DNA of 64,000 nt from Petroclostridium sp. X23 (GTDB lineage: Bacteria; Bacillota; Clostridia; SK-Y3), in assembly GCF_030013905.1 (NCBI RefSeq), contig NZ_CP124862.1:744001-808000 (forward strand), written 5' to 3'. The notes below the pieces were generated by a model. That model was given only the letters and a program-made list of their open reading frames with translations. It was not told the origin of the DNA and searched no databases. A program made the position numbers and the translations under genes. Below, one piece after another: positions 1 to 64,000 of this stretch (position 1 is its first letter; each line of letters begins with the position of its first letter).

Positions 1-666
1 ATCAGTGATGTTTATTTTCATTGGGTTCATTACAAATGTACATCCAAGCTTTTTAGCGATCTCCAAATTATATTCAGAAATATCGCTCATAAATATTTTT
101 GCAGCACCTGCGGCTTTAGCTGCCAATAAAAGACTAAGACCGATGGGGCCTGCTCCCATAATCGCCACAGAATCTCCTAATCCCACTTTTGCCTTTCTGA
201 CTGCGTGAACACCTACGGCTAGCGGTTCTATCAATGCCCCTTGCTCGAAAGTTACATTATCCGGCAGCTTTATCACAGTTCTCTCAGGTACGACAATATA
301 TTCCCCAAAAGAACCCGGCCATTCTGGCGTACCCAATACTTTTTTAGATACACAGATATTGTAATGCCCTTCAGCACAATTTCTGCAAGATCCACAGCCG
401 TAATGAGGTTCTACTGTTACCCTATCCCCATTATCAATTTTCGTTACACTTTTACCTACTTTCACAACAGTTCCCGCCAATTCATGACCGGATATCACAG
501 GAGGGATTCGAAATGGATGTGTGCCATGATACGCATGTATCTCCGAACCGCATATGCCTGTTACCCCAACTTTAATTAATACTTCATTCTCTTTTTTTAT
601 CTCAGGCATTTGCGCATCTTCTATGTACTTTATTAAGTATGGTCTTTCAATAACAGCGGCTCTCAT
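1..666 (-). CDS. Zinc-dependent medium-chain alcohol/polyol dehydrogenase, partial
   Basis: The gene runs off the left edge; the first 222 codons are present. The start is the ATG at 664-666, with GAGGT eight bases upstream. The GroES-like N-terminal domain has the catalytic zinc Cys in GICGSE (about residue 39) and GHE (about residue 61). It is followed by the structural-zinc lobe with four cysteines (GCGSCRNC and a later Cys, about residues 91-105). A Rossmann GAGPIG motif lies near residue 173. Family members oxidise or reduce alcohols, polyols or sugar acids with NAD(P); sorbitol/threonine-dehydrogenase-like proteins are closest by eye. Substrate cannot be read from the sequence. The FadR-type regulator gene lies upstream on the same strand and may control it. 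Confidence 0.88.
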   Translation of the reverse strand, partial: MRAAVIERPYLIKYIEDAQMPEIKKENEVLIKVGVTGICGSEIHAYHGTHPFRIPPVISGHELAGTVVKVGKSVTKIDNGDRVTVEPHYGCGSCRNCAEGHYNICVSKKVLGTPEWPGSFGEYIVVPERTVIKLPDNVTFEQGALIEPLAVGVHAVRKAKVGLGDSVAIMGAGPIGLSLLLAAKAAGAAKIFMSDISEYNLEIAKKLGCTFVMNPMKINITD

Positions 667-691
667 TATTCATTACCTCACTTTTTTAATA

Positions 692-754
692 TTACAATCT
701 GTTACTGCAAATATATTCTTCTTTGTTGCTAACACCTCCTATGTTGCTCAACAC
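692..754 (-). CDS. Possible 20-residue leader peptide
   Basis: A GTG-initiated reading frame of 20 codons starts at 754, behind a strong GGAGG eight bases upstream, and ends 26 bases before the dehydrogenase start. The frame is short and of ordinary composition, and a second GGAGGTG lies inside it. It may be a translated leader or a chance frame. No function is proposed. Confidence 0.2.
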   Translation of the reverse strand: MLSNIGGVSNKEEYICSNRL

Positions 755-789
755 TTTTATAACCTCCTTACTTACAGCGTAATTTTTAT

Positions 790-818
790 TAAATATGATA
801 AGCTATCCACTTAATCAA
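790..818 (-). promoter_or_regulatory. Candidate sigma-A promoter of the dehydrogenase
   Basis: On the minus strand, TTGATT (813-818) and TATTTA (790-795) are 17 bases apart, about 125 bases before the dehydrogenase start. The -10 box is weak. The 22-nt motif at 835-856 lies just upstream of the -35 box. Confidence 0.35.
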
Positions 819-834
819 GTAGTGACGGATACAG

Positions 835-856
835 CCAATGTTCAATGTAGGATGTT
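835..856. repeat. 22-nt motif copy 1 (CAATGTAGGA core)
   Basis: This copy matches the one at 1168-1189 in 17 of 22 positions and shares the unbroken 10-mer CAATGTAGGA. It sits about 16 bases upstream of the candidate -35 box of the dehydrogenase gene. It could be a binding site for the neighbouring FadR-type regulator, which is inference. Confidence 0.4.
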
Positions 857-1167
857 GATTTCTAAACAATCATTTAGTTTATATTTTTTTGATCAAGTTA
901 GAAAGTTGATAAAATATAATCTTTTAATATAAAGAAGTAAATCCCTTGGTAAAAATATAATACATCCTATAAAAATGTATTATGTAAGATATGTATGCTA
1001 GAAAAGACCTAATTATTACTGCAATGTACTTTTATTCCTTTATAAAATATAACATAATTTCAATTATATGTCAATAAATAATCATAAATCCCCAATAATA
1101 ATTTGATTTGATCTTCATTTCATTTGAATAAATGCTTTTCAGCGCTGGAAGCATTTATTCATAATAA

Positions 1168-1189
1168 CCAATATCCAATGTAGGACAAT
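1168..1189. repeat. 22-nt motif copy 2 (CAATGTAGGA core)
   Basis: Second copy of the motif, 13 bases beyond the stop codon of the regulator gene. Read on the minus strand it contains TGT-CCT-ACA, a dyad of the kind bound by FadR/FCD regulators (T-N-G-T..A-C-N-A half-sites). The rest of the 667-1202 gap is AT-rich with no convincing gene. Confidence 0.4.
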
Positions 1190-1202
1190 TATAGCTAACA
1201 TG

Positions 1203-1919
1203 TCATTCTACATTTTGTTTCCAAACTGTATAACTCATTTCGATTACATTTCTTATGTTGTCATAATCTTTTTGCTTAATAAGGGATAATATTTTCTCAT
1301 GTGTTTCAACAAGAAATCCCGGATTATCCGACTCTAAAATATGCTTGACGGTCTTTACCTGTGAAGGTGTTGTCAATCTGATAATAATATCACCGATCTT
1401 ATTCATTAAAGGATTGCGCGTAATTTGAATAACCTCCTTATGAAAAGCAAGATCAATATCCGCTATTTTTTCATAATCCTTGTTTTCTTGGGATACTTCC
1501 TTTATTAATTCTGAAACAATATCTTCTAGTCTTTTTATATCCTCTACACCGACTTTTTGTATTGCCAATTCCAATATGCCTACTTCAAAGAACCTTCTCA
1601 ATTCGATTACGGCAGCCGACGAATCTTTCTCCAGAATAAGATAATATACCAATGGATCAATCATTTTTTCTGAAAATTTACTAGATACGTATGTACCGTT
1701 AGGCCGTATGATTTCCAACACACCTAATGCAGTTAGGATTTTGATGGCTTCTCTGATTGAGTTTCTGCCAACGCCAAAGCTTTCACTCATCTCTATTTCA
1801 GTAGGTATTTTGTCTCCCGGCTTTAATTCCCCTCCAGTAATAGCGTCTGTAATTCTCTGAACCACCGTATCCACAATGGATTTATTTCCTATTGGCTTTA
1901 AAAAGTTCTTTTGTCCCAT
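1203..1919 (-). CDS. FadR/GntR-family transcriptional regulator (FCD domain)
   Basis: The 238-residue length is usual for the FadR subfamily. Residues about 12-80 form the GntR winged helix, with the GELKPGDKIPTE signature, the recognition helix SFGVGRNSIREA, and the wing around RPNGTYV. The rest is an all-helical FCD ligand-binding domain with conserved acidic and His positions (DLAFHKE near residue 155) that usually bind a metal-chelated organic acid. Such proteins commonly repress sugar-acid or organic-acid catabolic genes. The dehydrogenase gene lies downstream on the same strand, across a 536-base gap that holds two copies of a shared motif. The start ATG at 1919 has a GAGG-type site somewhat far upstream. 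Confidence 0.88.
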   Translation of the reverse strand: MGQKNFLKPIGNKSIVDTVVQRITDAITGGELKPGDKIPTEIEMSESFGVGRNSIREAIKILTALGVLEIIRPNGTYVSSKFSEKMIDPLVYYLILEKDSSAAVIELRRFFEVGILELAIQKVGVEDIKRLEDIVSELIKEVSQENKDYEKIADIDLAFHKEVIQITRNPLMNKIGDIIIRLTTPSQVKTVKHILESDNPGFLVETHEKILSLIKQKDYDNIRNVIEMSYTVWKQNVE

Positions 1920-2015
1920 ATTTACTTTTCACTTCCTCTTTTAAGGTTATTTCGTTGTATATTTGTTCTTATCTTAGTACATTAAAAATTTTACATATTA
2001 CAAATCCTACCATTT

Positions 2016-2044
2016 ATTATAACTCATATTTAGAATAATGTAAA
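2016..2044 (-). promoter_or_regulatory. Sigma-A promoter of the FadR-type regulator
   Basis: The minus strand has TTTACA (2039-2044), a 17-base spacer and a perfect TATAAT (2016-2021), about 97 bases before the regulator start. Confidence 0.65.
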
Positions 2045-2127
2045 CGAATTGTAATTGAGGATATTTCATAATTCAAAAATCAAGAATGTGGATAATTCCT
2101 ACTGATATTTTTGAAATTGTGCAAAAA

Positions 2128-3525
2128 AAGGTTAGACTATCCTTACAATAGATAGTTATCCACAACTATATAGTTTTGAAATTAAGAAATATCATCTCCT
2201 GTTCCTTGATAATTAAAATACTAAGCTGCAATATTTTTTGATTGTTCTGCTTTTGTAATTCTTGTAGCAATAATTGCAATGCAGGCTAAATCCATGAATA
2301 CTTTTGCTTTTTTTAGCCCTGCTACACGCAGATTGTTTAAAGCATAGTTTTCTTTTCCATCACCAAAAAAGCGTTCAACGGATGTTCTTTCATCATATAG
2401 ATTGTCCCATGCTTCTGTTCCTCGTAATGGATAAGATATAAACCGTGGATTATCCTTAATTTTAACTTTGCCAATGTATCCTGATTTTGTACTCGTACAC
2501 CAACTTGAACCCATAGGACAATTGGCTTTTCCGCAAGCGTGGGGACATAATAACCGAATGGTTCCATTATCATTTCCACCATTCACATACGGATAATTCA
2601 TGGTGCAAACAAGTTGACCTTCCCAGTTAATGCCTTCAGGTGGAGTTTTCGTATTTCTCCAGTTAATTGGCATAATAGCTTGAGCACCAAATGATACAGC
2701 ATGTTGATAGATAGATGGTATATCATAGCCTGTATCCATAATGTAGTAAGATGGTTTGAATAAGTCTTCATAATCTGCCTTAAGCTTATTCATTAGTGGT
2801 ATTGCCATTACCATATCTGCAACATTTGCAGGGGTTATGATGTACCCTAATGGGATTCCGCTTGTTGTATCTACTACAGCATGCATCTTCCAACCAAACC
2901 ATTTTATCATATTGCCATTGGTATCTTGCTTGGCACCCCAGTGAGGAAACTCTGGATTGTTTTCTGGTATTTTTGATTTTGGTACAGCATGCTCAAAGGC
3001 ATCAATTTTCGATGCATCTATTGAGACATGGGAACCATTAATAAGTCCCAAGGTTTTGGCTCTACGAACCATTCTCTGAAAAGTTTTTTCAAGTACATCG
3101 GTTTTAGAGAGCTTTTCTATAAACCTAGAGAAAGTTGAAGCACTAGGCGTTTTGCCAATAGTATCAAACCCGCAGGTTACTCTTAAAACGGGGTCTGTTT
3201 TCAACCTTTTAACTAATGCTTTAATAGTAGGTATTTGATCTATTTGCATTGCAAGTAAAGCATTGAGCAAGCTGGTATACGCAAATCCTTTAGGACCACG
3301 TTTGCTGACATCAATTTTAAAAGTTTCAAGCATAATTGAATAATCAATAAATGTTAAAACAGCTTGTAATTTTGTTAATGGTTGAATTTCTATAATTTGC
3401 TCTAAAGTAAATAATGTTGTTTGCCGATTCATAATTCGTACAACGTTTACTCCTTTCTGTGGATTGTTTGGACGAATTATTTATCGGATTGGGGTAAACT
3501 ATTTTTTATGCTTTTTTCTAACCTT
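2128..3525. mobile_element. Insertion sequence (IS4/IS5-superfamily type), ends approximate
   Basis: The element is defined by its transposase. A 9-bp inverted repeat, AAGGTTAGA at 2128-2136 and its complement at 3517-3525, brackets the gene and could be the inner part of the terminal repeats. No convincing target-site duplication was found, so the ends are uncertain by tens of bases. The copy lies between the regulator promoter and the spoIVA terminator and breaks no recognisable gene. Confidence 0.4.
2221..3432 (-). CDS. DDE transposase of an IS4/IS5-superfamily element
   Basis: A full-length 403-residue transposase. The N-terminal DUF772-like helical region covers about residues 1-125. 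The DDE catalytic domain follows: first Asp in SIDASKIDAF (about residue 140), second in IMDTGYD (about residue 220), Glu in TSVERFFGDGK (about residue 351). A Cys-rich stretch (CPHACGKANCPMG) lies between the last two. The frame is intact and probably active. The exact IS family (IS5 versus IS1182) needs a database comparison. Confidence 0.88.
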   Translation of the reverse strand: MNRQTTLFTLEQIIEIQPLTKLQAVLTFIDYSIMLETFKIDVSKRGPKGFAYTSLLNALLAMQIDQIPTIKALVKRLKTDPVLRVTCGFDTIGKTPSASTFSRFIEKLSKTDVLEKTFQRMVRRAKTLGLINGSHVSIDASKIDAFEHAVPKSKIPENNPEFPHWGAKQDTNGNMIKWFGWKMHAVVDTTSGIPLGYIITPANVADMVMAIPLMNKLKADYEDLFKPSYYIMDTGYDIPSIYQHAVSFGAQAIMPINWRNTKTPPEGINWEGQLVCTMNYPYVNGGNDNGTIRLLCPHACGKANCPMGSSWCTSTKSGYIGKVKIKDNPRFISYPLRGTEAWDNLYDERTSVERFFGDGKENYALNNLRVAGLKKAKVFMDLACIAIIATRITKAEQSKNIAA

Positions 3526-3623
3526 GTGTTTTCAAGGATTAGAAATTATGAAATTAACTCAATTATGAAATCACTATAAAATTATCAATGGAATGTTGTT
3601 TTAATTGATGCTAAAAGAAGGCA

Positions 3624-3654
3624 GAAAAAAGTGCAATTTATAAAAAATTGCACT
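3624..3654 (-). terminator. Rho-independent terminator of spoIVA
   Basis: On the minus strand a 10-bp perfect stem (3630-3639 with 3645-3654) is followed by six T residues. It lies 13 bases after the spoIVA stop codon. Confidence 0.85.
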
Positions 3655-3666
3655 CAAAAGGTTTAG

Positions 3667-5145
3667 CTAAAGTATTATACAGATTAAACCTCCACTACCT
3701 TCATTAATAATTTTTTGCAATGTTTCCTGCAGCTTAAGCTGCGCATCTTCAGGCATTCTATGCAGCTTGTTGTGCAATCCTTCATTTACAAGCTCATGCA
3801 GTGATTTTCCGAATATATTGGATTCCCAAATCTTTCTCGGGTCTACTTCGAACTCTTTCAATAAATAATGTACCAGTTCTTCACTCTGCTTTTCAGTACC
3901 AACGATGGGCGAAACTTCCGTCTCAATATCTGCTCTGATCATATGTATAGAGGGTGCGCTCGCCCGCAGTCTTACTCCAAATCGTCCGCCTTGTTTTACA
4001 ATCTCCGGTTCGTCAAGACTTAACTCGTCTATGGTAGGCGTAACCATTCCATAGCCTTTTTGTTTGACTTCATGCAATGCAAAAGAGATTTTATCATACT
4101 CTTTTTTAACAAAAGACAATTCCTTCATCAGCGTAATCAACTTATCTTCACCATCGATATCAAAACCGGATGTCTCTCCTAATATCTTATAGAATAATCC
4201 TTCGGGTGTGGCGATATCGACCAATACGGTCCCTTCTCCAAGACTAATCTTGTCGAAATAGATTTTTTCGATATATTCATAATTAGTTAGAGAGGCCATA
4301 GAGTTCTTCACTTCTCTAATCTTAGTTACTTTGCTGACTGCTTGCTTGATTGAGTCCATCATTCCCATTCTGAGCCAATGGTCACTGTCCAGTGCATCTA
4401 CCCATTTAGGTAAATTGATACCTATTTCTTTTACCGGAAATTCGAACAATGCTTTTTCCATCACCGTATTGATATCATCTATATTTAATTGTGCACAATT
4501 AACAGCTATTACAGGTACGGCATATTTGGTTTCCAGGTCTTCTCTCAGTTTCTGAACCTCTGCATCATGAGGCTTTGTAGAGTTAAGAAGCATGATAAAC
4601 GGTTTGTTGATCTCTTTTAATTCTTTCACCACTCTGGCTTCTGCTTCTATGTAATCTGCTCTCGGTATATCGGTAATACTTCCATCGGTGGTTACTACCA
4701 GCCCGATAGTTGAATGTTCGGTAATTACCTTCCGGGTCCCTATTTCTGCGGCTTGGTAGAAAGGAATCTGTTCTTCAAACCACGGCGTACTTACCATTCT
4801 AGGAGCATTATTCTCGATATGCCCTAATGCACCATTTACGATATATCCGACACAATCTATCAACCGGACATTAAACGTTGCATTGTCTCCTAAAACAATT
4901 TCAACAGCTTCATTGGGAATGAACTTGGGCTCGGTAGTCATAATGGTCTTACCGGCTGCGCTTTGAGGCAGTTCATCTCTAGCTCTTTCTTTTCTGTAGC
5001 TGTTTTCAATATTAGGTATCACCAAAAGATCCATGAATTTTTTAATGAAGGTTGATTTTCCCGTACGAACAGGGCCAACAACACCAATATATATATCACC
5101 TTCTGTCCTTTCGGCAATATCCTGATATATATTGTAATTTTCCAT
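3667..5145 (-). CDS. spoIVA: Stage IV sporulation protein A, spore-coat scaffold ATPase
   Basis: The 492-residue length matches SpoIVA of Bacillus and Clostridia. The Walker A motif GPVRTGKS is at residues 24-31 in an N-terminal TRAFAC-like NTPase domain, followed by a long middle domain and the conserved hydrophobic C-terminus ending GGLICIIL. In the known system SpoIVA is made in the mother cell, is anchored on the forespore by SpoVM, and polymerises using ATP to form the basement layer of the coat. SpoVM is encoded in this same window. The gene follows gpsA in the usual Firmicute order but with its own promoter region and terminator. The start ATG has AGGGGG upstream. Confidence 0.97.
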   Translation of the reverse strand: MENYNIYQDIAERTEGDIYIGVVGPVRTGKSTFIKKFMDLLVIPNIENSYRKERARDELPQSAAGKTIMTTEPKFIPNEAVEIVLGDNATFNVRLIDCVGYIVNGALGHIENNAPRMVSTPWFEEQIPFYQAAEIGTRKVITEHSTIGLVVTTDGSITDIPRADYIEAEARVVKELKEINKPFIMLLNSTKPHDAEVQKLREDLETKYAVPVIAVNCAQLNIDDINTVMEKALFEFPVKEIGINLPKWVDALDSDHWLRMGMMDSIKQAVSKVTKIREVKNSMASLTNYEYIEKIYFDKISLGEGTVLVDIATPEGLFYKILGETSGFDIDGEDKLITLMKELSFVKKEYDKISFALHEVKQKGYGMVTPTIDELSLDEPEIVKQGGRFGVRLRASAPSIHMIRADIETEVSPIVGTEKQSEELVHYLLKEFEVDPRKIWESNIFGKSLHELVNEGLHNKLHRMPEDAQLKLQETLQKIINEGSGGLICIIL

Positions 5146-5214
5146 TTTTGAATGCCCCCTTTTCTTACAATGTCTAAAAAAATTTTGGTAGTGGACAATT
5201 TATTTACATATAAT

Positions 5215-5244
5215 ACTGTACTAGTACATGTTTATCAATATATA
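5215..5244 (-). promoter_or_regulatory. Candidate sigma-E promoter of spoIVA
   Basis: The minus strand shows ATATT as the end of a -35-like box, a 14-base spacer and AGTACAGT, which matches the sigma-E -10 pattern CATACANT in five of eight positions. SpoIVA is sigma-E dependent in Bacillus subtilis. The match is partial. Confidence 0.35.
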
Positions 5245-5315
5245 TATATTGCTCTTTGTCTATCTTTATTACAAAATAAAAAAAATAATGTTAACAAAAT
5301 CATAATAATATATCA

Positions 5316-5350
5316 TAAAAAAGTGGACGCTGCAATTGCAACATCCACTT
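5316..5350 (-). terminator. Terminator of the der-plsY-gpsA operon
   Basis: On the minus strand, a stem of AAGTGGA..TCCACTT with an almost self-complementary centre is followed by six T residues, 19 bases beyond the gpsA stop. Confidence 0.85.
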
Positions 5351-5368
5351 CTAAGTTTAAAAATATTT

Positions 5369-6394
5369 TTACCAATTATAATTATTCATCACGACTTCTT
5401 CCATCTCATGTGTCTTACTTCTCATCATCAAATCCACAACTGCGGCTTTAGGATTCTTATTTTCAAATAATACACAATACGCTTCATTCACAATGGGCAT
5501 TTCAACGTTATTTTTTAAAGCCAATTTATATGCAGCCCGCGTAGTATTGACTCCTTCTACAACCATATGTACTTCTTTTAACGCTTGTTCTAAAGTCTTA
5601 CCCTGCCCGATCAAAATACCTGCCCTGCGGTTTCTGCTGTGCATACTGGTACAGGTTACGATCAAATCTCCAATGCCCGAAAGACCGGCAAAACTTTCTA
5701 ACTTTGCACCCATCGCAACACCAAGGCGCGCAATTTCAGCGATCCCTCTTGTCATTAGAGCCGCTTTTGTATTGTCTCCAAAGGACAAACCATCACAAAT
5801 CCCGGCTGCAAGCGCAATAACATTTTTCAAAGCACCGCCTAACTCAACACCAACGATATCCGGGTTGGTATATACACGAAATTTGGGATTCATAAAGACA
5901 TCTTGAATAAATTCTGCGGCATCCCTATGTTTCGAAGCGGCTACACACGTTGTAGGAATATCTCGTGCTACTTCTTCGGCATGACTTGGTCCCGATAATG
6001 CCACAACCTTAGCATGAGGAATGACATCATTAATGACTTCAGACAGCCTTAATAGTGAGCTTTCCTCCAACCCTTTTGATACATTGACAATGACTTGCCC
6101 ATCCTTTACATATTGCTTCATATTTTCTGTTGTGGCGCGAACTGCATGAGATGGAACCGCGGTTACTATAACATCAACATCATCAATGCATTCTCCCATA
6201 TCCGAAGTACATGTTACATTGCTTGGGATAACAATTCCGGGAAGAAACTCAAGATTTTCCCTTGTTTCAGCCAATCTTAGAGATTCTTCCTTCAGCCATG
6301 ACCAAAGATTGACGGCATAACCCTTCTTACTTAACATAATCGCAAGAGCGGTACCCCAGCTTCCGGATCCAACTACTCCAACCTTTACACTCAT
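5369..6394 (-). CDS. gpsA: NAD(P)-dependent glycerol-3-phosphate dehydrogenase
   Basis: Reduces dihydroxyacetone phosphate to sn-glycerol-3-phosphate, the backbone for phospholipids. The protein has 341 residues, the usual size. It begins with the Rossmann motif GSGSWGTALA (about residues 10-19). It has the GPSHAEEV motif (about residue 137), the catalytic Lys region GVELGGALKNVIALAAG (about residues 184-200) and the GLSGIGDLIVTC motif (about residue 245). The stop lies 12 bases from plsY on the upstream side; PlsY uses the product, so the pair forms a short phospholipid-synthesis unit. Confidence 0.97.
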   Translation of the reverse strand: MSVKVGVVGSGSWGTALAIMLSKKGYAVNLWSWLKEESLRLAETRENLEFLPGIVIPSNVTCTSDMGECIDDVDVIVTAVPSHAVRATTENMKQYVKDGQVIVNVSKGLEESSLLRLSEVINDVIPHAKVVALSGPSHAEEVARDIPTTCVAASKHRDAAEFIQDVFMNPKFRVYTNPDIVGVELGGALKNVIALAAGICDGLSFGDNTKAALMTRGIAEIARLGVAMGAKLESFAGLSGIGDLIVTCTSMHSRNRRAGILIGQGKTLEQALKEVHMVVEGVNTTRAAYKLALKNNVEMPIVNEAYCVLFENKNPKAAVVDLMMRSKTHEMEEVVMNNYNW

Positions 6395-6406
6395 GATTAT
6401 TTCCCC

Positions 6407-7003
6407 CTAGACTTTTACTTTAGAGCCTATCTTAGATTCAGTTCCTTCAAATAGTCTCTTAATATTTTCTTTATGCCGATAAACAGCCAATACTGCAATA
6501 CAAAAGGCAAATATAATAAATTCGCTTCCTCTGTTATCCATTAGAAAAACTACAACAGGATATAAACCCGCACCTATGATTGAACCGAGTGAAACATACC
6601 TCGTGATAGCTATAATCGCGATAACAAGTAATAATAGTATAAGTCCGATTTTCCAGTTTACCATAAATACTACAGCAGCAGAGGTGAGAATCCCTTTCCC
6701 GCCTTTAAAACCAAAGTACACAGGGAAATTATGCCCGAGCACACATGCAACCCCGGCAGCCAGCATGCCCAGATCCCCAGCTATATATTTACCGATAATA
6801 ACACCTATAACCCCTTTTAAAACATCTCCCAGTAATACAACGACGGCTGCCGATTTTCCTAAAGTCCTCAGTGTATTTGTCGCACCTGCATTACCGCTTC
6901 CATAATTTCTGATATCTACATTGGCCCACAGTCTTCCGACTAAAATAGAACTATTAATGCTGCCCAGCAGATATGAAATGATTGCTGCCAAAACAACCTT
7001 CAT
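6407..7003 (-). CDS. plsY: Acyl-phosphate glycerol-3-phosphate acyltransferase
   Basis: An integral-membrane protein of 198 residues with about five hydrophobic helices. It carries the PlsY signatures GSINSSILVGR (about residues 14-24), GSGNAGATNTLR (about residues 36-47) and the phosphate-binding GHNFPVYFGFKGGKG (about residues 91-105). It transfers an acyl group from acyl-phosphate to glycerol-3-phosphate, the first step of phosphatidic acid synthesis in most Gram-positives. It sits between der (4 bases away) and gpsA, which supplies its substrate. Confidence 0.97.
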   Translation of the reverse strand: MKVVLAAIISYLLGSINSSILVGRLWANVDIRNYGSGNAGATNTLRTLGKSAAVVVLLGDVLKGVIGVIIGKYIAGDLGMLAAGVACVLGHNFPVYFGFKGGKGILTSAAVVFMVNWKIGLILLLLVIAIIAITRYVSLGSIIGAGLYPVVVFLMDNRGSEFIIFAFCIAVLAVYRHKENIKRLFEGTESKIGSKVKV

Positions 7004-7007
7004 ATTT

Positions 7008-8330
7008 TCACTCCTTTGACCTCTCTCTTATAATAAATCTAACCGGTGTTCCCTCAAGACCAAAAGTATTTCTGATTTGGTTCTCAAGATATCTTTCATA
7101 TGAAAAATGCATCAATTCCCTATCATTCACGAATATTACAAACACAGGCGGCTTTACAGAAGCCTGGGTTGCATACAAGAGCTTCAATCTTTTTCCTTTA
7201 TCGGATGGAGGTTGAACCTTTGCAGTTGCTTCATTAATGATATCATTCAGCATTCCGGTTGAAATCCTGGTAGCATGCTGTTCTGAAACATACTTAATCA
7301 AATCAAACAGTTTTTCAACCCTTTGCCCTGTTTTAGCAGAAATAAACGCAATGGGTGCATAAGTCATGTAACTAAGCCGGTCCATCACATCCTGTCTAAA
7401 GTAATGCATGGTTTTATCATCTTTTTCTATAAGGTCCCACTTATTTACCACGATAATAGACGCTTTTCCTTGCTCATGGGCAAAACCGGCAACTTTCGTA
7501 TCCTGTTCGGTAACCCCTTCCGACGCATCCACCATGATGAGGCATACATCCGCACGCTCTACGGCTGTTAAAGACCTTATCACGCTATATCTTTCAATAT
7601 TCTCATAGATCTTGCCTTTTTTTCGCATTCCTGCCGTATCGATAAAAACATATTTCTGCCCGTCTTTCTCAAAAGAAGTATCAATAGCATCTCTGGTGGT
7701 TCCCGGTATATCGCTGACAATGACCCTTTCTTCTCCTAAAATCTTATTGATCAAAGAAGATTTTCCCGCATTAGGCTTACCTATTACAGCGACTTTGATT
7801 ACATCTTCTCCATAGTCTTCTGCTTCTTCATCAGGAAAATGCTCCGCAATCTCATCCAGTGCGTCCCCTATTCCAAGTCCATGTACTGATGAAACAGCCA
7901 AAGGTTCTCCCAGCCCCAGATTATAAAACTCATATAATTCCATAGGCGGTTCTCCGATATTATCCACTTTATTACAGATCAAAACTATAGGTTTACCTGA
8001 TCTCTGAAGCATGCTGGCGACATCTTTATCTGAAGCTGTCATTCCTTGTTTCACGTCGACTATAAACATAATGACATGTGCTGTTTCAATTGCTATTTCT
8101 GCTTGCCGCCTCATTTGCGCCAATAGTTCATCTTTGCTTTCCGGCTCAATCCCCCCCGTATCTATAATGGTGAATTTCCGATCCAGCCATTCTGCCTCCG
8201 CATAGATTCTGTCTCTGGTAACACCGGGTGTATCCTCAACAATTGATATTCTTTGTCCAACAATCTTGTTAAATAATGTTGATTTGCCAACATTAGGCCT
8301 TCCTACGATTGCAACAATAGGTTTTGCCAT
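7008..8330 (-). CDS. der: Ribosome biogenesis GTPase Der (EngA)
   Basis: The 440-residue protein has two tandem GTPase domains. The first P-loop is GRPNVGKST near residue 10, with DTGG and NKVD motifs; the second is GKPNAGKSS near residue 185, with DTAG and NKWD motifs. A C-terminal KH-like domain follows. Der acts in late 50S assembly. The ATG at 8328-8330 is chosen because GGAGGT lies six bases upstream and the family starts directly with the first P-loop strand. A longer frame would overlap the upstream gene. Confidence 0.97.
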
Positions 8331-8349
8331 TATAATACCTCCAACTGTC

Positions 8350-9678
8350 TTAATTAATAAGTCCAAGAATTTTATCTATAAAATCAAATCCGTTATTTTC
8401 AACTAGTACGACTTTGATACCTAACGCCTGTTCTACATCATAAATGCTCACATCATCCAAAAATACGTCCCTGTCACTTCTAAGCATTGTAACCGGCATC
8501 AGCAGCTCACTGCCCAGTTGCTTTCCTTTTAACTGCTTTATGATATCGCCGCCTGTAATCAAACCAGCTACCGTTACATTGTCTCCAAAATAGGTGTTTT
8601 TGATAGTGAACACATTTACTGTCAAACCATTTGTTCTTAGCTGCAGCTCATCTGCTAGGGATTGGATAAAAGCTTTTGCCGACGTTCCGGTTGCTATACT
8701 AATACATCTATTTTCAGCTCGGATAGGCTTTTTTATTCTATTGATTCCGATATCAAACTCTTCCCGCATAGAAGCAATTAGCCCTACCCCATTTTCGATT
8801 TGAGGAAACCCTTCATAATGCTGTGCCGGTGGGATGGACCTGGATGCCATAATATAAAACTCATCCGCAAGATAAACCATTCTTGAACCGTGTTCATCCA
8901 AAAGCTTATCTTGCCAATCTTCAACTTGAGAAATTACTTTTAAAGAAGATTCCTTATCAAAGGGCTTGAGTACAGGCAGATGATCTCTATGGATCGTTAA
9001 ACCTACAGGAACAATCGAAACGCTGTGCACATTAGGGTAAAATGCTGCAAGATCGGCAATGGTTCTATCCAATTGTTCGCCATCATTAATATCTCTGCAC
9101 AGAACGATCTGGCAATTCATTGTTATTTGAGCTGCACTGAGTTTGCTCATCTGCTTCAAGATGCCTGCCGCCTCTTTGTTGCCCAACATTTTCACTCTAA
9201 GCTCCGGATTTGTAGTATGGACCGAGATGTTAATAGGACTTAGCCGGAAACGGATAATTCTATCTATGTCGCTGTCCGACATATTGGTTAATGTCACATA
9301 ATTGCCTTGTAAAAAAGATAATCTCGAATCATCATCTTTAAAATACAAGGTTTTTCTCATATCTTTAGGCAACTGATCAATAAAACAAAAAATGCATTTA
9401 TTTGAACAAAATCTCGCTTTATCTATAAGAGGATTTTCAAACTCCAATCCCAGATCTTCATAATCTTCATTGAATATAGATACATATTCAACCTCACCAT
9501 CTGCTTTGATCACTTCCAGTTCCAGCTCCTCATCGCTGGTCAGAAATTTATATTCCAGTATATCATTTATCTTTTCACCGTTTATTTTACTGATAATATC
9601 GCCCGGCACAATGCCTGCTTCTTCTGCGATACTTCCTTTTATTACCTGCTTGACAATTGCATCAATTTGTCTGCTCAA
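8350..9678 (-). CDS. DUF512 radical-SAM-like protein with N-terminal PDZ domain
   Basis: The 442-residue protein starts with a PDZ-like segment ([21 protein letters not shown], about residues 14-33, a peptide-binding fold). A cysteine cluster CSNKCIFCF (about residues 91-99) follows, of the CxxxCxxC type that binds a 4Fe-4S cluster in radical SAM enzymes. The C-terminal half matches the DUF512 region. Family members are annotated as Fe-S oxidoreductases but have no established reaction. The start is TTG at 9678, with AAGGAG nine bases upstream. It is 19 bases from der, so the two are probably co-transcribed. Confidence 0.85.
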
Positions 9679-9811
9679 CCTCTATTACTCCTTATTTATG
9701 TAGATACTATTATTAAATATATATAATACGACTTGCATAGTAAACCTATTATAAATTTACATTAATAGTATTACTTAAAACAATATATAAGTCAAGCATT
9801 AATTGATTTAT

Positions 9812-10006
9812 TTAATGCTTGACGATAACATAAACACCATTTTCAAGATTGTGTGCCATTCCCATTGTAACTTTTGCTAAATAGAGTGCCAGCTTTTCGC
9901 TCTCACTCTCATCTTCAGAATAAAATACCGGTGCAAATCCACTCTGTACTTTATCCCTGTGATGTGTAACCACCGCAACAATAATATTCTGAATATCTAT
10001 GCCCAT
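9812..10006 (-). CDS. Small capping-subunit-like partner of the YIEGIA protein
   Basis: A 64-residue soluble protein with a beta-rich pattern. It looks like the small family annotated as capping complex subunit for YIEGIA and always sits beside a YIEGIA gene. The ATG at 10006 is chosen because AAGGAG lies eight bases upstream; that SD overlaps the stop of the YIEGIA gene, which implies translational coupling. No catalytic motif is visible. The molecular role is unknown. Confidence 0.7.
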   Translation of the reverse strand: MGIDIQNIIVAVVTHHRDKVQSGFAPVFYSEDESESEKLALYLAKVTMGMAHNLENGVYVIVKH

Positions 10007-10011
10007 TTCTA

Positions 10012-10914
10012 TCACTCCTTCGAATAAGCGGCCCCGGATTCACTAGGTTTCCTTCTTGAACTTTCAAGTACCGGAGCATATCTGACAGCTCTTAATAATG
10101 CCTTCTCATCTTGTATTGACGGATAAAACACTACCATCAAATTTCCGTTGTTAATATTACGTCTAGCCAAAGGAGTAAAATCCGGCTCATCTAAGTCTTT
10201 TTTTATACCTACCTGCGCTATGGCATCATGGATAATCGCCTGCCTCTGACCGATATTCGATAATGTAATACTGGCATTTTCATCAACAGGTTCCAATACA
10301 ACAGCTATACCCGTCTTAATAATCCTTTCTCTTGCTTCCTTCAAACCCACGTTCATTATCACAACATCATCTACATACAGCAGCGCATTTTTAAACCATA
10401 TTTTTCCAATACGGACTTTTGCAATATCCTGTATCTTTTGGCCTTTCATAAACAATTTTAAGATGATTAATACGACCATCCCGCCAACAATCCCAGCTAC
10501 TATTTGGTCAAATATGTACAGTAACATAGAAGTAGCCAAAGAGGTTATAGCCACAATATAGTTGCGTGCTTCAAAGATCTTAGCGATTTCTTCAATATAT
10601 GATTTCCCTCTTGGAACCAGCTCATAATCTTCAATGTTATTAAGATTTTCCCGCTCCATTGTCCTAATATTTCTAAATTGTTCTGCTGCAAGGGCAAGAA
10701 ATGTTACCGCCGCGAAATCCTTTGCGATTAATGCGGGAACAGCGATGGAGCCTAATGCCGCCCCAATAAATCCAAAAGTTAGATGCATAATCACACCTCT
10801 TGGATAACTGGGATACTGTCTATAATCTACTCTCAATAAATAAAATCTTCCTAATGTGCCCATTGCTATACTAATTATAAAATAATCTAAAAAAGTATTC
10901 AAAAACTTCACCAT
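10012..10914 (-). CDS. YIEGIA-family membrane protein
   Basis: The protein is about 300 residues. The N-terminal half has several hydrophobic helices (around residues 10-30, 60-80 and 120-150) and includes the family-naming motif, here SYIEEIAKIFEARNYI. A soluble C-terminal domain of about 150 residues follows. The function is undescribed. It is found mainly in spore formers, and the gene is followed directly by its small partner. The start is uncertain: the ATG at 10914 fits the membrane topology, but its SD (AAAGGA) is 13 bases away; a GTG further upstream lacks an SD. Confidence 0.75.
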   Translation of the reverse strand: MVKFLNTFLDYFIISIAMGTLGRFYLLRVDYRQYPSYPRGVIMHLTFGFIGAALGSIAVPALIAKDFAAVTFLALAAEQFRNIRTMERENLNNIEDYELVPRGKSYIEEIAKIFEARNYIVAITSLATSMLLYIFDQIVAGIVGGMVVLIILKLFMKGQKIQDIAKVRIGKIWFKNALLYVDDVVIMNVGLKEARERIIKTGIAVVLEPVDENASITLSNIGQRQAIIHDAIAQVGIKKDLDEPDFTPLARRNINNGNLMVVFYPSIQDEKALLRAVRYAPVLESSRRKPSESGAAYSKE

Positions 10915-10972
10915 CCTGATTACGGTATCCTTTATATATTTTCCAACAAAAAATAAAGTATACACGCAACAA

Positions 10973-11034
10973 AAAGTGACAGAGGACGGTTATTTGACAC
11001 CAATTGGTGTCAAATAACCATCCTCTGTCACTTT
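10973..11034. repeat. 62-nt long palindrome (GTGACAGAGGACGG family)
   Basis: An almost perfect inverted repeat with no loop; the arms differ at one position that would still pair as G-U. It lies between the L32 terminator and the YIEGIA gene. Arms of the type GTGACAGAGGACGGTT..TTTGACACC are a repeated intergenic sequence in clostridial genomes. A mobile or extragenic palindromic element is the likely nature. Confidence 0.7.
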
Positions 11035-11071
11035 AAAATAAAAATAGAGAAGATCTCTCTTCTCTATTTTT
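11034..11071 (-). terminator. Terminator of the DUF177-rpmF operon
   Basis: On the minus strand a 14-bp perfect stem (11040-11053 with 11058-11071) with a GAGA loop runs into a T-rich stretch, 12 bases after the rpmF stop. Confidence 0.85.
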
Positions 11072-11082
11072 ATATGAATTCA

Positions 11083-11262
11083 TTAAGCGTCAACTTTTAC
11101 TACTTCCTTATTCTTATAATACCCACACTCACCACAAACTCTATGAGGAAGCTTAAATTCATGACATTGCGGACACTTCACCATTCCCGGAATAGCAAGT
11201 TTCCAATTAGCTCTTCTCTTATCTCTTCTCGCTTTGGATGTTTTTCTCTTAGGTACTGCCAT
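11083..11262 (-). CDS. rpmF: 50S ribosomal protein L32
   Basis: A 59-residue protein that begins [17 protein letters not shown], the classic L32 start. It has a zinc ribbon of two Cys pairs (CPQC near residue 38 and CGEC near residue 51), so this is the zinc-binding C+ form. It follows the DUF177 protein gene by 35 bases, the conserved bacterial order (ylbN-rpmF). An AGGAGGTG site lies seven bases before the ATG. Confidence 0.98.
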
Positions 11263-11297
11263 TATTACACCTCCTTAACAAATAATTATTGAGGCAA

Positions 11298-11807
11298 TTA
11301 CTCTTTTTGGTTAAGTAATTTTTTTAACACTTCAAACCGCGGATCAATATTATTGTTGGTACAATTGCACTGCTCTATGTTCAAGTCTGCTCCACATGCA
11401 GGACATAACCCCTTGCAATCTTCAGAACACAAATACTTGACCGGTATGTTCATTAACGTATTGTTGACTACAATTTCAGTAATATCAATACGGCTGCCTT
11501 GAAAGCGAATAGTATCTTCATCTTCTCCATTGTTTCCTGCATCATTAGTCAGGTTTTCATGTATAGAAAAATCAAAATCCTTTTCCAATTCTTTCATGCA
11601 TCTAAAGCAGTTAACTTTTACACTTCCTGTAATTTGAGCATCTAGTTCAAAAACATTTTCTATTTTATGAATACTGCCTTTCACTTGAACAGGTTGTAAA
11701 AAATTATACAATGACCCCATGAACTCTACCTTGCCAATATTAACAACTGAATCAAATTCTAATTGCGAACTTTTACTCGTAATTATATCAGATAAATCTA
11801 TTATCAT
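11298..11807 (-). CDS. DUF177/YceD-family protein, 23S rRNA accumulation protein
   Basis: The 169-residue protein matches YceD/YlbN: a beta-rich N-terminal half, the CFRCMKEL motif (about residue 92) and a C-terminal zinc-ribbon-like Cys pattern (CSEDCKGLCPACG, about residues 132-144, and CNC). In other bacteria the family is needed for normal 23S rRNA levels and is co-transcribed with rpmF, as here. A perfect consensus promoter lies immediately upstream. Confidence 0.9.
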   Translation of the reverse strand: MIIDLSDIITSKSSQLEFDSVVNIGKVEFMGSLYNFLQPVQVKGSIHKIENVFELDAQITGSVKVNCFRCMKELEKDFDFSIHENLTNDAGNNGEDEDTIRFQGSRIDITEIVVNNTLMNIPVKYLCSEDCKGLCPACGADLNIEQCNCTNNNIDPRFEVLKKLLNQKE

Positions 11808-11835
11808 AGAACCACCTCAATAGTCAACAAATGAT

Positions 11836-11864
11836 ATTATACTAAGTTATACAACTTTTGTCAA
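11836..11864 (-). promoter_or_regulatory. Consensus sigma-A promoter of DUF177-rpmF
   Basis: On the minus strand, TTGACA (11859-11864), a 17-base spacer and TATAAT (11836-11841), both boxes perfect, about 28 bases before the DUF177 start. Confidence 0.85.
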
Positions 11865-12024
11865 TATTAAAACTTTATATTTCCGTCACTTTACTATGAT
11901 AGTCATCGATAATACACTCACTCTTTGTGTATAATGTTCCAATTACATGCATATTATGCATCATAATAAGCCAAAATCGTCCAAGAATGCTGAAAAAGTG
12001 CTTGATTGGTCAGTCGCAAAGCAC

Positions 12025-12077
12025 GGGGACGGAGCTTCAGCTTCACCAAAACCAGGTGCAGCAGTAGCTCCGTCCCC
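12025..12077. repeat. Inverted repeat GGGGACGGAGCT
   Basis: A 12-bp perfect inverted repeat (12025-12036 with 12066-12077) in the 343-base gap between the DUF177 promoter and the sugar kinase. Another CCGTCCCCC string occurs at about 12128. The GGGACGG core links it to the other clostridial palindromic repeats in the window. No gene was seen in this gap. Confidence 0.6.
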
Positions 12078-12150
12078 ATTCTTCACTCCTTCTACGTGCT
12101 AAATCGGGATTCTTCAATGGTTTCAAACCGTCCCCCGTCATAGGTATCTA

Positions 12151-13251
12151 TTATCTTTGGACTCTGGCGCTTCCGCCCTTCATAAGATTCTCAACCTCTT
12201 TAAGACTCGCCATAGAAGTATCTCCTGCGGTAGTCATGGCAAGAGCACCATGAGCTGCCCCATAGTTTACAGCTTTTAATGCGTCATCCGTTGTGATCAG
12301 GCCGTATACAAGTCCGGACGCAAAACTATCGCCTCCGCCGACTCTATCCAGTATTTCAAGGCTGTCATATTCATTCGCCTTATATACTTCCCCGTTAGCC
12401 CAGCAGATTGCACTCCAGTCATTGATTGTCGCAGACTTCACCGTTCTTAACGTTGTTGCTACCACTTTAAAGTTCGGATAAGCTTTAACAACTTGATTTA
12501 TCATTTTCTTATAACCGTCAAGATTCAGCTCTTTCAGATTTTCATCATTTCCTTCAACCTCAAATCCAAGGCATGCGGTGAAGTCTTCTTCGTTTCCGAT
12601 CATTACGTCAATATATTTCGCGATTTCTTTATTTACTTCCTGCGCTCTTGCTTTTCCTCCGATATGACTCCATAGAGACGGTCTGTAATTCAAATCGTAA
12701 GATACGATAGTACCGTATTTCTTAGCAATCTGAACTGCTTCAATCACTACATCAGGAGTAGTATCGGACAATGCCGCAAAGATCCCTCCGGTATGGAACC
12801 ATCTTGAACCCAATTTACCGAATATGTATTCCCAATCTATATCACCTTTTTTGAGTTGTGACGCGGCAGTATTGCCTCTATCCGAAACACCAAGAGCACC
12901 ACGTACACCATATCCTCTTTCGGTAAAGTTAAGTCCATTACGAACATTTCTTCCGATTCCATCATAAGGAATCCATTTGATCAAAGAAACATCCACGCCG
13001 CCTTGCATGATAAAGTCTTCAACCAATCTTCCTACTTCGTTATCTGCAAATGCAGTTACAACTCCAACATCCATATGAAAACATTTTCTTAGTCCACGGG
13101 AAACGTTATATTCTCCACCGCCTTCCCAAGCTTTGAATTCTCTAGCGGTCTTTATTCTTCCTTCACCCGGGTCCAACCTTAACATAATCTCTCCCAGAGA
13201 AATACAATCATATTTACAACTTTCTTTTGGTTTTACATTTAAAATAGGCAT
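12151..13251 (-). CDS. PfkB-family sugar kinase, probable 2-keto-3-deoxygluconate kinase
   Basis: A 366-residue ribokinase-fold protein. It has the N-terminal strand CISLGEIMLRLDP, the di-Gly substrate region WEGGGEYNVSRGL (about residues 43-55), and the C-terminal PfkB signature DRVGGGDSFASGL (about residue 302) with the catalytic Asp. The layout resembles 2-dehydro-3-deoxygluconokinases, which phosphorylate KDG before it is cleaved to pyruvate and glyceraldehyde-3-phosphate. A TGAAAC-type palindrome, like KdgR operators, lies just downstream of its promoter and supports the assignment. It is transcribed alone. Another sugar or sugar-acid substrate is possible. Confidence 0.75.
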   Translation of the reverse strand: MPILNVKPKESCKYDCISLGEIMLRLDPGEGRIKTAREFKAWEGGGEYNVSRGLRKCFHMDVGVVTAFADNEVGRLVEDFIMQGGVDVSLIKWIPYDGIGRNVRNGLNFTERGYGVRGALGVSDRGNTAASQLKKGDIDWEYIFGKLGSRWFHTGGIFAALSDTTPDVVIEAVQIAKKYGTIVSYDLNYRPSLWSHIGGKARAQEVNKEIAKYIDVMIGNEEDFTACLGFEVEGNDENLKELNLDGYKKMINQVVKAYPNFKVVATTLRTVKSATINDWSAICWANGEVYKANEYDSLEILDRVGGGDSFASGLVYGLITTDDALKAVNYGAAHGALAMTTAGDTSMASLKEVENLMKGGSARVQR

Positions 13252-13324
13252 AATACTAAACCCCTTTCAAAATTTAATTGCTTCAATAGTACCATATCAA
13301 TAGAATCATAGAACAACTCAAAAA

Positions 13325-13351
13325 CGTTTCATCATTTGAAACATCGTTTCA
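13325..13351 (-). promoter_or_regulatory. KdgR-like operator, overlapping TGAAAC dyads
   Basis: TGAAAC-N3-GTTTCA at 13337-13351 is a perfect dyad. A second dyad, GTTTCA..TGAAAC at 13326-13342, shares its right half. Both lie 18-44 bases downstream of the -10 box, where bound protein would block transcription. IclR-type KdgR sites share this form; a LacI-type regulator is also possible. Confidence 0.6.
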
Positions 13352-13368
13352 TTGTATTTCGTATTTTT

Positions 13369-13397
13369 ATTTTATACTACTTTAGTTATTTTTTCAA
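13369..13397 (-). promoter_or_regulatory. Sigma-A promoter of the sugar-acid kinase
   Basis: On the minus strand, TTGAAA (13392-13397), 17 bases, TAAAAT (13369-13374). It predicts a start near 13362, immediately before the operator. Confidence 0.55.
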
Positions 13398-13429
13398 TAT
13401 TTATATACAAAAATTCATTATATTTATCG

Positions 13430-13464
13430 AAAAAAAATAAAGGCTTCCGATGAAGCCTTTATTT
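13430..13464 (-). terminator. Terminator of pta-ackA
   Basis: On the minus strand a 13-bp perfect stem with an ATCG loop runs into eight T residues, 18 bases after the ackA stop. Confidence 0.92.
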
Positions 13465-13481
13465 CTAATGGTATATATTAA

Positions 13482-14681
13482 TTATGCTTTTTCTACAAGT
13501 TTTCTTGTATCCAGTGCAATCATTAATTCTTCATTTGTAGGAATTACAAGCGTTCTTACTTTTGCATCTGCTGTACTGATATCAATTTCCTTACCTCTGA
13601 TTCCATTCTTTTCTTCATCAATTTTTATGCCCATAAATTCCAGATCGTCAACAATCATACCTCTCACTTGTACACTATTTTCACCAACACCGGCAGTAAA
13701 TACGATTGCGTCAACGCCTCCCATAACGGCCGCATATTCTCCAATGTATTTTTTCACACTATAGGCAAATACGTCTAATGCTAATTTTGCTTTATCATTT
13801 CCATCATTGGCAGCAGTGAATATGTCTCTAAAGTCACTGCTAACAGATGATAGCCCAAGAACTCCCGACTTCTTATTTAAAAGACCGTCTACTTCCTTTG
13901 CCGAAAGATTTTCTTTTTCCATTATAAATTTAACAATGGCAGGATCAATATCTCCCGATCTTGTTCCCATTACGACACCGGCAAGAGGAGTGAATCCCAT
14001 ACTTGTATCTATGGATTTTCCATTTTTTACAGCAGTAATACTGGAACCATTACCTAAATGGCAAGTGATAATTTTCAATTCTTCTATTGGCTTACCAAGA
14101 AGTTTTGCCGCCCTCTCAGCTACATATTTATGAGATGTACCATGGAAGCCATATCTTCTGATTTTATATTTTTCATATAACTCATAAGGTAAAGCATAAA
14201 AATATGCTTGCTTTGGCATCGTCTGATGGAAAGCTGTATCAAACACAGCTACCATAGGCACACTAGGCATTGCTTCCTTGCATGCTTCAATCCCGGAAAT
14301 AGCCGGCGGATTATGAAGCGGAGCCAAATCGATGCATGCTTCAATCGCCTTCATAACATCTTCATTAATAATAGCAGACGCATTAAACGCCTCTCCGCCA
14401 TGTACCACTCTATGCCCAACAGCGGCAATTTCATCCATCCCATTAATAACGCCATGATTTTTATCAACAAGTGCACTAATTACCAATCTGATTGCATCGG
14501 TATGGTTTTTCATAGGCTCAGCAATTACAACACTGTCTTTATCTTTTGGCTCATGTTTTAATTGAGAACCTTCTATGCCGATTCTCTCACAAAGACCTTT
14601 CGCCATAATCTCTTCATTATTCATATTTATTAGCTGATATTTTAATGAAGAACTTCCTGCATTAACAACTAATATTTTCAT
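13482..14681 (-). CDS. ackA: Acetate kinase
   Basis: The 399-residue protein begins [17 protein letters not shown], the family start with the phosphate-binding NAGSSS. It has GHRVVHGG (about residue 89), the catalytic region [11 protein letters not shown] (about residue 147), [10 protein letters not shown] (about residue 176) and GNGSS (about residue 209). It makes ATP from acetyl phosphate and ADP in fermentative acetate formation. The gene lies 14 bases after pta, with a shared promoter and terminator. Confidence 0.98.
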
Positions 14682-14695
14682 TCCTCACAACTCCT

Positions 14696-15691
14696 TTATT
14701 TGTTTTGTGCTTGTACACATGTAATAGCTACCACACCAACGATATCTTCCGAACTGCATCCTCTGGATAAATCATTTACAGGTTTAGCGATCCCTTGAGT
14801 AATAGGACCGTAAGCTTCTGCCTTCGCCAGCCTTTGAACCAGTTTATACCCGATATTTCCTGCATTTAAGTCAGGGAATATTAATACATTGGCAGAACCT
14901 GCAATCTTGCTATCCGGTGCTTTGGATTTTCCGATTTCAGGAACAATCGCTGCGTCCAATTGAAGTTCACCGTCTAATGCCAAGTCCGGTCTCTTTTCCT
15001 TAGCCAGCTTAGTAGCCAATTGAACCTTGTCAACCAATTCACTCTTCGCACTTCCATATGTAGAATAGGAAAGCATACCTACTTTTGGTTCTGCTCCAAC
15101 CAGTGATTGGAATGATTTTGCAGAAGAAATCGCAATTTCAGATAGCGCTTCAGCATCAGGATTTTCAACCAAGCCACTATCACCAAAAATAAATATGCCA
15201 TTTTCGCCATATTCGCAATCAGGAACAACCATAATAAAGAATGCGGATACCAGTTTAGTTCCCGGTGCTGTTTTTACAACCTGCAGCGCTGCTCTTAACA
15301 CGTTTCCGGTAGAATTGATTGCTCCGGCAACCATTCCATCGGCATCATCGGATTTAACCATCATAGCGCCAAAATAAAGTGGGTTCTTCATTGTTTCTTT
15401 TGCTTTTTCCAAAGTCAATCCTTTTGCTTTTCTCATTTCATAAAAAGTATTTGCATAGGCTTCAAATTTATCAGATGTTAAAGGATTGATTATTTCCGCT
15501 TTAGAAATATCGATATCCCCGGCAACCTTTTTAATCTCATTTTCATCGCCTACCAATATAATATCAGCAATATTTTGCTCTAATACCATAGAGGTAGCCT
15601 TTATGGTTCTTGGTTCCGCACCTTCAGCCAAAACTATTTTCTTTCTGTCGGATTTTGCTTTTTCAATTACCTTTTGCATAAAGTCACTCAT
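14696..15691 (-). CDS. pta: Phosphate acetyltransferase
   Basis: The 331-residue single-domain enzyme converts acetyl-CoA and phosphate into acetyl phosphate for AckA. Signatures are KIVLAEGAEPRTIKA near the N-terminus, DGMVAGAINSTGNVLRAALQ (about residues 115-134), MLSYSTYGSAKS and VLIFPDLNAGNIGYKLVQRL near the C-terminus. The ATG at 15689-15691 is chosen for its GGAGGAG nine bases upstream; the frame remains open for nine more codons without a better site. Confidence 0.97.
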   Translation of the reverse strand: MSDFMQKVIEKAKSDRKKIVLAEGAEPRTIKATSMVLEQNIADIILVGDENEIKKVAGDIDISKAEIINPLTSDKFEAYANTFYEMRKAKGLTLEKAKETMKNPLYFGAMMVKSDDADGMVAGAINSTGNVLRAALQVVKTAPGTKLVSAFFIMVVPDCEYGENGIFIFGDSGLVENPDAEALSEIAISSAKSFQSLVGAEPKVGMLSYSTYGSAKSELVDKVQLATKLAKEKRPDLALDGELQLDAAIVPEIGKSKAPDSKIAGSANVLIFPDLNAGNIGYKLVQRLAKAEAYGPITQGIAKPVNDLSRGCSSEDIVGVVAITCVQAQNK

Positions 15692-15794
15692 ACTAAATAA
15701 CTCCTCCCGTAAAATCATATATTACCGTTTGTCCGCTATTTTAAAATTACAAAATATTTTGTAGTGTTTAAAACAACGAACAAATCCATATCCT

Positions 15795-15823
15795 ATTATA
15801 TATGATTTGATTTTTGTATACAA
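15795..15823 (-). promoter_or_regulatory. Sigma-A promoter of pta-ackA
   Basis: On the minus strand, TTGTAT (15818-15823), 17 bases, perfect TATAAT (15795-15800), giving a leader of about 95 bases. Confidence 0.6.
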
Positions 15824-15874
15824 TATCCTTAAGTCAATTTATTAAAAAAATATTTAATAATATCGCATACTATA

Positions 15875-15903
15875 TTGTTTGTATTTATTATAAATGCTAT
15901 GAT
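15875..15903 (+). promoter_or_regulatory. Sigma-A promoter of tmcAL
   Basis: TTGTTT (15875-15880), 17 bases, TATGAT (15898-15903). Its position inside the open 5' extension of the tmcAL frame supports the downstream start codon. Confidence 0.55.
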
Positions 15904-15934
15904 ACATATATTATTTTTTCTAAAGGTGATGCAT

Positions 15935-17182
15935 ATGAAGGTTGTCGGACTCATAACCGAATATAACCCTTTCCATAACGGACATAAATACCATCTGGAG
16001 CATTCGAAAAGTATAACCGGCGCTGATTATACAGTATGTGTGATGAGCGGAAATTTTATTCAAAGGGGTGAACCCGCTTTATTGAATAAATGGTCCCGAA
16101 CAGAAATGGCACTTTTGAATGGTGTTGACTTGGTGGTGGAACTTCCTGCTTGTTATGTGCTGCAATCAGCAGAGTTTTTTGCCTTCGGAGCCGTTAAAAT
16201 ACTGGATAGTATGAATATTGTCAGCCATATATGTTTTGGCAGCGAACATGGTGAAATAGAAGTACTTGAGAAGATTGCGGCGATATTGGCAGATGAGCCC
16301 CCGGAATTATCGCTGTCTATCAAAAGCTTTCTTGCCGGCGGCATCAGTTTTGCCAAAGCCCGGGAAAAAGCCGTAATCAGCTATCTCAACAGCCAATATT
16401 GTGAAAAAACCATTCAAGATATTATGGCTTCTCCAAACAATATCTTAGCCATCGAATATATAAAAGCACTACATAGGTTAAACAGCACAATTCAACCTTT
16501 CACCATTAAGCGCTTTAAGACCGGGTATCACTCTTTGGAACGCGAAGATGACATCGCCAGCGCCACTGCAATCAGGAACATGTTACAGCAAAAAGATGGA
16601 GTTATGGATGTAAAGTCCTATATCCCGTCTGCTTCCTATAAGATTTTATGCAATGAGATCAGTACCGGCAGAGGTCCGGTTTTTATGGAATACTATAATA
16701 GTGCTATCCTTACACAGCTGCGCAAACTAAGCAGTAGCCAAATTAAGCATTATCCCGATGTGAATGAAGGGTTGCAAAACAGGATTGCTGACGCCGCGTT
16801 AAAATTCGGTACATGTGAAGAAGTGATTGAACATATTAAGACAAAAAGATATACACGTACCCGCATCCAGAGAATCCTGTTTGATGTGCTGTTTGGAATG
16901 ACGCAGAATATGCTGGAAGTTTTTCAACAGTCCGGCGGCCCTCAGTATATCCGCGTTTTAGGAATGAATGATAACGGTAAAAAGCTGCTTAAAATAATGA
17001 AAAAAAAGGCTTCTCTCCCTATCATCACCAAAGCTGCATCATACAAGCAATCCTGCAATCCTATAGCAAAACAAATGATTGCACTGGACTTTTTAACGAC
17101 CGATTTGTATACCCTTCACTATCCTTCTGCCGAGCAGCGGAAAGGAAGAGTGGATTACTTGACATCGCCAATCATTATATAA
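15935..17182 (+). CDS. tmcAL: tRNA(Met) cytidine acetate ligase (YlbM family)
   Basis: The 415-residue protein opens with a nucleotidyltransferase-fold motif, MKVVGLITEYNPFHNGHKYH, whose HNGH corresponds to the HIGH-type adenylate-binding motif. The family uses acetate and ATP to make N4-acetylcytidine at position 34 of elongator tRNA-Met. Start: ATG at 15935 with AAAGGTG upstream; an ATG two codons earlier is equally possible. In Bacillus the gene (ylbM) lies beside ylbN-rpmF and ylbK. Here it is separated from them by the kinase and pta-ackA, but still lies near the ylbK- and ylbJ-type genes. Confidence 0.93.
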   Translation: MKVVGLITEYNPFHNGHKYHLEHSKSITGADYTVCVMSGNFIQRGEPALLNKWSRTEMALLNGVDLVVELPACYVLQSAEFFAFGAVKILDSMNIVSHICFGSEHGEIEVLEKIAAILADEPPELSLSIKSFLAGGISFAKAREKAVISYLNSQYCEKTIQDIMASPNNILAIEYIKALHRLNSTIQPFTIKRFKTGYHSLEREDDIASATAIRNMLQQKDGVMDVKSYIPSASYKILCNEISTGRGPVFMEYYNSAILTQLRKLSSSQIKHYPDVNEGLQNRIADAALKFGTCEEVIEHIKTKRYTRTRIQRILFDVLFGMTQNMLEVFQQSGGPQYIRVLGMNDNGKKLLKIMKKKASLPIITKAASYKQSCNPIAKQMIALDFLTTDLYTLHYPSAEQRKGRVDYLTSPIII

Positions 17183-17236
17183 AAGAATGCCTAATATAGA
17201 TTTTCACGGTTATTATTTATCATGTTCAAACAAATA

Positions 17237-17256
17237 ATAGTATTAACTAATACTAT
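17237..17256 (+). repeat. Small inverted repeat before the endonuclease Q gene
   Basis: ATAGTATTA and its complement are separated by two bases and directly precede the AAGGTGG ribosome-binding site. It may be an operator or an RNA hairpin affecting translation; nothing shows which. Confidence 0.3.
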
Positions 17257-17271
17257 AAGGTGGCATGAAAT

Positions 17272-18495
17272 ATGAAAAATTTTTTTGTGGATTTACATGT
17301 GCATATAGGACGTTCAAGCAAAAGTGATGTAATAAAAAGAGCAACTGCGAATAATCTAACATTTGAAAATATCGCTTATGAAGCTTATCACCGCAAAGGC
17401 ATCGATATTATAGGCGTTGTCGATGCCGCTTCTCCTTCTATCATAAAGGATATTCAAAACATGCTGGAAAGAGGCGAAATCATTGAACACCCACAAGGCG
17501 GCATGGTATATAAAGAAAATTTATCTATCCTTCTAGGTGCGGAAATAGAAACACGCGAGATCAATAGGGGCCATGCCCATTCGCTTATATTCTTTCCTAC
17601 TCTTGAGCAGATCGTGGCTTTTTCCAATACGATGAAGGGGCATATTAAAACCGGCAAATTCGTTTATAATCTCACAAGGCTTCCCGCTCAAGAGTTGTTT
17701 AATATCTGTGAAAGTCACGGTGGTGTATATATACCTGCTCATGTATTCTCCCCGCATAAAAGCTTCTATGGCAATTGCTGTGATTCATTGCTGCAAATAT
17801 TTACAGAAGAAACCTTTGAGAAAATCCCTGCCATCGAATTGGGCTTAAGTGCGGACACTGCTATGGCAAGCCAATTAAGTGAACTTGATGGCAAGACCTT
17901 TACCAGCAATTCCGATGCCCATTCCCTTATTAAAATGGGACGAGAGTATAACATCTTTCAAATGAAAGACAATAATTATAATGAAGTAATGCTGGCATTA
18001 CGAAATAAGAATGGACGGAGAGTATTTGCCAATTACGGCCTAGACCCCAAGCTCGGTAAATATCACCGCTCTTTTTGCATAAATTGCAATACGGTCATTG
18101 ATGGTGTCCCTCCTAAGCTGCAATGTCCGGTTTCTCCGAAGCATAAGATCGTGCGGGGTGTATACGACCGTATTGAGCAAATTAAAGATAGGAACAAGCC
18201 TAAAACCGCTGACAGACCTCCCTACCACTGCCAACTGCCGCTTGAATTCCTGCCCGGTATCGGCCCTAAAACCATTGATACACTTATCAATGCTTTAGGT
18301 ACTGAAATGAACATCTTACACGACACCAAGTTTGAAGATCTTCAAAAAGTAGTTGGCGAGAAACATGCTCATAATATCATCCTAGCCCGTGAAGGCAGAT
18401 TAGAAATCGAGCATGGCGGTGGCGGCATTTACGGAAAAGTGATGGTGGTTCACGGTTCACAGTTCACGGTTCACAGCAATCTACCACGAACCTAA
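17272..18495 (+). CDS. Endonuclease Q-family PHP-domain DNA repair nuclease
   Basis: The 407-residue protein has the N-terminal PHP metal motif DLHVHIGRSS (about residues 7-16). Further metal-site residues lie in GHAHS (about residue 101), PAHVFSP (about residue 156) and NSDAHS (about residue 211). A zinc-finger-like group (CINC about residue 269, with a later Cys) and a C-terminal helix-hairpin-helix element (LPGIGPKT about residue 325) follow. Endonuclease Q nicks DNA 5' of hypoxanthine, uracil or abasic sites; it is known from some archaea and bacteria. The last dozen or so residues (after GKVM) are encoded by a tandem heptamer repeat and are probably not ancestral. Confidence 0.85.
   Translation: MKNFFVDLHVHIGRSSKSDVIKRATANNLTFENIAYEAYHRKGIDIIGVVDAASPSIIKDIQNMLERGEIIEHPQGGMVYKENLSILLGAEIETREINRGHAHSLIFFPTLEQIVAFSNTMKGHIKTGKFVYNLTRLPAQELFNICESHGGVYIPAHVFSPHKSFYGNCCDSLLQIFTEETFEKIPAIELGLSADTAMASQLSELDGKTFTSNSDAHSLIKMGREYNIFQMKDNNYNEVMLALRNKNGRRVFANYGLDPKLGKYHRSFCINCNTVIDGVPPKLQCPVSPKHKIVRGVYDRIEQIKDRNKPKTADRPPYHCQLPLEFLPGIGPKTIDTLINALGTEMNILHDTKFEDLQKVVGEKHAHNIILAREGRLEIEHGGGGIYGKVMVVHGSQFTVHSNLPRT
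18447..18476 (+). repeat. Tandem GTTCAC heptamers, right-pointing arm
   Basis: Four tandem heptamers of the form RGTTCAC, inside the 3' end of the endonuclease Q gene. Together with 18629-18658 they form the arms of an inverted-repeat pair about 210 bases across. Confidence 0.75.
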
Positions 18496-18628
18496 TGAGT
18501 AATCCACCATCTTGTTTTCCTATTATAAAGGCACGTGTAAACAAGGATAGTCACAAAGACTATCGTATCAAAACATCTTTAACATTTTTTCAATACTTAT
18601 TTTATTTGAACTCTTCATGATATGTAAT

Positions 18629-18658
18629 CTGTGAACTGTGAACCGTGAACTGCGAACT
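18629..18658 (-). repeat. Tandem GTTCAC heptamers, inverted arm
   Basis: Four heptamers in the opposite orientation, running up to the stop codon of the patatin gene. The 150 bases between the arms hold a short GATAGTC..GACTATC hairpin but no gene. Confidence 0.75.
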
Positions 18659-19427
18659 ATACTACCAGCTTAATTATTTCTTTCACCGCTTTTTCCGCGG
18701 CTTCCCGTCCCCTGTCCACACATATTTCAGACCATTCAAAGGTAGCCGGATTTATATCCTCTACCTCCGGCTTTATAAGTACATCGGCATAGATAATGCG
18801 TGAACTGACTATTTCTTTTTCCATAATACCTAAAGAACGTATAATTACATCAAAAAAACTGTTGACTTTGAAATTCCCCCCATTAAATCCAACATCAGAA
18901 GCAATAATAATATCTGCGCCCATATCTCTCACGATATTAGCAGGTACGCGATCGGTGACCCCTCCGTCCACTAACAGCATCTCATCTCTCTTTACAGGAC
19001 TGAATACTCCCGGAATAGAAATACTCCCACGCAGTGCGTCCGCTACATTTCCTTGATTTAATATAACGCGTTGGCATTTTATCAGATCGGTACATACAAC
19101 AGAGCATGGGATATTCAGGTCTTCAAAATTACAATTCTTTAACAATAAATTCAAAAACTCTTTTATCTTGTTTCCTGCAACAAGTCCGTTTTTAGAAAAT
19201 GAGAAATCCAGTACAGATTGTGTAGGCATATTCGCAACCAGCTTTGTAAAGTAATCCAAATCTACTCCGGCACTGTGCATAGCTCCCACCACTGCCCCTA
19301 TACTGCTTCCTGCGATATAGTCAATAGGAATATTATATTTTTTCAAGACATTAATAACCCCAATGTGTGCCATTCCTCTGGAACTTCCGGACCCCAAAGC
19401 AAGACCGATCTTTTTTCTTTGCTTCAT
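18657..19427 (-). CDS. Patatin-like phospholipase/esterase (YlbK/RssA type)
   Basis: A 256-residue serine hydrolase. It has the oxyanion loop LGSGSSRGMAHIGV (about residues 11-24), the nucleophile elbow GSSIG (about residue 41) and the catalytic Asp in VDGGVTDRVP (about residue 153), which is the complete Ser-Asp dyad. Bacterial family members cleave phospholipids or lysophospholipids; the physiological substrate is unknown. No signal peptide is visible, so it acts inside the cell. Its position near tmcAL and ylbJ mirrors ylbK of Bacillus. The stop codon lies at the edge of the heptamer repeat. Confidence 0.9.
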   Translation of the reverse strand: MKQRKKIGLALGSGSSRGMAHIGVINVLKKYNIPIDYIAGSSIGAVVGAMHSAGVDLDYFTKLVANMPTQSVLDFSFSKNGLVAGNKIKEFLNLLLKNCNFEDLNIPCSVVCTDLIKCQRVILNQGNVADALRGSISIPGVFSPVKRDEMLLVDGGVTDRVPANIVRDMGADIIIASDVGFNGGNFKVNSFFDVIIRSLGIMEKEIVSSRIIYADVLIKPEVEDINPATFEWSEICVDRGREAAEKAVKEIIKLVV

Positions 19428-19482
19428 TGTAACACCACCAGATAATTTGTTAGTATTTGCAGTATTCTACAAATCCCAAAAC

Positions 19483-19534
19483 ATTCCTTATACACATATA
19501 TATGTTACTGAATTTTTTATGTGCATAAGGAATT
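19483..19534. terminator. 16-bp inverted repeat between the ADH and patatin genes
   Basis: The arms at 19483-19498 and 19519-19534 match in 15 of 16 positions. On the minus strand the hairpin lies about 60 bases after the alcohol dehydrogenase stop and is followed by GTTTTG. It could end that transcript, but the U tract is weak. Confidence 0.45.
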
Positions 19535-19594
19535 TAATCCGGCAGTTATTTTTTTATATTTGTTTTCATAGCCATATCTTTGACAACCCTAAAG

Positions 19595-20725
19595 TTATGG
19601 TTTAAGAATAACTTTAATGCAGTTATCCTCCTTTTTATCGAAAATCTCGTAGGCGTGCTCACCTTTATCTAAAGACAGCTGATGGGTAATGATATCAGTC
19701 GCATCAAATTTCCCTTCTTTTATTAGTTTGAGAATTCTATCCACATAAGCATGAGCGGGACATTGCCCCATCTTCAGGGTGATGTTTCTTGCAAAGAAAT
19801 CACCCAAGGGAAACATGTTGTATCTAGCACCATACACACCCACCATGGATACGGTTCCTCCTTTTCTGACAGCCTGAGTAGCAATCTCAATAGCGGATTT
19901 TGAACCTCCTTGGAGCTTGAGTGCTGTTTCTACCATTTCAAGGGTTGTCATCTTTCCATCCATCCCAACACAATCAATCACTACATCGGCACCGCCATGC
20001 GTGATTTCTTTGATATATTCCCCTGTATTATCATGGTGTTGAAAATTTATGACTTCCACACCGTTGTATTGCTTGGCATGCTCCAACCGATAATTTATAT
20101 AATCTACGGCAATAATCCGTTTTGCCCCATGGAAAGCAGCCCATTTCATCGCTAAAAGGCCAACAGGACCGCAGCCTAATACCACTACGGTATCATCCTT
20201 TTTTACACCGCCGTTTTCAACGCCCCAATATGAGGTAGGCAAAATATCCGTTAAAAAAAGCACCTGTTCATCGGATAATTCCTCCGGTACAACAGTCGGA
20301 CCTACATTTGCATAAGGAACTCTTAGATATTCCGCCTGTCCTCCATCATATCCGCCATAGGTCTTGCTATACCCTAATATGGCGCCGACTTCTCCATTTG
20401 CATTGGAATTATCACATTGGCTCCACAAATCATGTTCACAGTACCAGCAGTGTCCGCAAGAAACCGGAAAAGGAATGATAACCCGATCCCCTTTTTTGAC
20501 TTTATGGACCTCTTTTCCTGCTTCTTCTACAATACCCATCGTTTCATGTCCCAAAACAAACCCTTCAGGCATATTTGGTACCATCCCGTGAATAAGGTGC
20601 AGGTCTGAGCCGCATATTGCCGTCGAGGTCACTTTGATGATAATATCATCATGATTCTTCAATTCAGGATCACCGATATTTTTTACTTTTACATCTTTTA
20701 TTCCTTCATATACAATTGCTTTCAT
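19595..20725 (-). CDS. Zinc-dependent alcohol dehydrogenase, formaldehyde-dehydrogenase-like subgroup
   Basis: A complete 376-residue medium-chain dehydrogenase. The catalytic zinc site is CGSD (about residue 38) with GHE (about residue 60). The structural zinc Cys set is CGHCWYCEHDLWSQC (about residues 90-104). The Rossmann motif is GCGPVGL (about residue 179). The insert around residues 115-130 (GYSKTYGGYDGGQAEYLRVP) is typical of glutathione-independent formaldehyde dehydrogenase-like and related NAD(P) alcohol dehydrogenases. Substrate unknown; general aldehyde/alcohol redox or detoxification is likely. It interrupts the ylb-type gene order. Confidence 0.9.
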   Translation of the reverse strand: MKAIVYEGIKDVKVKNIGDPELKNHDDIIIKVTSTAICGSDLHLIHGMVPNMPEGFVLGHETMGIVEEAGKEVHKVKKGDRVIIPFPVSCGHCWYCEHDLWSQCDNSNANGEVGAILGYSKTYGGYDGGQAEYLRVPYANVGPTVVPEELSDEQVLFLTDILPTSYWGVENGGVKKDDTVVVLGCGPVGLLAMKWAAFHGAKRIIAVDYINYRLEHAKQYNGVEVINFQHHDNTGEYIKEITHGGADVVIDCVGMDGKMTTLEMVETALKLQGGSKSAIEIATQAVRKGGTVSMVGVYGARYNMFPLGDFFARNITLKMGQCPAHAYVDRILKLIKEGKFDATDIITHQLSLDKGEHAYEIFDKKEDNCIKVILKP

Positions 20726-20836
20726 AATTACTCCTCCATATATAAACTAGACTTAGTTTTTCCAGCGGAATGATATATATGCGAAAATGAAATACCAAAC
20801 CTATTCGTACTATTTTTAATATTGGAGTGAATCTAT

Positions 20837-20986
20837 ATGCTCAAAAAATCGCGTATTATGACACTGATCATTATACTATTACTTTCTATAGCTGTATATC
20901 AATGGAATCACGCAAATCAATTACAGCGTATTCATCGGCTGTATCAAGTAAAAGACAAACCGCTTTGTGGCTTAATGATGCATTGA
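20837..20986 (+). CDS. Small single-pass membrane protein, 49 residues
   Basis: ATG at 20837 with GGAG nine bases upstream. Lysines at residues 3-4 and an Arg at 6 precede a strongly hydrophobic helix (about residues 8-21), then a short polar, basic tail. The layout is that of a small inner-membrane protein. No family is recognised. Confidence 0.45.
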   Translation: MLKKSRIMTLIIILLLSIAVYQWNHANQLQRIHRLYQVKDKPLCGLMMH

Positions 20987-21058
20987 AAACAAAAGATTGA
21001 TTAGTAATATTTCACGAAATACTATTGCAATATTTATTATATTTGAACAAGTACCCAA

Positions 21059-21087
21059 TTAACAATTCAAGCGAAAAAAGGTATAAT
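21059..21087 (+). promoter_or_regulatory. Sigma-A promoter interrupted from its gene by the IS
   Basis: TTAACA (21059-21064), 17 bases, perfect TATAAT (21082-21087). The -10 box overlaps the left target duplication of the IS. If the IS is removed with one duplication, this promoter sits about 20 bases before the Shine-Dalgarno of the 34-residue peptide gene. Confidence 0.7.
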
Positions 21088-21090
21088 AGA
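21084..21090 (+). repeat. Left target-site duplication TAATAGA
   Basis: Seven bases (eight if the next T is counted) identical to 22721-22727 and directly outside the IS inverted repeat. Confidence 0.75.
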
Positions 21091-22720
21091 TGTAGATGTT
21101 CAGTAAATAACAACAAAATGGTATAGAATGTTAAAGTTTTAGGTTATAGCAATAAACTATGTTCATGTGTACTTTGAAAATTTAAAGAATGGATGATAGG
21201 AATAATTTGGTATCTAAAAATGGTCGGAGATTCCCTATGCAAGAGAATAGTAAGAATATTTTTCCTGTAGTTTATGCAGCAGTCTTATGGTATTCTTTAT
21301 TCTCAAGGGTTATGGCTATGGCTTTTGCATGTTGGAGCATGCAAACTAAGGCAGTTCTCACGAAGAAGTTCTTGGTACCCCTAAATAATGGAGATTTAAG
21401 ACCGTTGTTGAGTACAATATCTCCAATAACGGATTCTATACGTGCTCTTCTTGAATAGATGTCTTTCCAGAGTTGTGAGCCTCTGGGAACTTGGGTAAAC
21501 CAACGAATATCATCTTCAATGTGAGTATAGACTGTCTTGCCATAGCCAGAATCACAACATGGATGATCACACTTTAGTTTTTCAGCCAATTTTTTAGAAG
21601 CTTTTCTTGGACACCGCCATTTTAGTCGTCTTTTTTTCTTATCAATACCCCAATAGTAAAATGTATGACCAGCAGCACAAACAGGCAAACCAAACTCATT
21701 AGTAGGTGTTGGAGTTTGAGAATTTCTTGGATTAATTGCAATAATAGGCTTACCGCCTAGTAAACTAATCCACCAGTAAACATAATAAGCGTCGTATCCC
21801 GAATCAGCAATGACATAATGAAAGTCAACTTTCAAGTTGTGATAAAGATGCATTATTAGATGTGGTGTCATTCTAACATCGTGGACATCAGCACCTTCGA
21901 CGAAGAATGTTAGTGGTAGGCATTTAGATGGATTATCTATCATAGGAGTTGTTGCAAAATGCAGACCGTATCCCATTAGATATTCATCAAGATTATGATC
22001 ATAACCTTTTGTGGCTTCGGAGTCAGTACACATAGAGCATTTAAAGGGTTTTATATTACTGGCATAGCATCTACAATATTTTTCAGGAACATACTTTTGT
22101 TTGCAAAAAGATTTTACCTTGCAGCCGTCAAAGATTACTTTATCATGGGGATCAATGATTCCTAATTCGATAGATTCTTTGACAAATAACAATTCAAATA
22201 TTTTACGGATTAGAGAACCTTGAAGCATGACATCTTCAACGTTTTCATCGCCGAAAAGATTAGAGATAAACCAAGAGAAATAAGCCTTAGAGGGCGTCTT
22301 GTCAGGAGAGAAACCTGATAGATAAGCATATCTTGGTGTATCCCTAAGTTCTTTGACCCATTTATTAATGGATGTAAAGCCAGCAAGGTACATCACAAGT
22401 AAAGACCTTAAAGCATCTTGAGGGCGATAAAGTGCAATACGTCCTGCAGGATTTTGTGAATAAAAATGTAAACAGAAGTCATAAACACGAGATAGATCAA
22501 TCTTTGATATTATCTTAGCAATGCTGTCAGTCTCACTGACAGATAGAAATAAATTAAGTTTATAAGCCAGGTGACTCTGGTTTGGTGGAAGCAATGACAT
22601 CAGCCCCTTTCTAAAATATTCTCTATTTTAGCAGGTTTGAGGGCTGTGAGGTGAAGAAAATTGTTTCCAGTTGATAAAATCAAGTTGAATCAAGGGGTTC
22701 AGCTTTGCTGAACACCAACA
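21091..22720. mobile_element. Complete insertion sequence, about 1630 bp
   Basis: The imperfect terminal inverted repeats match in 14 of the first 17 bases (left begins TGTAGATGTTCAG, right reads TGTTGGTGTTCAG inward). They are flanked by a 7-8 bp direct repeat TAATAGA(T). One intact DDE transposase is inside. The copy looks recent and complete. Confidence 0.85.
21272..22600 (-). CDS. DDE transposase with internal zinc-ribbon region
   Basis: A full-length 442-residue transposase. DDE residues: Asp in VIFDGCKVKSF (about residue 155), Asp in VIADSGYDAYY (about residue 259), Glu in RARIESVIGDI (about residue 400). A Cys/His-rich stretch (CRCYASNIKPFKCSMC, about residues 170-185) and a second (CDHPCCDSGYG) flank the middle Asp. 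It is unrelated in detail to the other transposase in the window. The frame is undamaged. IS1182-like assignment is tentative. Confidence 0.88.
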   Translation of the reverse strand: MSLLPPNQSHLAYKLNLFLSVSETDSIAKIISKIDLSRVYDFCLHFYSQNPAGRIALYRPQDALRSLLVMYLAGFTSINKWVKELRDTPRYAYLSGFSPDKTPSKAYFSWFISNLFGDENVEDVMLQGSLIRKIFELLFVKESIELGIIDPHDKVIFDGCKVKSFCKQKYVPEKYCRCYASNIKPFKCSMCTDSEATKGYDHNLDEYLMGYGLHFATTPMIDNPSKCLPLTFFVEGADVHDVRMTPHLIMHLYHNLKVDFHYVIADSGYDAYYVYWWISLLGGKPIIAINPRNSQTPTPTNEFGLPVCAAGHTFYYWGIDKKKRRLKWRCPRKASKKLAEKLKCDHPCCDSGYGKTVYTHIEDDIRWFTQVPRGSQLWKDIYSRRARIESVIGDIVLNNGLKSPLFRGTKNFFVRTALVCMLQHAKAIAITLENKEYHKTAA

Positions 22721-22727
22721 TAATAGA
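22721..22727 (+). repeat. Right target-site duplication TAATAGA
   Basis: Matches 21084-21090; directly follows the right inverted repeat. Confidence 0.75.
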
Positions 22728-22746
22728 TATTAAGGAGGTGAAGTAG

Positions 22747-22851
22747 ATGAGAGTTATTAAACCTTTAATAATTTTAATGTCATCATTGTGTATTGCTAAT
22801 GCACCTGTATTGCTTAAAGCCGCTATGTTCTGGCCGCAACTTGTTAGATAA
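22747..22851 (+). CDS. 34-residue hydrophobic peptide, promoter separated by the IS
   Basis: ATG at 22747 with a perfect AAGGAGGTG seven bases upstream. The peptide has a basic start (MRVIKP), a hydrophobic core (about residues 6-24) and a short aromatic/basic tail ending FWPQLVR. A rho-independent terminator begins inside its last codons. Promoter, SD, peptide and terminator make a compact single-gene unit, apart from the IS that now lies between promoter and SD. A membrane peptide or a type I toxin-like peptide is conceivable. No family is recognised. Confidence 0.55.
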   Translation: MRVIKPLIILMSSLCIANAPVLLKAAMFWPQLVR

Positions 22852-22876
22852 TAGAATCTTATTATCTAACTTTTTT
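22843..22876 (+). terminator. Terminator of the 34-residue peptide gene
   Basis: An 11-bp perfect stem (22843-22853 with 22860-22870) with a six-base loop is followed by TTTTTT. It overlaps the stop codon. Confidence 0.88.
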
Positions 22877-23046
22877 ATTACTTCTTTACATACCACATTG
22901 CCTTTAATCATTAGTTTTACTGCACATCCCCATACCATTCAAATATGCTGTTTTCTAAATTCCGTATATAATCATTCATGATGAAAGATACTATAAGAAA
23001 ATAATACAGCAAAACAAGTATACTACCGAAAAGAGGAATACAACAT

Positions 23047-23238
23047 ATGTTAGAATTAGAAAAACTTTTAGAAGACATTGAAAAACTTCGGGAAACCTTG
23101 CATCAATTAATTGATAAAAAAGGTTTAAATCTACAGGACCCGGAAATAATCTCTGCAAGCGAGGACTTAAATACCGCTATAACTAAATACAATAAATTCA
23201 TTGAAAAAAATTTGAATAATGAGAAAAGTAGTGAATGA
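23047..23238 (+). CDS. Spo0E-like aspartyl-phosphate phosphatase
   Basis: The 63-residue two-helix protein has the Spo0E-family pattern: helix 1 IEKLRETLHQLIDKKG, then a degenerate signature SEDLNTAITKYNKF in place of S-Q-E-L-D-x-x-I-x-x-Y. Family members dephosphorylate Spo0A~P and so restrain sporulation. The signature Asp is replaced by Asn, which may weaken activity. It stands alone between the peptide gene and ylbJ, with GAGG upstream. Confidence 0.78.
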   Translation: MLELEKLLEDIEKLRETLHQLIDKKGLNLQDPEIISASEDLNTAITKYNKFIEKNLNNEKSSE

Positions 23239-23308
23239 CTTAAATCCTAATAGAATATAATTCTTAATAAATTCATTTATCTTTTAATACAACCTCTGAG
23301 CTTTATAA

Positions 23309-23340
23309 AACAAAACCCCTTGTGTTTTATACAAAGGGCG
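23309..23340. terminator. Possible terminator after the Spo0E-like gene
   Basis: CCCCTTGT and ACAAAGGG form an eight-pair stem with one wobble. On the plus strand it is followed by ATTTATTCTT, on the minus strand by TTTTGTTTT. The rest of the 23239-23519 gap has no supported gene. Confidence 0.4.
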
Positions 23341-23435
23341 ATTTATTCTTAAATTGTACTATATCCGATCTAACCATTCAACAATTCCAAATTTATATAA
23401 TTTTCCATGTTCATAAATCATTCTAAATAAATCGT

Positions 23436-23464
23436 TCATATTCGCAATGCGCTGGAAATATATA
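23436..23464 (+). promoter_or_regulatory. Candidate sigma-E promoter of ylbJ
   Basis: TTCATATT resembles the sigma-E -35 box; AATATATA follows after about 14 bases as a poor -10. ylbJ is sigma-E dependent in Bacillus subtilis. The -10 match is weak. Confidence 0.25.
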
Positions 23465-23525
23465 TATCTATAAGAAATGAAACTTCACTGTTGTAAAAGA
23501 CTATCTATAAAGGAATGATTTGGAC

Positions 23526-24824
23526 ATGATAAATATCTTTGCTTTTATCGCTATTTTATATTTGATTTACTTCTTTTCTATGCTTATTTTAAAAAAAATG
23601 TATTTTATACATTTGTATATGTCTTCAGTTCTTCTTATCGCATGTGTAATTCTATTTATTCTAGCAGTTATTTCTAACCCAAGGCAAAGCTTTGATGCCG
23701 CTTTAAAGGGAATCACTCTTTCGGTTAATGTGGTTTTTCCATCGTTATTTCCTTTTTTTGTAGGAACAGAGCTGCTAACCAACCTCGGACTTGTGCATAT
23801 CTTAGGTATTGTTCTTGAGCCTGTCATGCGGCCTATATTTAACGTACCGGGCTGCGGCTCTTTTGCTTTTTCGATGGGAATTATCAGCGGATATCCTGTA
23901 GGTGCGAAAGCTACCGTAAACTTGCGTGAAAAGGCATTGTGTACGAAAACGGAAGCTGAACGGTTATTGACGTTTTGCAATAATTCCGGGCCTCTATTTA
24001 TACTTGGCGCTGTCGCTGTAGGAATGTTTAACCGCCCGGCAGTAGGAACCCTATTATTCATATCACATTTTCTTGCTTCTTTGACAGTCGGCTTTTGTTT
24101 TAGATATTATAAAAAAAGTGCCGATACAAGTTCATATGAATATAAAGGAAGAACATTCAAGAAGGTCATTACCGATATATTGAAAGAGTTGAAAGATGCC
24201 GGAAAAAGAGACAGCAGAAATTTTGGTGAATTATTTGGCGATGCTATAAAGAATGCTGTAAATCTGCTTCTTGTAATTAGCGGGTTTATTATATTTTTTT
24301 CCGTACTTATTCATCTATTAGACTATTTTAATATCATCAATCTATTTTCACAATTACTAGGTTTTTTACTGGGGCCTTTGGGAATCGCAAAACAGCTTCT
24401 CCCCTCTATTGCGAGCGGATTCTTTGAAATAACAAGCGGCATTAAAATTGCCAGCGCACAACCATCAGTATCACTGCTGCAGCAGCTTATGGTTACCAGT
24501 TTGATTTTAGGTTGGGCAGGACTGTCCGTACACTGCCAGGTTATGAGTATTATTAGCAAAACAGATATTCGTGTTACACCTTACTTAATGGGAAAGGGAT
24601 TACAGGGTATCGTTTCAGCGATATACACTTTTATCCTTTTTTCCTATACGCCTTTAAGTTCTCAGGTATCGTCTTCCACAAGTGAAGCTTTACAAAACTA
24701 TGCCCCACCGAATATCATGAATACTTTTTTCACATCACTGATTTATTTTGGTAATATTCTATTATTCTTATTCGTATTATGTGTGATGTTGGCAATTGGC
24801 ACGTCATTTAAAAACAGGAATTAA
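23526..24824 (+). CDS. ylbJ: Sporulation integral membrane protein YlbJ
   Basis: A polytopic membrane protein of about 432 residues with eight or more hydrophobic helices and two nucleoside-recognition Gate-type regions. The first contains NVVFPSLFPFFVG and the GYPVGAK motif (about residues 120-126), the second SGFFEITSGIK (about residue 302). YlbJ is needed for heat-resistant spores; nucleoside or other small-molecule transport is suspected but not shown. The ATG at 23526 is used; a TTG two codons upstream is better spaced from AAAGGA and may be the real start. It is convergent with the coaD operon through a shared terminator. Confidence 0.92.
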   Translation: MINIFAFIAILYLIYFFSMLILKKMYFIHLYMSSVLLIACVILFILAVISNPRQSFDAALKGITLSVNVVFPSLFPFFVGTELLTNLGLVHILGIVLEPVMRPIFNVPGCGSFAFSMGIISGYPVGAKATVNLREKALCTKTEAERLLTFCNNSGPLFILGAVAVGMFNRPAVGTLLFISHFLASLTVGFCFRYYKKSADTSSYEYKGRTFKKVITDILKELKDAGKRDSRNFGELFGDAIKNAVNLLLVISGFIIFFSVLIHLLDYFNIINLFSQLLGFLLGPLGIAKQLLPSIASGFFEITSGIKIASAQPSVSLLQQLMVTSLILGWAGLSVHCQVMSIISKTDIRVTPYLMGKGLQGIVSAIYTFILFSYTPLSSQVSSSTSEALQNYAPPNIMNTFFTSLIYFGNILLFLFVLCVMLAIGTSFKNRN

Positions 24825-24860
24825 AAAAGTGATTATCTGCTAATCACTTTTTTAATTCCT
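24814..24860. terminator. Bidirectional terminator between ylbJ and the coaD operon
   Basis: A 21-bp perfect stem with a five-base loop and A/T runs on both sides. It overlaps the final codons of both convergent genes. Confidence 0.92.
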
Positions 24861-25284
24861 GTCTATTTTCACGTAGCACATCCATGGTGTCTTGAATAAT
24901 CTTTTCAAGATTTGATAGAATATCATCAGCGTATTCCTTGGTTCCCAGTCGTATTTCCCTTGCATTTTTTTGTGCATTGGAAATAATCTCACTTGCTTGC
25001 TCATAAGCTCTTTTTGTCAATTCATGCTCATCAATCATGGAAATAATTTTATTTTCTGCATCTTTAATAATATTATTAGCTTCTTTTTGAGCTTCTAATA
25101 ATATACGTTGTCTCTCTTCCTTGACCCATTTTGCCTGCTTCAAATCCTCCGGGAGCTTTAAGCGGATTTCCTGAATTAATTCCAGAATGTCCTCTTTATT
25201 TACAACACTTTTTCCCGATAAAGGAATGGGTACACCTCTTTCAACAATATCTTCCAATGTATCTACTAATGAAAATACTTCCAT
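24844..25284 (-). CDS. Coiled-coil, ATP-synthase-stalk-like protein of unknown function
   Basis: A 146-residue, highly charged helical protein. From about residue 45 to the end it is one heptad-rich coiled coil with alanine, Glu and Lys (KEANNIIKDAENKI, AYEQASEIISNAQKNAREI). It resembles DivIVA-like or V-ATPase subunit H-like small proteins often found beside coaD in Clostridia. The N-terminal 40 residues have a VDTLEDIVE motif. It follows coaD by five bases, so it is probably co-transcribed. Function unknown. Confidence 0.7.
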   Translation of the reverse strand: MEVFSLVDTLEDIVERGVPIPLSGKSVVNKEDILELIQEIRLKLPEDLKQAKWVKEERQRILLEAQKEANNIIKDAENKIISMIDEHELTKRAYEQASEIISNAQKNAREIRLGTKEYADDILSNLEKIIQDTMDVLRENRQELKK

Positions 25285-25289
25285 GCAAG

Positions 25290-25778
25290 CTACCCCCTGG
25301 TTTTTCTTATCTTCTCAATAATCTCAAAAATTATTTCTTCCGGTACAAGCTCTTTTAAACATCCGCCTAATCTTCCTACTTCTTTTACGATGCTTGAACT
25401 TAAATAAGAATATTTACTGCTAGTCATCATAAATAATGTCTCAATATCCGGACTCAATTTATTATTCACCAAAGCCATCTGAAATTCATATTCAAAATCC
25501 GAGACAGCCCGTAATCCTTTGACAATCACTGTAGCAGACTTCTCTTTCATATAATTCACCAGTAATCCGGAAAAGCAATCAATCTCAACATTGTTCAGCT
25601 TTTTTGTTACCTGGCGTAAGAAATCCATTCTTTCCTCTACCGTAAACATTGGAACCTTATTGCTGTTTAGAAGAATACTGACAATTACTTTATCAAATAC
25701 TTTTGAAGTTCTTTCTATAATATCTAAATGCCCGTTTGTCACCGGGTCAAAACTACCTGGATATACAGCTATTTTCAT
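25290..25778 (-). CDS. coaD: Phosphopantetheine adenylyltransferase
   Basis: The 162-residue enzyme transfers AMP from ATP to 4'-phosphopantetheine, the penultimate step of coenzyme A synthesis. It begins with the family motif [15 protein letters not shown] (about residues 5-19, containing the T/HxGH site). It also has [12 protein letters not shown] (about residues 88-99) and the [17 protein letters not shown] region (about residues 123-139). It overlaps the rsmD stop by four bases, which implies coupled translation. CoaBC of the same pathway is also in the window. Confidence 0.98.
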
Positions 25779-26356
25779 GTTTCTTCATCCTGTCTGTGAT
25801 TATATTTTGTATACTTCATGAAATTGATAATTGTTCTGCCATACTGTTTTTCACGCACGATTTCCAGTCCTTCAATTTTTTGAGGGATTTCATCGCCGCT
25901 TTCTCTCTCAATAACAATCATACCATCATCATGAAGCAGCTTATTTTTCCAGATGCCCTGGATCACAGGCACAATAAATCCCTTACTATAGGGAGGATCC
26001 ATGAAAATAATATCAAATTTTCGGTCGGTCGGCTCAAATCTTCTGATATACTCATAAAAGTCACAAGCGTAAACTTTAGCTTTTTCAGTCAGTTTGGTAT
26101 GTGTCAAATTTTCTTTGATTACTTTTATCGCTTCAGTGTTCTTATCTATAAACACTGCAAATTCCGCTCCACGGCTTAACGACTCTATCCCTAAGCCACC
26201 GGTCCCCGCAAACAAATCCAATACATAAGCATCATCAAGATAACCCGCAATGATATTAAAAAGGGATTCTTTAATCCTATCGGTTGTCGGACGTGTTTGC
26301 ATTCCTGTCAGGCTCTTTAATTTATGTCCTCTGGCAGAGCCGGAAATCACTCTCAA
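25775..26356 (-). CDS. rsmD: 16S rRNA (guanine966-N2)-methyltransferase
   Basis: A 193-residue SAM-dependent methyltransferase. The N-terminus is [12 protein letters not shown]. The SAM motif is [19 protein letters not shown] (about residues 44-62) and the catalytic motif is DPPY (about residue 119), typical of N2-guanine or N6-adenine methylation. It is the first gene of the rsmD-coaD-coiled-coil operon, equivalent to ylbH-ylbI of Bacillus. Confidence 0.96.
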
Positions 26357-26396
26357 AATAATTCCTCCATAATATACATATTGTCCTATATGTTAT

Positions 26397-26424
26397 ATTT
26401 TATATTAACTCATGTAAAAGTCAA
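26397..26424 (-). promoter_or_regulatory. Promoter of the rsmD-coaD operon
   Basis: On the minus strand, TTGACT (26419-26424), 16 bases, TAAAAT (26397-26402). The -35 box lies within the palindrome at 26412-26435. Confidence 0.55.
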
Positions 26425-26435
26425 CACTTTTACAT
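26412..26435. promoter_or_regulatory. Palindrome over the rsmD -35 box, candidate operator
   Basis: ATGTAAAAGT and its perfect complement are separated by CAAC. The dyad is 10 bp per arm and overlaps the -35 hexamer, where a repressor would act. It might also simply be a hairpin. Confidence 0.4.
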
Positions 26436-26466
26436 ATATTATTATATACATATACATAAAATTAAT

Positions 26467-26497
26467 AAAAGGAACAGCCGGATGGCCATTCCTTTTT
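26467..26497 (-). terminator. Terminator of the small acid-soluble spore protein gene
   Basis: The stem AAAAGGAA..GCC with GGC..TTCCTTTT has one internal mismatch, a four-base loop and a short T-rich tail on the minus strand. Confidence 0.65.
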
Positions 26498-26506
26498 ATA
26501 TCAGTA

Positions 26507-26707
26507 TTATCTACCTATCATGCTTTGCTCAACCTGCTGGATCATCTTTTTCACCATGTTACCACCAATCTGTCCAGCCTGCCTGGCTGTAATATCTCCA
26601 TTGTAGCCCTGTTTTAAATTAACTCCCACTTCACTCGCTACTTCATATTTGAACTTATCCAACGCAGCTCTAGCTTCAGGTACTAACTTTCTATTATTGT
26701 TAGCCAT
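26507..26707 (-). CDS. Alpha/beta-type small acid-soluble spore protein
   Basis: The 66-residue protein has both SASP signatures: the GPR protease site region KYEVASEVGVNL (about residues 20-31), and GDITARQAGQIGGNMVKKMI near the C-terminus. These proteins coat spore DNA, protect it from UV and are degraded at germination. The ATG at 26705-26707 has AGGAGGTG six bases upstream; the open frame extends three codons further without a better site. It is a single gene with its own terminator. Confidence 0.97.
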   Translation of the reverse strand: MANNNRKLVPEARAALDKFKYEVASEVGVNLKQGYNGDITARQAGQIGGNMVKKMIQQVEQSMIGR

Positions 26708-26888
26708 GCTTTTCACCTCCTGTTGTTTTGTTCAATATTAATATATGTAGTTTACGAAAAATTAATCGAGCAATTTGTGTTTATGGAGGTAAGGCTTGGT
26801 ATTATTAAATTTTTGAAAATATTTTGATTAACATAATTATTTAATCATCAGTTAGATTCAAGAGTATTTTAATTTAGATCTTTAACGG

Positions 26889-28955
26889 TCAGTTAATGAC
26901 TATACCGTTCATTCTTTCTTCAAACATGTTCTGCAGCTTCAGCTTTAATAAGTAATATTCTTCCTCTTGAAGCTGCGGATCTTGTGTGATGATCTCTAAA
27001 GCTGCTTCTTGTGCTTGTTTTAATATATCCATATCCGAAAACAAATTAGCAATTTTAAGATTGGGCAGGCCGTGCTGCCGGGTTCCGAAAAATTCTCCCG
27101 GACCTCTTAATTCCAAATCTTTTTCGGAGATCTTAAAACCGTCATTTGTTTTTTCCATTATTCTCATTCTATCTTTTGTTATCTTAGACTCACTGTTATT
27201 AAATAATATGCAATAAGATTGAAATTGTCCCCTGCCTACCCTTCCCCGAAGCTGATGCAGTTGTGACAATCCAAACCTTTCCGCGTTTTCGATTACCATT
27301 ATGGTCGCATTAGGGACATTCACACCTACTTCAATAACAGTGGTAGAAACCAAAATACTGATTCTGCCGTCGGCAAAATCTCTCATAATCTGTTCTTTCT
27401 CTGCAGATTTTATTTTTCCATGAATAAGACCTACTTTATAATTCCGGAATACTTCCTTTTTTAACTTTTCTGCAAACTCAACCACGGATTTTAAATCCAA
27501 TACATCCGACTCTTCTACCAAAGGGCATACGATATATGCTTGTCTGCCTTCGTCCACTTGTTTCTTTATGAACGAATATACCCGTTCACGTTTGCTTTCA
27601 TCTACTGCATAGGTATTGATTTTTTTCCTGCCCGGAGGCAGTTCGTCAATAATGGAAATGTCCAAATCTCCATAAAGGATAAGCGCTAATGTTCTTGGAA
27701 TGGGCGTAGCTGTCATAACCAACATATGGGGATTATTTCCTTTTGATGCCAGTGCCGCCCTCTGTTTTACACCGAAGCGGTGCTGTTCGTCGGTGACCAC
27801 CAGGCCAAGATTAAAAAAATCTACCTTTTCTTGTATTAACGCATGCGTACCAATCACAATATGAACGATTCCTTCTTTTATTTGCTGCTGTAGTTCTTTT
27901 TTTTGCTTCCCGGTGGCACTTCCGGTCAATAGACAGATCTTAATATCATATTTTTGAAAAAAACTTTTAAAACTGTTATAATGCTGCTCCGCCAATATCT
28001 CTGTGGGCGCCATCATAGCCGCTTGGAAACCATTCTTCACGCACATATACATCGCCAGCGCCGCAACTACCGTTTTCCCCGAACCAACATCTCCTTGCAC
28101 CAACCTGCTCATAGGTGTTGTATTCTTCATATCTTGCTCAATTTCTGCGGTTACACGACGCTGGGCATTGGTTAATGCAAATGGAAGCCCCTGTATAAAT
28201 TCGTCCATTTCTTGAACCGGTCTGAAAGCGGTTCCCCTAAGTTCTTCACTTCTTTTTTTAATGCTTAAAAGCCCCAATTGCAGAAATAATAATTCTTCAA
28301 AAACCAATCTCTTTCTTGCTAAAAAATACTCTTCAAAGCCAATTGGAAAATGAATATTTCTTATACAGTAATTAATCTCAGCCAGCCCGTATTTACTTCG
28401 GAGCTCGTGAGGTAAGTATTCCTTCAAATTGCTTTCTATCATCAGCAGACAGTTTCTTATAACCGCCTGCATGACCTTTTGGCTGAGCGTTGATGTAAGA
28501 GGGTAGAGAGGTACAATCTTGCCGGTAACCTTATCTTTAGCATCTTTTTTCTCATACAGCGGACTTATGAGTTCGCTTTTCCCAAATTGCTTACTGACCT
28601 TTCCAAAAAATACATATGTACTGCCTACTTCAAATGCATTAGCAAGATACTTTTGATTATACCACGTTGCAGTGACTGTCCCCATATCGTCTCTAAGGAC
28701 CAGCTTATATATTGTCAGTCCTTTTCGAATCTTATTTTCCGATATGCGCGAAAAGACCGTTGCCTTGATACATACCGACTCTCCATCCTGTAATTCAGCA
28801 ATCTTTTTTATTTTGGTACGGTCCTCATAGTCTCTTGGAAAGTAATATACCATATCTTCAATGGTGTGAATACCCAGTTTATTTAAGAGCCTTGCTCTTG
28901 CATCCCCGACCCCTTTTACCTTTTTGATATCTTTTGCTAATAAATCAGAAACCAT
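26889..28955 (-). CDS. recG: ATP-dependent DNA helicase RecG
   Basis: The 688-residue protein has an N-terminal wedge/OB domain and helicase motifs: Walker A GDVGSGKT (about residue 290), motif II as DEQH, motif III TATPIPRT (about residue 415) and motif VI QLRGRVGRG (about residue 585). It has the RecG C-terminal LELRGPGEFFGTRQHG. It remodels stalled replication forks. The ATG at 28955 is preceded by GGAGG. It is 19 bases after the fakA-like gene; in Bacillus recG also lies downstream of yloU-yloV. Confidence 0.97.
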   Translation of the reverse strand: MVSDLLAKDIKKVKGVGDARARLLNKLGIHTIEDMVYYFPRDYEDRTKIKKIAELQDGESVCIKATVFSRISENKIRKGLTIYKLVLRDDMGTVTATWYNQKYLANAFEVGSTYVFFGKVSKQFGKSELISPLYEKKDAKDKVTGKIVPLYPLTSTLSQKVMQAVIRNCLLMIESNLKEYLPHELRSKYGLAEINYCIRNIHFPIGFEEYFLARKRLVFEELLFLQLGLLSIKKRSEELRGTAFRPVQEMDEFIQGLPFALTNAQRRVTAEIEQDMKNTTPMSRLVQGDVGSGKTVVAALAMYMCVKNGFQAAMMAPTEILAEQHYNSFKSFFQKYDIKICLLTGSATGKQKKELQQQIKEGIVHIVIGTHALIQEKVDFFNLGLVVTDEQHRFGVKQRAALASKGNNPHMLVMTATPIPRTLALILYGDLDISIIDELPPGRKKINTYAVDESKRERVYSFIKKQVDEGRQAYIVCPLVEESDVLDLKSVVEFAEKLKKEVFRNYKVGLIHGKIKSAEKEQIMRDFADGRISILVSTTVIEVGVNVPNATIMVIENAERFGLSQLHQLRGRVGRGQFQSYCILFNNSESKITKDRMRIMEKTNDGFKISEKDLELRGPGEFFGTRQHGLPNLKIANLFSDMDILKQAQEAALEIITQDPQLQEEEYYLLKLKLQNMFEERMNGIVIN

Positions 28956-28974
28956 TACTGCCTCCAACAATAGA

Positions 28975-30594
28975 CTATTCTACAGAAATCACATAGTAAT
29001 ACAAAGGTTGTCCTCCATTGTGCACTTCCACATCACAGTCCGGAAATTGTTCTTCAGCATACTCGGAAAGCTCCTGTACTTGGTCTTCATCTATATCGTC
29101 ACCATAAAAAATAGATATTACCGAACTTTCTTCATCTACCAGCAGATGAAGCAGCTGACAACTTACTTCACTGACGTTCTTCCCGGCAATTTCAATCTTT
29201 CCATCTTGAATTCCAAGAATATCTCCCTGGATAATCTCCTGATCATCAAAACTCGAATTTCTTACTGCATAAGTAACTTGTCCTGTTTTAACGCTTTCCA
29301 AAGCAGCAGCCATGTCTTGGCTGTTCTTTTGTGCATCTGCTTCCATATTAAAGGCCAGCATCGCTGCGATGCCTTGTGGTATGCTTTTTGAAGGAACAAC
29401 AATAATATTTTTATCCGTTAGTGTTTTTGCCTGTTCTGCAGCTAAAATGATATTCTTATTATTCGGAAGGATAAAAATATGGTCTGCATGGACTTCATCA
29501 ATGGCTTTCAATATATCTTCGGTACTGGGATTCATCGTTTGTCCGCCTTCGATTACTTTATCTATACCCAAATCCACGAATATGTTTTTTAAGCCTTCAC
29601 CCATTGCCACAGTAATAAATCCATACGGCTTATTCTCTATTTTTTCTTGCCCATAAGAAACGTTATGTCTGTGCTGTTCCTTCATATTATCAATTTTTAT
29701 ATTGACAAGTTCTCCAAGCTTAAGAGACTCCTCGATAACCGTCCCCGGATTATTGGTATGGATATGTACCTTGATCACATCCTCATCATCAATAACAAGC
29801 ATACTATCCCCTAAGCACTCTATCTTACTTTTAAGTAGATCTCCCCCTAATGTGCCGTCTTTCTTCTGAATAAGAAATTCGGTACAATAGGCAAACTGTA
29901 TATCCTCTAGAACAGCTGCATTAGACTTTTGCTCTACTATCACACTTTGATTCTCACTTTGTTCAATCTCATTTTCTGTTTTTAAAGCGTAAAGGGCACC
30001 TTCTAAAATTACAATAAGCCCCTTGCCCCCGGCATCCACAACACCGGCTTTTTTAAGTACCGGAAGCATTTCCGGCGTCTGATCCAATATATGGTTCGCA
30101 TGTGCAATGGCAGCTTCAAAAACCTCAATAATATCATCATTCTTTTCACTTGCTTCGATGGCCCGTTTAGCCCCTTCCCGTGCAACAGTAAGAATGGTCC
30201 CTTCGGTAGGTTTCATCACCGCCTTATAGGCTGTATCAACACCGGCTTGCATGGCAAATGCAAAGGCTTTTGCATCCATACTGCCGCGATCTTTCAACTC
30301 TTTAGCAAATCCTCTGAAAAGCTGAGACAATATCACGCCGGAATTCCCCCTCGCTCCTCTTAAGGAAGCCGATGCCAGTACATCGGCGATGACTGAAACA
30401 TTATTGTCATCTTTTTGTTTCACTTCTTTAGATGCAGTAAGGAGGGTAAGAGACATATTTGTTCCGGTATCTCCATCAGGTACGGGAAAAACGTTAAGTT
30501 CATCAACGGCTTTTTTATTATTTTCAAGATTGTTTGCTGCGGATACTATCATTCTTTTTAATGTTTTTCCATCTATATGTTTTAATATCAACAT
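28975..30594 (-). CDS. DAK2-domain protein, fatty acid kinase catalytic subunit-like (YloV)
   Basis: The 539-residue protein has an N-terminal DAK2 (DhaL-like) ATP-binding domain: DELNVFPVPDGDTGTNMS (about residues 31-48, with the magnesium-binding aspartates) and SLRGARGNSGVILSQ (about residues 83-97). A middle domain and a C-terminal DegV-like region follow. The FakA family phosphorylates fatty acids bound to FakB/DegV partners, so they can enter the PlsX/PlsY route. No FakB is present in the window. It is 12 bases after the Asp23-family gene, as in the yloU-yloV pair. Confidence 0.9.
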   Translation of the reverse strand: MLILKHIDGKTLKRMIVSAANNLENNKKAVDELNVFPVPDGDTGTNMSLTLLTASKEVKQKDDNNVSVIADVLASASLRGARGNSGVILSQLFRGFAKELKDRGSMDAKAFAFAMQAGVDTAYKAVMKPTEGTILTVAREGAKRAIEASEKNDDIIEVFEAAIAHANHILDQTPEMLPVLKKAGVVDAGGKGLIVILEGALYALKTENEIEQSENQSVIVEQKSNAAVLEDIQFAYCTEFLIQKKDGTLGGDLLKSKIECLGDSMLVIDDEDVIKVHIHTNNPGTVIEESLKLGELVNIKIDNMKEQHRHNVSYGQEKIENKPYGFITVAMGEGLKNIFVDLGIDKVIEGGQTMNPSTEDILKAIDEVHADHIFILPNNKNIILAAEQAKTLTDKNIIVVPSKSIPQGIAAMLAFNMEADAQKNSQDMAAALESVKTGQVTYAVRNSSFDDQEIIQGDILGIQDGKIEIAGKNVSEVSCQLLHLLVDEESSVISIFYGDDIDEDQVQELSEYAEEQFPDCDVEVHNGGQPLYYYVISVE

Positions 30595-30606
30595 GAATCC
30601 CCCTCA

Positions 30607-30963
30607 TTATTCTTCTACTCTCATGCTTTCCACATAAATATTTATTTTCTTTACTTTTAACCCCGTTGCAGATTCCAATGAATACCTAACATTATTCACT
30701 ATATTTTCACATATCGCAGAAATATTTACACCATATTCAACTATAATATGTAAATCTATTGTTAAATACTGAGCCTCAACGGTTACCTTAATCCCTTTAT
30801 TTAACGCCTCTTTTTTCAGAAGGCTAACAAGCCCGTCAGCTGTATTGCGTGATGCCATGCCCACTACACCATAGCACTGTGTTGCAGTCATCCCTGCCAT
30901 ATTGGCTATTACCTCTGCCGGTATTATAATATTTCCATGGTCATTTTCCAATCTACCAGCCAT
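30607..30963 (-). CDS. Asp23/Gls24-family envelope stress protein (YloU)
   Basis: The 118-residue protein matches the Asp23 family: GNIIIPAEVIANMAGMTATQCYGVVGMA (residues about 9-36) and the central beta-rich segment. In Staphylococcus, Asp23 is tethered to the membrane and linked to envelope stress; YloU is its Bacillus counterpart. The ATG at 30961-30963 has AGGAGG seven bases upstream and overrides an in-frame TTG two codons earlier. It is first in the yloU-fakA-recG operon and divergent from rpmB. Confidence 0.92.
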   Translation of the reverse strand: MAGRLENDHGNIIIPAEVIANMAGMTATQCYGVVGMASRNTADGLVSLLKKEALNKGIKVTVEAQYLTIDLHIIVEYGVNISAICENIVNNVRYSLESATGLKVKKINIYVESMRVEE

Positions 30964-31108
30964 AATCAAACCTCCTATTGATACTTATATATTAGTATAT
31001 ATTATTTACCTTTTAAAACACACTAATCAATTTACATCGAAAACATCTTAATATATTAGCTATTTTAAACCATTTTGAAAATTATTGCTACCCCTTTTTA
31101 AAAAACCC

Positions 31109-31137
31109 TTGCCAAAACCGCTTTAGTTTGTTAAAAT
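31109..31137 (+). promoter_or_regulatory. Sigma-A promoter of rpmB
   Basis: TTGCCA (31109-31114), 17 bases, TAAAAT (31132-31137), about 52 bases of leader before the rpmB start. Confidence 0.6.
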
Positions 31138-31194
31138 AATATTGTTTTACTGGAAACAGGATGTTGTTTATATCTTTCAAGGAGGTGTATATAG

Positions 31195-31380
31195 ATGGCA
31201 CAATGCGATGTTTGCGGAAAAGGTTTGGTTTTTGGTATTAAAGTCAGCCACTCTCACAGAAGATCAAATAGAACTTGGAAAGCGAATGTAAGAAAGGTAA
31301 AAGCAATTGTAAACGGTACTCCAAAGTCAATTGCTGTTTGTACCCGTTGCTTACGGTCTAATAAGGTTACAAGAGCATAA
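31195..31380 (+). CDS. rpmB: 50S ribosomal protein L28
   Basis: The 61-residue protein has the L28 pattern: an N-terminal CDVCGKG, the SHSHRRSNRTWKANVR core and CTRCLRS at the C-terminus. The two CxxC pairs make it the zinc-binding form. AAGGAGGTG lies before the ATG. It is one of the few plus-strand genes here, opposite spoVM and yloU, as in Bacillus. Confidence 0.98.
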   Translation: MAQCDVCGKGLVFGIKVSHSHRRSNRTWKANVRKVKAIVNGTPKSIAVCTRCLRSNKVTRA

Positions 31381-31425
31381 CATAAAAAAGGTTCAAGAAT
31401 GGATTATTTTTGAACCTTTTTTATG
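31381..31425. terminator. Bidirectional terminator between rpmB and spoVM
   Basis: A 16-bp perfect stem with runs of A and T on the two sides, starting directly after the rpmB stop and ending 12 bases beyond the spoVM stop. Confidence 0.9.
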
Positions 31426-31437
31426 TTGTTATGTACT

Positions 31438-31509
31438 CTAATGGATTCTGAATACTGTTTTAAGAATTTTTCCGATAAAACCTGGCATTTTTAATACGAC
31501 GATTTTCAT
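31438..31509 (-). CDS. spoVM: Stage V sporulation protein M, 23-residue amphipathic helix
   Basis: The frame MKIVVLKMPGFIGKILKTV.. ends after 23 residues. It has the SpoVM layout: a short flexible start, a Pro at residue 9, then an amphipathic helix with FIGKILK (compare FLGGIVR of Bacillus). SpoVM senses the curved forespore membrane and anchors SpoIVA, also encoded here. GAGGTG precedes the ATG. Its place next to rpmB is the conserved one. Confidence 0.92.
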   Translation of the reverse strand: MKIVVLKMPGFIGKILKTVFRIH

Positions 31510-31534
31510 AGTAACACCTCACTTTTAGTTTAGC

Positions 31535-31684
31535 TTATCCGTTTCTGAAAAACAACCATCCTATCGCAACTAAAACTGCACCTTCTAATACAACCAGTAC
31601 TCCTAATGGTATAATAGAGGTAAGAAGAATGCTTATCCCCAGGATACCTAATACAAGTCCGAGGGTTTTGCGTTTCCCAGCCAT
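31535..31684 (-). CDS. Small membrane protein, 49 residues, upstream of spoVM
   Basis: The ATG at 31682-31684 has GGAGGGGG nine bases upstream. A basic start (MAGKRK) precedes two closely spaced hydrophobic helices (about residues 8-25 and 27-45) ending WLFFRNG. No family is recognised. It is 25 bases upstream of spoVM on the same strand and could share its sporulation transcript. Confidence 0.6.
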   Translation of the reverse strand: MAGKRKTLGLVLGILGISILLTSIIPLGVLVVLEGAVLVAIGWLFFRNG

Positions 31685-31776
31685 AATAAAAGGCCCCCTC
31701 CTATACTTTTCTATTATCAGTATATTCGGCAAGCCCATTTTCGTGAATATTGTTATATGTAATTTTAAATATATTT

Positions 31777-32412
31777 CTAGTCCTTCGCTTTGACAACCAT
31801 CAGCAGTCCACTCTTAATACTTATTTCTATTTCTTCTTCAATCAATACATTGCTTATTCCATTGGGAACTCCAAATGTCATCTGTGCATTATTTAATGCA
31901 TATTGAAGACCTTTTGTAGTGACTCCTGTGACAACCTCCGTAATAGGGAGTACTGAAACGATTTCGCCTACTTGCCCCCGCAGCTTGATTTTTGTATCCG
32001 TCAGGTATATCTCATTATGTTCATTAAGGATTTTGCCGGTAATTCCTTTATCCAATAACATCTTCAACAGAGATATATTTGCGAAAGAATGGTCCATCCG
32101 GGTTCCCAGGCTTCCTATCAAAACAATTTCAGTGCCGCCTAGTTTTACCGCATATTCAACCGCTAACTGGGTATCGGTTTCGTCTTTATCACATGAATAT
32201 TGTATAAATTCAATGTTTTCTAATTGCTCATCATTAAAATATTCCTTACCGATAGAATCAAAATCACCTAAAATAACATTTGGCAAAATCCCCATCTTCA
32301 CCGCATGTTTTGTACCGCCATCCGCACAAATAATGAAATCTGACGGTCCAATCTTATCTTTATAAAAACCATAGTCAACAATATCTCCATTGGAAACAAT
32401 CCATACTCTCAT
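31777..32412 (-). CDS. thiN: Thiamine pyrophosphokinase
   Basis: The protein of about 211 residues makes thiamine diphosphate from thiamine and ATP. Signatures are ICADGGTKHAVKMGILPNVILGDFDSIG (about residues 27-54), the acidic DKDETDTQLA (about residue 80), and GSLGTRMDHSFANI (about residue 102). The start is either the ATG at 32412 or the ATG at 32436; the latter overlaps the rsgA stop (ATGA) and would add eight residues. Length and family alignment favour 32412. It follows rsgA as in Bacillus, except that rpe is missing between them. Confidence 0.94.
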   Translation of the reverse strand: MRVWIVSNGDIVDYGFYKDKIGPSDFIICADGGTKHAVKMGILPNVILGDFDSIGKEYFNDEQLENIEFIQYSCDKDETDTQLAVEYAVKLGGTEIVLIGSLGTRMDHSFANISLLKMLLDKGITGKILNEHNEIYLTDTKIKLRGQVGEIVSVLPITEVVTGVTTKGLQYALNNAQMTFGVPNGISNVLIEEEIEISIKSGLLMVVKAKD

Positions 32413-32432
32413 AAACTCCCACCCATACTTCT

Positions 32433-33323
32433 TCATTTGTGCCAATCTCTAATATCTTTTAATTGGTTGTAGAACTGCACATAGTTATCATATCTTGATC
32501 TGCTTATCTTTCCTTCATTCACTGCCTCAATGACCACACACCCGGGTTCGGAGGTATGCGTACATCCCCTGAATTTACACATTGAATGATAATTTTGATA
32601 TTCCCTAAATAAATATTCAAGATCATCCGCCTTAATATCCATCTCCATCAATTCAAAGGAAGTAAATCCCGGTGTATCAACAACGTAGCTTTCTTCATTC
32701 AGTTCTAAGAGTTCAACATGTCTGGTGGTATGCTTTCCTCTATCGATCTTTTTGCTTATTTCACCGGTCTGTAATTCAAACCTGTTATCAACAGTATTTA
32801 ACAAACTGGATTTTCCCACCCCCGATGCACCTGCAAAAACACTGATTTTCCTCTGTAATGCATTCCGTAGGTCATTAATACCTTGCAGCGTACGAGAACT
32901 GGTACAAATCACATGATATCCGGCTGATTGATAAATTTCAACAAGTTTCAAATATTCATCACGATCATCCAGGTCAATTTTATTCAAGCATATGATGATA
33001 TCCAATTCCCTCGATTCAGCTACAGTAATTAACTTATCCAACAACAATAAATTCGGCGCAGGAAGGCAGACCGAGGCAACGATTACAATCTGCTGAACGT
33101 TTGCTACCGGCGGACGAACCAGTACATTCTTCCTGAGCATAATTTTTTCAATGATTCCTTTTGTATTGTCATGGTCCGCGATTTCTATCTCAACCCTGTC
33201 TCCAACCAATGGAATCATCTCTTTTTTTCTAAATTTGCCTCTGGCTTTACATTCTATAATCCCTTGCCGGGTTTCTATATAATAGAAACCGCCGATCCCT
33301 TTTAATATGATGCCTTCTGGCAT
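32433..33323 (-). CDS. rsgA: Ribosome small-subunit-dependent GTPase A
   Basis: The 296-residue circularly permuted GTPase has an N-terminal OB fold, then G4 CLNKIDL (about residue 118) before G1 GASGVGKSSLLN (about residue 169) and G3 DTPGF. A C-terminal zinc knuckle follows (CKFRGCTHTSEPGC, about residues 248-261). It checks maturation of the 30S decoding centre. The stop of prkC overlaps its start (TAATG), so the two are translationally coupled. Confidence 0.97.
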   Translation of the reverse strand: MPEGIILKGIGGFYYIETRQGIIECKARGKFRKKEMIPLVGDRVEIEIADHDNTKGIIEKIMLRKNVLVRPPVANVQQIVIVASVCLPAPNLLLLDKLITVAESRELDIIICLNKIDLDDRDEYLKLVEIYQSAGYHVICTSSRTLQGINDLRNALQRKISVFAGASGVGKSSLLNTVDNRFELQTGEISKKIDRGKHTTRHVELLELNEESYVVDTPGFTSFELMEMDIKADDLEYLFREYQNYHSMCKFRGCTHTSEPGCVVIEAVNEGKISRSRYDNYVQFYNQLKDIRDWHK

Positions 33324-35251
33324 TATTCACCATCACCGCCAAAATTTATTTCCGTCTTTTTATCGCCCAACTTTTGTCCGTCAATGTACACTTCAATATA
33401 AATTATCCCTCGGCCTTGAAGCGCAATTGATGCTATACCGTCACCCTCAGATGTATTATGAGCCTTTTCATATTCGACCTTTTCAAATACATAATCATTT
33501 CCTACTCTTTTATAGTACTCTATCTTAATGACTACTCTTTCCTTGTCCTGAGGCAATTGAATATTAATATATCTTTGGTTTTCATCAGTGGCTTTTCCTT
33601 TGCTCACTACCAAGTCAACCAATGTCTTTTCTTCCACTTCACTGTTTGCTGTGATGCCTTGCCTAATCACGATTCCTTTAGGCAGATCACTTTCCTCCGG
33701 CTTTATCTCGCCTACCAGCAATCCACGCTCACTCACCATTCTTTTGGCTTCATCTTCAGTTTTTCCAACCAAATCAGGCATATTCACCATTTTTATTTTT
33801 CTGCCTCTGCTTACATATAATTGAACGATATCTCCCTCTTGGACTTCCATCCCTTCACCTGGTATATGACGGATAACGATTCCTTCCGGTACGGTATCAT
33901 GGAATTCATCTATCACTTTATAATTCAAGTCATTCTCGTCCAGCATTATTTCTGCCTGCCTATATTCCTGATTGACCAGATCGGGCACTTTGATTGTTCT
34001 AGCACCTTTACTTACAACTACTTTAATGGTCTGAGGTATTTTTACTACTATATTCGCTGCCGGGTCCTGAGATATAATGGTTCCTTTTTCATATTCTTCA
34101 TTATATTGCTGTTCCGCTTGCTCAATTATAAATTTATCGGGATCATTATAAGACGTTTTTATTGTATTAAACTCTTGTCCCACTAAATCCGGAACCTTCT
34201 GCTCCATATTTTTCGCAACAGGTATCTGGTCTTTAAACACATGATAGCCTACAGCGGTTAATCCGCCTATAATAAACATTGATGTTATAATAGCAGCAAT
34301 CACCGCGACTCTGTCTTCTTTTTTAACTTTCTTTTTCTTTTTTCCCACATTTTCACTTCCACTGATATTAATAATAGGAATCTTCCTAGTAGGTGAATCA
34401 TCAATGTTTTCCCCACCCACAAAATCTTCATCAGGTTGTTCAAATGCCTGATATAAGTCATTGAGCATAGAACCTGCGGAAGAATATCTGCTTCCTTGAT
34501 CTTTACAGATCGCTTTTAAAACGATAGATTGCAAGGCAATCGGGATATTCTTATTAATAGTTCTTGGTGGTACCGGCTGTTCTTGAATATGTTTGATTGC
34601 TACAGCTACAGGACTCTCCCCGTCAAATGGAACTTTGCTGGTTAGCATTTCATACATCACAATACCCAACGAATAGATATCTGATTTTTCATCGGTATAA
34701 CTCCCTCTGGCCTGCTCGGGTGAAAAGTAATGAACCGATCCGATGGTATTGCCGCCAAGAGTCAGAGTAGCTGACGTCGCTGCACGAGCAATCCCAAAGT
34801 CTGTTACTTTCAACACGCCATCATTGGATATCATGATATTATGCGGTTTTATATCCCTGTGCACAATATTTTTTTTATGCGCGTGTTCCAACGCAGAGCA
34901 AATTTGAATAGAAAAATTTAATACTTCTTTCCATGGCAGCGCACCGTTTTTATTAATTACTTCCTTAAGCGTAATACCGTCAATATATTCCATTACGATG
35001 TAATGGATATCATCTTGCTGACCTACATCATATACCGATACAATATTCGCATGGGACAGACTGGCTGCAGCTTGAGACTCTATATTAAATCGACTGATAA
35101 ACTCTTGGTCTTCAATAAGTTCACTCCTTAGAACTTTGACAGCTACAAATCGGTTAAGAAGGTTGCACCGCGCCTTATACACCAAGGCCATTCCACCTGC
35201 ACCGATCTTTTCTATAATTTCGTATCTATTTCCCAAAATACTCCCTATCAT
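33323..35251 (-). CDS. prkC: PASTA-domain Ser/Thr protein kinase
   Basis: The 642-residue membrane kinase has a cytosolic Hanks-type kinase domain (about residues 10-270) with GAGGMALVYKA, VHRDIKPHNI, DFG and the activation segment. A transmembrane helix spans about residues 315-340. Three extracellular PASTA repeats begin with VPDLVGQ, VPDLVNQ and MPDLVGK, and a C-terminal extra domain of about 90 residues follows. PASTA repeats bind muropeptides; PrkC homologues control germination, cell-wall metabolism and ribosome-associated GTPases. It is paired with its phosphatase prpC and with rsgA, a known substrate in Bacillus. Confidence 0.97.
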   Translation of the reverse strand: MIGSILGNRYEIIEKIGAGGMALVYKARCNLLNRFVAVKVLRSELIEDQEFISRFNIESQAAASLSHANIVSVYDVGQQDDIHYIVMEYIDGITLKEVINKNGALPWKEVLNFSIQICSALEHAHKKNIVHRDIKPHNIMISNDGVLKVTDFGIARAATSATLTLGGNTIGSVHYFSPEQARGSYTDEKSDIYSLGIVMYEMLTSKVPFDGESPVAVAIKHIQEQPVPPRTINKNIPIALQSIVLKAICKDQGSRYSSAGSMLNDLYQAFEQPDEDFVGGENIDDSPTRKIPIINISGSENVGKKKKKVKKEDRVAVIAAIITSMFIIGGLTAVGYHVFKDQIPVAKNMEQKVPDLVGQEFNTIKTSYNDPDKFIIEQAEQQYNEEYEKGTIISQDPAANIVVKIPQTIKVVVSKGARTIKVPDLVNQEYRQAEIMLDENDLNYKVIDEFHDTVPEGIVIRHIPGEGMEVQEGDIVQLYVSRGRKIKMVNMPDLVGKTEDEAKRMVSERGLLVGEIKPEESDLPKGIVIRQGITANSEVEEKTLVDLVVSKGKATDENQRYINIQLPQDKERVVIKIEYYKRVGNDYVFEKVEYEKAHNTSEGDGIASIALQGRGIIYIEVYIDGQKLGDKKTEINFGGDGE

Positions 35252-35365
35252 CTTTACACCTCTTCTAACATTTAATAAGCCGGAGTTCAGAATTAAGGAT
35301 CAGCTCTATAGCATAAGGTTATCTCCAAAATCTGATATAACTTCCATTTAATTAAATCTTTCTCC

Positions 35366-36103
35366 TCAAAGTCCTAAAACAACAACAGTTATATTATCTA
35401 ATCCGCCTTTATCATTTGCAATAGTAATAAGTTCCTCTACTGCCAATTGAAGGTCATTGTTGTCCTTGATAACCGAAAGTATTTCGGAATTTGTCAGCAT
35501 ATTGGTTAAACCATCGGTGCATATAAGAATAATATCTCCAGGTTTATATTCTTGTATATAAATATCAACTGGAGTATCCTTATCTCCCCCTAACGCACGT
35601 GTAATCACATTTTTCTGGGGATGATTCTGCGCTTCTTCCCGTGTTATACTTCCGCTGCTGATCAGTTCTTCAACCATTGAATGATCAGTAGTAATCTGAT
35701 ACATTTCTTCACCACGGATAATATATGCTCTGCTATCACCTACATGAGCGATATATAAGCTTTGATGATAAACAAAGCAAAGAATCGCTGTAGTTCCCAT
35801 ACCGCTAAATAATTCATTTTCAAGAGACTTATTATAAATGATTGTATTTGCTTTGTTCATGCTTTCTTTCAAGATTTGAATAATTTGTTCATGGGTCATT
35901 TCATGACTATAGGATTCCTTTATATACTGTTGAATCTCATCTATTGCCATCTTACTGGCAACTTCCCCAGCATTATGTCCTCCCATTCCATCAGCTATGA
36001 TACAATAACCCGAGCACATTTCATCACTAAATTTTGACACAAAAAAGCAGTCCTCATTTACTTCTCTAGCTTTTCCTTTATCAGTAAATGCGCCTATCCT
36101 CAC
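35366..36103 (-). CDS. prpC: PP2C-type Ser/Thr phosphatase, partner of PrkC
   Basis: The 245-residue phosphatase has the PP2C motifs RIGAFTDKGKAREVNEDCF (N-terminus), IADGMGGHNAGEVAS (about residues 37-51, metal-binding Asp), AHVGDSRAYI (about residues 119-128) and ICTDGLTN (about residue 197). The start is the GTG at 36101-36103: GGGGG lies seven bases upstream and this start matches the family. A longer frame would run into rlmN. It reverses PrkC phosphorylation. Confidence 0.96.
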   Translation of the reverse strand: MRIGAFTDKGKAREVNEDCFFVSKFSDEMCSGYCIIADGMGGHNAGEVASKMAIDEIQQYIKESYSHEMTHEQIIQILKESMNKANTIIYNKSLENELFSGMGTTAILCFVYHQSLYIAHVGDSRAYIIRGEEMYQITTDHSMVEELISSGSITREEAQNHPQKNVITRALGGDKDTPVDIYIQEYKPGDIILICTDGLTNMLTNSEILSVIKDNNDLQLAVEELITIANDKGGLDNITVVVLGL

Positions 36104-36125
36104 TCTCGTTCCCCCTTGAAAACAA

Positions 36126-37157
36126 TTATTTTGTATGACCTCTCCTGAGTTGACCGCATGAAGCATTAATATCACCACCAAGTTCACGTCTCACTGTTGT
36201 GGATACACTGTTTTTTTCTAATATATTTTTGAAAAGGTCTATTTGTTTTAAAGTACTTTTTTCATAATCTCTTTCATCCACTTTATTGACAGGAATCAAA
36301 TTCACATGACATAACATTCCTTTGACCAAACTGCTCAGCTCACGGGCATTTTCAATACTATCATTCACGCCTGATATTAGTGCATATTCAAAAGTAATTC
36401 TTCGATTAGTACGCTCTATAAAGATCTTGCATGCTTTGATTACTTCTTCTATAAAGTATTTTTTACTTACAGGCATAATCTTATTTCTAATCTCATTATT
36501 GGGTGCATGTAGTGACACCGACAATGTAATGGGCATATTTTCTTGTGATAACTTCATCATCTGCGGAACTAACCCACAAGTGGATAATGAGATATGCCGG
36601 TACCCTATATTCAACCCTGCGGGATGATTTACATTCTTCAAAAATTTAATGACATTATCATAATTGTCTAAAGGTTCTCCTATACCCATTAGAACAATAT
36701 TGGAAATTCTTTCTCCTATATCCTTTTGAATAAATATAACCTGGTCAAGAATCTCTCCTGCTGTTAAATGCCTGACTAATCCGCCAATGGTTGATGCGCA
36801 AAATCCACAGCCCATTCTGCATCCGACCTGTGTGGATACACAAATCGTGATACCATGCTTATACCGCATAATCACGCTTTCAATCAAATTTCCGTCATTT
36901 AACCTTAACAGATATTTTATTGTGCCGTCTAGCTTGGATTCATGCTTTTCCGCAAATTCAACCTTGCTTATAAAACATCTTTCATCCAATGATTTGCGTA
37001 ACTCTTTTGACAAATTTGTCATTTCATCAAAGCTGGTTACACCATTGTGAAGCCATTGAAATACCTGCTTTGCTCTAAATTTTTGCAGCCCTGTCTCAGT
37101 AAAATACTGTTCTAACTGCTCAAAAGTAAAATCCTTTAGATTGATCCTGTCTGTCAA
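36126..37157 (-). CDS. rlmN: Dual-specificity 23S rRNA/tRNA adenine-C2 methyltransferase
   Basis: The 343-residue radical SAM enzyme methylates A2503 of 23S rRNA and A37 of some tRNAs. The 4Fe-4S motif is GCGFCAS inside [13 protein letters not shown] (about residues 111-123). Catalytic Cys residues include the one near the C-terminus ([11 protein letters not shown]). The start is TTG at 37155-37157, with GGGAG nine bases upstream. This gives the usual length and keeps the gene out of the repeat element at 37201-37314. It is 22 bases before prpC. Confidence 0.97.
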
Positions 37158-37200
37158 GCGACTTACTCCCTTCAATTCCGCCGTCGTTATCACCCAGCCA

Positions 37201-37314
37201 TAAATGGATTGCCTCCATGCTAAGCCGTCGGCATCAATTCGCATGCATTCTCAATGATGCCTAAAACTGCCATCCTAGCAGTTTTCCGGCTTAGCATTCC
37301 GACAATGCCATTTA
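37201..37314. repeat. Nested three-stem inverted-repeat element
   Basis: The outer arms (37201-37227 with 37287-37314) share TAAATGG, ATTG and the 11-mer ATGCTAAGCCG. Inside lie two further hairpins: GGCATCA..TGATGCC with a GCATGC-containing centre (37230-37261), and AAAACTGC..GCAGTTTT (37263-37285). The whole would fold into a three-way junction on either strand. The rsmB stop codon lies in its outer arm. No U tract follows. It looks like a mobile structured repeat rather than a terminator. Confidence 0.7.
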
Positions 37315-38679
37315 CGGTTGAGCAGTAACTTGTCGTTTAAGTTTGCATATAAAAAATCCATCTGTTCCATCGATATTAGGATACAGCTGAATGTAGCCCT
37401 TTGAAGCCGTTTCTTTTTCTAACCCTGCCGGAAGATGCCCTTTAATGTCTTGCAACTGAAAATCAGGATGACTTTCTAAAAAGTCTTTCACGATTTCTAT
37501 ATTCTCTTCATCCTGAATAGTGCAAGTACTGTATACCAAAAACCCTCCGTTGTTGACATACTTGGCCGATGTATTTAAAATCCTCTTTTGCAAGCTCGTG
37601 ATCTCTTTCAAATCCGAATCTGCTTTATTCCACTTTATATCGGGCTTTCTCCGGATGATTCCTAACCCGGAGCATGGGGCATCCACCAAAACCCTGTCAG
37701 CCTTGTTCTTTAATTCTTCTATTTCTACTGCAGCATCACGTGATTGTATATCTGCAATGGTGATACTTAGCCGTTCACATGCAGCCTCTACCAATTGGAT
37801 TTTATGATCATGGATATCCCACCCCAATATCTTTCCCTCATTTTCCATTAATTGCGCAATGTGAGTCGTTTTACCCCCGGGAGCACAGCAAACGTCAATC
37901 ACCAGTTCTTGCGGCTGAGGGTCCAGTATTTTGGATACCATCATCGAGCTTTCATCCTGTACCTGGAATAATCCGTTTTTAAATGCTTTTAACGCATCAA
38001 TCTTCCCTACCTGTTCAAGGATCAGCGCTTCGTCACAGTATTTTCCCGTCTTCGCAACAACACCTTCCTGCCCTAATATCTCTATCAATGCACCACGTGT
38101 TGTCTTCAACGTATTTACCCGCACGCAAAGTTCAGGTATTTGATTATTGGCTTTGCACAAACTTTCAGTAAATTCGAAGCCAAACCTTTTAATCCAGTCT
38201 TGTATTAACCACTTCGGATAAGAATACGCCACTTCCAGGTAATCCGCCGGCTGCTTTTTCTTATCCGGATATTTTATTGTTTCTTTATTTTTCGATACGC
38301 TGCGCAGCACTGCATTCACATACTTAACAGAAGCATAATGCCCGTATCTTTTTGCCATTTTTACACTTTCATTGCAAGCAGCGGCATCGGGTATTTTATC
38401 AAGATAAATAATTTGATAAATCCCTATCCTCAAAACATTTAAAATCCATGGTGAAATCTTATTGATTTTCACCGATGAAAACTGTTTAACAATATAATCA
38501 ATCGTCAATTTATATTTGATTATACCATAAACCAGCTCAGTAATTAAGCCTCTGTCCACTACTTTATAATCGGTATTTTTTAGGTATTTCTTAAGTGCAA
38601 TATTTGCGTACGCATCATTCTGTTCAATATCATAGAGTATTTTTAAAGCCGTTTCTCTCGGTGAAATGATTTTGTCCAT
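37312..38679 (-). CDS. rsmB: 16S rRNA (cytosine967-C5)-methyltransferase
   Basis: The 455-residue protein has an N-terminal NusB-like helical domain (about residues 1-140). A Rossmann methyltransferase domain follows: SAM motif DVCCAPGGKTTHIAQLM (about residues 252-268), catalytic DAPCSGLG (about residue 320) and STCT (about residue 376), holding the two catalytic cysteines of the RsmB/Nop2 family. The ATG at 38677-38679 has GGGAG seven bases upstream. The last residues (QVTAQP) run into the repeat element. Confidence 0.96.
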   Translation of the reverse strand: MDKIISPRETALKILYDIEQNDAYANIALKKYLKNTDYKVVDRGLITELVYGIIKYKLTIDYIVKQFSSVKINKISPWILNVLRIGIYQIIYLDKIPDAAACNESVKMAKRYGHYASVKYVNAVLRSVSKNKETIKYPDKKKQPADYLEVAYSYPKWLIQDWIKRFGFEFTESLCKANNQIPELCVRVNTLKTTRGALIEILGQEGVVAKTGKYCDEALILEQVGKIDALKAFKNGLFQVQDESSMMVSKILDPQPQELVIDVCCAPGGKTTHIAQLMENEGKILGWDIHDHKIQLVEAACERLSITIADIQSRDAAVEIEELKNKADRVLVDAPCSGLGIIRRKPDIKWNKADSDLKEITSLQKRILNTSAKYVNNGGFLVYSTCTIQDEENIEIVKDFLESHPDFQLQDIKGHLPAGLEKETASKGYIQLYPNIDGTDGFFICKLKRQVTAQP

Positions 38680-38740
38680 ATTTTTCTCCCAACCTACTAA
38701 AAATGCGCTACAATCGTAACGCATTCAGCAATAAATATCA

Positions 38741-39442
38741 TTAATCTCTCCGTCTTCCAACACCGGCAATAAGGAGTAATCTAAGCAAATTCGCAATACC
38801 CACCGCAGCAGCAGCTACATATGTAAGCGCTGCAGCGTTTAACACTTTCTTAGTAGGTACCAGCTCTTCGCGTGATAATAATCCTTTGGTCTCCAAGATT
38901 TCCAATGCCCTGCTGCTCGCATTGAATTCCACCGGAAGTGTAATCACCTGGAAAGCCACTACGGCAGTAAACATAATAATACCAAAATAAACCAATGGTT
39001 CCCATCCTACGATTAATCCCAAAATGGCTAATGGAATTGCCGCTGACGAACCCAGGCTTGCTACCGGCACCAAACTGTTCCGAAAGGCTAACGGCGCATA
39101 AGAAACCTGATGTTGTATCGCATGGCCGGTCTCATGGGCCGCAACACCTACAGCACCAACCGATGTACTGGAATAAACCGATTGGGATAACCGGACTACT
39201 TTTGATCGCGGGTCATAGTGGTCTGTCAAGTGGCCGTTGGTCATTTCCACACGCACATCATGAAGACCCTGACTATCCAATATTTCCCTGGCAATATATG
39301 CGCCTGTATACCCTCTTACATTCCTTACATTCAGATATTTATTAAAAGTTCCCTGCACTTTACTTTGCGCGTATAATGCAAAAAGCACCGCAGGCATGAC
39401 CAATATAATATAATACATATCAATTCCATATAAATAACCCAT
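38741..39442 (-). CDS. Neutral zinc metallopeptidase, YugP family
   Basis: A 233-residue membrane protein with the zinc-protease motif AAHETGHAIQHQ (about residues 104-115, HExxH type). Hydrophobic helices lie at the N-terminus (about 8-25) and in the C-terminal half (about 125-180 and 205-225). Substrates are unknown. The ATG at 39442 has AAGGAG nine bases upstream, better placed than an in-frame GTG three codons earlier. It lies between DUF116 and rsmB, inside the otherwise conserved fmt-rsmB order, which is common in Clostridia. Confidence 0.88.
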   Translation of the reverse strand: MGYLYGIDMYYIILVMPAVLFALYAQSKVQGTFNKYLNVRNVRGYTGAYIAREILDSQGLHDVRVEMTNGHLTDHYDPRSKVVRLSQSVYSSTSVGAVGVAAHETGHAIQHQVSYAPLAFRNSLVPVASLGSSAAIPLAILGLIVGWEPLVYFGIIMFTAVVAFQVITLPVEFNASSRALEILETKGLLSREELVPTKKVLNAAALTYVAAAAVGIANLLRLLLIAGVGRRRD

Positions 39443-39447
39443 AAAAC

Positions 39448-40209
39448 TCACTCCTTTACCAATATCCTTTTCATCGCTTCTTCCAGCTTGTCCACATCCA
39501 CCCTCGTATTATGGCACGGCCCTTCAGGCGTGGTATTTTCAACCGCAATGACAGGAATGTTTTCAACATCCAGTATACCGCTGATTAAGTCACGGCTGCA
39601 AGCTACAGAAATGATAATCTTAGGCTTATTCTCCACGATTGCTTTACGTGCCATGGTGCCACCCGATGCAATACAAATCTTCACTTGATATTTTCCGGCA
39701 ATATCCAGTATCTTATCAAGATCGCACTTACCGCACCGTTTGCAGTTTGACGGGTCATTCGTGACCTTATGCCCGCATTTTGCCCACTGCAGACAATGAG
39801 GAACCAGTAATAATACTTCATCATGTGTAGCCTTTGGGTTGGCGGAATTCACAATAATATTATTCAGATCTACAAAAAAGCCTCTTACGATATTTTTATC
39901 AATTTTAATCAACTCTACCAAATCAATTGCTACAGACATTACGATCTTTATAAATCTATTAATAATCAGTGCAAAAAATTTATTAATTCTTCCGTATTTG
40001 TAAGCGGTAATTACAATATATATGATCACCGCTGCCAGAAGAATAACCCCCGATATACCGATTAGCAGTACTAACATTATTAAATTATAGGTTGCCTCAT
40101 CTACATACAAATATACCATTAAAGCTGCAAATAAAACCAATAGAGACAATACTGTAAAGACCCCTGATATTTTTAAAAAGACTCCAAGTCTCTCTTTTTT
40201 ATAATCCAT
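39448..40209 (-). CDS. DUF116-family membrane protein with Cys cluster
   Basis: The 253-residue protein has two N-terminal membrane helices (about residues 12-35 and 41-65) and a soluble domain rich in conserved cysteines: CLQWAKCGHKV and NCKRCGKCDLDKI (about residues 139-170). The pattern suggests a metal or Fe-S site. Function is unknown. The ATG at 40207-40209 follows GGAG six bases upstream that overlaps the fmt stop, so translation is coupled. Confidence 0.85.
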   Translation of the reverse strand: MDYKKERLGVFLKISGVFTVLSLLVLFAALMVYLYVDEATYNLIMLVLLIGISGVILLAAVIIYIVITAYKYGRINKFFALIINRFIKIVMSVAIDLVELIKIDKNIVRGFFVDLNNIIVNSANPKATHDEVLLLVPHCLQWAKCGHKVTNDPSNCKRCGKCDLDKILDIAGKYQVKICIASGGTMARKAIVENKPKIIISVACSRDLISGILDVENIPVIAVENTTPEGPCHNTRVDVDKLEEAMKRILVKE

Positions 40210-40211
40210 AG

Positions 40212-41147
40212 CTACTCCAGACGCTCTCCTATTTGTATAGAATGACCTAAAAGGTAATGATCCACTGTCATTCTTTTTCCTCCTGTGAATTGCAATTCCT
40301 TTATAAGGATACATTGTCCGCCTCCGGCTTGTACGGCCAGACCTTTTCCCTTTATATAATCAACAATGGTTCCAGGAGTACTTTTTTTGCAATCGTCACC
40401 TATTTCAACCGACCAAACTTTCATGGTTTGCCCCTGGTATTGAGAATATGCCACCGGCCAAGGATTTACACCACGAACAAGGTTCTTTATTTCAACAGCA
40501 GACTTATTCCAGTCAATTTTTGAAATAGCTTTATCCAACATAGGTGCATAGGTGGCCGCATCATTTAACTGCGGCTCTCTAGGTGCGGCATTCTCTTTGA
40601 TTAGTTTAACGGTTTCCTTTAATACCTCTGCTCCTAATACAGATAGCCGGTCGTGGAGTTCACCGGCCGTTTCATATTCACCGATGGTTAACGCCCTTTT
40701 TAAAATCATATCACCTGTATCCAAACCTATCTCCATATACATGGTAGTAATACCGGTTTCTTTTTCTCCATTTATGATGCTCCACTGAATCGGTCCCGCA
40801 CCCCTGTATTTGGGAAGTAATGACGCATGAACATTAATACAGCCATACTTAGGGTACTCCAATATGTAGCTGGGTAGTATTTTCCCATATGCTACTACAA
40901 CAATCAAGTCCGGATTAATATGTTGTAAATCATCTAAAAATTCATTGTTCTTCAGTTTTACAGGCTGATATACAGGAATACTCTTTTCCAATGCATATTC
41001 CTTCACCGGCGGCGGGGCCATTTTATGCCCTCTCCCTTTGGGCTTGTCCGGCTGCGTTACCGCACCTGCAACGTCATATCCTTCATCAACTAAAACACGT
41101 AAACAGGGAACTGCGAATTCCGGAGTTCCCATGAATAAAATTCTCAT
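40212..41147 (-). CDS. fmt: Methionyl-tRNA formyltransferase
   Basis: The 311-residue enzyme starts MRILFMGTPEFAVPCL. It has the folate-site motif HASLLPKYRGAGPIQWSIINGE (about residues 108-129, catalytic His and downstream Asp region) and the C-terminal OB-fold tRNA-binding domain. It formylates Met-tRNAi with 10-formyltetrahydrofolate. It is 30 bases after def, whose product removes the formyl group after translation. Confidence 0.97.
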   Translation of the reverse strand: MRILFMGTPEFAVPCLRVLVDEGYDVAGAVTQPDKPKGRGHKMAPPPVKEYALEKSIPVYQPVKLKNNEFLDDLQHINPDLIVVVAYGKILPSYILEYPKYGCINVHASLLPKYRGAGPIQWSIINGEKETGITTMYMEIGLDTGDMILKRALTIGEYETAGELHDRLSVLGAEVLKETVKLIKENAAPREPQLNDAATYAPMLDKAISKIDWNKSAVEIKNLVRGVNPWPVAYSQYQGQTMKVWSVEIGDDCKKSTPGTIVDYIKGKGLAVQAGGGQCILIKELQFTGGKRMTVDHYLLGHSIQIGERLE

Positions 41148-41177
41148 CGCTCACACCTCTGATATGTCTCTTAATCC

Positions 41178-41639
41178 TTACTGCTCATCCGGCTCAATAT
41201 ACCGAATCACTTTATCAATAAACAGGTTTCCATTCAAGTGGTCTATTTCATGGCATAAGGCCCTTGCCAGTAGTTCTTCACCTATCACTTCGATGACTTC
41301 CCCGTGCCTGTTAAGGGCTCTTACGGTCACTTTTGCAGGTCTCTCAACCTCTCCCCACTTACCCGGTACACTGAGACATCCCTCTGCCCCGATCATCTTT
41401 CCTTCCGTTGCTACGATTTCGGGATTAATCAGTTCTATGATACCATCACCGACATCTATTACAACAATTCTCTTTAATACACCAACCTGCGGCGCTGCCA
41501 GGCCAACTCCATTGGCATGTTTCATGGTCTCTGCCATATCATCAAGCAGCATAAGCACATTTTTATTAATGGTATCTACAGGACGTGACGTCTTTCTTAA
41601 AACATCATCGCCTACTCTTCTTATCAATCTCATCGCCAT
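41178..41639 (-). CDS. def: Peptide deformylase
   Basis: The 153-residue enzyme has all three motifs: [10 protein letters not shown] (about residues 45-54), EGCLSVPG (about residues 90-97, metal Cys) and the zinc-site HEIDHLNG (about residues 133-140). It removes the formyl group from nascent proteins and uses ferrous iron or zinc. AGGAGG is seven bases before the ATG. It lies 11 bases after priA. Confidence 0.97.
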
Positions 41640-41650
41640 ATTTTAACCTC

Positions 41651-44137
41651 CTAATACATATTTACCGGATTAATATCTATGATCAAGCTAACTCCAATAT
41701 TATTCCTATCATTATAATGCTCACTTAGCATATTGGCAAGTATTCCTCCAATGTTTTCACTATCCTCACATTTGAGTAATATCCTCCATCGGTGTTTATT
41801 TTTGATTCTGGAGATGGGCGCCGGCATAGGCCCCAATAGTTCACCCCATGCTGCACTGCAATGGCTGCCTTTTATTTTTTCCTTCAACTCTACAGCAATC
41901 TGCCCAATCCTTCTTTTAACAGCATTTTCATCCATACCGCTTACAAGGATGGATATGATTTGGCTGAATGGCGGATAGCTTAACTGTTTTCTGATTTTGA
42001 TTTCATTATTATAAAAAGCTTCATAATCATGTGTTTTTGCCATCTGTATGGTTGAATCTTCCGGTTGATAGGTCTGTATAACCGCTCTCCCTTTCATATC
42101 ACCCCTGCCGGACCTCCCGCACACCTGAGTAATCAACTGAAAGGTTCTTTCAGCCGAACGATAATCATCAATATTTAGCGACATATCCGCCGCTAATACC
42201 CCGACAAGGGTAACACTCGGAAAATCCAATCCTTTTGATACCATCTGAGTACCTATAAGAATATCTATATTTTGATCTCTAAAAGTATTTAATATTCTCT
42301 CATGGGCAAACTTCGTACGTGTCGTATCCACATCCATTCTGATGACCGATGCCGATGGAAAAAGTAATTTAATTTCCTGTTCCACTTTCTGGGTCCCTAT
42401 ACCAAAATGCCGGATATAACTACTCTTGCACTCAGGACAGCTGCAAACGTTTTTCGCAACAAATCCGCAGTAATGGCAAACCAGCTTATTATTAGACGCA
42501 TGATAGGTCAGCGATATATTGCAGTGAGGACAAGCCAAAACAAATCCGCAGCTTCTGCATGATATAAACGTCGAAAAACCTCTGCGGTTTAAAAAAAGGA
42601 TTGTCTGCTGCCCATTCTCTAAATTCCGTTGTATTTCTTCCTTTAACTTGGAACTGAATATCGACTTATTCCCATTCGTCAGTTCCTCTCTCATATCTAT
42701 GATATCTACCGCAGGTAATGAAACATTATTATACCGTTTTGTCATTTCTAACAGTGTATATTTACCCGTTTGCGCCCTATAATAACTTTCCAGTGACGGT
42801 GTTGCCGAGCTATATACTACGACCGCATTTTCCATACGGCTTCTTTTCTCTGCAACTTCCCTGGCATGATAACGAGGTGATAACTCTGACTTGTATGAGT
42901 TCTCATGCTCTTCATCAAGGATGATGATGCCAAGATTGTCAAAGGGAGCAAAAATGGCTGATCTAGCTCCTACCACCACATCAACCTGCGAACTTCTTAT
43001 TTTTTTCCATTGATCATATCTTTCTCCCATGGAGAGTCCGCTGTGAAAAACGGCAACCCTGGAACCGAATCTTCCGATAAAACGCTCCACCATCTGGGGC
43101 GTCAACGCAATCTCAGGTACAAGTACAATCGCTTGTTTCCCTTTTGATATTACATAATCGATTACCTGAAGATATACTTCCGTCTTTCCGCTGCCTGTTA
43201 TACCCCGAAGCATAAACGATACCGGTACATTCTCATCAAATTTTTGTTGAATACATTTTATCACATTTTCTTGTTCTTGAGTAGGTTTAAATGCACTGGT
43301 TCTTTTAATAATTGTTTCATCTACCGGATTACGTTCTATGATATGGTCTCTATACTCAATGAGTCCTTTCTTATAAAGAGTATTCACAGCACTGTAGGAA
43401 CCGTTAGAAAACAATACCAAGTCCGCAAGTGAAACGAACTCATTTTCCATGAGGATCTCTAGAATTCTCGCTTGTACCGGCGCTTTTGCTTTTATCTTTT
43501 CCAACTGGTATTCCATTTCTTCATGATCAGCAGCCAAGTACGCTACTTTAATTTTTTTATCCTTCACCATAGCAGCGTAATCATGAACAATATGCACCAA
43601 TTCTTTTTTTAAAAGTGATTTTATAGATGAACGCAAATTGTTGCTATGCATTAAAATAGCCAGCTCTGAATATTCTACAACTCCATCATGCTTCATGATG
43701 GTTTCTATAATTGTTTTTTGCATTGCCGATCCGCTTATTCTTTTTTGGATAACGTCATTACTCAAAGCATGATTTATTTTAATCCATTCTTGAAATTTAA
43801 GTCCTATTCCGGGAGGCAGTAACGCCTTTACTGCTTCATAATAAGTACAAAAATATTTTTCTTTAAGCCAGTAAATAAGATATACCATCTTTTGATCAAA
43901 TAAGGGCATACTGTCAATCACAGTACCAATTTCCTTTAGTTGGGCGAAGCTGCTCTTTTCTACAATGTTGACGACATAGGCTTCTGTTTTCTTGTTTCCT
44001 TGACCAAAGGGCACAATGACCCTCACTCCCACTTTTATATCATTGGCTTTTTTAGGGGGAATCAAATAATGGAATATTTTGTCTACACTTCTGGATGTAT
44101 TATTAATTATCACTTCTGCAATATTTTTTTCTGCCAT
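41651..44137 (-). CDS. priA: Primosomal replication restart helicase PriA
   Basis: The 828-residue helicase has the N-terminal 3'-DNA-binding domain (about residues 1-100), Walker A GITGSGKTEVYLQ (about residue 310) and the DEEH box (about residue 408). The zinc-binding insertion has four Cys pairs (CRSCG, CPHC, CHYC, CPEC; about residues 535-580), followed by the C-terminal helicase domain (QVCGRSGRG). It reloads the replisome at stalled forks. The ATG at 44135-44137 is preceded by GGGGGTG. Confidence 0.97.
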   Translation of the reverse strand: MAEKNIAEVIINNTSRSVDKIFHYLIPPKKANDIKVGVRVIVPFGQGNKKTEAYVVNIVEKSSFAQLKEIGTVIDSMPLFDQKMVYLIYWLKEKYFCTYYEAVKALLPPGIGLKFQEWIKINHALSNDVIQKRISGSAMQKTIIETIMKHDGVVEYSELAILMHSNNLRSSIKSLLKKELVHIVHDYAAMVKDKKIKVAYLAADHEEMEYQLEKIKAKAPVQARILEILMENEFVSLADLVLFSNGSYSAVNTLYKKGLIEYRDHIIERNPVDETIIKRTSAFKPTQEQENVIKCIQQKFDENVPVSFMLRGITGSGKTEVYLQVIDYVISKGKQAIVLVPEIALTPQMVERFIGRFGSRVAVFHSGLSMGERYDQWKKIRSSQVDVVVGARSAIFAPFDNLGIIILDEEHENSYKSELSPRYHAREVAEKRSRMENAVVVYSSATPSLESYYRAQTGKYTLLEMTKRYNNVSLPAVDIIDMREELTNGNKSIFSSKLKEEIQRNLENGQQTILFLNRRGFSTFISCRSCGFVLACPHCNISLTYHASNNKLVCHYCGFVAKNVCSCPECKSSYIRHFGIGTQKVEQEIKLLFPSASVIRMDVDTTRTKFAHERILNTFRDQNIDILIGTQMVSKGLDFPSVTLVGVLAADMSLNIDDYRSAERTFQLITQVCGRSGRGDMKGRAVIQTYQPEDSTIQMAKTHDYEAFYNNEIKIRKQLSYPPFSQIISILVSGMDENAVKRRIGQIAVELKEKIKGSHCSAAWGELLGPMPAPISRIKNKHRWRILLKCEDSENIGGILANMLSEHYNDRNNIGVSLIIDINPVNMY

Positions 44138-44188
44138 CAATACACCCCCATTTCGAAAACAGCCCACCCTTTACCGGGTGAGCTCTTT

Positions 44189-45400
44189 TTAGATGATCCT
44201 GTTCTTTTGTTTGTATATCGATAATCCTTTTTCAAGGATAATATGGGCAAGCCGGTCTTTTGCCATTTTAGGCAGCCTTTCCATACTGCCGCTTCTATCG
44301 AGTATGGTTACGATATTGGTATCCACCGAAAAACCCGCACCTTGCTGCGATAGGTCATTCGCAATAATCATATCCAAGTTTTTCTTAGTGAGCTTTTCCT
44401 TCGCATAGCCTTCAAGATTTTGGGTCTCCATTGAAAAGCCTATTAATACTTGATGTGTAATTCCAGCACCAAGTTCCATTAGAATATCCGGATTCTTAAT
44501 AAGCTTCATCTCCAAAAATCCTTCATTCTTTTTGATTTTGTTTTCACTGGTTTCTACCGGCCTGTAATCACCCACAGCAGCGGATTTAATAATGAGCGTC
44601 GCATCTTTGAAGTGTTCCATCACTGCATCATGCATCTCCAAAGCAGTATTCACCGGTATTGTTTTGATACCTTTGATAGGAGAAAGGTCGGTCGGACCTG
44701 TAACCAATATGACTTCTGCCCCACGGTATTTTGCGGCTTTCGCAATCGCATACCCCATTTTCCCTGAGGAATAGTTGGTTATAAACCTTACAGGATCTAT
44801 AGATTCTCTTGTGGGTCCGGCCGTAACAAGTACCTTATGTCCTGCCAAATCTTTATCATATGCTGCTGTTTCTATGATTCTATCCAGAATATCATCCGTG
44901 TCAGCAAGCTTTCCTTTCCCGATATCTCCGCATGCCAGGCGCCCGTATCCCGGTTCAACAAAAAGATAATCAAAATCTTTTAATTTTTGAATATTTTGCT
45001 GTACAATCGGATTCTCATACATATTGCAGTTCATCGCCGGAGCAAAGATCACCGGGCATTTAGCTGCCATCACGGTGGTAGAGAGCATATCATCCGCTAT
45101 GCCATTGGCCACCTTCCCTATGATATTCGCTGTCGCGGGAGCAACAACAAACACATCCGCTTTTTGCGCAAGAGAAATATGTTCAATTTCCCAGGCACGG
45201 GGTTTTTCAAACATATCCTCAATCACAGCATTTTGAGAAAGTGACTGAAATGTCAGCGGCTTGATAAATTCACATGCCGAACGTGTCATGATCACATGAA
45301 CTTCAGCATTCAACTTCTTTAGTTTACTTACCAAGTCTGCGGATTTATATGCGGCAATACCACCGCATACCCCAATCACAACAACCTTCCCCTTTAACAC
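44189..45400 (-). CDS. coaBC: Phosphopantothenoylcysteine decarboxylase / phosphopantothenate-cysteine ligase
   Basis: The 403-residue bifunctional enzyme carries out two steps of coenzyme A synthesis. The N-terminal CoaC flavoprotein domain starts KGKVVVIGVCGGIAAYKS, contains APAMNCNMY (about residue 123) and the Cys of GYGRLACGDIGKG (about residue 157). The C-terminal CoaB domain has VTAGPTRESIDPVRFITNYSSGKMG (about residues 191-215). The start is taken as GTG at 45398-45400, because GGAGG ends immediately before the in-frame ATG at 45406 but is six bases from the GTG. Confidence 0.96.
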   Translation of the reverse strand: MLKGKVVVIGVCGGIAAYKSADLVSKLKKLNAEVHVIMTRSACEFIKPLTFQSLSQNAVIEDMFEKPRAWEIEHISLAQKADVFVVAPATANIIGKVANGIADDMLSTTVMAAKCPVIFAPAMNCNMYENPIVQQNIQKLKDFDYLFVEPGYGRLACGDIGKGKLADTDDILDRIIETAAYDKDLAGHKVLVTAGPTRESIDPVRFITNYSSGKMGYAIAKAAKYRGAEVILVTGPTDLSPIKGIKTIPVNTALEMHDAVMEHFKDATLIIKSAAVGDYRPVETSENKIKKNEGFLEMKLIKNPDILMELGAGITHQVLIGFSMETQNLEGYAKEKLTKKNLDMIIANDLSQQGAGFSVDTNIVTILDRSGSMERLPKMAKDRLAHIILEKGLSIYKQKNRII

Positions 45401-45430
45401 GGTCATCCTCCGTTCATATACTGCAATAAA

Positions 45431-45637
45431 TTATACTAGCGGTTCTTTATTTCTTCTATAAGTAACTTTATCGTCGGCAATCTCGTGGATCGCAACTGTT
45501 ACCGATTTATCAGAATTGCATTTCACCAGTTTTGGCGCTCCCTGAGCCAGCACTCTTGCTCTTTTTGCCGTTGCAACCACTAGCGTATAACGGCTGTCTA
45601 CTTTCTCCATTAATTTGTTGATAGATGGATAAATCAT
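45431..45637 (-). CDS. rpoZ: RNA polymerase omega subunit
   Basis: The 68-residue protein has the omega pattern YPSINKLMEKVDSRYTLVVATAKRARVL, which binds the beta' subunit tail and helps enzyme assembly. Its ATG overlaps the gmk stop by four bases, the standard gmk-rpoZ arrangement. Confidence 0.96.
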   Translation of the reverse strand: MIYPSINKLMEKVDSRYTLVVATAKRARVLAQGAPKLVKCNSDKSVTVAIHEIADDKVTYRRNKEPLV

Positions 45638-46242
45638 ATGTCACACACCTCTTTTATAATTTCTGTACTTCTTTCAACTCTGCATGTTTCTGCTGTTATG
45701 ATTGACTCGAGTTTATTCACCGCATCATCTACCGTATCATTCATTACAATATAATTGTATTTATTAATATGAGTGAATTCCAAACGCGCAGTATTTAACC
45801 GTTCATTAATGACTTCCTGCTTTTCGGTTCCTCTGTTGGTAATTCTGTTTTTTAATTCTTCCATTGAAGGAGGCAACACGAAGATATAAATCCCTTCCGG
45901 GTATTTACTTCTCACTTTCAGCGCTCCTTGCACTTCAATCTCCAATATGATATTTTTACCTTCATCCAACATGTCATATACGTGTTTTTTAGGCGTTCCA
46001 TAGTAATTATTGCAAAATACTGCCCATTCCAACAGTTCATCATTCGCGATCATTTCTTTAAATTGCTCACCCGTTTTAAAGAAATAATTCTCTCCTTCAA
46101 TTTCTCCTGTTCTGGGCAATCGGGTAGTTGCAGAAACAGAAAGAAAAACATTCGAATTTCTTTCAACCAATGTCTTACATATTGTCCCCTTTCCTGCGCC
46201 GGAAGGACCGGATACAACGATTAGAAGACCCTTATTCTTCAT
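45634..46242 (-). CDS. gmk: Guanylate kinase
   Basis: The 202-residue kinase phosphorylates GMP to GDP. It has the P-loop [10 protein letters not shown] (about residues 11-20), the GMP-binding region [21 protein letters not shown] (about residues 34-54) and the lid region ERLNTARLE. The ATG at 46242 gives the family-typical start; an ATG five codons upstream is also open. It overlaps the end of remA. Confidence 0.97.
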
Positions 46243-46510
46243 CCTCAATGGCCTCATCTTCCACAGGAGTAGTATCCTTGGCAGTCAATCTATGTGCTAC
46301 TGTTTCCGGCTGCACAGCAGAAAGAATAATATGGTCGCTATCTGTAATGATTACTGCTCTTGTTCGTCTGCCATAAGTTGCATCAATCAGCATCCCTCTA
46401 TCTCTTGCTTCCTGTATGATTCTTTTAATAGGAGCAGATTCCGGGCTCACAATAGCTATGAGGCGATTGGCTGATACGATATTGCCAAAACCGATATTTA
46501 TTAATTTCAT
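46232..46510 (-). CDS. remA: RemA/DUF370-family DNA-binding regulator
   Basis: The 92-residue protein matches RemA (residues 1-80): [41 protein letters not shown]. It ends with an acidic tail. In Bacillus RemA forms rings that wrap DNA and activate matrix and osmoprotection genes; it is conserved in Firmicutes beside gmk. AGGAGG precedes the ATG. It overlaps gmk by 11 bases. Confidence 0.94.
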
Positions 46511-46575
46511 TATGTGTTCCTCCTACTTCGTTTTATTATATGATTTTTGACACAAAAGTAAAGAATTATGATTCG

Positions 46576-47454
46576 TTACTCAATATTTTGTATTTGCTCC
46601 CTGCATTTTTCTATTTCGGCCTTTATTTCCACTACCCGTTTAGAGATATATAAATCGTTGGCTTTAGAGCCGATCGTATTGATTTCTCTATTCATTTCCT
46701 GAACAAGGAAGTCCAGCTTTCTTCCTACTGCTTGACCACTCTTTAATATCTCCCCTAATTCCACCAAATGGCTTCTTAACCGTACAATTTCTTCTGTAAT
46801 ACTGGTTCTATCGGAAAATATAGCGACTTCGGTCAGCAGTCTGTTTTCATCAATCGCAACATTATTCAGATATTCTTCAATACGCTGCTTAATCTTATTA
46901 CGGTATTCTTCCACAACCTGAGGCGACCGCACTTCTATTTCATCTAACTGGCTTGCGATATATTTGCCTCTCTCAATTAAATCTTCCGATAGCCGTAGCC
47001 CTTCCCGTTCTCTCATGGCTATAAAATCCTGCACAGCCGGTTCTAAGGCCGCTTGAACCGTTGCCCATAATGCATCCTGGTCTTCTTCCTTTCTCTCCAG
47101 TTTAAGAATATCATTGAATCTTGCAACATTGCATGCACTTATATCATCTTGCAGTCCAAACGCGTCTTTCATCTGCCTTAATGCATGAATATAACCGCTT
47201 GCCAGGGCTTCATTCAAAACCACTTGCTTATCATCATCTTCTTGGGATTCAATGGTTAGAAATACATCCACCTTCCCTCGGGAAATATATTTCTGTAAGT
47301 ATTCACGGACTTTATCCTCAAGGAAGCTATAATTTCTGGGAACGCGAATAGAAAAATCAGCATATCTGTGATTTACGGATTTCATCTCTATTAAAACTTC
47401 CTTGCTGCCAACTACCGCTTCGCTGCGCCCGAATCCTGTCATGCTTTTAATCAC
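46576..47454 (-). CDS. YicC/YloC-family endoribonuclease
   Basis: The 292-residue protein begins IKSMTGFGRSEAV, the family hallmark. It has the long central coiled coil and a C-terminal domain with LDFLVQEMNREINTIGSKAND. YicC of E. coli is an endoribonuclease that acts on small RNAs. The start is the GTG at 47452-47454, with AAGGTGG eight bases upstream. It is the first gene before remA-gmk-rpoZ, as yloC is in Bacillus. Confidence 0.92.
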   Translation of the reverse strand: MIKSMTGFGRSEAVVGSKEVLIEMKSVNHRYADFSIRVPRNYSFLEDKVREYLQKYISRGKVDVFLTIESQEDDDKQVVLNEALASGYIHALRQMKDAFGLQDDISACNVARFNDILKLERKEEDQDALWATVQAALEPAVQDFIAMREREGLRLSEDLIERGKYIASQLDEIEVRSPQVVEEYRNKIKQRIEEYLNNVAIDENRLLTEVAIFSDRTSITEEIVRLRSHLVELGEILKSGQAVGRKLDFLVQEMNREINTIGSKANDLYISKRVVEIKAEIEKCREQIQNIE

Positions 47455-47562
47455 AATATGTACCACCTTATTTATTTTAATATGTTTATATTACCAAAAG
47501 AACATGTATTATAAACATTTCTTATCATGAATCATCATGAAAATAATTCTAATTCTTAAAGT

Positions 47563-47571
47563 ATTATAACA
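47563..47571 (-). promoter_or_regulatory. Candidate extended -10 promoter of yicC-remA-gmk
   Basis: The minus strand has TGT-TATAAT, an extended -10 element about 110 bases before the yicC start. No good -35 is visible. Confidence 0.35.
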
Positions 47572-47613
47572 CAAATTGCAAAAATTAAAATATAATTTTT
47601 ACAGGAAAATATA

Positions 47614-47895
47614 TTAAATAATTTCGGTAGAATAATCAACAATCACTACCCTGCCGTCATTTTCAATAAAATTGATGATTTTGGACAGCATACTATTGGC
47701 ATGCGCTGTATCATTAGAAATACAGCAAAAGCCCAAAACACTGTACTGCCATTTATCCTGCGCATCTACCTCTGCGATGGACACATTGAAACGTGATTGT
47801 ATCCTGTTTATAATACTTTTGATAATTTGTCTCTTTTCTTTTAAGGAAAAGATTCCTCCGATAGATAAATCCACCTGACCTGCACCAATAATCAT
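47614..47895 (-). CDS. DUF503/YlxP-family protein
   Basis: The 93-residue protein matches YlxP: GAGQVDLSIGGIFSLKEKRQIIKSII at the start, a ferredoxin-like fold pattern, and SVAEVD-type segment SIAEVDAQDKW. In Bacillus the relative is encoded in the nusA-infB operon and may act in ribosome maturation. Here it stands alone. Confidence 0.88.
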   Translation of the reverse strand: MIIGAGQVDLSIGGIFSLKEKRQIIKSIINRIQSRFNVSIAEVDAQDKWQYSVLGFCCISNDTAHANSMLSKIINFIENDGRVVIVDYSTEII

Positions 47896-47982
47896 AATTG
47901 CTACATCCTTTTAAAGATTTCTATATTTATCATTTATTTTATCAATAAATACTGCAATGTCAATAATCCTTTTTAAATAGCC

Positions 47983-48011
47983 TATACATTTATATGTTTT
48001 TTTATTATAAT
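47983..48011 (+). promoter_or_regulatory. Candidate promoter of rqcH
   Basis: TATACA (47983-47988), 17 bases, perfect TATAAT (48006-48011). The predicted transcript starts at the edge of the heptamer repeat. Confidence 0.45.
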
Positions 48012-48021
48012 GCTATTGAAT

Positions 48022-48058
48022 GGTTCACAGGTCACAGTTCACAGTTCACTGTTCACAG
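48022..48058 (+). repeat. Tandem GTTCAC heptamers in the rqcH leader
   Basis: Five tandem heptamers of the same RGTTCAC type as at 18447-18476. They lie between the promoter and the SD of rqcH. The in-frame ATG at 48020 reads through the repeat and is not the likely start. Confidence 0.75.
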
Positions 48059-48079
48059 ATTAGATTTAGGAGTGATTTA

Positions 48080-49861
48080 ATGCCTTTAGATGGTATCGTA
48101 GTAAACTGCCTGGTTCATGAATTCAATGACAGGCTTTTAAATGGAAGAATTGAAAAAGTGTATCAGCCTGAAAAGGATGAATTAATGATATTGATAAGAA
48201 ATAAAGGGAAAAATGAACGCCTGCTGCTCAGTGCAAGCTCTAACCATCCAAGAGTTCATTTTACAGCGACCAATAAGCCTAATCCGGCTGCGCCTCCTAT
48301 GTTTTGTATGCTTTTAAGAAAGCATTTAACAGGTGGCAAGATCATAAATATTGTTCAACCTGATTTTGAGAGAATCATACATTTTTATATAGAGGTGTAT
48401 AATGAATTAGGTGATTTGACGGTTAAAAATCTCATCATTGAAATCATGGGACGTCACAGCAATATCATCTTGGTTGATTCAAACGGCAAAATCATAGACA
48501 GCATCAAGCATGTAGGGATAGATGTAAGCAGCGTAAGACAGGTAATGCCCGGTTTGACTTACTCACCGGCCCCTTCACAGGATAAAAAGAATCCTTTAGA
48601 GTGTAAAACAGATGATATCCGGCAGGTTTTAGAGCAGCAAAGCCAAGGGCTTAAAGTAGATAAATGCTTGCTGAATAACTTTATGGGCATTAGTCCGCTG
48701 ATTGCCCGAGAACTATGCTTTCGTTCACTAAAAAGCAGTGATTTTTATATAGGTGAACTGGAGCAGCCCCAACTTAAGTTAATATCCGATGATACTGCCG
48801 GACTATTTGATCAAGTAAAAAGAACCGAGTTTTTCCCTGTTCTTATTTTTGACGAGAAAAATGAGAAAGTTATTGATTTCTCTGCATTAAATATTACTCA
48901 ATATACGAATTATACCATTCGTAACGAAGAATCAATCAATCAAGTGCTTGACTTTTTCTATTCGGCACGCGATCATCAGGAACGACTTAAGCAAAAACTG
49001 TCCGATCTTGTCCGAATAGTGAATACAAATTTGGACAGATGTAAAAAGAAACTGTCTATACAGCAGCAAAAGCTTGGCGAAGTATCCAACAGAGAACAAC
49101 TTAAAATTTTCGGAGACTTGATTACAGCCAATATATATAGAATTCATCAAGGCCTTGATCATATAGAAGTAGAGAATTTCTACGAGGATGACTGCCCTGC
49201 GGTGACTATTCCTTTAGACCCGGACCTAGTACCTTCAAAGAACGCCCAAAAATATTTTAATGAGTATACACGAGGAAAAAATGCCGCTGCTGCCGTCACC
49301 GAGCAAATGCGGCTAAACATCGATGAGATAAACTATTTGGAATCCATACTGGATATTATGATGAGAATCAATAGTGAACAAGAGCTTCATGAAATAAGAG
49401 AGGAACTCATAGAACAAGGTTATCTCAACCGTAAAAACAAATCAAAGAAGAAAGATTCGGCTGTTCGTTCCAAGCCCATGCATTTTGTCAGCTCGGACGG
49501 TTTAGACATCTATGTTGGGAAAAATAATAAACAAAATGACTATCTCACGCTAAGATTCGCACAAAATGAGGATATCTGGCTTCATACCAAAGATATTCCC
49601 GGCTCCCATACCATTATTAAAATGAACGGATGGGAAAACTTGCCCGATAATACATTGATGGAAGCTGCTTCACTGGCCGCATTCTATAGTAAAGGCAGAA
49701 TGTCTTCCAATGTAGCAGTGGATTACACGGCTGTAAAAAATGTCAAAAAACCGGCCGGTGCAAAACCGGGAATGGTGATTTACGTGAATAATCGAACCGT
49801 TTATGTTACTCCTAAAGAGGAGTTGACTGAAAAGTTACAGAAAAAAATAGTAGAAAACTAA
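48080..49861 (+). CDS. rqcH: NFACT-family ribosome rescue factor RqcH (YloA)
   Basis: The 593-residue protein has the NFACT-N domain starting MPLDGIVVNCLVHEFNDRLL and a long coiled coil (about residues 290-430). The C-terminal NFACT-R domain follows with DIYVGKNNKQNDYLTLRFA (about residues 482-500), DIWLHTKDIPGSH and the closing KPGMVIYVN. RqcH binds split 50S subunits and adds alanine tails to stalled chains; older annotation is fibronectin-binding protein. The ATG at 48080 has AGGAG seven bases upstream and gives the family N-terminus. Confidence 0.95.
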   Translation: MPLDGIVVNCLVHEFNDRLLNGRIEKVYQPEKDELMILIRNKGKNERLLLSASSNHPRVHFTATNKPNPAAPPMFCMLLRKHLTGGKIINIVQPDFERIIHFYIEVYNELGDLTVKNLIIEIMGRHSNIILVDSNGKIIDSIKHVGIDVSSVRQVMPGLTYSPAPSQDKKNPLECKTDDIRQVLEQQSQGLKVDKCLLNNFMGISPLIARELCFRSLKSSDFYIGELEQPQLKLISDDTAGLFDQVKRTEFFPVLIFDEKNEKVIDFSALNITQYTNYTIRNEESINQVLDFFYSARDHQERLKQKLSDLVRIVNTNLDRCKKKLSIQQQKLGEVSNREQLKIFGDLITANIYRIHQGLDHIEVENFYEDDCPAVTIPLDPDLVPSKNAQKYFNEYTRGKNAAAAVTEQMRLNIDEINYLESILDIMMRINSEQELHEIREELIEQGYLNRKNKSKKKDSAVRSKPMHFVSSDGLDIYVGKNNKQNDYLTLRFAQNEDIWLHTKDIPGSHTIIKMNGWENLPDNTLMEAASLAAFYSKGRMSSNVAVDYTAVKNVKKPAGAKPGMVIYVNNRTVYVTPKEELTEKLQKKIVEN

Positions 49862-49972
49862 ATGCAATATAAATTATATCGGGCAGATGATTGTTCCAAT
49901 ATTGTCAACTTAATATTGTAAATTGTGAAAATCCATGCTACCATACTATAAATGAACTAATATCATCTGAAA

Positions 49973-50077
49973 CGGAACGCCACAGGGGGGCGTTCCCTAC
50001 GAATTATGCATAATAATTTAAATCAAATTCTAAAAAGATCAAGTGATTTTGTAGGGAACGGCCCCTGTGCCGTTCCG
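49973..50077. repeat. 105-nt inverted-repeat element (GGAACG..CGTTCC)
   Basis: The arms 49973-50000 and 50051-50077 match at nearly every position (CGGAACG-CACAGGGG-CGTTCCCTAC) around a 50-base AT-rich centre. GC content is far above the surroundings. It lies between two convergent genes and could act as a terminator in both directions. Its form suggests a small non-autonomous repeat. The rest of the 250-base gap is AT-rich with nothing else visible. Confidence 0.7.
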
Positions 50078-50111
50078 CTAAGTACAATTAAGTTTGCTTA
50101 TCTATTATTTT

Positions 50112-50936
50112 TTAATGGTTCCTTCCCAAATGGTCAATATAATTTAAAAATCGGTTTCGTTCAATCGTCTTTGAAAAAGAATACTTTTCACTTAGCATAT
50201 TTAATATTAGCACTGTGCCTAAAAGCAGTAATTGAACCAGGAGACTGTTTGTCATGGTAATCATCGTAATTCCCAGTATCATTCCAATGAAATTCGCGCC
50301 GGTATCCCCCAACATTCCTTTTGCTCTCAAATCCATTGGCAAATATGCGACCAATACCCCAAAAACAATATAATATATATCGGAGGCGGCTCCTATCAAT
50401 AATGGAAAGAAGGATAACAGAAAGAAAACTTTTACTGCTCTGCCTGGCCTGGTATCCGTCAAATTGATCAAATTGGTCAGTAAACTGATAAAAAAGACAT
50501 AGATGATCATATTTAAAAAAGTATCAGATAATTTGACACTGATAATAAAAGCTGAAAGAACCCCGGTTATTGCTTTTAGCCCGCCGGTGGTCAGCTTTCC
50601 ATGCATGAGGTTCTTCATATGTCCTTTGAACCCCTTGGATTGACTGTTTCCTGCAAAATCATCAATTAACCCTACGAACCCCATAAGTATACCGGCAAAT
50701 ATAATATATATATCATAAAAAGGGATAACATATCCAAAGGGGAGGGATATACTGATAGCCAATACGGTACTGAGTATCAGCGCAATTCCCATTGAATTTG
50801 GAATATCTTTTCCAAGATAGTTCTTGGTAATCTGCCCCGCATCTATAAGCATTCTTCTCACAACGCTTTGTGTAATCCTGTTGCATGTATAACCTAATAT
50901 CATTAATAAAACCATCTTGTACATCACACTATACAT
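50112..50936 (-). CDS. MraY/WecA-like phosphoglycosyl transferase homologue
   Basis: A 274-residue membrane protein with about eight hydrophobic helices. It keeps several polyprenyl-phosphate sugar-transferase positions: VGLIDDFAGN (about residue 91, the magnesium-binding aspartates) and GMLGDTGANFIG (about residues 210-221). The usual NxxDGxDGL motif is replaced by LINLTDTRPGRAVK (about residues 156-169), which marks a distinct subgroup. The substrate is unknown. It lies with a GT2 glycosyltransferase and SteA/SteB-like genes, so a role in envelope-polymer synthesis is inferred. Confidence 0.82.
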   Translation of the reverse strand: MYSVMYKMVLLMILGYTCNRITQSVVRRMLIDAGQITKNYLGKDIPNSMGIALILSTVLAISISLPFGYVIPFYDIYIIFAGILMGFVGLIDDFAGNSQSKGFKGHMKNLMHGKLTTGGLKAITGVLSAFIISVKLSDTFLNMIIYVFFISLLTNLINLTDTRPGRAVKVFFLLSFFPLLIGAASDIYYIVFGVLVAYLPMDLRAKGMLGDTGANFIGMILGITMITMTNSLLVQLLLLGTVLILNMLSEKYSFSKTIERNRFLNYIDHLGRNH

Positions 50937-50964
50937 ATATTCCTTTCTTTAATTAAATATAGAT

Positions 50965-51636
50965 TTATGCGATTTTAAGTGCTTTTCTAAAAAGCACGGC
51001 AATAATATGCGCTGCTTGTCTTCCTCTATGTATAAATCCTTTTAAGTCCCTTCCGGTCTCGTGGTGTTTCATATTTACTTCACATTCCATGACGGAATAG
51101 CCTTTTTGCAAGATATCTATCGTCATACCCACCTCCGCGCCAAAACCTGCACCAATGTGAATATTATCCAACACCTCTGATTTAAATGCCCTCTGCCCGG
51201 ATAAAATGCTTTCCACATATTTTCCTGACAGCATCTTTGCTCCGTATCGGCTTATAAACTTTACTATTCCAAATCCGCCTTTCTTTGAAGCTTTCCCAAA
51301 CCTTGCGATACACACATCACACTCATCATTCTCAACCGGTTTAATAATTTTAGCTACTTCTGCCGCACTATCACCTACATCGGCATCTAAAAATACGATG
51401 ATATCGCCTGTACAGACATATAAACCCTTTTTGAGTGCCGTGCCTTTCCCCAGGTTTTTCAAACTTTTTATAACAAGCGCACCGCTTTCTTCAGCAATTT
51501 GCCAGGTTCTATCACTTGATCCGTCATCTACTACTACCAACTCATGAATGTTTTTGAGCGTTAATACCGCTTCTATGGTATCTTTTATATTGTCTTCTTC
51601 ATTATATGCAGGAATGATAACACTAATCTTCTTCAT
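50965..51636 (-). CDS. Family 2 glycosyltransferase
   Basis: A 223-residue GT-A enzyme with no membrane helix. It has SVIIPAYNEEDN (about residues 5-16), VVDDGSSD and the metal-binding FLDADVGDS (about residues 78-86), with a C-terminal acceptor region ending RKALKIA. It probably transfers an activated sugar to a lipid acceptor. Its start overlaps the end of the SteB-like gene by 14 bases. Confidence 0.9.
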   Translation of the reverse strand: MKKISVIIPAYNEEDNIKDTIEAVLTLKNIHELVVVDDGSSDRTWQIAEESGALVIKSLKNLGKGTALKKGLYVCTGDIIVFLDADVGDSAAEVAKIIKPVENDECDVCIARFGKASKKGGFGIVKFISRYGAKMLSGKYVESILSGQRAFKSEVLDNIHIGAGFGAEVGMTIDILQKGYSVMECEVNMKHHETGRDLKGFIHRGRQAAHIIAVLFRKALKIA

Positions 51637-52531
51637 ATCTTACTCCCTCTATTGTCTGCCTATTCAGATCTCCCGCTATACCGGTCTCTGAACCGATAGA
51701 TTCGGATTTCTCTTTTTGCTCTTTCATCTTCATGGTTAGAGCAACCTTTCCATTTGTTGTCTCAATGTTATTTATAGCAGAAAACCCAGATTTTTTATAC
51801 ATATTTATAGATGAATCTTCCGACTCCCCACGGCCTACTATTAAACAAGGGATATCCATTTTTTTCACGATATCCAACATAGGGATATCAATCTTTTCAA
51901 CATATTCACTGCCATACGTATTGGGACCCACCCATATGACATGATCTATTCCCTCTGAATAATCACCTTCTGAATCAATATAATCCATATCTGCAAATTG
52001 ATCGATTAATCCGCTATTCTTCCCTGATAAAATTGAATACATTAAATGTTCCGCCGCATAAGTTGCCATATTGCTTTCCTTTGCAATCATCGGATTTTGG
52101 TAATATTGCATTTGATTAAACACATTTACTATATCCGTCTCAGATATATTCTTTACAGATGTTACCGATCGAATATTCGCATCAGCAACTTGCAAAAGCG
52201 ATATGATTTCATCGCAAAGATCTCTTCCCCCTGTGGCGATAATGGCTACATTATACCCCTGCAAACTACCTCTTAAGTATTCTTCAAATATTGAGTCGAT
52301 TAACTCACTTTTAGTTACAATGTCATCGGACAAAGATTTAATTTCCGTTTTTAATTCCTTATTCTCCTGTGTCATCAATTGCAAGTGCTCACCAAGCTCG
52401 GACATAAGCTTACTTTGCTGCATCATAACCAATTGTTCACCGTTTAGCATTGAACCTATAAATATTCCAAGGCCCATCGCAATAAAAATTGCTGCAATAG
52501 TCATAATATGATAAGTAATTCCTCTACTCAT
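51623..52531 (-). CDS. SteB/MctB-like envelope protein (copper transporter family name)
   Basis: The 302-residue protein has one N-terminal membrane helix (about residues 9-28), a coiled coil (about 32-72), then a soluble domain outside the membrane with VAIIATGGRDLCDEIISLL. It matches the family named for mycobacterial MctB/Rv1698. In Corynebacterium the relative SteB works with SteA in cell separation. The ATG at 52529-52531 has GGAGGG nine bases upstream. It lies 18 bases after steA. Confidence 0.8.
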   Translation of the reverse strand: MSRGITYHIMTIAAIFIAMGLGIFIGSMLNGEQLVMMQQSKLMSELGEHLQLMTQENKELKTEIKSLSDDIVTKSELIDSIFEEYLRGSLQGYNVAIIATGGRDLCDEIISLLQVADANIRSVTSVKNISETDIVNVFNQMQYYQNPMIAKESNMATYAAEHLMYSILSGKNSGLIDQFADMDYIDSEGDYSEGIDHVIWVGPNTYGSEYVEKIDIPMLDIVKKMDIPCLIVGRGESEDSSINMYKKSGFSAINNIETTNGKVALTMKMKEQKEKSESIGSETGIAGDLNRQTIEGVRYEED

Positions 52532-52549
52532 TTTCAACATCCCTCCCCG

Positions 52550-53665
52550 CTACTTCATACGTAATCTAAACTGAAAAATATTTAGAAGTACCTGTATCGG
52601 AATATATATCTTTATGATTGCAATAATAGGGATTAATGCGGAAAATAATAAAGGTATACAGTATGACAGTCTCAGCTTATTAGAATATAGCTTACTCACT
52701 CCTTTTGCATCTACCAGCTTTGACCCTATTTTTAGTCTTGTCAGCATAGTACTTGCCATACCTTTTCTTCCTTTTTCTAAAAAATCTATAATATTTGAAT
52801 GCGTACCCACAGCAATAATAAGGTCTGCCCTTTTCTCATATGCAATCATCATTGCCGCATCCTCACTGGTTCCTGTAAAAGGAAATATTTTAGCCTCCAG
52901 TCCCAGCTTATTTATTCTTTCCATTCCGGGCGCTCTTCCGTCAGAATAAGCGTGGACGATGATTTCTTTCCCTTTTTTAAGACATTCATCGCTAATACTA
53001 TCCATATCTCCTACAATCATATCCGGAGTCAAACCAAATTCCATCAGCGCGTCTCCGCCGCCATCCACGCCTATCAATACCGGTTTCACGTCCTTAATAT
53101 ACTCTTTGATGATTTGTAAATCCTGTTTGTAATTACACCCTCTAACCACAATAAGCACATGCCTATTCTCCATCTGGGTTTCTACAGAAGTTATATCTAT
53201 ATTTTTAAGTATGATATCTTTTTCTCTTGAAGCGTATTCCAAGGTATTATCGATGAATCTCTCCAACTCATAGGAAAAATTATGATAACTATGTTCAATA
53301 AGCTGATCTACCTTTTGAGTATCCAGCATATTAAAACTTCCTTCGTATCTTTCACCATTAATATACAAATCGTAATTTTTTATCTCTATTAATTCATCCG
53401 GTTGAATTTCGTTATAAAATTTTTCACCTATATCATCGACAACGATAATGCCATTGTCTATCAATATCTTAGTGCCTTTTGTCGGATAGCGTCCTGAAAT
53501 GCTTTTATCACAATTTATCACCGCTTTTACTTTAGCCTCGATCAAAGAATAGGCAGCAACCTCATCTAAATCCTGATGGCATATCACCGGAATACTATTT
53601 GAACTCAGACGCTTTACCAGTTCTTTCGTCTTTTTTCCTTTTTTCGCATAGCCTTTTATTGTCAA
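52550..53665 (-). CDS. SteA-like cytokinetic protein with thiamine-pyrophosphokinase-like domain
   Basis: The 371-residue protein has a TPK-like catalytic-domain fold (GVDGGGDALMEFGLTPDMIVGDMDSI, about residues 196-221). Its C-terminal hydrophobic helices (about 325-360) place the fold at the membrane. The family (Rv1697/SteA) forms a complex with SteB at the division site in Actinobacteria. The start is taken as TTG at 53663-53665, with AGGGA eight bases upstream; an ATG three codons earlier touches the SD. It is first in the SteA-SteB-GT2-MraY-like operon. Confidence 0.82.
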   Translation of the reverse strand: MTIKGYAKKGKKTKELVKRLSSNSIPVICHQDLDEVAAYSLIEAKVKAVINCDKSISGRYPTKGTKILIDNGIIVVDDIGEKFYNEIQPDELIEIKNYDLYINGERYEGSFNMLDTQKVDQLIEHSYHNFSYELERFIDNTLEYASREKDIILKNIDITSVETQMENRHVLIVVRGCNYKQDLQIIKEYIKDVKPVLIGVDGGGDALMEFGLTPDMIVGDMDSISDECLKKGKEIIVHAYSDGRAPGMERINKLGLEAKIFPFTGTSEDAAMMIAYEKRADLIIAVGTHSNIIDFLEKGRKGMASTMLTRLKIGSKLVDAKGVSKLYSNKLRLSYCIPLLFSALIPIIAIIKIYIPIQVLLNIFQFRLRMK

Positions 53666-53772
53666 AAATATCATCCCTATTTTTTATTGAATTATTTAGT
53701 ATTAGTGTTTACAGTAACGCAAATAATATAATTAAAAAATAAAGCTGTTGATAGACAATTGTCCATATATAT

Positions 53773-53828
53773 AAAACAACTAAAGCCTATCAGCCATAGA
53801 TCTATGGCTGATAGGCTTTAGTTGTTTT
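53773..53828. terminator. 56-nt perfect palindrome, terminator of the GntR operon
   Basis: The 28-bp arms are perfect and meet without a loop. It lies 47 bases beyond the stop of the last operon gene and ends in TTTT on each strand. It separates this operon from steA. Confidence 0.8.
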
Positions 53829-53875
53829 AGGAACAGCAAAATAATAACTTCCGATTTTTCAGCGGTTATTTTTCA

Positions 53876-54553
53876 TCACTTGGTACGCAATAATTCCACT
53901 ATCCTGCCTTCTTTGATAACCTTAACCAATTCCTGTGAATCCGAAATTCTCTCGGGCACTACGATCCCACCCCTCGCCGCATCCTGAGCCTGATGAAAAT
54001 CAGAGCCTGAAAGCATAAGACGACCATTCTGCCTCGCAAAAGCCAGTGCCAAATGATTCCGGGAATCATGCCTCGGATGCTCATTAAAGACCTCAACCCC
54101 GTCGATTAGAGTTGGATTTGCAGGAATCATCCCTGTTCTAAAAGGATGCGCCTGAATTATCAGTATTTCTTCATGCTTAACCAGTTCTTTAAAAGCCGTA
54201 AGGGTTAGTTTATATAACTCTTTGTTCTCTTTTAAAAAATCTTCATATATGCCGTATACCAGATAATCGTTTACGTTTTCTTCAAACCGTATCTCCATTC
54301 CGAGAATCACATCTACTCCCAGTTTTCTGCCATATACCTTTGCTTGGTTATAACCTGATAAGAAAAAGTCAATTTTCTCATTCCAGGTCTGCCCCTCCAG
54401 CCTGTCAAAATATCGTCTATAATAGTGGTCGGTAATCACGATACCATCATATCCGGCCTCGTGATAAAGTCTAACCGTTTCACCGGCTTTTACCTTGCCG
54501 CATTCGCTTACTTCCTGTGTATGAACATGCGTATCATATTTATATAGTCTCAT
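53876..54553 (-). CDS. PHP-domain phosphoesterase, last gene of the GntR operon
   Basis: A 225-residue PHP protein. It has the metal motifs THVHTQEVSECGK (about residues 8-20), VITDHYY (about residues 38-44), the Glu of GMEIRFEE (about residue 85), QAHPFR (about residue 134) and GSDFHQA (about residue 182), so the trinuclear site looks complete. Substrates of this family are usually small phosphate esters. It is 66 bases after the GntR regulator and shares the operon terminator. A second PHP protein is encoded in the same operon. Confidence 0.85.
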   Translation of the reverse strand: MRLYKYDTHVHTQEVSECGKVKAGETVRLYHEAGYDGIVITDHYYRRYFDRLEGQTWNEKIDFFLSGYNQAKVYGRKLGVDVILGMEIRFEENVNDYLVYGIYEDFLKENKELYKLTLTAFKELVKHEEILIIQAHPFRTGMIPANPTLIDGVEVFNEHPRHDSRNHLALAFARQNGRLMLSGSDFHQAQDAARGGIVVPERISDSQELVKVIKEGRIVELLRTK

Positions 54554-54619
54554 ATGTGCCCCCTGATATTAATAGTAACCATTTCTTATATAACATCTTA
54601 GAACGAACTGCAAAATACT

Positions 54620-55363
54620 TTAGGGACAATGATTAATATTCTTATGATATTCGAGCCTTAATTTTATTTTATCTCCTCTGAACAATACTTTAGTATATTC
54701 AAAAGGCAATTCCCCAGTGGTATAGACGATATTTTCCAACAATAACAGCGGAAATCCTTTTTTTACGGACAACATCTTCGCTTCCTCCAATGTCGCCATT
54801 GATGATTCAAGTGTTTCTACTATTTTCACAATTTTTAAATCATACTCTTTTTCTAAAATATCGCATAATTGGATGCCTTCCATGTCTTTCATTTCCAGAT
54901 TAGCGCAGAAAGTGACCGGTATATATGAAGTATGAAGACTTAAAGGCTCTTCTTTAATGTATCTGATTCTTTCTACAACATATACCTGGGTATTTTTTTC
55001 CAATCGCAATTCTTTTGAAACTCGAGCAGGAGGTATCCCCTTATCAATATTCAAAAGCTTGGTGGAAATTTGATAACCCATTTGCTCCAATTGCTCTCGA
55101 ATACCTAATTGGGATAGTGGCTTACTTACGATTTTAGGTACAGAAACAAAAGTCCCTTTCCCTTGAGCTCTATATAATAACCCTTCATGTACTAACCGGG
55201 TAATGACCCCTCTGGCTGTCATTCTGCTCACCCCATACATCTTGCTTATTTCATTTTCCGAAGGGATCAAATGATTCGGCAGCCATTCCTCATTCTCAAT
55301 TTTCTGTCTGACGATATCTTCTAACTGCGCATATAAAGGTTTAGGGCTTTGACGATCTAACAT
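54620..55363 (-). CDS. GntR/HutC-family regulator with UTRA domain
   Basis: The 247-residue protein has the GntR winged helix (PLYAQLEDIVRQKIENEEW..LIPSENEISKMYGVSRMTARGVI, residues about 8-55, with the QGKGTFV wing). The C-terminal UTRA ligand domain contains VYVVERIRYIKEEPLSLHTSYIP. HutC-type repressors usually bind GTNTANAC sites and release them on binding a sugar phosphate or a pathway intermediate. The palindrome over the operon promoter carries exactly this pattern. It is encoded inside the operon, which would give autoregulation. Confidence 0.92.
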   Translation of the reverse strand: MLDRQSPKPLYAQLEDIVRQKIENEEWLPNHLIPSENEISKMYGVSRMTARGVITRLVHEGLLYRAQGKGTFVSVPKIVSKPLSQLGIREQLEQMGYQISTKLLNIDKGIPPARVSKELRLEKNTQVYVVERIRYIKEEPLSLHTSYIPVTFCANLEMKDMEGIQLCDILEKEYDLKIVKIVETLESSMATLEEAKMLSVKKGFPLLLLENIVYTTGELPFEYTKVLFRGDKIKLRLEYHKNINHCP

Positions 55364-55402
55364 AGTTATTTACCTTTCATCTTTTTAATCATGCTTTTAC
55401 CA

Positions 55403-56368
55403 CTATTTTAACCCTAATTCCTTGGCATTGTAAATATTTTTTGGGTTTTTACCGTCAAAATAATCCACAACGGCCTGCGCAGCATCGGTAGACATCCTTA
55501 TTCTTGCTTCTTTGGTCAATGCCGCACTATGTGGTGATAAAATCACATTATCTAAATGAATAAAAGGATGATCTATCGGCAAAGGTTCCTCATAGAATAC
55601 ATCCAATGCCGCACCTGCGATTTTTTTATTACGCAGCAACTCCACCAGCGCTTCTTCGTCAATGACCGCACCTCTGGCCGTATTGATGAGATAGGCATCC
55701 GACTTCATTAAATTGAGCAGGTTGCTTGTAACCATACCTGTTGTAGAAGGGAGGTTGGGGCAATGAATACTGATGAAATCACTTGATTCAAACAGTTCTT
55801 CCAATGAATCTAAAAATTCATAATCAAAATCCATAAATTTTTCTTTTGCATAGGGATCGTAAGCCATTATCTTCATATCGAATGCGAGATGGCATTTTCT
55901 TGCTACTTCTGCACCTATATTCCCCATCCCTATGATACCTAGCGTTTTATCTTTTAATTCTACCATCGTATTCACATTTCTCATCTTCCAGTTTCCTTCA
56001 CGCACCGATATATCCATCAGCGGAAGCTGTTTCGCAATGGTCATCATCATACTGATCGCATGCTCACATACTGATAAGCTATTTACTCCAACAAGGTTAC
56101 ATACTAAGATCCCGGCCCTTGTGGCAGCATTCACATCTATATTATCTACACCCGCACCTGTTCTTGCGATAATCTTCAACTTCTGTGCACGCTTGATGAT
56201 CTCTTCGGTAATAGTGGTTGTAGTTCTTACAATGATGGCGTCTACATCGTCACATAAGCCAAGAACCGTTTCATGGGACGGGTCCGGAGATGCAATCACT
56301 TCAAAATTTTCTTGTAGCAATTTTCTTCCCAAGGGATGAATTTCCTGAGTCAAAAGAATTTTTTTCAC
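55403..56368 (-). CDS. D-isomer-specific 2-hydroxyacid dehydrogenase
   Basis: The 321-residue enzyme resembles D-3-phosphoglycerate dehydrogenase without the regulatory ACT domain. It has the Rossmann motif GMGNIG (about residues 147-152). The catalytic set is Arg in NTARGAVID (about residue 234), Glu in YEEPLP (about residue 263) and His in SPHSAALT (about residue 282). It reduces a 2-keto acid or oxidises a D-2-hydroxy acid with NAD. The start is a GTG that overlaps the DHDPS-family stop by four bases (GTGA), which strongly suggests linked roles. Confidence 0.92.
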   Translation of the reverse strand: MKKILLTQEIHPLGRKLLQENFEVIASPDPSHETVLGLCDDVDAIIVRTTTTITEEIIKRAQKLKIIARTGAGVDNIDVNAATRAGILVCNLVGVNSLSVCEHAISMMMTIAKQLPLMDISVREGNWKMRNVNTMVELKDKTLGIIGMGNIGAEVARKCHLAFDMKIMAYDPYAKEKFMDFDYEFLDSLEELFESSDFISIHCPNLPSTTGMVTSNLLNLMKSDAYLINTARGAVIDEEALVELLRNKKIAGAALDVFYEEPLPIDHPFIHLDNVILSPHSAALTKEARIRMSTDAAQAVVDYFDGKNPKNIYNAKELGLK

Positions 56369-57273
56369 GCTAATAATCCCTCGCTCTCTAAAAAAATTCT
56401 GATAGCGTTTTTCTCTTCTTCATCTACAGGCAATAGAGGTATTCTTGGACAACCTCCGAAATACCCTAATACATCCATTGCAGCTTTTACTCCTGCAACA
56501 CCACTCTTCCCTCCTGTTTTCTTATTTAGATCACATAGGTAGTTATGATATTTTTCTCCCTGCTCTTTATCATCGGCTAAGTAAAACTCATACAATCTAT
56601 TACATAATTCAGGCAGATAATTGGCCATTGAAAGAATTCCACCTACAGCGCCTGCAAGTAGCCCTGTATAGAATTTATTGATGCTTCCGGCAAGCACATG
56701 AAATTCTTCGTTTTTATCTACAGCATTAATATAAATCGCGATATCTTCTGTTGAAGTGTCTTTCATACCAACAATATTGGAATGTTTTGAGAGAACTTCA
56801 ATCACTTTTGGCGATATGGTCAGCCCCGCAGCAAACTTTGGCGCATTATAAACCAGCACCGGGATGGGTGAATGATCTGCAATGATTAAAAAGAATTTTA
56901 TCAAGGCTTCATCCGTCATGGCATTAATAAAGTAATGCGGTGCTAAAACGCTTGCAAATTCAGCGCCTTTATCCGCTGCTTTTTTGGTAAACTCAATGGT
57001 AGCACTTGCCGATTCCCTTCCCGTCCCTACCATCAATACCTTATCGGCTGTCCGGTTCTTTGCAATGGTTTCAATAATCTTTAACGACTCATCATCTGTC
57101 AAACTTCTAAACTCCCCATTACTTCCAAGCGGCATATAACCCCTTAAATTCGTTTCATTATACTTTTTGATATTATCCGCTAATTTATCGTATGACACCT
57201 TCTCATTTTCAAAAGGCGTCATAATAGGTGGAAAAACTCCTGATAATTTTTCTTTAATACTTACGTTCATCAT
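56365..57273 (-). CDS. DHDPS-family (class I) aldolase/lyase
   Basis: A 302-residue TIM-barrel enzyme of the dihydrodipicolinate synthase/N-acetylneuraminate lyase family. It has the entry motif PLGSNGEFRSLTDDE (about residues 47-61), the conserved Tyr in LVYNAPK (about residue 139) and the Schiff-base Lys in VGMKDTS (about residue 167). In a catabolic operon it more likely cleaves or dehydrates a 2-keto-3-deoxy acid than makes lysine. The first of two adjacent ATGs after GGGGG is used as the start. Confidence 0.9.
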   Translation of the reverse strand: MMNVSIKEKLSGVFPPIMTPFENEKVSYDKLADNIKKYNETNLRGYMPLGSNGEFRSLTDDESLKIIETIAKNRTADKVLMVGTGRESASATIEFTKKAADKGAEFASVLAPHYFINAMTDEALIKFFLIIADHSPIPVLVYNAPKFAAGLTISPKVIEVLSKHSNIVGMKDTSTEDIAIYINAVDKNEEFHVLAGSINKFYTGLLAGAVGGILSMANYLPELCNRLYEFYLADDKEQGEKYHNYLCDLNKKTGGKSGVAGVKAAMDVLGYFGGCPRIPLLPVDEEEKNAIRIFLESEGLLA

Positions 57274-57323
57274 CAATAAACCCCCTGGATTAATATTATT
57301 TTGCCGCGCTATTTAAAAAACTA

Positions 57324-58646
57324 CTATTCTTGCATTGCCTTTAACGCAATCTTTCCATTACCTACCGTTGAACACTCCTCCACCATATTAAAATCGTATT
57401 TTTCAAATCGTTTCTTCTTGAAATTCAGATATGTTTGACTTGTCATTCCTCCGGTTAGAAAGATTGTCTTATTGAGATCCATGATTTCCTCACATATACG
57501 TAATGTATTGACTAAAGGCTCCCATGTTCCAACCAATAAAGACATCAATAGGTCTTCTCTGGTTGTATCGAACGTCATGCCTGAAAAGCCTCCTTTTTTA
57601 ATGGTCATACTATGACGGTCTCCTGCAAGGTAAGGATCGAATTTTTCATCACCTGTCTGCTTATAATTTAACAGCAAATCCTCAAAGACTTCTTTATAGA
57701 AATTTTCTTTGGATATCTCCTTATAGAACTCTTTTCTATACCATTCCAAAGCAAAACCGCTTATTGTAATGGTTAGATAAAGCCATTTATTCTCTTCTAC
57801 CGAGGTTCTTATATAATAGCTTTCACAGGGTTTAGGATCGGTTGTCGTAACAGTCACGATTTCGCTGCTTCCGGCTACATTTAGAATATCACCATGATTC
57901 ACAGCGCCTGCACCAAATGCCGCACTGGAAGTGTCATTGGCGCCCATTACGACCGGTATTCCTTCTTTTAGTCCCAATAATCCCGCACATTCACCGGTCA
58001 ATTTTCCTATGAATTTTGTGGAACTTATAATTGGAGGCAATTTGTCCGTAGGTATCCCTAGTGTATTACATATTGACTCTGACCAGTTCCCTCCTTTTAA
58101 TGTCTCATACAATCCTGTAAAGGATGCGTTTGAAGGATCGATCCCCCATTCTCCGGTTAATTTTTTATGTATAAATGTATTCAAATGTCCGAACTTATAA
58201 GTACGATTAAAGATCTCCGGATAGTTTTCTTTTATCCAAAGTATACTTGTGAGGGAAATTCCTCCTGAAAACGGTAAATTCCCATTAATATTTAAGAAGT
58301 TTTCTTTTCCGACCAAATCCATCGCTTCATGGGATTGTTTATAGCTTCGTCGGTCAAGGTGAATAATAGATGGGTATAACGAATTGCCATATTGATCCAT
58401 TCCACAAAGCGCTGGAGAAAATACGCATATGACGATCACTTCTATTTTATCCAGGTGATCTTGCTGAAATTGCCGAATGCCTTTGATCATTGCAGCAAAT
58501 ATGATTTCAGGATCAATTTGCGCCTGAATCTTATCTATGACATCATAATTATATTCTATTTTGCTTTTCGCGATAAGCTTGAGAGTTTCATCCAGAATGG
58601 AAAGTTTTACGGAAGATGTACCGAAATCTACAGATAAAATATACAT
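57324..58646 (-). CDS. FGGY-family carbohydrate kinase
   Basis: The 440-residue two-domain kinase has the phosphate-binding loop DFGTSSVKLSILD (about residues 6-18), the central GANDTSSAAFGAGAVNHGD (about residues 243-261) and the C-terminal FLTGGMTSQTYL (about residue 393). FGGY kinases phosphorylate pentoses, pentitols, gluconate or glycerol; gluconokinase/xylulokinase types look closest. The ATG at 58644-58646 has GGAGGG upstream; an in-frame TTG five codons earlier has no site. It lies 199 bases after the PHP gene, a gap with an operator-like ATACGTAT. Confidence 0.9.
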   Translation of the reverse strand: MYILSVDFGTSSVKLSILDETLKLIAKSKIEYNYDVIDKIQAQIDPEIIFAAMIKGIRQFQQDHLDKIEVIVICVFSPALCGMDQYGNSLYPSIIHLDRRSYKQSHEAMDLVGKENFLNINGNLPFSGGISLTSILWIKENYPEIFNRTYKFGHLNTFIHKKLTGEWGIDPSNASFTGLYETLKGGNWSESICNTLGIPTDKLPPIISSTKFIGKLTGECAGLLGLKEGIPVVMGANDTSSAAFGAGAVNHGDILNVAGSSEIVTVTTTDPKPCESYYIRTSVEENKWLYLTITISGFALEWYRKEFYKEISKENFYKEVFEDLLLNYKQTGDEKFDPYLAGDRHSMTIKKGGFSGMTFDTTREDLLMSLLVGTWEPLVNTLRICEEIMDLNKTIFLTGGMTSQTYLNFKKKRFEKYDFNMVEECSTVGNGKIALKAMQE

Positions 58647-58776
58647 ATAATATCCCTCCAAATTGTTAAAGGTAATGTCAGAAGCTTGATGTAATGCCTG
58701 ACCGTAACCCTTTGATTACATTTCATTTCATTTTTAAATATGGCATGGTTTTGGAGTTAAAGAAAAACTAAAAAGA

Positions 58777-58792
58777 TTGATACGTATATTAA
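58777..58792. promoter_or_regulatory. Possible second GntR operator inside the operon
   Basis: The ATACGTAT core sits within TTGATACGTATATTAA, in the 199-base gap before the kinase gene. It matches only half of the GTNTANAC pattern. No clear promoter was found in this gap. Confidence 0.25.
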
Positions 58793-58845
58793 TTCATAAA
58801 GTGCAGAATATTTTTTACAGGATACTTAATACTTTTTTATTGAGT

Positions 58846-59805
58846 TCAAACCTTCTTCTCCTTACTCAATAAAGCACTTAAATAAATGTTGTTCATGAAA
58901 TACTCCAACGTGACCCCTTTTTCACCAATCATCCTGGGATTTTTTGTACCTTTTTTCCCATCATTATGATAATCGGAGCCGCCTGATATTATTTTTAATA
59001 TCGGACTGTACATGTCGATAATCTCTTTTTCAACTTGTTGCTCACTCATATTGCCTTTGTAACTGGTTTTTGAATAAGTATATGCTGCCTCTATACCATC
59101 CAATCCCACGTCTATTAGATGCCGAATGTATTCTTTTCTGTGGATTTGTTTGTTCGACTTGTATATCACCTCATCTATTAAATAAGGATGTGCGAGAATC
59201 GCTATGCCCCCTGCTTTATGAATAATGTCTATCGCTTTTATAGGATTGATTTTTTCTCTTTTTATATTATATTCCGGATTATCTCTTACCATTATTTTAG
59301 CTTCTTTCCATGTCGGTGTATAACCCTTATCAGCAATAGCTTCAAATATATGTTTACGTTGGATTTCTTCAGGTGCTCTAAACTCACCGTTATTTTCCAG
59401 CAGCTCCTGCCATGAAATCTTTATTCCATTGTTGCTCAATACTTCAGTAAGTTTTCTATATGCTTCAGTCTTGCTTCGCTTCATATTCTCTTCTTCCACT
59501 GCAAAATCCTCGGTTGTCCAATCGCATCCTAATCCGACAATATGAACATCATCAACATCGCTATCACAGGAATACTCAATGCCCAGCAATACATTTACAT
59601 TCTTTTGCCGCCCGTATTCAACCGTAGCTATGGATTGGTCCCCTATCTGCATTGCCGCTTTAGGTACTACATCATGATCGGTAATTGCAACAACCTTCAT
59701 TCCAAGATCAACCGCATTATCAATAAATTGTTGGTATGTATCGTTTCCATCCGACATATTTGTATGGCAATGCAAGTCACATAAATACTCCGGTCTATAT
59801 GTCAT
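58846..59805 (-). CDS. PHP-domain phosphoesterase
   Basis: The 319-residue protein has PHP metal motifs DLHCHTNMSDGND (about residues 10-22), AITDHD (about residue 41), EYSCDSD near residue 77, LAHPYLID (about residue 203) and GSDYHNDGKKG (about residue 272). Related proteins hydrolyse 3',5'-bisphosphates or other phosphate esters. It follows the aldolase gene by 26 bases. The second of two ATGs after AAGGTGGGAGA is used. It shares little beyond metal motifs with the other PHP protein in the operon. Confidence 0.87.
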   Translation of the reverse strand: MTYRPEYLCDLHCHTNMSDGNDTYQQFIDNAVDLGMKVVAITDHDVVPKAAMQIGDQSIATVEYGRQKNVNVLLGIEYSCDSDVDDVHIVGLGCDWTTEDFAVEEENMKRSKTEAYRKLTEVLSNNGIKISWQELLENNGEFRAPEEIQRKHIFEAIADKGYTPTWKEAKIMVRDNPEYNIKREKINPIKAIDIIHKAGGIAILAHPYLIDEVIYKSNKQIHRKEYIRHLIDVGLDGIEAAYTYSKTSYKGNMSEQQVEKEIIDMYSPILKIISGGSDYHNDGKKGTKNPRMIGEKGVTLEYFMNNIYLSALLSKEKKV

Positions 59806-59831
59806 CATTCTCCCACCTTATGTCAAAATAT

Positions 59832-60686
59832 TTAAATACGGTTTGCCGAACCAAACAATAATATATGCTCTTTTGTGGTATTTTTCACAACATCGATTAC
59901 GTGCTGATCCAGTTTCAAAGGTTCTACTTTATCTGCATTGTTTTCAATGTAACTTTTCAGCCCACTGCAGTATGCGATCTTTATTGCGGTAGAGATATTG
60001 ACTTTAGCTGCCCCTAAAGAAATCAACTGTTTGAATACGTCGCCCTCAAGTCCCGTGCCACCGTGTACCACCAATGGACATGAAGAAATTTCTTCTATCT
60101 CCTTAAAAAGATCAAAATTTATCTTGGGTTTGCCCTTATACAAGCCATGAGCAGTACCAATCGCAGGAGCAAAGGCATCTATACCTGTTTGTTCCAAGAA
60201 TATTTTACATTCATCTACTTTCGCTAAAGCTTCGTCACCACTGGCAACAATTACATCTTCTTCTACACCGACGATGGCTCCCAACTCACCTTCCACTGTC
60301 GCGTTATATTTTTTTGCATATGCTGCTATTTCCTTGGTAAGGCGGATGTTTTCATCTAAAGGCTTCTTCGAACCGTCAAACATGACTGATGACCATCCCG
60401 CATCTAAACATTTCTTGGCTAAATCCGCATCGGTGCAGTGGTCAAGATGTACTGCTACCGGTATACTTGCGTATTCGGCCATAGGGATCAACTGCTTGAT
60501 CAGTCCGTCTACTCCATGAAATTTCACTGTTGCGGTTGAAGTTTGTAGAATTAGTGGAGATCTTAATTCTTCAGCAGCATCAATAACAGCCTTTGCAGTT
60601 AAGTGGTTAAGAATATTGAATGCACCTACAGCATACCTTTCTTCTCTGGCTTTTTTGAGTATTTGACCCATATTAACATAAGACAT
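59832..60686 (-). CDS. Class II ketose-bisphosphate aldolase (GatY/KbaY/Fba type)
   Basis: The 284-residue zinc aldolase has GAFNILNH (about residues 21-28), the catalytic Asp and zinc His in VAVHLDHCTD (about residues 77-86), VEGELGAIVGVEED, zinc His residues in IGTAHGLYKG and VVHGGTG, and the phosphate-site NIST near residue 230. It cleaves a ketose bisphosphate to dihydroxyacetone phosphate and an aldehyde phosphate, or a related monophosphate. It is the first gene after the operator-promoter. Fructose- versus tagatose-bisphosphate specificity is not decided by inspection. Confidence 0.92.
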   Translation of the reverse strand: MSYVNMGQILKKAREERYAVGAFNILNHLTAKAVIDAAEELRSPLILQTSTATVKFHGVDGLIKQLIPMAEYASIPVAVHLDHCTDADLAKKCLDAGWSSVMFDGSKKPLDENIRLTKEIAAYAKKYNATVEGELGAIVGVEEDVIVASGDEALAKVDECKIFLEQTGIDAFAPAIGTAHGLYKGKPKINFDLFKEIEEISSCPLVVHGGTGLEGDVFKQLISLGAAKVNISTAIKIAYCSGLKSYIENNADKVEPLKLDQHVIDVVKNTTKEHILLFGSANRI

Positions 60687-60701
60687 ACACAAATCCCCCT
60701 T

Positions 60702-60757
60702 CTATAATCGAGCTATGTTATACATGTATATACATGTATAACATAGCTCGATTATAG
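60702..60757. promoter_or_regulatory. 56-nt perfect palindromic operator of the GntR operon
   Basis: The palindrome is perfect and has no loop. Its centre holds GT-A-TA-T-AC, the HutC-type GntR half-site pattern, flanked by TACATGTA dyads. Its distal end contains the promoter -10 box. A repressor here would cover the -10 and the start point. Confidence 0.75.
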
Positions 60758-60779
60758 CAAAGTTTTCCGCAAAAGTAAA
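60751..60779 (-). promoter_or_regulatory. Sigma-A promoter of the GntR operon
   Basis: On the minus strand, TTTACT (60774-60779), 17 bases, perfect TATAAT (60751-60756). The -10 is part of the palindrome. Confidence 0.7.
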
Positions 60780-60813
60780 TACCTAATTGTAAAAATTATC
60801 AAACTGATATAAT

Positions 60814-60868
60814 AATAAACACCTGCTATTTGTTGATTCTACAAGTCAACAAATAGCAGGTGTTTATT
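60814..60868. terminator. Terminator after spo0A
   Basis: A 23-bp perfect stem with a nine-base loop and TTATTATTAT-type tails, about 100 bases beyond the spo0A stop and before the GntR operon promoter. Confidence 0.8.
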
Positions 60869-60968
60869 CATTAAGTTAAAACATATTTATCATACTATAA
60901 ATAATGTCATTTGCTTTTACATTCTAAATAAAAATAATTTTAATTATATTAATCTTAATATAATTGAT

Positions 60969-61775
60969 TTACGACACTTTTAACTGTAATCTTAATTTAT
61001 CCGCAATCATTGCGATAAACTCACTATTTGTAGGTTTACCTTTACTATTTTGAATAGTATACCCGAATAAGTTTTCCAATGTCTCTACTTGTCCTCTGCC
61101 CCACGCGACTTCTATCGCATGTCGAATCGCTCTTTCAACTCTGCTTGGAGTCGTATTATATTGTCTGGCAATGGTAGGGTAAAGCTGCTTTGTGATAGAA
61201 TTAATGATCTCCATATCCTTTACTACCATCATAATAGCATCTCTAAGATACTGATATCCTTTAATGTGTGCCGGAACTCCGATCTCATGGATTACCTTGG
61301 TAACATTTGATTCGATATCTCTCATTGCAGGATTATACGGACCTCTAGCTTCACTAATAATATCACATCTAACAGTAGACCGGTTAGAACTAATGGCTCC
61401 CTTCAATTGTCTGATACGGCCAACCAAAACATCCATATCAAACGGTTTTATAATATAATACTCAGCACCCAATGCCATGGCACTTTGAGTAATTTTATCC
61501 TGCCCTACTGCCGATAGCATAATATAAATGGGCTTTTTTTGCATAGGAGTAGAACTTAGTTTTTCCAATACTCCTAAACCGTCCAAATGGGGCATAATCA
61601 CATCAATGATAGCGACATCGGGTAGAAGATCGGTAATTAAATCATAAGCTTCCGCACCGTCTTTTGCAATTCCCACAACCTCAATATCATCTTGATTATT
61701 AAGATATTCATATAATATCTCACAAAAATCTCGATTATCATCTGCAATAACAACTCTAATTCTATTATTATTCAA
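60969..61775 (-). CDS. spo0A: Sporulation master response regulator Spo0A
   Basis: The 268-residue protein has an N-terminal receiver domain with acidic pocket VIADDN (about residues 9-14), phosphoacceptor Asp58 in [11 protein letters not shown], and the switch Lys in IIKPFD. The C-terminal sigma-A-contacting DNA-binding domain has [19 protein letters not shown] (about residues 207-225). When phosphorylated it starts sporulation. The start is TTG at 61773-61775, with GGGGGGA seven bases upstream; this gives the family length. An in-frame ATG seven codons earlier lies before the SD. It is downstream of spoIVB, the conserved order. Confidence 0.97.
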
Positions 61776-61818
61776 GTTAATTTCCCCCCGTATCATTTGT
61801 ATTTTTTTACATAATTAT

Positions 61819-61847
61819 ATTATATTTGCTAATTGCTAAAAATTCAA
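61819..61847 (-). promoter_or_regulatory. Vegetative-type sigma-A promoter of spo0A
   Basis: On the minus strand, TTGAAT (61842-61847), 17 bases, perfect TATAAT (61819-61824). No clear 0A box was found. A 9-bp stem-loop (61923-61952) without a U tract lies between spoIVB and this promoter. Confidence 0.6.
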
Positions 61848-61970
61848 GCCTGTTTTTGAATAAATATTCTTTTTTTAGAAATTTTATATTCTTTTAGCAT
61901 ATATTTTAGAATAATGGGGTTAAGCGATAAACGTTTTTGATACTTTATCGCTCAATTATTATGATATTCT

Positions 61971-63269
61971 TCATTTTTCAGGTAATTGTATAATTTTTTT
62001 CAGCATCCATTCAATGAATATTCCATATCCTCTTGTCGGGTCATTCACAAAAACATGGGTCACTGCTCCCACAACCCTATCATTTTGAATGATGGGACTT
62101 CCGCTCATTCCTTGTACAATTCCCCCGGTTTTTTCTAATAATTTAGGATCGGTAATCTTAATAATCATTCCTTTACTGTTTTCTTCACTTTGCCTCATAA
62201 CTTTCTGGATTTCAACATCAAACTTCTCTATTTGATCCCCCTGTATATTTGAAAGTATATATGCAGGACCTTCTTCTACTTGTGTTCTTAATCCTATAGG
62301 CATAGGCTGTCCCCAACTATGATCTGCAATATCATACAGTTTTCCAAAAATACCAAAATCATTATTTGCCGATATACGTCCCAAGCTGCTTTCTTCTTGC
62401 ATGAAAACTCCTTTTAGCTCTCCTGGCTTTCCTTTTAATCCTTTGCGTATAGATACTATATTCGATTGTAGTATATCACCTTTTCCAACAGTAAGCAATT
62501 CTCCTGTATCTACATCTGTTATACCGTGCCCCAATGCACCAAAGCTTTTTGTTTCCGGATCAAAAAAAGTAAGTGTACCAATCCCCGCAGTACTATCCCT
62601 CACCCATAATCCAAACTTATATTGTTTATCCTCCAGACATTTTTCTGCAACGATCTTTGTGTCAATATATTTGTCTTTCCTTTTAATCATCAACTTTAAT
62701 TCTTGTCCTTGAGACTTTTCTACAATTTCAGTTAAATGCTCTATATCTTTTACTTTTATATCACCAAGATATTCTATGATATCTCCTTCCTTGATACCGG
62801 CATCTTTCCAAGGTTCCGAATTCTCCCCGCTAACATTTTTAAAATCGGATGTCCCTACAACCAATACTCCATCCGTGTAGAGCTTTACACCGATGGTACT
62901 GCCACAAGGTATCACAGTTGCTTTTGGTACTACATCCACTTCTACTGACCTTAGCGGGATTACACCAAAAAGTTTCAAATCTATATTAAAATTTCCTAGT
63001 TCATTGGATTTAATTACCAAAGGGTTATTTAAGTCCAATTCGTAGCTATCATTTACTACTTCACCATTTAAACTGAGCACTCCGCTTTTGTCAACTTGCG
63101 CATCTATGGTTATAGGCCTATTAAGATGATAAGTATATTCTTCACCTTCAAGAAGCATCAATCTACTGGGAAATAATAAATACATCTGAAACAGCATTGT
63201 AAAAGGTACTGTAATCAATACTAGAAATAAGATAATTAGTTTTTTCTTGATAAACCGCTGCGAATTCAA
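61971..63269 (-). CDS. spoIVB: SpoIVB serine peptidase, sigma-K checkpoint signal
   Basis: The 432-residue protein has an N-terminal membrane anchor (about residues 9-30), a PDZ domain (about residues 112-200, with GVLVVGTSDF and IKEGDIIEYLGDIKV) and an SA-clan serine peptidase domain. The likely catalytic His is in GALGHGITDVDTG (about residue 240) and the Ser in GMSGSPIIQ (about residue 393). The forespore secretes it to activate the SpoIVF/SpoIVFB complex. The start is TTG at 63267-63269, with GGAGG seven bases upstream. Confidence 0.95.
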   Translation of the reverse strand: MNSQRFIKKKLIILFLVLITVPFTMLFQMYLLFPSRLMLLEGEEYTYHLNRPITIDAQVDKSGVLSLNGEVVNDSYELDLNNPLVIKSNELGNFNIDLKLFGVIPLRSVEVDVVPKATVIPCGSTIGVKLYTDGVLVVGTSDFKNVSGENSEPWKDAGIKEGDIIEYLGDIKVKDIEHLTEIVEKSQGQELKLMIKRKDKYIDTKIVAEKCLEDKQYKFGLWVRDSTAGIGTLTFFDPETKSFGALGHGITDVDTGELLTVGKGDILQSNIVSIRKGLKGKPGELKGVFMQEESSLGRISANNDFGIFGKLYDIADHSWGQPMPIGLRTQVEEGPAYILSNIQGDQIEKFDVEIQKVMRQSEENSKGMIIKITDPKLLEKTGGIVQGMSGSPIIQNDRVVGAVTHVFVNDPTRGYGIFIEWMLKKIIQLPEK

Positions 63270-63474
63270 GCATTTCCCTCCTTCTAAGTTCAGTTGCGCT
63301 TCAAATAATGCAAATATTTATTTGAATTAGAATAATAATGTAATTTACATAACACTTGTCTAAGCTTAAATTAACCCTAAATCAATTTTATTATGCTGAC
63401 AAAATCTTAACGTATTGGTAAGACATTATTTAGCTCATCATACAATATTTAAAAATACTTACCTATGTATTATA

Positions 63475-63530
63475 AAAAAGCTAAAAAATATCCCGGATCA
63501 TGTTCGATCCGGGATATTTTTTAGCTTTTT
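63475..63530. terminator. 25-bp-stem terminator upstream of spoIVB
   Basis: The perfect 25-bp stem (63475-63499 with 63506-63530) has a GC-rich centre, ATCCCGGATC, and A/T-rich flanks. It overlaps the last codons of the hypothetical gene and ends it. The remaining 63270-63474 region is AT-rich and should hold the spoIVB promoter; none could be named. Confidence 0.88.
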
Positions 63531-63967
63531 CTTGCTTTTGGTTTACCTAAAACTTCTGACATAATAATTCCATTTAACAAAAGCTGCGGTGAAAAATCCA
63601 ATGTATCAGATATTTCATCATTTAACTCCGGTTTGATTGTGTCAACATCTTTATAATGATTTGGCTGGGTTTTTATCCGATTTTGTTCTTCGTAATCAGA
63701 TGTTTTACTTTCAAGTGGTGCAGTTTGAACAAATGCTTCTTTTTGATTTCCAGCGTTTTCTTTCTGATACTCAAACATATTAAACTGTTCTTCAATGTTC
63801 ATTGGTTCTTCATATTCTTCTTCATCAAAAAAATCCATATCTGCTTGCGGGGCTTGTGGAGGTATTTCATAATTTGGTGTTGCTCTTTTTGTATTTTTTT
63901 GACTTAAAGCATTTTTTATAAACATCCACCCAAAATAGAATATTACACCAAGTATGAGCTTTTCCAT
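63521..63967 (-). CDS. Hypothetical membrane-anchored acidic protein
   Basis: A 148-residue protein not recognised. One N-terminal membrane helix (about residues 3-20, LILGVIFYFGWMFIKNAL) is followed by a low-complexity, acidic and Gln/Pro-rich segment (about 30-120, with EIPPQAPQADMDFFDEEEYEE). A short conserved-looking C-terminus follows (LDFSPQLLLNGIIMSEVLGKP). AAGGTG lies before the ATG. Its C-terminal phrase is the part most likely to define a family. recN, which precedes spoIVB in many spore formers, is not at this position. Confidence 0.6.
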   Translation of the reverse strand: MEKLILGVIFYFGWMFIKNALSQKNTKRATPNYEIPPQAPQADMDFFDEEEYEEPMNIEEQFNMFEYQKENAGNQKEAFVQTAPLESKTSDYEEQNRIKTQPNHYKDVDTIKPELNDEISDTLDFSPQLLLNGIIMSEVLGKPKARKS

Positions 63968-64000
63968 ATCATCACACCTTATTATTTTTTGTTATTGTTA

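Follow-up and report, generated by a model that had tools for sequence, protein, structure and literature searches.

A candidate sugar-acid operon in Petroclostridium sp. X23 pairs a PHP-family phosphoesterase with a class II aldolase

Gene organization and predicted operator

Within a 64,000-nt stretch of the Petroclostridium sp. X23 genome (hereafter, the window), seven minus-strand genes are flanked by two strong hairpins, in the order class II aldolase (FbaII), PHP-family phosphoesterase (PHP1), FGGY kinase, DHDPS-type lyase, 2-hydroxyacid dehydrogenase, GntR-UTRA regulator and a second PHP protein (PHP2). An earlier reading of the sequence alone had described this layout; we confirmed place and strand of all ORFs, and Pfam and NCBIfam assignments agree with the seven families it had named.

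53772–53829, minus strand: 3′ boundary hairpin, an intrinsic terminator with perfect 29-nt arms and a T-rich 3′ end
53876–54553, minus strand: PHP2, short PHP protein (Pfam PHP, 4e-8, and PHP_C)
54620–55363, minus strand: GntR-UTRA regulator (Pfam UTRA, 2e-33, and GntR)
55403–56368, minus strand: D-2-hydroxyacid dehydrogenase, phosphoglycerate dehydrogenase/glyoxylate reductase type (2-Hacid_dh_C, 6e-62)
56365–57276, minus strand: DHDPS-superfamily pyruvate aldolase, predicted HOGA type (Pfam DHDPS, 1e-40)
57324–58646, minus strand: compact FGGY carbohydrate kinase of a distinct clade (Pfam FGGY_N, 3e-48)
58846–59808, minus strand: PHP1, PHP-family phosphoesterase (Pfam PHP, 5e-12)
59832–60686, minus strand: FbaII, class II ketose-phosphate aldolase (Pfam F_bP_aldolase, 4.3e-89)
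60702–60757, no strand assigned: predicted GntR-UTRA operator, a perfect 56-bp palindrome with the core TGTATATACA at 60725–60734
60751–60779, minus strand: promoter-like site TTTACT-17-TATAAT with an extended −10 TG (consensus scan)
60814–60868, minus strand: 5′ boundary hairpin with perfect 23-nt arms, in the gap between spo0A and the operon

The hairpin at 53772–53829 has a folding energy of −42.9 kcal/mol (z −11.6) and that at 60814–60868 one of −33.2 kcal/mol (z −11.0); the latter is positioned 3′ of spo0A and is most likely the terminator of that gene. A 4-bp stretch is shared by the lyase and dehydrogenase ORFs. Preferable starts, each preceded by a good ribosome-binding site, are ATG 60686 for the aldolase (ORF open from TTG 60692) and ATG 58646 for the kinase (ORF open from TTG 58661).

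Our analysis supports a regulated catabolic operon, and adds two features absent from the earlier reading: the extended −10 promoter, in which a TG precedes the second hexamer, and the 56-bp palindrome, within which the −10 box sits. The locus thus joins a regulator gene in the unit to a family-type palindrome at the promoter—the hallmarks of autoregulated GntR-UTRA catabolic operons—and we predict from sequence that the palindrome is likely the GntR operator. The regulator is 54–56% identical to those inside the corresponding operons of two genomes (G003 and G004) and 49–50% identical to the regulators of other FbaII-PHP1 loci. The putative operator core, TGTATATACA, recurs ahead of this operon in two relatives (loci L023 and L024), whose regulators are orthologous. 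G004 has precisely three copies of the core within 36 kb (chance expectation, 0.03–0.04 per 18–20 kb), one upstream of each of three operons that encode, respectively, a TRAP transporter with a LarA-like hydroxyacid epimerase, RpiB with a split transketolase, and the window-type gene set. The core is not universal, as operons of family f55 have other sites (ACTGGTCATGACCACT in L063). Looking for a transporter under the same control, we searched the whole Petroclostridium sp. X23 genome for the operator and obtained no second perfect copy; the other core matches examined there accompany a paralogous GntR gene with a mannose-type PTS, or unrelated genes.

A conserved gene set linked to transporter and epimerase genes

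The gene set recurs in other genomes, as expected of the cassette proposed previously, with one exception. PHP2, counted as a member by the sequence-only reading, falls outside the conserved set: it is missing from both relatives carrying the six-gene operon, and although 102 of 391 Clostridia genomes encode it, its contexts are unrelated in all 12 regions examined. These contexts speak against a pathway enzyme; PHP2 is a stand-alone family and probably a bystander of the unit.

That reading had also noted the lack of a transporter. This holds within the operon interval; in relatives, however, genes for a LarA-like epimerase and a TRAP transporter are linked to the set, either through the shared operator core or contiguously. 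The contiguous form, seen in loci of another class of the same phylum (L087 and L103), runs DctM-DctQ-DctP-LarA-dehydrogenase-DHDPS-FGGY-TktC-TktN-FbaII-PHP1-RpiB-TktC-TktN-transaldolase. In the loci of family f122, identity to the window enzymes is 59–62% for the dehydrogenase, 57–58% for DHDPS and 61% for FGGY, and two further loci (L019 and L020) harbor the simpler set DHDPS-FGGY-RpiB-TktN-TktC. Sugar-acid enzymes stand beside relatives of the kinase: UxaA-type and IlvD/Edd-type dehydratases, identified by reading, in L102, and a galactonate-dehydratase-like enolase with an MBL protein in L028. Neither LarA nor TRAP genes were found beside the window operon or under its operator. The window's genome encodes roughly 30 DctP-like genes, and a chimeric LarA/RpiB/Tkt/DctP query returned many paralogues in it and no clear one-to-one partner; the LarA papers examined offered no function for LarA group 22.

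The TRAP-LarA linkage in relatives thus ties one transporter family to the gene set and points to 2-hydroxy sugar acids as the most likely class of substrate. The earlier reading had suggested that the substrate may arise internally or enter through a transporter encoded elsewhere; very probably it is taken up as an acid.

The encoded enzymes

The two aldolases, previously called mechanistically different, can be described more precisely as a pyruvate aldolase of predicted HOGA type and a class II enzyme without the DPRK-type arginine. The lyase carries the GSNGE motif, the catalytic Lys in GMKD and the Tyr in VYNAP expected of HOGA-type enzymes, and its best match among solved structures is human 4-hydroxy-2-oxoglutarate aldolase (1.4e-51; next match, 1.3e-29). 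The dehydrogenase has the lyase beside it in 6 of 6 loci. FbaII retains the histidine metal ligands and the catalytic Asp (HLDH, TAHG, HGG), which are invariant in family alignments. The C-terminal arginine of fructose-bisphosphate aldolases is missing from all 13 window-type aldolases, which have PLK there (one PLT), whereas the other partner aldolases having that region carry D-x-RK (12 of 12). The FbaII fold model (pLDDT 89) has the sulfofructose-phosphate aldolase SqiA as its top Foldseek match; that FbaII, like SqiA, is without this arginine fits a phosphate-free acceptor. Our literature search on the role of the arginine found no match.

The FGGY kinase is 61% identical to the kinases of L087 and L090. 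It scores 185 bits against the XylB equivalog (cut-off 380), which speaks against a xylulokinase, and the pocket motifs of the xylulokinase type are missing from it.

PHP1 has invariant PHP metal-ligand motifs (20 sequences) and a conserved motif of its own, GLDGIEA.YTY.KT.Y.G. The closest structural matches of its AlphaFold model (pLDDT 94) are RNase AM, BAD_1165 and an AMP-bound amidohydrolase of C. violaceum; identity to the nearest full-length structures is 24–28%. Profile matches to Cycl_ph_dihydrol (1e-15) and nucleoside bisphosphatase (3e-26) are far under the cut-offs, and with 92 bits (cut-off 400) and 99 bits (cut-off 375), PHP1 does not qualify as a 3′,5′-nucleoside bisphosphate phosphatase or an RNase AM (YciV). 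It shares with these enzymes the fold and metal-ligand motifs, yet differs in its carbohydrate gene context and its own motif.

PHP1 is present in 19 of 398 sampled genomes of the phylum (about 5%); a plasmid search with it gave no match. A class II aldolase accompanies it in 25 of 30 loci, and in four the two are fused, arguing for consecutive steps. Most PHP1-FbaII loci are without an FGGY kinase of the window clade, so it is the aldolase, not this kinase, with which PHP1 is associated. In several lineages its partner is an ordinary DPRK-type aldolase, so there its substrate may be a bisphosphate. Class V FBPases are bifunctional fructose-bisphosphate aldolase/phosphatases within one polypeptide; the PHP1-FbaII fusion likewise places aldolase and phosphatase on one chain, but it combines two unrelated folds, a class II metal-dependent aldolase and a PHP domain.

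A candidate pathway and its alternatives

We tentatively favor, at somewhat less than even confidence, a substrate-inducible operon for 2-hydroxy sugar acid catabolism. The GntR-UTRA protein would repress its own operon from the palindrome that covers the −10 box. Uptake of the acid would rely on a TRAP transporter whose genes lie elsewhere, and a LarA-type enzyme would epimerise C2 if required. The dehydrogenase would oxidise the D-2-hydroxy acid to a 2-keto-3-deoxy acid, which the HOGA-type aldolase would split into pyruvate and a short aldehyde (glycolaldehyde in the case of a five-carbon acid). FbaII may then join the aldehyde to DHAP; PHP1, proposed here to be a ketose C1-phosphatase partnering FbaII, would remove the C1 phosphate of the resulting ketose 1-phosphate, and the FGGY kinase would phosphorylate the free ketose at the opposite end. 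The pentulose 5-phosphate so formed could feed transketolase, RpiB and transaldolase. Several points weigh against this scheme: known PHP1 relatives have nucleotides and RNA rather than sugar phosphates as substrates; building a ketose only to dephosphorylate it costs ATP; and the low XylB score and missing pocket motifs of the kinase, the lack of LarA and TRAP genes beside the window operon or under its operator, and the DPRK-type partners of PHP1 in several lineages count against it as well.

FGGY kinases and aldolases are known to pair in a kinase-then-cleavage logic, as for fuculose and rhamnulose, and the operon might simply run in this textbook direction, the kinase making a ketose 1-phosphate for cleavage by FbaII into DHAP and an aldehyde, with PHP1 hydrolysing a phosphodiester or cyclic sugar phosphate and dehydrogenase and lyase forming a second branch. 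The resemblance of PHP1 to cyclic-phosphate and bisphosphate hydrolases would suit this arrangement, which we nevertheless consider unlikely, given that most PHP1-FbaII loci are devoid of a window-clade kinase and that no phosphodiester uptake system was seen. Slightly less probable still is a redox sink modeled on the HOGA1/GRHPR pairing of hydroxyproline breakdown, in which the lyase would release glyoxylate or hydroxypyruvate for reduction to glycolate or glycerate. The human HOGA1 match, a dehydrogenase resembling glyoxylate and hydroxypyruvate reductases, and the overlap of the two genes are consistent with it; however, L019 and L020 keep the lyase with RpiB, Tkt and FGGY but no dehydrogenase, and LarA beside the dehydrogenase is equally compatible with 2-hydroxy acid oxidation.

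Quite improbable, in our view, is that PHP1 and FbaII form a new-class fructose/sedoheptulose-bisphosphatase for general sugar-phosphate interconversion, the sugar-acid enzymes merely sharing the regulator. PHP1 does occur with a DPRK-type FbaII, transaldolase, transketolase and RpiB (families f106 and f122), or with FbaII and transaldolase (f163 and f173), and GlpX, the one bisphosphatase class compared, is missing in 24 of 28 genomes searched and present in 8 of 14 controls. Yet GlpX is encoded in the Petroclostridium sp. X23 genome, and the window's FbaII is without the DPRK-type arginine. A sulfosugar variant of the sulfo-TK or sulfo-EMP2 type (SqvD, SqwGH, SqwI, SqiA) is very improbable indeed. 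It would account for the SqiA-like aldolase, and for the RpiB-like isomerase and split transketolase of relatives, but no counterpart of the isomerase SqvD, of SQase or of SqiK was identified in the operon or relatives. None of SqvD, SqwGH, SqwI and SqwF is encoded in the window operon; SqwGH/SqwI-like genes occur in relatives only, and no SqvD or SqwF was identified. Sulfo-TK requires neither kinase nor pyruvate aldolase, and dehydrogenase and PHP1 would have no role there either. The four-carbon acid-sugar pathway was also considered; its DUF1537 kinase and PdxA2 are both missing from the operon and present, by reading, only at another G004 locus.

The favored scheme, a sugar acid dismantled and its aldehyde rebuilt, is closest to the non-phosphorylating sugar-acid routes with YagE/YjhH-type or HOGA-type aldolases. 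They have in common the DHDPS-family aldolase, which should yield pyruvate and an aldehyde, and the likeness extends to L102 and L028, where dehydratases for sugar acids adjoin kinases related to that of the window. In contrast, the operons of the window, G003 and G004 contain a 2-hydroxyacid dehydrogenase instead of a dehydratase, and the aldehyde would be rebuilt to a ketose phosphate rather than oxidised or reduced—to our knowledge, the usual fate of glycolaldehyde and similar sugar-acid aldehydes. In line with the earlier statement that no textbook pathway fits, we found no described pathway with this gene set, and no literature match for the set, the aldolase-PHP fusion, apiose/apulose or acetogen sugar operons.

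The gene set probably lets an anaerobic bacterium catabolise a sugar acid, and the association of PHP1 with an aldolase across many bacteria suggests an undescribed metabolic step. It is possible, if doubtful, that PHP1 represents a new class of sugar phosphatase acting on the C1 phosphate of ketoses alongside a class II aldolase, and that aldolase, PHP1, kinase and transketolase/RpiB/transaldolase together form a carbon-conserving route in anaerobic Bacillota from DHAP and a sugar-acid-derived aldehyde to pentulose phosphate. If so, assimilating the aldehyde through aldol addition and a phosphatase reserved for this purpose would add a new part to central metabolism, and would supply metabolic engineers with enzymes to assimilate glycolaldehyde. 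Ketose phosphatase activity in a PHP-family protein would also give a name to a conserved, unassigned protein family, and could explain how lineages without GlpX perform that step.

Operon boundaries, candidate operator and conservation

The seven minus-strand ORFs of the operon lie where the sequence-only reading had placed them, and domain and family assignment returned the families it had named. That reading overlooked a regulatory site between the upstream hairpin and the first gene, where an extended −10 promoter has its TATAAT within a perfect palindrome:

53772–53829: terminator ending the unit (perfect 29-nt arms, −42.9 kcal/mol, z −11.6)
53876–54553, minus strand: PHP2
60702–60757: perfect 56-bp palindrome, centre TGTATATACA
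upstream of the first gene: extended −10 promoter, TATAAT inside the palindrome
60814–60868: second hairpin, upstream of the operon, following spo0A

We take the palindrome to be like the operators of HutC-type GntR-UTRA proteins. Its mismatch-free length over the −10 box is unusual for an operator, and its RNA would also fold as a hairpin (−42 kcal/mol). The true starts of the aldolase and the kinase are likely ATG 60686 and ATG 58646, respectively.

Only six of 391 sampled Clostridia genomes encode a window-type kinase (E ≤ 1e-75). Of the seven-family set proposed from sequence, six genes recur together as one run (FbaII–PHP1–GntR–DHDPS–dehydrogenase–FGGY) in G003 and G004, two genomes from the same family as the window's organism, but PHP2 is absent from both. 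PHP2 occurs in 102 of the 391 genomes as a stand-alone PHP family with no constant neighbours: its neighbourhoods were unrelated in 12 of 12 regions read (L070–L081), and one further case, in genome G301, lies near FbaII and FGGY. PHP2 is treated here as a passenger at the operon 3′ end.

The operator core also lies 5′ of FbaII in G003 and G004. Within the 36 kb read in G004 we found three copies (shuffled-sequence expectation, 0.03–0.04 per 18–20 kb), each preceding an operon: TRAP DctP–DctQ–DctM plus a LarA-like protein, the latter belonging to NCBIfam nickel-pincer isomerase group 22; RpiB–TktN–TktC; and the six-gene operon itself. A search of the window's own genome returned no second perfect operator site. 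TRAP and split-transketolase genes are very numerous there (some 30 genes for TRAP-type binding proteins and around a dozen for split transketolases within 5.5 Mb), so that no partner transporter stands out.

Gene contexts beyond close relatives

A phylum-wide search for PHP1 gave matches in 19 of 398 genomes. In genomes of family f122, from another class of the phylum, the set is kept together: in G659 (L087, L103) the genes are contiguous as TRAP–LarA–dehydrogenase–DHDPS–FGGY–TktC–TktN–FbaII–PHP1–RpiB–TktC–TktN–transaldolase. In this family, locus L090 carries the same set but no TRAP nearby, and L088 has neither LarA nor the window-clade kinase. The f122 dehydrogenase, lyase and kinase are 57–62% identical to those of the window, the G003/G004 counterparts being more distant (39–47%); a tree built from 12 lyases places the window protein closest to f122 by path, the fork itself being without resolution. 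Horizontal transfer is possible.

Smaller relatives (L019, L020) retain lyase, kinase, RpiB and split transketolase. By sequence reading, UxaA-type and IlvD/Edd-type dehydratases adjoin a second window-clade kinase in L102; in L028, a galactonate-dehydratase-like enolase and an MBL protein adjoin the kinase. Taken together, the wider contexts point to sugar acids.

Three further loci or groups of loci were observed. In L052, a TktN–TktC pair occurs twice with identical translation (8036–9828 and 11412–13204, about 3.4 kb apart), adjoining a related FGGY kinase, a Zn alcohol dehydrogenase and a DhnA/LsrF-like aldolase. At L057:3758–10284, a LarA sharing 80% identity with its operon-linked counterpart lies beside split transketolase, DUF1537-type kinase and PdxA2-like genes, making this a locus of tetronate type that includes a hydroxyacid epimerase. 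In the G301 kinase operon, right-handed beta-helix-like proteins with no obvious signal peptide, possibly for intracellular polysaccharide processing, are encoded at L028:2279–4177 and 7086–9083 and at L054:5731–7662.

PHP1 and its partner aldolase

FbaII accompanies PHP1 in at least 25 of 30 loci, and transketolase, transaldolase or RpiB in at least 23 of 30, both lower bounds because contig ends cut some loci. Four loci encode natural class II aldolase–PHP fusions (595–611 aa):

L064:9250–11037
L066:8723–10558
L068:9774–11564
L099:9819–11624

At one end of its range of contexts PHP1 sits in sugar-acid operons, at the other in compact FbaII–PHP1–transaldolase–HAD sets. In family f55, four tandem DeoC-like aldolase genes lie beside FbaII–PHP1 and a xylulokinase-like kinase (L063:10785–13789, L098:11334–14319). 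Across 20 aligned proteins PHP1 retains the PHP metal-ligand motifs, and its fold model (pLDDT 94) resembles RNase AM, BAD_1165 and an AMP-bound amidohydrolase; PHP1 falls far below curated family scores. Of 28 genomes, 24 lack GlpX, the only bisphosphatase class searched for; it is present in G000, the window's genome, and in G004, G659 and G585.

The partner aldolases fall into two types. Window-type FbaII carries PLK (PLT in one) at the arginine position (13/13); the other PHP1 partners have the arginine (D-x-RK, 12/12), as do the fructose-bisphosphate aldolases compared. This residue presumably touches the distal phosphate. It is likewise missing from SqiA, the top structural match of FbaII, which acts on a ketose 1-phosphate without a 6-phosphate.

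A candidate sugar-acid pathway

If every conserved enzyme is used, TRAP would import an acid, LarA would epimerise C2, and the D-2-hydroxyacid dehydrogenase would oxidise the product for cleavage by the HOGA-type aldolase into pyruvate and an aldehyde. FbaII would then couple the aldehyde with DHAP, PHP1 would strip the C1 phosphate, and the FGGY kinase would phosphorylate the ketose, which would pass to transketolase, RpiB and transaldolase. For a five-carbon acid, the aldehyde would be glycolaldehyde and the product D-xylulose 5-phosphate, whose stereochemistry is consistent with fructose-bisphosphate aldolases acting on glycolaldehyde. The window operon and the G004 and G659 sets contain no dehydratase, which suggests either import of an acid that is 3-deoxy from the outset or a dehydratase gene at another site. 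LarA homologues epimerise 2-hydroxy acids, sugar acids included (PMC7583248, PMC11770544), and published designed pathways start from glycolaldehyde and include a xylulokinase (PMC8208507).

The operon does not belong to the sulfo-TK or sulfo-EMP2 clusters, nor to the DUF1537/PdxA2 tetronate pathway. We found no description of this gene set or of the aldolase–PHP fusion in the open-access literature, a scope that leaves out most subscription journals. Every single protein family is known, unlike the way they are combined here and the part played by PHP1; that PHP1 represents a new class of ketose phosphatase is a testable claim.
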